From: a virus
IMG/VR virus record: IMGVR_UViG_3300042306_000354
Location: 1-20,043 of that record
Reading direction: 5' to 3' (one strand)
Length of the DNA: 20,043 nucleotides
A model generated the notes under the pieces. That model was not told the origin of the DNA. It saw only the letters and a list, made by a program, of their open reading frames with translations, and did no database searches. The translations under genes and the position numbers were made by a program. Positions 1 to 20,043 of this stretch are shown piece by piece; the first letter of the stretch is position 1; every line of letters starts with the position of its first letter.

Positions 1-111
1 ATGGCATCTTACATCCCAAGCCGGCTGGCTCGACATACATACCACGGGTGGCTCTTGTGGATCGTTCATGGGGTGGGGTCAGCCGGCCCTTTTACACGGG
101 GCTAAACGCAA
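1..111 (+). other. Left edge, possibly the end of an upstream gene
   Basis: The first 111 bases hold no gene that can be assigned. Frame 1 is open from base 1 to a TAA at 103-105, which overlaps the late signal element at 91-109. This could be the tail of an upstream gene. By lambda gene order that gene would be the terminase large subunit, but the roughly 34 residues show no terminase motif. Frames 2 and 3 are also open here and run on out of phase into the next gene, so the reading frame cannot be decided. Confidence 0.3.
91..109 (+). promoter_or_regulatory. Late signal element, copy 1 (degenerate)
   Basis: TTTACA, a three-base spacer (CGG), then GGCTAAACGC. This differs from the consensus TTGACA-N3-GGCTAAACCC at two positions. 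It ends two bases before the ATG of the first gene. The spacing matches the four exact copies in this window. Its function is inferred from recurrence and position only. Confidence 0.55.
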
Positions 112-378
112 ATGGCACGACCCCAAGGTATCTTCCTTATTTTCGACATTTGCGACATCCTTGAGATTGTCGCCAAGGCGAAGGAACTCCTGAAGCAGGG
201 TAAGACCATGATGGAATACTCCGACTCCGGCACGAATGTCGTGAAGGAGTTCCCGATGGACATCTCCACCGTCTTGGTGGAATGCCGCTACGCGCTGATG
301 GTCAAAGACCCCCAGACCTACGGCTCCGTCGACCGTGTCAGGGTCATCAATATGCTCAATAACTTCCGAGGACTCTGA
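112..378 (+). CDS. Small gpW-like head-tail joining protein (putative)
   Basis: This 88-residue protein lies directly before the portal gene, where lambda-type phages encode gpW, the small joiner that binds the portal after packaging. Residues 14-30 look like an amphipathic helix (ILEIVAKAKELLKQG). A short beta-hairpin-like stretch (MMEYSDSGTNVVKEF) and a second helix follow, which is the alpha-beta-alpha layout of gpW. It is somewhat longer than lambda gpW (68 residues), with an extra hydrophobic N-terminus. The ATG follows late signal copy 1 and the stop overlaps the portal start (TGATG). The gpW call rests on position and layout, not clear sequence identity; it could be an unrelated small protein. 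Confidence 0.5.
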   Translation: MARPQGIFLIFDICDILEIVAKAKELLKQGKTMMEYSDSGTNVVKEFPMDISTVLVECRYALMVKDPQTYGSVDRVRVINMLNNFRGL

Positions 379-1970
379 TGCGACCCAAAAAGCCGAGCAA
401 GCCTGCCATCCCGCAGGCCAAGAAACCTAAGACGCCCAAGCGAGCTGCCGTGACGGTGCCGCAGAAGCAGGCGTCTGGAGGCGGCTCTGGCCCGGGCATC
501 TTCTCCAATTTCGAGTCGGCAAAGTTCAGCAACAAGCGTTCTTGGATTTGGTCGTCTTGGCCGCAGGACTTCAAGAAGACCATGACGGTCTTCGACCGCA
601 TGGAGACCACGCGCAAGATGCGCTGGTTGGAGTTGAACGCCGGCCTGATCCGTCAGGTGCTGTCGGACATGGCCCTCTACACGGTCGGGGCTGGCATCAA
701 GCCCCAGTCCCAGTCTGGCGACGAGATGTGGGACGACGCCGCAGAAATTTACTTCAAGCAATGGGCTTCCCGCGCCTGTGATATCACGGGACGGTTCTCG
801 TTCTTTGAACTCCAGCACATCTGCTGCCGCCTGATGGATCGTGACGGCGAGTGCTTCATCATCAAGACCCGTGGCCCCGGCGGAGAACCCCGTCTTCAGG
901 TCATCGAGAGCCACCGTGTCGGTAACTCATCGAATAACGAAGTGCCTCCGGGCATGGTGGACGGTATTCAGTTCGGCCCCTACGGTCAGCCCATTTTCTA
1001 CAACGTCATCCGTTCCGACGGCTCCAGCCGCCTGGTGCCGGCCAATGCCGTGATGCATCTCTACGAACCTGAGCTGGCCTCGGGTGCGCGAGCCTACAGC
1101 CCCCTCCAGCACTCGATCAACAACTTGGTCGATATGCTGGAAATCCTGTCCCTCGAAAAACTCGCCGTGAAGACGGCGTCGGACATCACTCGCACGATCA
1201 CCCGTGAGAATCCGAACTTCGACGGCACCCAGTCCGACTTTGAAGCCTTCGGCATGAAGCCGCAGGACTACGGCGACGGCATGACCGACCCGAGCGAGGC
1301 TTCGACCTTCCTCGGCGGCAAGGTGCTGGCCCTCGCCCCCGGCGAACGCCTGGAGTCCTTTGAGTCGAACCGCCCGAACAAGACCTTCGACGGATTCATC
1401 GAACACCTTGAGCGTGACTCCCTCGCAGGGATGCTCCCCTACGAATTCAGCGCGAACCCGACGAAGGCAGGCGGAGCTGTGATGAGGTTCGTCGTCGCCA
1501 AGGCCGACCGCAAGTTCTCCCATCGCCAGCAGGTGATGATCCAGCGTTTCCTCACCCCCGTATGGGGCTACGTCATCGGCTGTGCCATCAAGGACGGCTT
1601 CCTCCGCTCGACCGAGTACTGGACGAACGTCACTTGGACGACCCCCCGCCGTGTCACCGTCGACGCCGGTCGTGACGCGCAGCAGAACCGCATGGACATC
1701 GAGTCCGGCCTCAAGAGCCTTACGGACAACTACCTTGAAGAGGGTCTCGACCCGAAGGAGAAGATGCGCGAGAACGCCGCCGAAAAGCGATACCTGCTCG
1801 ACCTGTCCAAGGAGTTCGACGTCCCGCTGTCGATGCTCTACAAGCCGCAGAACGTCGCCCCCGCCGACATCAACGCATCCGTCGCCGATGACGAGGTCAA
1901 GATGGACGACGGTGCGAAGATCGTCGAAGACGACGTCGACCCGGACGACGAAGAAACCTTCAACAAATAA
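378..1970 (+). CDS. Phage portal protein (lambda gpB family)
   Basis: This 530-residue protein forms the dodecameric ring at the capsid vertex through which DNA is packaged and ejected. The body matches lambda-type portals. Early on is a helix-rich segment with RWLELNAGLIRQVLSDM. A GAGIKPQ strand follows, then a domain with LMDRDGECFI and LQVIESHRV. After these come a clip/stem region and a C-terminal part with SHRQQVMIQRFLTPVWGYVI. The N-terminal 35 residues are basic and the last 40 very acidic (DDDVDPDDEE-like), which is usual for the disordered ends of portals. A GAGG Shine-Dalgarno-like sequence lies about seven bases before the ATG, one of few in this window. The start overlaps the previous stop. 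Length is normal for the family. Confidence 0.93.
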   Translation: MRPKKPSKPAIPQAKKPKTPKRAAVTVPQKQASGGGSGPGIFSNFESAKFSNKRSWIWSSWPQDFKKTMTVFDRMETTRKMRWLELNAGLIRQVLSDMALYTVGAGIKPQSQSGDEMWDDAAEIYFKQWASRACDITGRFSFFELQHICCRLMDRDGECFIIKTRGPGGEPRLQVIESHRVGNSSNNEVPPGMVDGIQFGPYGQPIFYNVIRSDGSSRLVPANAVMHLYEPELASGARAYSPLQHSINNLVDMLEILSLEKLAVKTASDITRTITRENPNFDGTQSDFEAFGMKPQDYGDGMTDPSEASTFLGGKVLALAPGERLESFESNRPNKTFDGFIEHLERDSLAGMLPYEFSANPTKAGGAVMRFVVAKADRKFSHRQQVMIQRFLTPVWGYVIGCAIKDGFLRSTEYWTNVTWTTPRRVTVDAGRDAQQNRMDIESGLKSLTDNYLEEGLDPKEKMRENAAEKRYLLDLSKEFDVPLSMLYKPQNVAPADINASVADDEVKMDDGAKIVEDDVDPDDEETFNK

Positions 1971-1973
1971 TCC

Positions 1974-3053
1974 ATGTATTCCCTTTCCAACGCTTTCAAG
2001 ACCTTCTCGCCGATACTAATCGAGCCGACGAAGGCCAAGGCTTACCTCGACAAGGTGGCCGAAATCTCCCCCGCCGACATCAAGGGCAACGGGGATATCG
2101 AGGACATGATGGAGATGCTCTTTGGCCCACGTCCGATGCTCGTCAAGAGCGGCGAGCTGGCAATCATCCCCGTCAAGGGAGTCATCGGTTCCGGCCTTAC
2201 GGAACTCGAAAAGATGATGGGCGCGGTCGACGTCGATGACGTCGAAGAGATGTTGGAGGAAGCCGAGCGTGACCCCGGCGTCGAGCATATCATCTTTGAC
2301 TTCGACTCGCCTGGTGGCACGGTCACCGGCGTTCCCGAACTCGCCGAACGCATCCGCAAGTGCAAGAAGCACACCATCGGCTACACCTGCAAGCAGTCCT
2401 GCTCCGCAGCCATGTGGCTGATGAGCCAATGCGATGAGACCTACGCCAGCCCGTCGGCCACCGTCGGCAGCATCGGCGTCTACATTCCGTTCTACGACAT
2501 GAAGGCGGCTTTCGCCGAAGACGGCATCACCGTCGACCTGATCAAGTCAGGCTGGGCCAAGGGAGCTGGTTTCGCCGGCACCTCCCTCACCCCCGAACAG
2601 CGTAAACTCTTCCAAGACGACTGCGACGAGTCCCACGCCTGGTTCATTTCCGACATCCTCAAGGTTCGCACCTACGCCGACCCCATTGATATGCAGGGTC
2701 AATGCTGGACGGGCAAGAAAGCCGCCGAGAAGAACCTCATCTCTGGCCTGATGAACACCCTTGACGATGTCCTGATGGCCATCGACCCCGAGGAATACGC
2801 CATTTACGAACGCGCCGAAAAACAGGTGCCTTCGACCGGCCCCGCCGGCTACGCCCAGGCCGCCGATGTCTCTCCCGAGCAGGGCGAGAAAGACGACGGC
2901 GTCGCTCCGATCTCCGACGACAAGAAGAAGAAAAAGAAGAAAAAGAAGAAGCCCGACGGCACGGACTCGGATGAAGACGAGGACGAGGACGAAGCCGAGA
3001 TTCCTGACGACGGATGCCCCCCTGTGGACACCGACTGCAAGCCCAAGGCTTGA
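1974..3053 (+). CDS. S49-family capsid maturation protease (lambda gpC / SppA-like)
   Basis: This 359-residue serine peptidase probably trims scaffold and capsid proteins during prohead maturation. The SppA/ClpP-like fold is clear: FDFDSPGGTVTG at 108-119 forms the oxyanion region, CSAAMWLMS holds the probable nucleophile Ser144, PSATVGSIGV spans 160-169, and IKSGWAKGAG holds the probable catalytic Lys196. The C-terminus is unusual. Ten consecutive lysines (317-326) are followed by an acidic Asp/Glu run (about 331-341). It starts three bases after the portal stop with no Shine-Dalgarno sequence. Its stop codon lies inside late signal copy 2, so the next transcription unit begins at its very end. 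Unlike lambda C/Nu3, the scaffold here is a separate downstream gene. Confidence 0.9.
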   Translation: MYSLSNAFKTFSPILIEPTKAKAYLDKVAEISPADIKGNGDIEDMMEMLFGPRPMLVKSGELAIIPVKGVIGSGLTELEKMMGAVDVDDVEEMLEEAERDPGVEHIIFDFDSPGGTVTGVPELAERIRKCKKHTIGYTCKQSCSAAMWLMSQCDETYASPSATVGSIGVYIPFYDMKAAFAEDGITVDLIKSGWAKGAGFAGTSLTPEQRKLFQDDCDESHAWFISDILKVRTYADPIDMQGQCWTGKKAAEKNLISGLMNTLDDVLMAIDPEEYAIYERAEKQVPSTGPAGYAQAADVSPEQGEKDDGVAPISDDKKKKKKKKKKPDGTDSDEDEDEDEAEIPDDGCPPVDTDCKPKA

Positions 3054-3068
3054 CACTTGGCTAAACCC
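3050..3068 (+). promoter_or_regulatory. Late signal element, copy 2
   Basis: Exact TTGACA, spacer CTT, GGCTAAACCC. It overlaps the stop codon of the protease gene and ends three bases before the ATG at 3072. Bases 3056-3060 can pair with 3067-3071 around a CTAAAC loop. It lies just ahead of the scaffold and capsid genes, which need high expression. A promoter or expression role is inferred. Confidence 0.65.
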
Positions 3069-3071
3069 AAG

Positions 3072-3533
3072 ATGACGCTCGAAGAACGCCTTAACTCGCT
3101 GAAGGAAGCCTTCACCGGCAAGACCGCTGAGGTCGAAGCCAAGGCCAGCGAAGTTGCCTCCCTGTCCGCTAAGGTGGACGAAATGACCGCTGCGATGTCC
3201 GCTAAGGACGCTTCGCTCGCCGAGTTCGCCGCCAAGGTCGAAGACCTTTCGGCCAAGCTCGCCGCCGCCGATGAACTTCGTGCGAAGGCCGAAGCCCAGG
3301 CTAAGGAAATCCACGCCTCTCAGGAAACCGCTGGCAAGAAGGCCGCTGCTATCGCCGCCTCCGTCGGCGTCTCCCCCCTTGAAGTCACCCCCGCCGAAGT
3401 CGCCGCTACCTCCAAGAGCGACGAGGATATCTCCGCCGAGTGGGTGGCCCTCAAGCAGAAGGACGGCAAAGCCGCCTCTGATTTCTACAGCAAGAACCGT
3501 CCGGCCATCCTCCGCGCCGCCGGCCTTCGCTGA
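3072..3533 (+). CDS. Coiled-coil capsid scaffold protein
   Basis: This 153-residue protein sits between the maturation protease and the major capsid protein, the standard slot for an assembly scaffold. Residues 5 to about 85 are an Ala/Lys/Glu-rich heptad coiled coil (EVEAKASEVASLSAKVDEM is typical). The C-terminal quarter is compact and helical (EWVALKQKDGKAASDFY) and is the likely capsid-binding end. An in-frame TTG at 3057 would add five residues, but those bases belong to late signal copy 2. In the other copies the element lies outside the gene, so ATG 3072 is preferred. A head decoration protein is less likely because of the long coiled coil. Confidence 0.75.
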   Translation: MTLEERLNSLKEAFTGKTAEVEAKASEVASLSAKVDEMTAAMSAKDASLAEFAAKVEDLSAKLAAADELRAKAEAQAKEIHASQETAGKKAAAIAASVGVSPLEVTPAEVAATSKSDEDISAEWVALKQKDGKAASDFYSKNRPAILRAAGLR

Positions 3534-3568
3534 TCCTTTCCCTCTCCAACCCAAACTAACTCCCTACT

Positions 3569-4483
3569 ATGTCTAACAGCATTGGTGGCTTGACCCTCCA
3601 GCTCGTCGCTGAAGAGTCCCTCCGCACCCTCGTCCCCGAACTCGTTCCCCTGACCGAGATCGCCGTCACCGACTTCGGCAACTACGTCGCCGAGCGCGGC
3701 ACCACGGTTCACACCCGTTACGCCGACTCCTTCACGGCCACGACCTTCAACCCGGCCAACGGTTTCGTCCCCGCCGACGCTAACTCGACGGACGTCCCCG
3801 TGACCATCGCCGACCTGAAGTATGTCGACGTCGCCTTCACCGACTACGAAGCCTCCACCCTCAGCCTGGAACGCCTCCGTCGCCTCTTCTTCGCCCCGAT
3901 CGCCAACGCCGTCCAGAAGTCCCTGTTCGACGAAGTCCTCTCCAAGGTGACCGCCGCTAACTTCGCCAACGCTGCTTACTCCGGCTCCACCGCTGGTTTC
4001 AACCGCATCGCCGTTGCGAACGCCGCCAAGAACCTGACCAAGGCCAACCTGCCTCACATGAACCGCAAGCTCCTGCTCTCGCCGGACGCTCTCGGCCAGC
4101 TCGTTCAGGATGCGTCTGTCGCCCAGACCTTCTCCTACGGTAACAGCGATGTGATCCAGAAGAACGCCATCAGCAAGGAACTCCACGGCTTCAGCGTCTC
4201 CGAGTACAACGGCTTCCCGACCTCTGGTACGCCCTTCACCGAAGGTCTCAACGGTGTGGCCTCCTGCAAGGAAGGTCTCGTCATCGTGACCCGTGTTCCT
4301 GCTACCCCGACCACCGGCGGTGGCGAACAGATGGTCGTTCAGGACCCGGACAGCAAGTTCTCCTTCGCTCTCCGCTACTGGTACAACTGGCAGGCCGGTA
4401 AGCACAATATGTCGGCCCTCTGGCTCGTTGGTTCTGCGGTCGGTAACCCGAACGCCCTCCAGCGCATCGCCTTCACCTCGTAA
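3569..4483 (+). CDS. Major capsid protein (HK97 fold)
   Basis: This 304-residue protein is the expected main shell subunit, coming right after protease and scaffold. The N-terminal third has the pattern of P22-coat/HK97-fold capsids: a helix, NYVAERGTTVHTRYADSFTATTF (the strand before the P-domain, residues about 31-53), then VPVTIADLKYVDVAFTDYEAS. The C-terminal part is beta-rich and ends in a short strand. Codon use is the most C-ending and uniform in the window, consistent with high expression. No Shine-Dalgarno sequence is visible; the 35 bases before the ATG are pyrimidine-rich. Two hairpins directly follow the stop, the second looking like an intrinsic terminator. Confidence 0.88.
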   Translation: MSNSIGGLTLQLVAEESLRTLVPELVPLTEIAVTDFGNYVAERGTTVHTRYADSFTATTFNPANGFVPADANSTDVPVTIADLKYVDVAFTDYEASTLSLERLRRLFFAPIANAVQKSLFDEVLSKVTAANFANAAYSGSTAGFNRIAVANAAKNLTKANLPHMNRKLLLSPDALGQLVQDASVAQTFSYGNSDVIQKNAISKELHGFSVSEYNGFPTSGTPFTEGLNGVASCKEGLVIVTRVPATPTTGGGEQMVVQDPDSKFSFALRYWYNWQAGKHNMSALWLVGSAVGNPNALQRIAFTS

Positions 4484-4484
4484 G

Positions 4485-4511
4485 TTTCGGGGGAGTTTAA
4501 AATCCCCCAAA
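4485..4511 (+). other. Hairpin immediately after the capsid gene
   Basis: GGGGGA at 4489-4494 pairs with TCCCCC at 4503-4508 around an eight-base loop, and TTT/AAA can extend the stem past one unpaired C. It starts one base past the capsid stop codon. There is no T-run, so an mRNA 3'-end stabiliser, or part of a double terminator with the next hairpin, is more likely than a terminator by itself. Confidence 0.5.
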
Positions 4512-4522
4512 GCGACAATGCG

Positions 4523-4563
4523 AAGCCCTCTCCCCGCGCCACGGGGGGAGGGTTTCTTATTTT
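4523..4563 (+). terminator. Rho-independent terminator after the capsid gene
   Basis: AAGCCCTCTCCCC pairs with GGGGGGAGGGTTT (up to 13 pairs, including G-U pairs) around a seven-base GCGCCAC loop. A T-rich tract (TTTCTTATTTT) follows directly. This is a classic intrinsic terminator. It would confine strong transcription to the capsid unit. The next late signal element begins within the T-tract. Confidence 0.8.
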
Positions 4564-4580
4564 GACAATGGGCTAAACCC
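4562..4580 (+). promoter_or_regulatory. Late signal element, copy 3
   Basis: Exact TTGACA, spacer ATG, GGCTAAACCC, directly abutting the ATG at 4581. It starts in the T-tract of the capsid terminator, so expression downstream plausibly restarts here. Bases 4564-4572 and 4578-4585 form an eight-pair stem with one bulged A and a CTAAA loop; this stem contains the start codon. The absence of any spacer before the ATG argues against TTGACA being an ordinary sigma-70 -35 box. Confidence 0.7.
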
Positions 4581-4919
4581 ATGTCGGGAATCACGGACGA
4601 ATGGGCTGTAGACGCCTCGGAAATCCTTTCCGAGATTCCTAAGGCCGTGACCGTTAAAAACGTCCCAGGCGGGACGCCAGTAGCCTTAAACGCGCTGATG
4701 TCGCAGCCGGCTATCATGCAGGACTTGGAAACGGGGGGCTTTATGAACCAGACCTCGTTCGACATGAAGTTCCTGCGGACGGACGCCGCCGCCAATCCGG
4801 GGCTGATCGCCTTCGGGAACGTGGTGGCCTATGGGGGTCAGGAGTTCCGCATTATGACCGTGACCGACCGCACCCCCTCCGCCTGGGTCATCGTCAAAGT
4901 CCAGACCAAGGTTCAGTAA
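4581..4919 (+). CDS. Head-tail joining protein (gpFII-like)
   Basis: This 112-residue protein follows the capsid gene and precedes the gpZ-like gene. It therefore fits the connector slot, where lambda gpFII binds the head and offers the docking site for the tail. Length is close to lambda gpFII (117). The layout also fits: a flexible N-terminus, an extended middle (TSFDMKFLRTDAAANPGLIAFGN), and a beta-rich end (VVAYGGQEFRIMTVTD, then AWVIVKVQTKV). The ATG abuts late signal copy 3. The stop TAATG overlaps the next start. A general neck or head-completion protein is the alternative; exact function is inferred. Confidence 0.65.
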   Translation: MSGITDEWAVDASEILSEIPKAVTVKNVPGGTPVALNALMSQPAIMQDLETGGFMNQTSFDMKFLRTDAAANPGLIAFGNVVAYGGQEFRIMTVTDRTPSAWVIVKVQTKVQ

Positions 4920-5878
4920 TGGCCTTAGTGGTCACAGTCGCCAAGGGCGTCAAAGTGGACTACAGCCAGTTCGCCAAGCATCTGGCCATGTACGCAATGG
5001 TCATGCGTAAGTCTTCCGAGCAAATCGTTAAACAGCAGGCGCGGTTGTTTGCCAAGGATATGTGCGACTTTACACCCCCTTTCTCAGGCTCCCAGCCGTC
5101 GATCAGCAAGGGTGGTGAAGGCGGCTTCGGCAACAAGGCTCGCAATAAAGGTCGTAATTCCGTCAGTCGTGACGTCCGTAAGATTTTCTCGCCGCTTGAC
5201 CAAGCTCCCGCAGCAGGGGTGGCCGCTGCCGGCAACCTAGGTATCTTTTCCGCCTGGATTGGTGCCAAGGCTAAACTCCCCCCTCCCCACTACCCGGATT
5301 ACGTCTTCAAGATGCTTGATAAGGGTCGTATCATTGGACAGGGCGAGTTTGAATATTTCAAGCAAGTTGAAGCGAAGAAAGGTACCCCCAAGACCCGCTT
5401 TATGATGGGTACTAACGAAGCCGCCATTAAAGCAATCCATGAACGCCGGCGCGGGAAGCCGTCTTATAAGGTCTACGAGACCGCCAAGACCGAAAAGGTC
5501 TATGTGGACAACTGGAAGCCCGTCGAATCCTACATCAAGCGGGTGCAGCAGCGCGTCGGCAAGCTCAAGTCCGGCTGGTACTACGCTGGCCTTAAACTAG
5601 GCAAGATGCCTACGTCGGCTTGGATTAGCCGTCAGGGGGCTTCCACTTCTATTTACCAAGCACGGCTCGGCGTCGCCGACCCCGTGATCAAGCTCGGCTC
5701 CACCGTAGGCCGTAACTACAGCCAAGGCTACCACTTCATGCGGATGGCCATGAACCACCGTGCGTTCGCCATGCGTGTCGTTATGCTCAAGCATTTGCAA
5801 GCCCCGCGCAACCACGGTAAACTCATCGATGTCATCAACCGTCTGCAAGGCGGCTTCACCCTTACCAACACACCCTGA
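4919..5878 (+). CDS. Tail completion / minor tail protein Z-like
   Basis: This 319-residue protein resembles the gpZ/HK97-gp10 group that caps the tail at the neck. The N-terminal helix QARLFAKDMCDFTPPF (about 41-56) is the family hallmark: a helix of alternating hydrophobics before a DxTPP turn. GKLKSGWYYAGLKLG (about 217-231) is the matching central motif. Between them lies a Gly/Ser- and Arg-rich segment. The protein is strongly basic. It overlaps the previous gene by one base and the next by TGATG, forming a tight unit with the joiner and terminator genes. It is longer than HK97-gp10-type proteins and closer to lambda gpZ (192) plus insertions. Confidence 0.7.
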   Translation: MALVVTVAKGVKVDYSQFAKHLAMYAMVMRKSSEQIVKQQARLFAKDMCDFTPPFSGSQPSISKGGEGGFGNKARNKGRNSVSRDVRKIFSPLDQAPAAGVAAAGNLGIFSAWIGAKAKLPPPHYPDYVFKMLDKGRIIGQGEFEYFKQVEAKKGTPKTRFMMGTNEAAIKAIHERRRGKPSYKVYETAKTEKVYVDNWKPVESYIKRVQQRVGKLKSGWYYAGLKLGKMPTSAWISRQGASTSIYQARLGVADPVIKLGSTVGRNYSQGYHFMRMAMNHRAFAMRVVMLKHLQAPRNHGKLIDVINRLQGGFTLTNTP

Positions 5879-6321
5879 TGTCCAACCCTCCCTTCTTCAG
5901 CTTCCGCACCGTCCTTGAGAACAGGGTGGCCGGCTACCTTGAGCCGCTCTTCCCAGGCGTCGCCGTCCACAAGGGCGTGACCGACGAAATCCGGGTCATC
6001 CCGATCATCATCGCCCACGCCGAGTCCAGCAGCAACATCGAAGACCTCGGCTCCCAGACCCTCGGCAACTACAAGGCGACCCTGAAACTCTACATCTACT
6101 CGTCCGCCGACGACGAGACGCTGGAAGCCCACCGCGCTAGGGTCGTGGAGGTCATCGGAGCCATGCGCGACGTGTCGGCCTTGCAAGCCCTCTGGAACCC
6201 CTCCACGGACGGCCAGTTGTACGACCTGTGGATTGAGAACGACGAGGAAGGCATGAGCCAGCGTCGCTACGGCAACGTGCTGGAATACACCGTCTGGGGC
6301 GTCATGCCCCCGTCCCCTTGA
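5878..6321 (+). CDS. Tail terminator protein (gpU-like)
   Basis: This 147-residue protein sits between the gpZ-like and tail tube genes, the usual place for the hexameric tail terminator that stops tube growth. It has an N-terminal helix (LENRVAGYLEPLF), a strand-rich core with IRVIPIIIAHAESSS and NYKATLKLYIYSSADD, a helix (LEAHRARVVEVIGAM), and a closing strand (NVLEYTVWGVM). This matches the alpha/beta fold and size of gpU-type terminators (about 130-150 residues). It starts on TGATG without a Shine-Dalgarno sequence. Its stop codon (TGA, 6319-6321) lies within late signal copy 4. Identity is inferred from position and layout. Confidence 0.7.
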   Translation: MSNPPFFSFRTVLENRVAGYLEPLFPGVAVHKGVTDEIRVIPIIIAHAESSSNIEDLGSQTLGNYKATLKLYIYSSADDETLEAHRARVVEVIGAMRDVSALQALWNPSTDGQLYDLWIENDEEGMSQRRYGNVLEYTVWGVMPPSP

Positions 6322-6336
6322 CACTTGGCTAAACCC
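6318..6336 (+). promoter_or_regulatory. Late signal element, copy 4
   Basis: Exact TTGACA, spacer CTT, GGCTAAACCC. The TTGACA overlaps the stop of the tail terminator gene, as copy 2 overlaps the protease stop. The element ends eight bases before the ATG of the probable tail tube gene, the most abundant tail protein. Confidence 0.65.
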
Positions 6337-6344
6337 ATACGACT

Positions 6345-6677
6345 ATGGCTATTGATTACGGCGTAGGACATTTTTACGGTCTCCGAGGAACTTCTACTTT
6401 TATGACGCTCCAGTCTGACTCCGTCAGCCAGAGTTTCAAGCTCGACGTCGAAGTTTCAGACGAAGAAGGCCGTGTCATCACCGACCGCCTGGACGATCTC
6501 TTCATCGAGTTTAGTTTCGAGGGTGTTCTTAAAGCATCTGATGCTTTGCCGGCTAATGGTGATCAATTCACCTACGGAGGTATTACTTTTATCACCAAGA
6601 ACATTGAAGATAAAGGTACTAATAAGGACTTCCGCAAGGTTTCTGTAAAGGCAGTCAAGTATCAGGAAATCGCCTAA
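6345..6677 (+). CDS. Probable major tail (tube) protein
   Basis: This 110-residue protein lies between the tail terminator and the chaperone/tape measure genes, where the tail tube subunit is encoded. It looks mostly beta: FMTLQSDSVSQSFKLDVEVSD, then an IEFSFEGVLKASDALPANGDQ segment, a YGGITFITKNIED hairpin, and a KVSVKAVKYQEIA end strand. An SFEGVL...G..F.YGG pattern is common in small tube-like proteins of this fold family. It has its own late signal upstream, fitting high expression. The second half uses many more A/T-ending codons than its neighbours, hinting at a separate origin. It is small for a tube subunit, so a neck or spike-base role cannot be excluded. Confidence 0.6.
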   Translation: MAIDYGVGHFYGLRGTSTFMTLQSDSVSQSFKLDVEVSDEEGRVITDRLDDLFIEFSFEGVLKASDALPANGDQFTYGGITFITKNIEDKGTNKDFRKVSVKAVKYQEIA

Positions 6678-6693
6678 TAGGGCGGCATCCACG

Positions 6694-7287
6694 ATGGATG
6701 CTCGCTACCTACAGGCTACGACCGTCCTGCCCCGCCAGAACAAGGTGTGCGGCAGGACGATTCGTCCTTTCTGTCTACGTCACCGAGTCGCCCTTGAGGC
6801 CATCGAGTCTCCGTTCCTTGACCCGGAAAAGTACAAGTTCGACCCTTTCCACGTCGTCATGGCGGCGCGGATTCTGTCTACCTACGACAAGGAGGAGATG
6901 GCCCGTCCTTTGTCCTTTATCGAAAAACTATACATCGCTCGGATGGCGATGAGCAAGAAGTACTACTCGCGCTGCGTGGGCATGATCATTGGCTGCATCA
7001 AGGTCTCCCTTTCCTACCCCAAGTTCTGGAAGAAGGACGAGAAAAAGGAGAATAAGAAGTACGACGACATCCCGTTCCCCCTGTCCTGCGTTTCTAACCT
7101 TTGCCGTAATGGAGTCAGCCTGGAGGAAGCATGGACGATGCCGGAAGGCGAGGCCGTCTGGATGTCCGTAGCCAGCGCGATTTACAACGGGGCCAAGTTG
7201 GAAATCCTATCCACCGAGGAAGAAAAAGATTTAGAGAATTTCGACGCCCGTATTGAAGCCTACAAAAAGGCGAACAACCTACCCTGA
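6694..7287 (+). CDS. Putative tail assembly chaperone
   Basis: This 197-residue protein lies directly between the tube gene and the tape measure gene, the conserved slot of gpG-type chaperones that coat the tape measure during assembly. It is mostly helical and acidic/basic mixed, with no membrane or catalytic motif. The N-terminus (TVLPRQNKVCGRTIRPFCLRH) suits chaperones with a short lead strand followed by helices. In many phages this locus uses a -1 frameshift to make a longer form. AAAAAGG-like runs occur near 7040 and 7224, but the -1 frame stops soon after both, so no frameshift product is supported. A ligand for the assignment is position, not sequence identity. Confidence 0.5.
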   Translation: MDARYLQATTVLPRQNKVCGRTIRPFCLRHRVALEAIESPFLDPEKYKFDPFHVVMAARILSTYDKEEMARPLSFIEKLYIARMAMSKKYYSRCVGMIIGCIKVSLSYPKFWKKDEKKENKKYDDIPFPLSCVSNLCRNGVSLEEAWTMPEGEAVWMSVASAIYNGAKLEILSTEEEKDLENFDARIEAYKKANNLP

Positions 7288-7292
7288 CACCG

Positions 7293-8471
7293 ATGGCCGA
7301 CCTATCAGTAACAATTGGACTAGACCAGAGCGAGCTGGAGAAAGGTCTTGCTGGCGCGGGCAAGTCCATTGGCAACATGGGGAAAGGCGGAGGTACGCAG
7401 AACCCATTCCAAGGTGCCGCAGATCAACTTAGTACGGGTCAAGGAATCGGAACCCTGCTTGCCGGACCTATCGGAGGAATGATTGGTGCATTTACCGATG
7501 CCTTTGGTGGAATGATTGGTTCGGTGTTGTCGAAAATCAAAGAGGTCGCAGAATATGCACAGAAACTCCGACGCATCTCCATTACTACTGGATTAGATGT
7601 CGGACAAGTTAGACAACTTGAGTCCATCGGCATGGCCTTCGGAGTCAGCCTAGAATCCATGTCCCGGTCTGTCGTCGAGTTTACGCGCCGCATGGGCGAG
7701 GCTCGCATCAAGGGCGGAGAGGTTACTAACATCCTAGCCAAGATGGGCGTCGGCATGGACGAAGTTGCTAATGGCACTTTTGACCATCAGCGAGCCATGC
7801 AGATGTTGGCCGATTCCTACGCCGCCGGCACGGACGAAGCCACGCTGCTTCACTACGGTACGAAGATGTTCGGCGACTCGTTCAAGGAACTTCTCCCGGT
7901 CATCAAGGCAGGCTCTAGGGCGATTGAAGATGCCGCAGACAGTTACCACACCGCCAACGAAGGTGCGGTCGGTGCGCTTGGTCGTGGCAAGCAGGACATG
8001 GAAAAGTGGGGCCAGGCTTGGGACAATTTCTGGATCAACCTTATCGGTTCTGTATTTGAAATGATTGAAGAACTGCAATTTTCTGTAGCCAACTTCTTCA
8101 GTCCGGGTGCATGGAATCCTTTTGAGTCTTTGGAAGACGAAATCAAACGCAAGATTGATAACGCTCCCAAATACATGACAGACGAAGAAATCAAGAAATT
8201 CGTCCTTGATGAAGTCGACGACGACAAGAAGGAAGAGGCAAAGAAGGAACTGGAAAAGCAGCTCAAGGGTAACGGCAAAGTCCTGACCCCCTTCGGTATG
8301 TCCGAAGCCGGCGCGGCATCCCAGATGCAGCAGATGGGCGGCGGCGACATCTTCGGAGCCGTGGCCTTCACACCCCTTGAACGGATCGCCACGGCGACCG
8401 AAGAGACCGCTCGAAATACTACGCCTGGAGCCAATCCACCCCCCCGCACCCCTGACGAACTTTCACGATAA
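7293..8471 (+). CDS. Tape measure protein (short)
   Basis: This 392-residue protein would set tail length and pass into the host envelope at infection. A Gly-rich hydrophobic stretch at about 50-80 (GTLLAGPIGGMIGAFTD, then GGMIGSVLSKI) suits membrane insertion. Long helices follow, and the C-terminus ends with FTPLERIATATEETARN, a pattern often seen at tape measure ends. At roughly 0.15 nm per residue (general rule) the tail would be near 60 nm, short for a siphovirus. The first 140 codons and the 8040-8200 section are AT-richer than the rest. The stop overlaps the next start (TAATG). The tape measure call is by position, composition and C-terminal motif. Confidence 0.75.
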   Translation: MADLSVTIGLDQSELEKGLAGAGKSIGNMGKGGGTQNPFQGAADQLSTGQGIGTLLAGPIGGMIGAFTDAFGGMIGSVLSKIKEVAEYAQKLRRISITTGLDVGQVRQLESIGMAFGVSLESMSRSVVEFTRRMGEARIKGGEVTNILAKMGVGMDEVANGTFDHQRAMQMLADSYAAGTDEATLLHYGTKMFGDSFKELLPVIKAGSRAIEDAADSYHTANEGAVGALGRGKQDMEKWGQAWDNFWINLIGSVFEMIEELQFSVANFFSPGAWNPFESLEDEIKRKIDNAPKYMTDEEIKKFVLDEVDDDKKEEAKKELEKQLKGNGKVLTPFGMSEAGAASQMQQMGGGDIFGAVAFTPLERIATATEETARNTTPGANPPPRTPDELSR

Positions 8472-9409
8472 TGTCTTCCACTACTGTCATTCCTTACGGT
8501 AACAACCTTCTCGACCCGAAACCGCAGCCCGGGTGGCAGATTGAGGCGGACGGATTCGGCCTACTTCAAGCACAAATCAAGTTCAAGTGGGACGTCTCTC
8601 AAATGGGCAACTTCACTACGAAGTTCGCCAAAGGCACCACTCTCGGAAGCCTGGTTTCTACCGCTCCGGCAAACCTTCAGCAGATGAAAATCTGGAAGGC
8701 AAACATGGTCTATGAGAAGGCCAACGTCCTGACCGTCACCGCCGACTTCTGCGGCATCGACCCCAACGTAAACAGCGGCACGAAGACGATCACTCAAGTC
8801 GTCATGTCAGGCTCTACGGCTTCCGAGCCTATCGAGCATCACCCTAACTTCCTCGTCGTAAACAGCCCCACCGGCCTGCCTCCGATGAGCAACGTCCTTG
8901 CTGGATTCCCGCCAGCATCTGGATGGGATGCAAACGTAGCCACAAACCCGAACCGCGCCCTTTGGACGCCCAAGGTGGCCAGCGGAGGTGCTACCCAAGG
9001 CCAGCAGTTCGTCGGCTTCCTGCCCAATCAGAGCATTGAGGAATACAACGCCGGCAACATTAATATCAAGGCCGGCATCAAGAACTACTACAAGCCGTCC
9101 AACACCCTGCGCTGCCTGTTCTATGTGAACAACGAGCAGACCGCCGTAGGTTTTGCTTCCTACGTCGGATGGAATACCAACGGTAACCTTTATCAGTTGC
9201 CAGATTCCTACAAGGGACTTGCCACGGGTCAGTATGGCGGTGCTTTCATCTACACGGCACTTTATCTTTCCAAGATTAACCGAGGATTCCTTATCACCTC
9301 CTGCTCAGTCGAACAGTTCGGCGGCATCTGGAAGGTAACGGCTGACCTTATGCTTTCCGGCATCTCCGGCTGGGACCCTGACATCTACCCGCAGATCACC
9401 GGCTTCTGA
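8471..9409 (+). CDS. Tail-tip structural protein, unrecognised
   Basis: I do not recognise this 312-residue protein. It follows the tape measure gene, where distal-tail and baseplate proteins are encoded. It has no signal peptide or membrane segment and looks largely beta: LLQAQIKFKWDVSQMGNFTTKF near the start, VLTVTADFCGID in the first third, LRCLFYVNNEQTAVGF in the last third, and WKVTADLMLSGISGWDP near the end. The repeated VTAD strand at both ends (about residues 83 and 292) may mean two similar domains. The TGATG junction ties it to the next gene, so both probably work in one structure. A distal tail (Dit-like) role is possible but unproven. Confidence 0.55.
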   Translation: MSSTTVIPYGNNLLDPKPQPGWQIEADGFGLLQAQIKFKWDVSQMGNFTTKFAKGTTLGSLVSTAPANLQQMKIWKANMVYEKANVLTVTADFCGIDPNVNSGTKTITQVVMSGSTASEPIEHHPNFLVVNSPTGLPPMSNVLAGFPPASGWDANVATNPNRALWTPKVASGGATQGQQFVGFLPNQSIEEYNAGNINIKAGIKNYYKPSNTLRCLFYVNNEQTAVGFASYVGWNTNGNLYQLPDSYKGLATGQYGGAFIYTALYLSKINRGFLITSCSVEQFGGIWKVTADLMLSGISGWDPDIYPQITGF

Positions 9410-10962
9410 TGCGTTCCATCTCTGGATTCAACAGCGGTTCGCTTGACGGCTCTTTCGCCGCAGGACAGCCCATCTCCGCCTCCGCGCTGAACAAGCTCGC
9501 CGGCTCGGTGGACAAGTCCCGACCGATGATGTCCAACGATATCCAGTTCCTTTCAGGTACTGGCGGTACGGCGATGGGAATACCCCAACAAGTCTACCAG
9601 CAGGAAGGCAGCGGCGCGGCGGCTACGTTCTACCAGCAGTTTCAGTTGGAGGTCGCCAGCATCGAGGTCACGCCTGGCGTGTTCGTAAACAAACTCAAGC
9701 TCGCCAAGGGGACGACCAACTTCACCCAGAGCAATATGCCACGGGTCAGGCTCGGTGGCCATTCCGACCAACGCCAAGCATGGATTTTCAAGACCGCCGT
9801 CCTTGGCAGCGGAATCTCCGTCACCCAAGGAACGGACACTTCGACCATTTGGATGGAGGCCAATGGATACTACAATATCACCTCCCCAGGCACCTACTAC
9901 GTCACGATCAGCAAGTTCGACATCAATCAGTCGAACGACGACACCGACTCCGCGCTGTTGAATGCCGAGGTTCCTTTCGTGTCCATCTTCAAGTCTGGAG
10001 ACTCCATCGAGAATACCATCTTCTCTGAGACCGGCCCTTCGGAGTATGTCAACAAGATGAACGTGCAGAAGATGGTCGGCTATGACGCCATGTCCACCGG
10101 CTTGTCTGGCGACTGGGGAAACTGCCACACGACTTGGTTCAACCCGGTCAAGTGGGGCTACTCGGTCAAACTCATCGGCATCGTGACTGCGGCCACTCAG
10201 GTCGGAAGCGATTCTCTGGTTCTCACGATTGACCAGCACATCGTCGGCCCTATCGACCTTCAGATTCCTTGCTTGTTCAACGGAACTACCCTTTGCAATC
10301 AGGACGATCTGAACGAGTCGAACGACCCGTACAACCTGAACAAGAATACGACGCCTAAGGCATGGGCTGATATCGTCAATTCCAATGACCTTAACGCTTT
10401 CGAGGAGATTACGCCAGTTACGGACGAATGGTTCCAAGAATTCATCGGCCCCGCTGACTGGACTTCCTTGAACTACTCCTACCTCATCCCGGCGAGCTGC
10501 GCGAATCAGGACGACAACGCTTGCGAGCATCCTTTCCAGTTCCACCCGTTCGTCGTACCAAGCGAGGCCGGCGACCTCTACCGTGCCGACGTCTGCGCGG
10601 GCATGGTCAACAACCTCGTACCGTTCGACGAACCTGCCTCTGGTACGCTCCTTCCGGCGACCATCGACTTCCTTATCAATCAGGACACTTACATTTACCT
10701 CCGCCTGGGTACGGAAGCCTACGCCTCAAATAACCCCATCTTCCCGGTCACGGATCAGACCGACCCGTATTACCCGACGATGGTTCAGTCTCAGACTCAA
10801 CTCACGGACACGGACGAGTACTGCTACATCCTCATGGGCGTGGCGCGGAACATCGGCGACCCCGAGAACTTCACCATCGACCAGACCATCTCCGGCTCTG
10901 TCTGGGCCGAGCGTCTGAAGGTCGGAACTGACACCGCCCGTTATTACTGGGCGGGAGTCTGA
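9409..10962 (+). CDS. Tail-tip / baseplate structural protein, unrecognised
   Basis: I do not recognise this 517-residue protein. The N-terminus is Gly/Ser-rich (ISGFNSGSLDGSFAAGQPIS) with an ASALNKLAG stretch often seen at the start of tail-attachment proteins. The rest is Asp/Asn/Thr-rich and beta-like, with aromatic clusters (NGYYNITSPGTYYVTIS) and scattered cysteines (for example NDDNACEHPF). No enzyme motif or membrane segment is visible. Gene order places it among the tip proteins between tape measure and fibre, so an adaptor, baseplate or host-binding part is plausible. It shares TGATG junctions on both sides. Confidence 0.5.
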   Translation: MRSISGFNSGSLDGSFAAGQPISASALNKLAGSVDKSRPMMSNDIQFLSGTGGTAMGIPQQVYQQEGSGAAATFYQQFQLEVASIEVTPGVFVNKLKLAKGTTNFTQSNMPRVRLGGHSDQRQAWIFKTAVLGSGISVTQGTDTSTIWMEANGYYNITSPGTYYVTISKFDINQSNDDTDSALLNAEVPFVSIFKSGDSIENTIFSETGPSEYVNKMNVQKMVGYDAMSTGLSGDWGNCHTTWFNPVKWGYSVKLIGIVTAATQVGSDSLVLTIDQHIVGPIDLQIPCLFNGTTLCNQDDLNESNDPYNLNKNTTPKAWADIVNSNDLNAFEEITPVTDEWFQEFIGPADWTSLNYSYLIPASCANQDDNACEHPFQFHPFVVPSEAGDLYRADVCAGMVNNLVPFDEPASGTLLPATIDFLINQDTYIYLRLGTEAYASNNPIFPVTDQTDPYYPTMVQSQTQLTDTDEYCYILMGVARNIGDPENFTIDQTISGSVWAERLKVGTDTARYYWAGV

Positions 10963-11444
10963 TGGCTACCCGCATCGGCGGGCCGAAGGTAGGTGGGTTC
11001 AACCCATCAGGGCCGACTTGGGGTTCGATGCGTTCGCCGCTTGTGCTTAACGCATTCACTTGGAACGCTTCGTACACAGAGTTTTCACGGCAATGGCCTT
11101 TGAGCGTAGCAAGTCCTCCTAAGTTCTTCAAATGGGATAGCGGTTCTTTATTTCGCATAGACACATTTGGGCCTCCGCCATACTATACCATTTCCAATAA
11201 CAGTCAGGAAGTCCCAGAACCCCCTATCATTTACACCGGGTGGAGCATTGGCATTCAATACCCAAACAAGACAGTCGACAACCATGACTTCCTTCAGCTC
11301 GTAGGGGAGGCATTGGATACGGACATCGGGACGTTCATTATTACGGCAGACGCTCACGACCCCAACCAAGGCGGACAGACCCTTTCCGATCAGCCCCCAG
11401 GCGGGACTGAGATTTACGATATCGGTAAATTGACGGGGTTCTGA
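10962..11444 (+). CDS. Small tail-region protein of unknown function
   Basis: I do not recognise this 160-residue protein. The first part is Gly/Pro/Trp-rich with an extended look (GGPKVGGFNPSGPTWGS); the rest is aromatic and Pro-rich (FGPPPYYTISNNSQEVPEPP). It has no membrane segment or catalytic motif. A GGGAG Shine-Dalgarno-like sequence lies about six bases before the ATG. The middle of the gene is AT-richer than its neighbours, suggesting a recent exchange. It is the last gene before late signal copy 5 and closes the tail-tip unit. It ends in the residues TGF, as does the protein encoded at 8471-9409; this may be chance. Confidence 0.5.
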   Translation: MATRIGGPKVGGFNPSGPTWGSMRSPLVLNAFTWNASYTEFSRQWPLSVASPPKFFKWDSGSLFRIDTFGPPPYYTISNNSQEVPEPPIIYTGWSIGIQYPNKTVDNHDFLQLVGEALDTDIGTFIITADAHDPNQGGQTLSDQPPGGTEIYDIGKLTGF

Positions 11445-11459
11445 CCCTTTTAAGGGGTA

Positions 11460-11478
11460 TTGACATACGGCTAAACCC
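11460..11478 (+). promoter_or_regulatory. Late signal element, copy 5
   Basis: Exact TTGACA, spacer TAC, GGCTAAACCC. It lies in the 46-base gap between tail-tip and fibre units, preceded by a small ACCCTTTTAAGGGGT inverted repeat at 11444-11458. The element ends twelve bases before the ATG at 11491, the largest gap of the five. The inverted repeat has too small a loop to be convincing as a terminator. Confidence 0.65.
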
Positions 11479-11490
11479 AAACGGCAAACC

Positions 11491-11817
11491 ATGTCTTGCA
11501 CCCAACATCAGTTCAAGCAGGGGGTAACCTTCAACGGTGCCGGAACCTATACGACCGAACCGGGCTGGCCTGCTGACCTGACTGGCGTGACCATCGTCAC
11601 CGCGCTGCGCGACGCCCGGAACAAGCTCTTCTACCTCGACGTGGCCATTACCAGCCCCACGACCTTCACCGTCTATTACAACCAGACGCAGGAATGGCAC
11701 CCCGGCACGGCCTACTGGGATATCAAGTTCTACGAGAATACCACGGACGTCTTCTACTCGGCCACCGTCCGCCTGGAGATTCTGCCCAACGTCACCCCTA
11801 ACAAAGTTTCTAACTGA
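11491..11817 (+). CDS. Small beta-sandwich tail protein preceding the fibre
   Basis: This 108-residue protein has the pattern of a common phage beta-sandwich family found beside tail fibres: GxTF near the start, DLTGVTIVTALRD (residues 29-41), FYLDVAITSPTTFTVYY, a Trp plus Gly turn (EWHPGTAYWDIKFYE), and a closing strand LEILPNVTP. Members are thought to be baseplate or fibre-attachment parts; this is family inference. It shares late signal copy 5 with the fibre gene, which it overlaps by TGATG, so the two are probably made together. A fibre-attachment or adaptor role is likely. Confidence 0.55.
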   Translation: MSCTQHQFKQGVTFNGAGTYTTEPGWPADLTGVTIVTALRDARNKLFYLDVAITSPTTFTVYYNQTQEWHPGTAYWDIKFYENTTDVFYSATVRLEILPNVTPNKVSN

Positions 11818-13649
11818 TGTCCTTCACGATCAGCATCAACGACCAAGCCGCCTTTGAAGTCCAGTTCGCTGGCCCCGCCGGCCCGACCGGCCCTCAAGGC
11901 CCGCAGGGGATTCAGGGTATCCAAGGCGTGAAGGGGGACAAGGGTGACCAAGGCGATCAGGGTATTCAGGGCATCCAAGGCATTCAGGGCATCCAAGGTA
12001 TCCAAGGCGAAAAGGGTGATAAAGGTGACAAGGGTGACCAAGGTGACCAAGGCATCCAAGGTATTCAAGGCATTCAGGGTATCCAAGGCGACCAAGGCCC
12101 GAAAGGCGACAAGGGCGATCAGGGTGACCAAGGCGTCAAGGGCGACAAGGGCGATACGGGTGACACCGGCCCCCAAGGACCGCAGGGCGTCCCAGGCGTT
12201 GCCGCCGCCACCGCGCCGCTGGCCTATGACTCCGGCACCCAGACCGTCAGCATCAGCCCGAATCCGAACTTCGAATCTATCTCCATCGCTGCTGGGGGCT
12301 ACGCAGGTTTAGGCCAGAATCAAGTCTTCATCGGCGACGGCATCCTGACGAACTACCTCGACATGACCGCCGGCCTTGTCATGCAGGCTGGTGGCGGCAT
12401 CACGTTCCCCGACTCCACGTCTCAGACGACGGCGTTTACTGGAACGGCCACCAATGGCCTTCCCGTCTCTGGAACTGTTGGTCAGGTTCTGACGAAGACC
12501 AGCTCGGCTAACTACGCCGCCAACTGGCAGACTTTCGTACCAGGCGACCGCTATCTGACGACCTCGACGACGAGCCTCACTATTGGCAACGGCACGAAGT
12601 CCCTGACCGTCGGCACGGGCTTGTCGTACACGCCGACGCAGAACGTCACCATTTCCTTCGACTCCTCGAACCATATGCACGGGGAGGTGCTGACGTACAA
12701 CTCCGGCACGGGCGCGATGACGGTGGACGTGAACCATCACACGGGTTCGGGAACGTACTCGGCGTGGGTTATCAACGTCGGCGGCGTCACCCCGCAGACC
12801 TCCGTGGCCTGGGGCGGGATCACCGGCACACTCAGCTCGCAGACGGACTTGCAGTCCGCGCTCAACGCCAAGGCCAACCTATCCGGGGCGACGTTCACGG
12901 GCAAGGTCAATATGGCCACGATTGCTGCCTCGACTCCGAGCATCAACCTCGGCGGACAATGCGACTCGGCTCCCGCCAGCGCGGCCAACGGCGATCTCTG
13001 GATTTCAAACGCTGCCTCCCCTAAAATCACCTATCGGATTGGCGGGATTAATTACAACTTAGCCGTCCTGAACCAGTTCAACACGTTCACGGGCCAGATG
13101 GTCATCAACACGACCTCTTCATCGACCGCCGCCCTGCGTGTCACTCAGCTCGGAACCGCAAACGCCATCGAAGTCGAGGACAGCACGACCCCTGACTCGA
13201 CCCGCTTCGCCGTGGATCAGTTCGGCAAGGTCGGCGTTGGCGTCGCCCCGGATGCGAACGCCGCGCTCAAGGTGGACGGCAACGGCATCATGTTCGGAGA
13301 CGGTACTACGCAATACACCGCCGCAGATTTCCCGGGATCAATTCCCAACAATACTAACCTAGAAAAGATTTGGTTTATTTTTAATTATTTTAACTACATT
13401 ACGTCTTGGTCTTACGATTCTATTTACAACCAGACGACGGTTTACCATACGGGTCCAGATTCGGCAATTCGTAGTTTCTCAAGTGGATTTTACCTTACCG
13501 ACGGAAATTATACGTTTGGGTTGGTTAACAACGAAACTCCCGGGGTAATTATTTGGAACGGTGACATTACTGATGGGGGTCTCGGACGAAATTTATATGT
13601 GACAAACGGAGTTTCATTCCTTCAACAAATTACTAAGTATTTTAACTAA
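11817..13649 (+). CDS. Collagen-like tail fibre protein
   Basis: This 610-residue fibre is likely the receptor-contact protein at the tail tip. Residues 1-18 are the attachment end. Residues 19-126 are 36 uninterrupted Gly-X-Y triplets rich in GIQ, GDQ and KGD. A FPDSTSQTTAF linker follows at about 198, and the module SLTIGNGTKSLTVGTGLSY, which recurs in phage fibres, begins near residue 254. WGGITGTLSSQTDLQSALNA, another common fibre motif, comes at about 333. A second linker, FGDGTTQYTAADF, is at about 492. The last 105 residues are aromatic and Asn-rich (FIFNYFNYITSW) and encoded by AT-rich DNA unlike the rest, suggesting a swapped receptor-binding tip. No intramolecular chaperone motif was recognised. 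Trimeric assembly is inferred from the collagen repeat. Confidence 0.85.
   Translation: MSFTISINDQAAFEVQFAGPAGPTGPQGPQGIQGIQGVKGDKGDQGDQGIQGIQGIQGIQGIQGEKGDKGDKGDQGDQGIQGIQGIQGIQGDQGPKGDKGDQGDQGVKGDKGDTGDTGPQGPQGVPGVAAATAPLAYDSGTQTVSISPNPNFESISIAAGGYAGLGQNQVFIGDGILTNYLDMTAGLVMQAGGGITFPDSTSQTTAFTGTATNGLPVSGTVGQVLTKTSSANYAANWQTFVPGDRYLTTSTTSLTIGNGTKSLTVGTGLSYTPTQNVTISFDSSNHMHGEVLTYNSGTGAMTVDVNHHTGSGTYSAWVINVGGVTPQTSVAWGGITGTLSSQTDLQSALNAKANLSGATFTGKVNMATIAASTPSINLGGQCDSAPASAANGDLWISNAASPKITYRIGGINYNLAVLNQFNTFTGQMVINTTSSSTAALRVTQLGTANAIEVEDSTTPDSTRFAVDQFGKVGVGVAPDANAALKVDGNGIMFGDGTTQYTAADFPGSIPNNTNLEKIWFIFNYFNYITSWSYDSIYNQTTVYHTGPDSAIRSFSSGFYLTDGNYTFGLVNNETPGVIIWNGDITDGGLGRNLYVTNGVSFLQQITKYFN
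11871..12194 (+). repeat. Collagen-like Gly-X-Y repeat within the fibre gene
   Basis: There are 36 consecutive codon triplets of the form Gly-X-Y without a break. A higher-order unit is visible: one or more KGD triplets, GDQ GDQ, then four or five GIQ triplets. It appears twice in full, and a third, changed copy ends in GDT GDT. Synonymous codons vary between copies (CAA/CAG, ATT/ATC), so this is not a very recent expansion. Such repeats are prone to length changes by recombination. Confidence 0.95.
13330..13649 (+). other. AT-rich receptor-tip segment of the fibre gene
   Basis: From just after the second TTQYTA linker to the stop, the codons change sharply to A/T-ending types (TTT, ATT, TAT, AAT) while the frame stays open. 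The upstream fibre and the downstream lysis genes are GC-rich. The boundary falls at a linker that would serve as a joining point for swapping tips. Confidence 0.65.
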
Positions 13650-13650
13650 C

Positions 13651-13782
13651 ATGATCCTCGCCATCCTCTCATTCATCGCCGGCCTGATCACGGGTCTGCT
13701 CGTCATGCGGAAGCACTCCGCCAAAGCCTCCGAGCTGGAGGCCAAGGGCAAGGCCGCTCTCGACGCGCTCAAGGGACGCTGA
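13651..13782 (+). CDS. 43-residue single-pass membrane protein
   Basis: This short ORF starts one base after the fibre stop and ends three bases before the lipoprotein gene. Residues 2-19 form one hydrophobic segment (ILAILSFIAGLITGLLVM). Residues 20-43 form a charged, helix-prone Ala/Lys/Glu tail. The tight packing, GC-ending codons in the tail and a good ATG support a real gene. As the first member of the lysis/membrane block it may be a small holin-like or holin-modulating protein; function is inferred from context. No Shine-Dalgarno sequence is seen. Confidence 0.6.
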   Translation: MILAILSFIAGLITGLLVMRKHSAKASELEAKGKAALDALKGR

Positions 13783-13785
13783 CCT

Positions 13786-14523
13786 ATGCGGCTTCTTCTG
13801 GTCATCGCCTGGGTGGCATTGGCTGGTTGCAAGTCGTCCAAGCCAGTAGACGCCCCGCTGCCTAAGCAGCCAGACGCACCGACCAAGCCCGACGCCGTCG
13901 CCACCCTCGGTAAGGACTTGGATAAGACGGATCACCGGGTCGGTGCCGCCCTCGTCGCCATCGAGAAGAACGCCGACAAGCCCAAGGTGGTCGTCGCCGA
14001 GTCTCGCCTAGCTCAGTCTTACCTCCCCCCTCCCCCAGAGGCGGACGTGGCCTTCAGCATGGCTCGCGCAGCCAAGGGTAGCGAAATCGACTACGCCAAG
14101 CAAATGGAGTTCGGACGCAAACTCGCCACCGCCGTCAACAAGGCGTGGGAGAAACTGGAAGCCGACCAAGCCGAAGCCAAGCGCGTCTCCGACCTCAAAG
14201 ATGGCCGTATCAAGGAACTCCAAGCCGAAATCGAACGGGTCAAGAAGGACGCCTCCGCCCAGACTTGGACGCTTGTCGGTGCCGGTCTCGCCGTCATCGG
14301 TGCCCTGACCACCGCCTTCCTCGGCCCGAAAATCGGCATCCCCCTCCTGCTATGCGGGGCGTTCTGCGGATCGGTGCCGTTCATCATCGACAGTCCATAT
14401 TTTGAGTACATTGCCGGGGCCACTTTGCTGATCGCCGCCGGCCTCGGCCTCTGGTGGCTCGCCGACAAGGTACGGGATTCCGTACGCTCTAACGACCATG
14501 ACGAAACGCCGCCAAAAGAGTAA
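13786..14523 (+). CDS. Lipoprotein with coiled coil and three TM segments (spanin-like, putative)
   Basis: This 245-residue protein begins with a lipoprotein signal peptide: a hydrophobic core LLLVIAWVALAG, then Cys15 in the lipobox LAGC, with Lys at +2, which suits outer-membrane sorting. A Pro-rich linker (17-36) is followed by a charged helical region (about 95-155, including RIKELQAEIERVKK), probably a coiled coil. Three hydrophobic segments come next at about 161-180, 183-201 and 208-226, then a hydrophilic tail. An outer-membrane lipid anchor joined to an inner-membrane C-terminus is the layout of unimolecular spanins such as T1 gp11, but those have one C-terminal TM, not three. It lies beside a probable holin. 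Spanin function is inferred. An unrelated membrane lipoprotein remains possible. Confidence 0.55.
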   Translation: MRLLLVIAWVALAGCKSSKPVDAPLPKQPDAPTKPDAVATLGKDLDKTDHRVGAALVAIEKNADKPKVVVAESRLAQSYLPPPPEADVAFSMARAAKGSEIDYAKQMEFGRKLATAVNKAWEKLEADQAEAKRVSDLKDGRIKELQAEIERVKKDASAQTWTLVGAGLAVIGALTTAFLGPKIGIPLLLCGAFCGSVPFIIDSPYFEYIAGATLLIAAGLGLWWLADKVRDSVRSNDHDETPPKE

Positions 14524-14782
14524 GGTCAAGTGGGTCAAGCTCGGTCGCCAGCGAGCCTGGGGTCAGGCTACCATCGGCGAAGGGCTGATTGAAATTGACC
14601 CGCGCCTCGGGGCCAAGCGGCAGTTGGAAGTCCTCTGCCATGAGCAAGTCCACCTGACCTTCCCCGAACTCTCAGAAGCCCAAGTCGACCGCGCTGGCAA
14701 AGACCTCGCCGCCATGCTCTGGGATCAGGACTACCGCCGTGTCCTGCTCGCCCCTAACGCCAAGCCCCCGAAGATTTCGTGA
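14498..14782 (+). CDS. Small HExxH zinc-metallopeptidase-like protein
   Basis: This 94-residue protein has a basic N-terminus, then IGEGLIEIDPRL, and the motif LCHEQVHLTFPELSE with His48, Glu49 and His52 forming a zincin HExxH. Glu60 is a possible third metal ligand. The end (LAAMLWDQDYRRV) matches a helix-turn often seen in small phage and bacterial proteins of this type. The ATG lies inside the lipoprotein gene (26-base overlap), and its stop overlaps the next GTG start, so translation is probably coupled. Sitting in a lysis-type cassette, it could act on peptidoglycan or protein, or be a SprT-like accessory; the motif does not tell these apart. Confidence 0.6.
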   Translation: MTKRRQKSKVKWVKLGRQRAWGQATIGEGLIEIDPRLGAKRQLEVLCHEQVHLTFPELSEAQVDRAGKDLAAMLWDQDYRRVLLAPNAKPPKIS

Positions 14783-15141
14783 GCGCGGCACCTCTCAATC
14801 CCGACGACATCCCTAGGGAGGTCAAGGACGGCGTCGTGGCTGGCGTCCTAGGTGGCCTAGCGATGGTGGCCAGACTTCTCCTCAGTACCGAGCCAGTCTC
14901 GATTGGCTGGGTAATCCGCCGTGTCCTCGCCGCTGCAATCACCGCCGCCTTGGTCGGCTATTGCATCCAAGACCATATTCAAAACGCCGGCCTGAAAATG
15001 GGCGTCGTGGGTGCCAGCGGCTATGCCGCGCCAGAATGTCTGGACTACCTGATGAGGTATATCAAGTCGAAGGGCGACGCCGAGGTAGGCGTCCCGAAAA
15101 AAGATGCCAAAAAAAGACCTGCCTCCAAGCGACGCAAGTGA
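14779..15141 (+). CDS. Holin (LydA / holin superfamily III-like, putative)
   Basis: This 120-residue protein has three hydrophobic segments (about 17-35, 42-62 and 71-90), separated by short polar turns, and a strongly basic C-terminal tail (KKDAKKRPASKRRK). The first segment GVLGGLAMVARLLL, a basic VIRRVL turn, an Ala-rich second segment, and a third with GVVGASGYAAPECLDYL match the pattern of LydA-type phage holins. The start is GTG, sharing GTGA with the previous stop. Holins trigger lysis by forming holes in the inner membrane. The 3' end overlaps the next ORF by 38 bases. Confidence 0.65.
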   Translation: MSAAPLNPDDIPREVKDGVVAGVLGGLAMVARLLLSTEPVSIGWVIRRVLAAAITAALVGYCIQDHIQNAGLKMGVVGASGYAAPECLDYLMRYIKSKGDAEVGVPKKDAKKRPASKRRK

Positions 15142-15442
15142 GAGCAACCTGCTCTTCGCCGTCATCGGCCTGGTCGTCGCCGCCGGCCTCGCCGCAGCCA
15201 TGTCGGCTTGGATCGCAGGCTTCGTCCTAGACCAGCTCCAGAATACGGACGCCCTCGTCATGCTGGTCACCGACGGGGGGCTGAAGTCGGACTCCAAGGA
15301 TTTGGAGCGGAATATGTCCACCGCCACCCTCGCCCTTCAGTCCTGCCGGGACTTGGGCTGGGCTTTGGGCGTAGGCTGTCTGGGGGTCGGGTTGGCAGTA
15401 GTAGTCAGACTACGGAAGAAAACGCCGCCACGGGCTTCCTAG
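15104..15442 (+). CDS. Two-TM membrane protein, unknown function (possible lysis regulator)
   Basis: I do not recognise this 112-residue protein. It has TM segments at about 15-41 (LLFAVIGLVVAAGLAAAMSAW) and 84-102 (LGWALGVGCLGVGLAVVVRL), with about 40 polar residues between and a short basic tail. Its ATG lies inside the holin gene, 38 bases before that gene's stop. As the last gene of the late region, beside a holin, an antiholin or second holin is plausible. The stop codon shares CTAG with the stop of the opposing replication gene. There is no room for a terminator between them. Confidence 0.55.
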   Translation: MPKKDLPPSDASESNLLFAVIGLVVAAGLAAAMSAWIAGFVLDQLQNTDALVMLVTDGGLKSDSKDLERNMSTATLALQSCRDLGWALGVGCLGVGLAVVVRLRKKTPPRAS

Positions 15443-17427
15443 GCGTCGTATTTGGTGCCTTGGTAGTACAACGCCGCCCCTACCTTGCGGGGTTCGATGA
15501 TGCCGTTCGTGACCATAGCCTTGATGAGGGCTTCCGCCTGGTCGCGCTGGAGTTTGTGATCCGCCACCAGTTCCTCCAGCAAAGCCCCCCGGCTCAGGCG
15601 GGGCTTGGACTCAAAGTGTCGATACTGCTGCCCGACCTTGAGCAGCTCGAAACCGCCGGCCAAGGGGGCGACCTCCCAGAATACCCGGTCGTCCGAGTGC
15701 TTGAGTTTCAGGACAAGGGTAGGCTTGCCGTCGGGCGTCCGCATCCCCGCTTCCTTGCCGCGCTTCGACAGGTTGAATGAGAACACCGGCAAGTCCTTCG
15801 ACTCCCGACGGATGTTCAGGACGGCGCGGACGTAGTTCACCAACTCCGCTCCGCCCGTACCGCTGTACATCATGTCCGAGAAGGTCTGGCCGTCCGTGAC
15901 CTCCTTGGCCTTCGGCTTGCCTTCGTGGTGGATCAGGATGGCGATGCACCCCGTCTCCTTGAGCATCGGCTCCAGCAGGCCACGGCAGAAGTTAGTCACG
16001 TCGACGTTGTCGTTGATGTTGCCGCCGATGTAGGCCATCAGCGGGTCGAGGACGATGACGTCCAACTTATGCCGGACGATGATCTTACGGGCGAGCTGGA
16101 TGATATCTGAGCCGCGCTTCGACGACTCGTTGAAGAAATGCAGATGTTGCCTGACCATCGCCTTCTCGTCGTTATTCAGTCTCATGCCCGACATCACCCC
16201 TTGGAAGGACTGAGCCATGTCGCCGACATCGCCTTCCGCCTGGAGGACGCCCATCTTCAGCGGGTGCTTCGCCGGGATGCCGAACAACTCCCGTCCGCAA
16301 GCCCATGACATGGCCATCTGCATTGCGAAGGAAGACTTGCCGATGCCGGACTGTGCGGTGATCAGCAGCGAGCCGCCCTTCTGCAACCAGCGTCCGTGGC
16401 CGATGACCGTGTTGGGGTCGTTCAGGACGTCGTAGTTCTCAAGGACATCGGTCGTTACCTCCTCGGGAAAGTCCTGACCCTCACGCCACGCCATGAATTC
16501 GTCCCAGTCCAGCGAACCAATCTTGAACGCCACTATTCTTTGCTCGTTCTCGCCGCGCATGATGCCCCCCAGCCGGCTCCATCGGGAAGGGTTCTTGTTC
16601 TGCGGGTCGGGTTCGTGGTCGGAAAGGTAGTCATACACCGTATTACGCCGTTCCTCCCATTGCTCCTTGCTCTGGGCGTCGACACGCACCCAAGCGTGGA
16701 CGGACTTGCCGCCCGAGTCGACGAGCAGGCTGATGGGCAGGTTGGACTGCTGGAAGATGGCAATCTGCTCGTCCTTGGCCTTCTTGTCGAACTCGACCAA
16801 GACGTGGCGGTAGGCCGAAACCGAGTTGTCCGTACCCGTGAAGTCGTCAGGCGTGAAGGGGTTGATACGAATCCAAGCCCCCGACTCCGTGCCGGCGAAC
16901 TTCGCAGCCCCCACGGCTCCGGGGCCGAAGAACTTGGTGATCCATTCGGCACGGGTCAGGAAGATGCCCTTCGACGCCGGGAACCACTTGCCGTCTTCGG
17001 TCTGGCCGGCCTCGTTCGTGATGCAGATGACGTCCTCGTCCTTAAAGCAGTTCAGCAGCACGTCGGCGGTCGTGAACGGCGTCTGCACGTCGACCAGCTC
17101 GGCGACACGGTTTGGGTCGAAGACGAAGCGTCCGTTCGCGCCGACACGGCGTTCCTTGCCGGCGACGAGCCAGCCCTTCTGACGTTCGTGCGGCTTGACG
17201 TAGGCGTCGTTCAACTTGTGACGCAGGTCTTTCTCAGACCAAGGCGGCGAGCAACGGGCGTTGAACTCCTGAAGCAAGGCCCAGGCGTCCGACCACGGCA
17301 GGTCGAAGCCGTTGGCCAGAATGCTGGCAGCGCGGTAGGTGGCAGGGTGACCGCCTTGGCCTGCGACGGCGGCAGGCAGCTTGGCGAGATAGGCTCTCGC
17401 CCCGGAAATGCGATCTTCGGTGGTCAT
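15439..17427 (-). CDS. Primase-helicase fusion (AEP-like primase plus RepA-like helicase)
   Basis: This 662-residue replication protein probably lays down primers and unwinds phage DNA. The N-terminus (about 25-75; HPATYRAASILANGFDLPW, then PPWSEKDLRHKL) resembles PriCT-type primase-associated domains. An AEP-like region follows with LVEFD (about 210-214, possible metal-binding acidic motif), SGGKSVHAWVRVD (about 238-250, S-x-H motif) and SRWSRLGGIMR (about 281-291). A RecA-fold helicase comes next: Walker A AQSGIGKS (about 358-365), Walker B VIVLDPL (about 457-463) and LIHHEGKP (about 498-505). The end looks like a winged helix (RGALLEELVADHKLQRDQA). An in-frame ATG at 17442 adds five residues; the ATG at 17427 shares TGATG with the upstream stop, as elsewhere here, and is preferred. 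Confidence 0.85.
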   Translation of the reverse strand: MTTEDRISGARAYLAKLPAAVAGQGGHPATYRAASILANGFDLPWSDAWALLQEFNARCSPPWSEKDLRHKLNDAYVKPHERQKGWLVAGKERRVGANGRFVFDPNRVAELVDVQTPFTTADVLLNCFKDEDVICITNEAGQTEDGKWFPASKGIFLTRAEWITKFFGPGAVGAAKFAGTESGAWIRINPFTPDDFTGTDNSVSAYRHVLVEFDKKAKDEQIAIFQQSNLPISLLVDSGGKSVHAWVRVDAQSKEQWEERRNTVYDYLSDHEPDPQNKNPSRWSRLGGIMRGENEQRIVAFKIGSLDWDEFMAWREGQDFPEEVTTDVLENYDVLNDPNTVIGHGRWLQKGGSLLITAQSGIGKSSFAMQMAMSWACGRELFGIPAKHPLKMGVLQAEGDVGDMAQSFQGVMSGMRLNNDEKAMVRQHLHFFNESSKRGSDIIQLARKIIVRHKLDVIVLDPLMAYIGGNINDNVDVTNFCRGLLEPMLKETGCIAILIHHEGKPKAKEVTDGQTFSDMMYSGTGGAELVNYVRAVLNIRRESKDLPVFSFNLSKRGKEAGMRTPDGKPTLVLKLKHSDDRVFWEVAPLAGGFELLKVGQQYRHFESKPRLSRGALLEELVADHKLQRDQAEALIKAMVTNGIIEPRKVGAALYYQGTKYDA

Positions 17428-17984
17428 CAGAGGGAACCCCATTGAGCGGCCATAGCGTCGGCGATGCCTTGGAACGTCTTAGACCTAATCTTCCACCTGT
17501 CAGCCGTGGGAGGAAGTTTCCATACGCGCTGTTCTCGCCCGTCGACGACATCGGTCGGAACAAGGCACGGCAAGTTTTTAAGCCAGAGGCAAGTGGCCTT
17601 CGTTTCCCCGTGGCCGAACTGCCAAGGCTGGATAATCTGGTCGGGTTTGCGAATCTTGGAACTGATGATGCTGATGGGGTTTTCCAAGGCAATACGGGGA
17701 ATGTCTGCGTTAAGCAGCCGGCTCACAAAATCCAAAGCTTGCTGCTGCCGTCCATCGGCCTGCTTTGCCTTGAAATGCCTGGCACCGCTGACGGCCAAGT
17801 GGGTGCATGGCGGGTGAGCGATAATCATGTCCCATCCTTGGTCGATGATGTCGAACACGTCGCCCTGATAATGCGGCCCCGGAACATCCGTAGGCAGCAG
17901 ATCGCAGGACATAGCATCGTGACCAGCCTTGATGAAGGCGTCGCGCACGGTGCCGGAGTATTCGCAGGCAATGAGGATTTTCAT
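17427..17984 (-). CDS. Short C5-cytosine DNA methyltransferase-like protein
   Basis: This 185-residue protein has the core C5-methyltransferase motifs: MKILIACEYSGTVRDAFIKAG (motif I, SAM binding), then AHPPCTHLA (58-60 PPC, catalytic cysteine Cys60), and ALENPISI (101-103 ENP, motif VI). The phage-typical QPWQFGHGETKATCLWLKN comes next and a closing IRSKTFQGIADAMAAQW resembles motif X. It is much shorter than Dcm-type enzymes and has almost no room for a target recognition domain, so specificity may be low or partner-dependent. A role in protecting phage DNA from restriction is the usual inference. An in-frame TTG at 17993 is a weaker start than ATG 17984. It overlaps the primase-helicase gene by one base. 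Confidence 0.75.
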   Translation of the reverse strand: MKILIACEYSGTVRDAFIKAGHDAMSCDLLPTDVPGPHYQGDVFDIIDQGWDMIIAHPPCTHLAVSGARHFKAKQADGRQQQALDFVSRLLNADIPRIALENPISIISSKIRKPDQIIQPWQFGHGETKATCLWLKNLPCLVPTDVVDGREQRVWKLPPTADRWKIRSKTFQGIADAMAAQWGSL

Positions 17985-17985
17985 A

Positions 17986-18014
17986 GGTGGCAAAATCTTT
18001 ATCCCCCCGCCACC
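17986..18014 (-). other. Inverted repeat upstream of the methyltransferase start
   Basis: GGTGGC at 17986-17991 and GCCACC at 18009-18014 can form a six-pair stem with a 17-base loop. On the minus-strand mRNA one arm ends just before the ATG at 17984, so the structure could limit access to the start. It is the only gap of more than about 30 bases among the minus-strand genes. With six base pairs and no T-run it is weak evidence. Confidence 0.3.
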
Positions 18015-18022
18015 CTACGGCG

Positions 18023-18250
18023 TCAACCGTAAAAGTATTTCATCTGGATACGCTTACCGTCGAAGAAGCGTAACTTGAGTTGCTTCATCTCGCCGGCCTT
18101 GACCAGTTCCAGCACCCATTCCCGTGCCGTCGTGCGGTGAACCTTCCATTCCTTGGTCAACTGCTCCAAGTCCTTGAAGCCTTTGGGAATCTCGTCGGCT
18201 CCCTTAGACCTTATTTTCCAGAGTTTCTTCAGGACTTCGTCGGTCTTCAT
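18023..18250 (-). CDS. Small winged-helix / HTH-like protein
   Basis: This 75-residue protein has one clear helix-turn-helix-like stretch (LEQLTKEWKVHRTTAREWVLEL) followed by VKAGEMKQLKLR and a strand pair ending GKRIQMKYFYG, the layout of a small winged helix. It is basic, suggesting DNA binding, so a regulator or accessory replication protein is likely. The chosen ATG (18250) overlaps the stop of the phosphoesterase gene as ATGA, the usual junction on this strand. An upstream in-frame ATG at 18265 would add five residues. It precedes the methyltransferase by a 38-base gap. Confidence 0.65.
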   Translation of the reverse strand: MKTDEVLKKLWKIRSKGADEIPKGFKDLEQLTKEWKVHRTTAREWVLELVKAGEMKQLKLRFFDGKRIQMKYFYG

Positions 18251-18969
18251 ACGGGTAAAATCCATTCGTCTTGGCCGTGAGGCTGCTCATGCACCCACGG
18301 TATGAGTTTCTCGTCGGTATAGTAGCCGAAGACCATGCCCTGCGACCAGGCGAACGTGGCGCGGCGGGTATTTGCATAATCCATAGCCCCCCGGCGGGTC
18401 AGGGTGCCGACGCTGATGCCCGTCGGAGTATCGTCCCGGCGTCCGGTCATGCGACCTACCTTGTGGGTATGGGCGAAGATTACGTTCCCGTACATCTCGG
18501 CCATGTCCCGGGGTGCGTTCTCCCCGTAGACGGTTCCGTGGGTGAACTTGTAGTTGGCCAACTGGAACGCCTGCCAGATGCCCGTGTACTCGATGAACAG
18601 GGCTTTACGCTTCCGGCAATGCTCGGTGATATCGTTGATCAGGCGAAGGGCGTAGCCAGAATAGACTTCGTCGTCCGAAGCCGCTTCGCGCCACAGGCGG
18701 ACTTCATGGTTGCCGGCCAAAACGACGTTCGGGCGGAGCTGGTCGAGGAACTTCAGCCCCCCGCCGATATCGGGTTCGACGGCGTCGCCCTTGCCCCGCG
18801 CCGACGACATGAAGGGCGTCATGTCCACGAAGTCGCCTAGGTGGACGGTGCAATGTGGACGCCAGCGTTCCTTGAACTTCAGGACGCCCTCGATGGCCTT
18901 CGGGTCGGCATACATCCCGTGGGAGCAGCCAACCGCCATGAACCGCTTCCAGCCCTTATTGATGTTCAT
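18247..18969 (-). CDS. Calcineurin-like metallophosphoesterase
   Basis: This 240-residue protein shows most of the metallophosphoesterase motifs in order: GCSHG (14-18, motif I), GDFVD (45-49), GNHE (86-89), THG (143-145) and AHTHK (166-170). These residues normally bind two metal ions that cleave phosphoester bonds in nucleic acids, nucleotides or phosphoproteins. Motif I normally reads D-x-H, but here the position of the Asp is Cys (C-S-H). One bridging or site-1 ligand may therefore be missing or replaced. Phages often encode such enzymes among replication genes; the substrate is unknown. It overlaps the upstream gene by 14 bases. Confidence 0.8.
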   Translation of the reverse strand: MNINKGWKRFMAVGCSHGMYADPKAIEGVLKFKERWRPHCTVHLGDFVDMTPFMSSARGKGDAVEPDIGGGLKFLDQLRPNVVLAGNHEVRLWREAASDDEVYSGYALRLINDITEHCRKRKALFIEYTGIWQAFQLANYKFTHGTVYGENAPRDMAEMYGNVIFAHTHKVGRMTGRRDDTPTGISVGTLTRRGAMDYANTRRATFAWSQGMVFGYYTDEKLIPWVHEQPHGQDEWILPV

Positions 18970-19177
18970 TGTTATTCTTAGGCAGGTGTTTAGGGGGTCT
19001 ACCCGTTCCAGAGTAGACGAAAGACACCTTCATCCGGGCGGCGGCTTCCTGCACGGCGCGGAGGCTATACTCGTATGCATAGGCGGTCTCCTTGGCGGTC
19101 AGGCCGTGCTTGATGCCCTCTAGGACGGCCAGCCTTGCCGGCGGACGCCCGTAGCAATTAATCTTCTGGCGGCTCAT
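18956..19177 (-). CDS. Small HTH protein, paralogue A
   Basis: This 73-residue protein starts at an ATG that shares ATGA with the upstream stop; a longer frame to 19273 would start inside another gene and is not preferred. The core (AVLEGIKHGLTAKETAYAY, then YSLRAVQEAAARM) is a helix-turn-helix pattern. It aligns without gaps to the core of the protein at 19419-19601, with 11 of 37 residues identical. Basic ends (GRPPARL and GTGRPPKHL) suit DNA binding. A small regulator or nucleoid-associated role is likely; target unknown. Confidence 0.6.
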   Translation of the reverse strand: MSRQKINCYGRPPARLAVLEGIKHGLTAKETAYAYEYSLRAVQEAAARMKVSFVYSGTGRPPKHLPKNNNEHQ

Positions 19178-19422
19178 CGGTTGAGCAGGTTGACCGCCTG
19201 GTGATCGCCGTTGTGCAGTTCCCAGAACTCGACGTTGGAACGGCGAAGGGTAGGCAGCACGGTGCGCTTCCACTTGGCCAGCTCGGCGGCAAACTCGTCC
19301 CGGCTGTAGGCCACGAACTCGGGATGCTCGACCTTGCCGCCGTCTAGGATGACGAGCAGGGCGTGGCAGCGGCGGGGCATCTTATGGGTGTACTCGGTCA
19401 GGTTGATAGGGGGCTTTCTCAT
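19174..19422 (-). CDS. Small hypothetical protein
   Basis: I do not recognise this 82-residue protein. It looks like a compact alpha/beta fold: a strand (HALLVILDGGKVEHPEFVAYS), a helix (RDEFAAELAKWKRTVLPTL), and an end strand (NVEFWELHN). No catalytic motif, membrane segment or signal peptide is visible. It lies between the two related HTH proteins, with ATGA overlaps on both sides, so the three are co-translated. A partner role for one of the HTH proteins is possible but not shown. Confidence 0.6.
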   Translation of the reverse strand: MRKPPINLTEYTHKMPRRCHALLVILDGGKVEHPEFVAYSRDEFAAELAKWKRTVLPTLRRSNVEFWELHNGDHQAVNLLNR

Positions 19423-19601
19423 GTGCGATGTTTGGAGGGTTTTAGTTTAAGGTTAAGGTGTCGGGCGGCTTCGTAAAGGCTGGCGCGGCGGTAGCCGTAC
19501 TTGGCCTCGATGTCGGCGTAGGTCAGGCCGGCTGCGTGGGCTTCGATGACCGCTTGCTTGATTTTGCCGTAGTTGTTTGGGCGGAGGGAGTGGGTTGCCA
19601 T
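19419..19601 (-). CDS. Small HTH protein, paralogue B
   Basis: This 60-residue protein has the core AVIEAHAAGLTYADIEAKYG, then YRRASLYEAARHLNLKL, a good helix-turn-helix. It aligns without gaps to the protein at 18956-19177. The ATG at 19601 is preferred to an upstream TTG at 19610. It overlaps the upstream basic protein by about 79 bases in a different frame. The stop overlaps the next start (ATGA). A DNA-binding regulator is likely. Confidence 0.6.
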   Translation of the reverse strand: MATHSLRPNNYGKIKQAVIEAHAAGLTYADIEAKYGYRRASLYEAARHLNLKLKPSKHRT

Positions 19602-19741
19602 TTGTTCCAAGGTTTGGCCATCAGTTCGTTCCAGCGATCACGGTCGGCTTTATTCACCCGTGCTGCCAGTCGTTTCTCATAGGGGGTAAGTTGCTTCAAG
19701 CCTGGGAGCATAATCTCCGGGCGGCGCTTCTGCTTAGGCAT
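19523..19741 (-). CDS. Small basic hypothetical protein
   Basis: I do not recognise this 72-residue protein. Residues 1-46 look real, with a basic helical pattern (QLTPYEKRLAARVNKADRD, then RWNELMAKPWNKW). The rest is Ser/Thr/Lys-rich low complexity, encoded by DNA that also codes for the HTH protein in another frame. The ATG at 19741 overlaps the end of the upstream coiled-coil gene by eight bases; a longer start at 19798 lies deeper inside that gene and is not preferred. The true end could differ if there is a sequencing error; otherwise the gene has a long out-of-frame overlap. Confidence 0.45.
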   Translation of the reverse strand: MPKQKRRPEIMLPGLKQLTPYEKRLAARVNKADRDRWNELMAKPWNKWQPTPSAQTTTAKSSKRSSKPTQPA

Positions 19742-20042
19742 GGGGCTTGCCCTCCTTGGCGGCGTTCCAATCCCTTGCAAAAGCGGAAGCCATAGCAAAC
19801 ATACAGTCCGTGTTTTCGAGTTCCTTGGTCAGCCGCTCGACCTGTTCCTTGAGGTCTATCTTCTCATCGAGGATTTGCCTAGCCGTCAAAGCGATGTTCT
19901 GAAGTTCGTGCTGTTGCTCAAGATACTTCGTGTTGAGTTCGTCATACATTTCTTCCGTCACAATCAGCCGCACTCCGCCAAGGCGTTCAGTCAGCCGCTC
20001 GACCTCGGCCTTGAGGCGGGCGTTCTCGGCAATAGTATCATC
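19734..20042 (-). CDS. Coiled-coil protein, 5' end outside the window
   Basis: The frame stays open to the right edge: the in-frame GTG at 19973 is not needed as a start, since 23 further codons without a stop lead up to 20042. The visible part (about 102 residues) is a heptad-rich coiled coil with two similar units, ENARLKAEVERLTERL near the edge and EKIDLKEQVERLTKEL in the middle. The C-terminus (AMASAFARDWNAAKEGKPHA) is less regular. No enzyme motif is visible. It is the first visible gene of the minus-strand operon. Function unknown; oligomerisation through the coiled coil is likely. Confidence 0.6.
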   Translation of the reverse strand, partial: DDTIAENARLKAEVERLTERLGGVRLIVTEEMYDELNTKYLEQQHELQNIALTARQILDEKIDLKEQVERLTKELENTDCMFAMASAFARDWNAAKEGKPHA

Positions 20043-20043
20043 G

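Follow-up and report, generated by a model that had tools for sequence, protein, structure and literature searches.

The window, by which we mean the whole stretch of 20,043 nucleotides analyzed here, encodes on its plus strand a protein of 245 amino acids (13786-14523; ATG at 13786, stop codon at 14521-14523), referred to below as the candidate spanin. Its gene lies on the late strand, between tail-fibre and holin-like genes, and belongs to a cassette of small genes whose presence was scored in 118 loci. The features of the cassette and of the protein are as follows.

13651-13782, plus strand: 43-aa single-TM protein, first gene of the cassette (95 of 118 loci)
13786-14523, plus strand: candidate unimolecular spanin, 245 aa (open reading frame and conservation)
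13786-13830, plus strand: lipoprotein signal with lipobox Cys15, Cys codon at 13828-13830 (LAGC; 85 of 85 distinct homologues)
13831-13887, plus strand: proline-rich linker, residues 16-34 (from sequence; length varies between homologues)
13888-14268, plus strand: predicted helical periplasmic domain, residues 35-161 (AlphaFold2, 34-row alignment)
14269-14325, plus strand: predicted TM1, residues 162-180 (hydropathy 1.81)
14332-14388, plus strand: predicted TM2, residues 183-201 (hydropathy 2.15)
14407-14463, plus strand: predicted TM3, residues 208-226 (hydropathy 1.68)
14498-14782, plus strand: 94-aa HExxH protein, metallopeptidase-like (HEQVH motif; 113 of 118 loci)
14779-15141, plus strand: 120-aa holin-like protein (PHROG 6384 holin, E=4.7e-6; 112 of 118 loci)
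15104-15442, plus strand: 112-aa protein with two hydrophobic segments, last gene of the cassette (88 of 118 loci)

The commonest gene order, seen in 71 of the 118 loci, was the 43-aa TM protein, the candidate spanin, the HExxH protein, the holin-like protein, and the 2-TM protein. The 43-aa protein, immediately upstream of the candidate spanin, combines its single TM segment with a short charged helix. The 94-aa HExxH protein, a metallopeptidase-like member of the lysis cassette, matched no family above cut-off, and the 112-aa protein gave no convincing family match. The alignment of the holin-like protein was too variable for scanning; among 40 loci reached through this protein, the candidate spanin was present in all that had sufficient upstream sequence, and no cassette with a different gene in its place was found with this single holin-like query. 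An SLT gene lay within 3 kb of the cassette in nine of the 118 loci, in some relatives as an endolysin candidate directly downstream of it; those in L089 and L184 scored above the Pfam cut-off. SLT-type endolysin candidates stood beside a RuvC-like gene at L083:15719-16246 (minus strand), L184:6869-7297 (plus strand), and L089:8285-8728 (plus strand), the L089 form starting with an apparent export signal.

Within the candidate spanin, a consensus lipobox (L-A-G-C) ends the lipoprotein signal MRLLLVIAWVALAGC (residues 1-15) and is followed, right after the Cys, by the proline-rich stretch KSSKPVDAPLPKQPDAPTKP; beyond it come a periplasmic part of about 145 residues, predicted to be all helical, and the three hydrophobic segments. 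A single scan recovered 220 stretches on viral contigs that encode relatives, and because these number more than 200, the reading frame is not a chance one. A second group of relatives was reached via a 61%-identical relative and via the holin-like gene. Among 85 distinct full-length proteins, with identities down to 29%, the lipobox was present in all 85 and the three segments in 84, the sole exception (L196) having a TM3 under the hydropathy threshold. Protein starts were picked by a lipobox-like pattern, and no full-length sequence was excluded for want of a lipobox: L180, whose start the pattern missed, nevertheless reads LTGC, and the other relatives omitted from the set were truncated by contig ends. 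[GAS]-Cys at the signal end was kept in 85/85 even though signal and linker differ in both sequence and length, and the mature periplasmic part spanned 138 to 150 residues. The most distant member, L220 (29% identity), keeps LAAC and the three segments; a search seeded with it added two further loci only. Conservation of the lipobox and of the three C-terminal segments is thus well beyond chance. The lipobox, the proline-rich linker, and the three C-terminal membrane segments described in the initial annotation were all borne out.

Parts of the candidate spanin are, judging from comparisons among relatives, swapped while the architecture persists. Residues 33-245 of L019 are essentially those of the window protein, with signal and linker replaced by a different lipobox sequence. 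In L188, L194, and L197 the long helix and the C-terminal half nearly match those of L089 or L184 and the periplasmic heads differ, an apparent within-gene module exchange.

Searches beyond these viral contigs gave little. Cultured phage records contained no real relative (best E of 0.9), spanin family profiles gave no significant match (the best being a PHROG Rz-like spanin at E=0.08), and none of the family libraries searched describes the candidate spanin; nor was a description of such a protein found in the open literature searched. A profile search of PDB sequences returned no match. Foldseek matches in a viral library, made with a low-confidence query model, were to A0A6J5MZD0, A0A6J5LR36, and A0A6J5MD62 (53%, 22%, and 22% identity), uncharacterised phage proteins that carry no assigned function. 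None of the homologues found has a known role outside lysis.

An earlier structure model was too poor for fold comparison (pLDDT 56.5), and a second one had no PDB fold match at E<=0.001. The AlphaFold2 model used for the domain reading, built with the 34-row alignment, contains helices only, with pLDDT of about 80 to 91 over residues 41-120 and falling thereafter; the model overall is modest (mean pLDDT 66, pTM 0.38), its membrane part being the least certain (pLDDT of about 50 to 60). In this model, one long helix of modest confidence (residues 100-178) runs into TM1, and over residues 100-157 the hydrophobic periodicity is 3.54 residues (shuffle p of about 0.04). The coiled coil initially proposed for this region draws support, short of proof, from that helix and its period. 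Net charges across the 85 distinct homologues were +1 for loop 1 and -1.8 for loop 2, with a basic tail, and a topology derived from hydropathy and charge, rather than from a trained predictor, would place the lipid end outside and the C terminus in the cytoplasm (N-out/C-in). None of the 85 has an Asp directly after the lipobox Cys, an observation whose bearing on outer-membrane sorting depends on the host's own sorting rules, and none has a Cys between the lipid site and TM1.

Two relative genomes place the gene in a wider context. G001 (36.6 kb), a close relative of the window, is probably complete, given its direct terminal repeat of 127 bp. Scanned in six frames for a simple lipobox pattern, G001, G003 (42.7 kb), and the window each gave one candidate, in every case the candidate spanin gene, and neither G001 nor G003 has a further lipobox ORF in any frame; G002 had one additional weak candidate. 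In G001, about 13 kb separate the cassette from the SLT homologue, which is encoded on the other strand and shares 37% identity with its L184 counterpart. G003 (locus L038) carries the same cassette together with an integrase, with terminase and capsid families unlike those of the window and G001. The cassette therefore behaves as a module, and its distribution suggests exchange between phage types.

Spanins are thought to free phage by fusing the inner and outer membranes. The candidate belongs to the lysis gene set of freshwater viruses of bacteria; known one-protein spanins cross the inner membrane only once. Kongari et al. 2018 (PMC6139136) describe unimolecular spanins (u-spanins) by a lipoprotein signal together with one C-terminal TMD, the periplasmic part being rich in beta structure and free of Cys, and remark that genes for lipoproteins are uncommon in phages. 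Like T1 gp11, the prototype u-spanin, the candidate is a single protein with an N-terminal lipobox, a C-terminal anchor, no periplasmic Cys, and a position in a lysis cassette. It differs from T1 gp11 in having three segments (84 of 85 homologues) instead of one, in its helices-only model versus the beta-rich domain that is typical of, though not required for, u-spanins, and in matching no spanin profile. Because its anchor has three segments and not a single TMD, we class it as a u-spanin variant and not as a plain member. Lambda Rz/Rz1 likewise pairs a proline-rich lipidated outer part with a helical, heptad-like inner part, whereas the candidate is one chain whose anchor is C terminal and multi-pass.

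In our assessment, the 13786-14523 product is likely a unimolecular spanin whose arm is helical and whose anchor crosses the inner membrane three times. The spanin idea, raised in the initial annotation, is well supported by inference from the lipobox, the N-out/C-in charges, the lysis-cassette position, and the fact that G001 has no other lipobox ORF. A lipid-anchored outer end and three inner-membrane passes appear to sit on one chain, and the protein therefore probably helps break or fuse both membranes; we infer that it is lipidated and sorted to the outer membrane, that it has the topology given above, and that it fuses membranes.

The same three segments raise the question of a holin. 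Three is a common TM number among holins, and the C-terminal region gave weak matches to Phage_holin_3_6 (E=0.024 for the window protein, 0.0007 for L192) and to XhlA, families that likewise have a helical segment followed by a hydrophobic C-terminal region. Extra TMDs also occur in the inner-membrane spanins of phiCbK-like phages, for which a link to holin function has been suggested (PMC3556154); these resemble the candidate in having more than one predicted inner-membrane segment but are part of a two-component system, with the additional segments at the N terminus. A hybrid might accordingly be imagined in which the lipid-anchored arm acts as a spanin while the three-TM part takes part in inner-membrane lesions or makes them itself, so that the lysis steps are coupled. 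Every match to a holin-family profile, however, fell below the curated cut-offs, and a separate holin-like gene was present in 112 of 118 loci. The joining of spanin and holin-like parts that the initial annotation thought conceivable is not supported, because that separate gene accompanies the candidate spanin, and we regard such a hybrid as unlikely. It is similarly improbable that one protein both disrupts the outer membrane and contributes to inner-membrane triggering, its three-pass anchor sensing or joining holin lesions. The candidate spanin as a holin outright was rejected, given its sub-threshold matches only and the holin-like gene two genes downstream.

The two small membrane proteins conserved alongside (in 95 and 88 of the 118 loci) could instead make the candidate an unusual o-spanin or i-spanin partnered by the 43-aa TM or the 112-aa 2-TM protein. 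But the candidate itself already combines a lipid site with a membrane anchor, and the small genes are absent or undetected in some loci; the separate lipoprotein gene of a two-component spanin would have to be a second lipobox ORF, which neither G001 nor G003 contains. Pairing with the upstream 43-aa protein is not favoured, since basic residues past its TM suggest a cytoplasmic tail. We therefore hold a two-component arrangement to be very unlikely.

Some phage lipoproteins block superinfection, and the integrase of G003 would suit a non-lysis envelope protein, such as a superinfection-exclusion or envelope-stress lipoprotein, that merely travels with lysis genes. Against this stand the late-strand location between tail-fibre and holin-like genes and the strict cassette linkage across unrelated phage types; moreover, G001 would then have no other lipobox spanin candidate. 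A role of this kind is highly improbable.

If the candidate is a triple-pass unimolecular spanin, its lipid end would sit in the outer membrane, with the proline-rich linker and helical periplasmic domain spanning the periplasm and the long helix continuing into the three-pass inner-membrane anchor, N-out and C-in. Intact peptidoglycan would hold it extended. Once the inner membrane has been opened or depolarised by the holin-like protein and the wall cleared by the SLT endolysin, the candidate spanin might rearrange or cluster and draw both membranes together, leaving the outer membrane disrupted. Published u-spanins have been set apart from two-component spanins by their single pass and beta-rich domain, and the candidate departs on both counts. 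A widespread helical, triple-pass u-spanin, if true, would mean that a helical design is open to single-chain spanins and that the inner-membrane anchor may have a role beyond tethering; were the hybrid reading true, two lysis steps would be physically coupled. The cassette also makes a lysis module recognisable in uncultured freshwater phages, a module unnamed in the family libraries searched.

The pointer to a host is one phage contig that was assigned to an Opitutae MAG; because this contig bears only phage-like genes, a diderm Opitutae host is only suggested. Elsewhere in the window, the gene at 1974-3053 (plus strand) encodes an S49-type head maturation protease with a C-terminal Lys run followed by an Asp/Glu-rich stretch.
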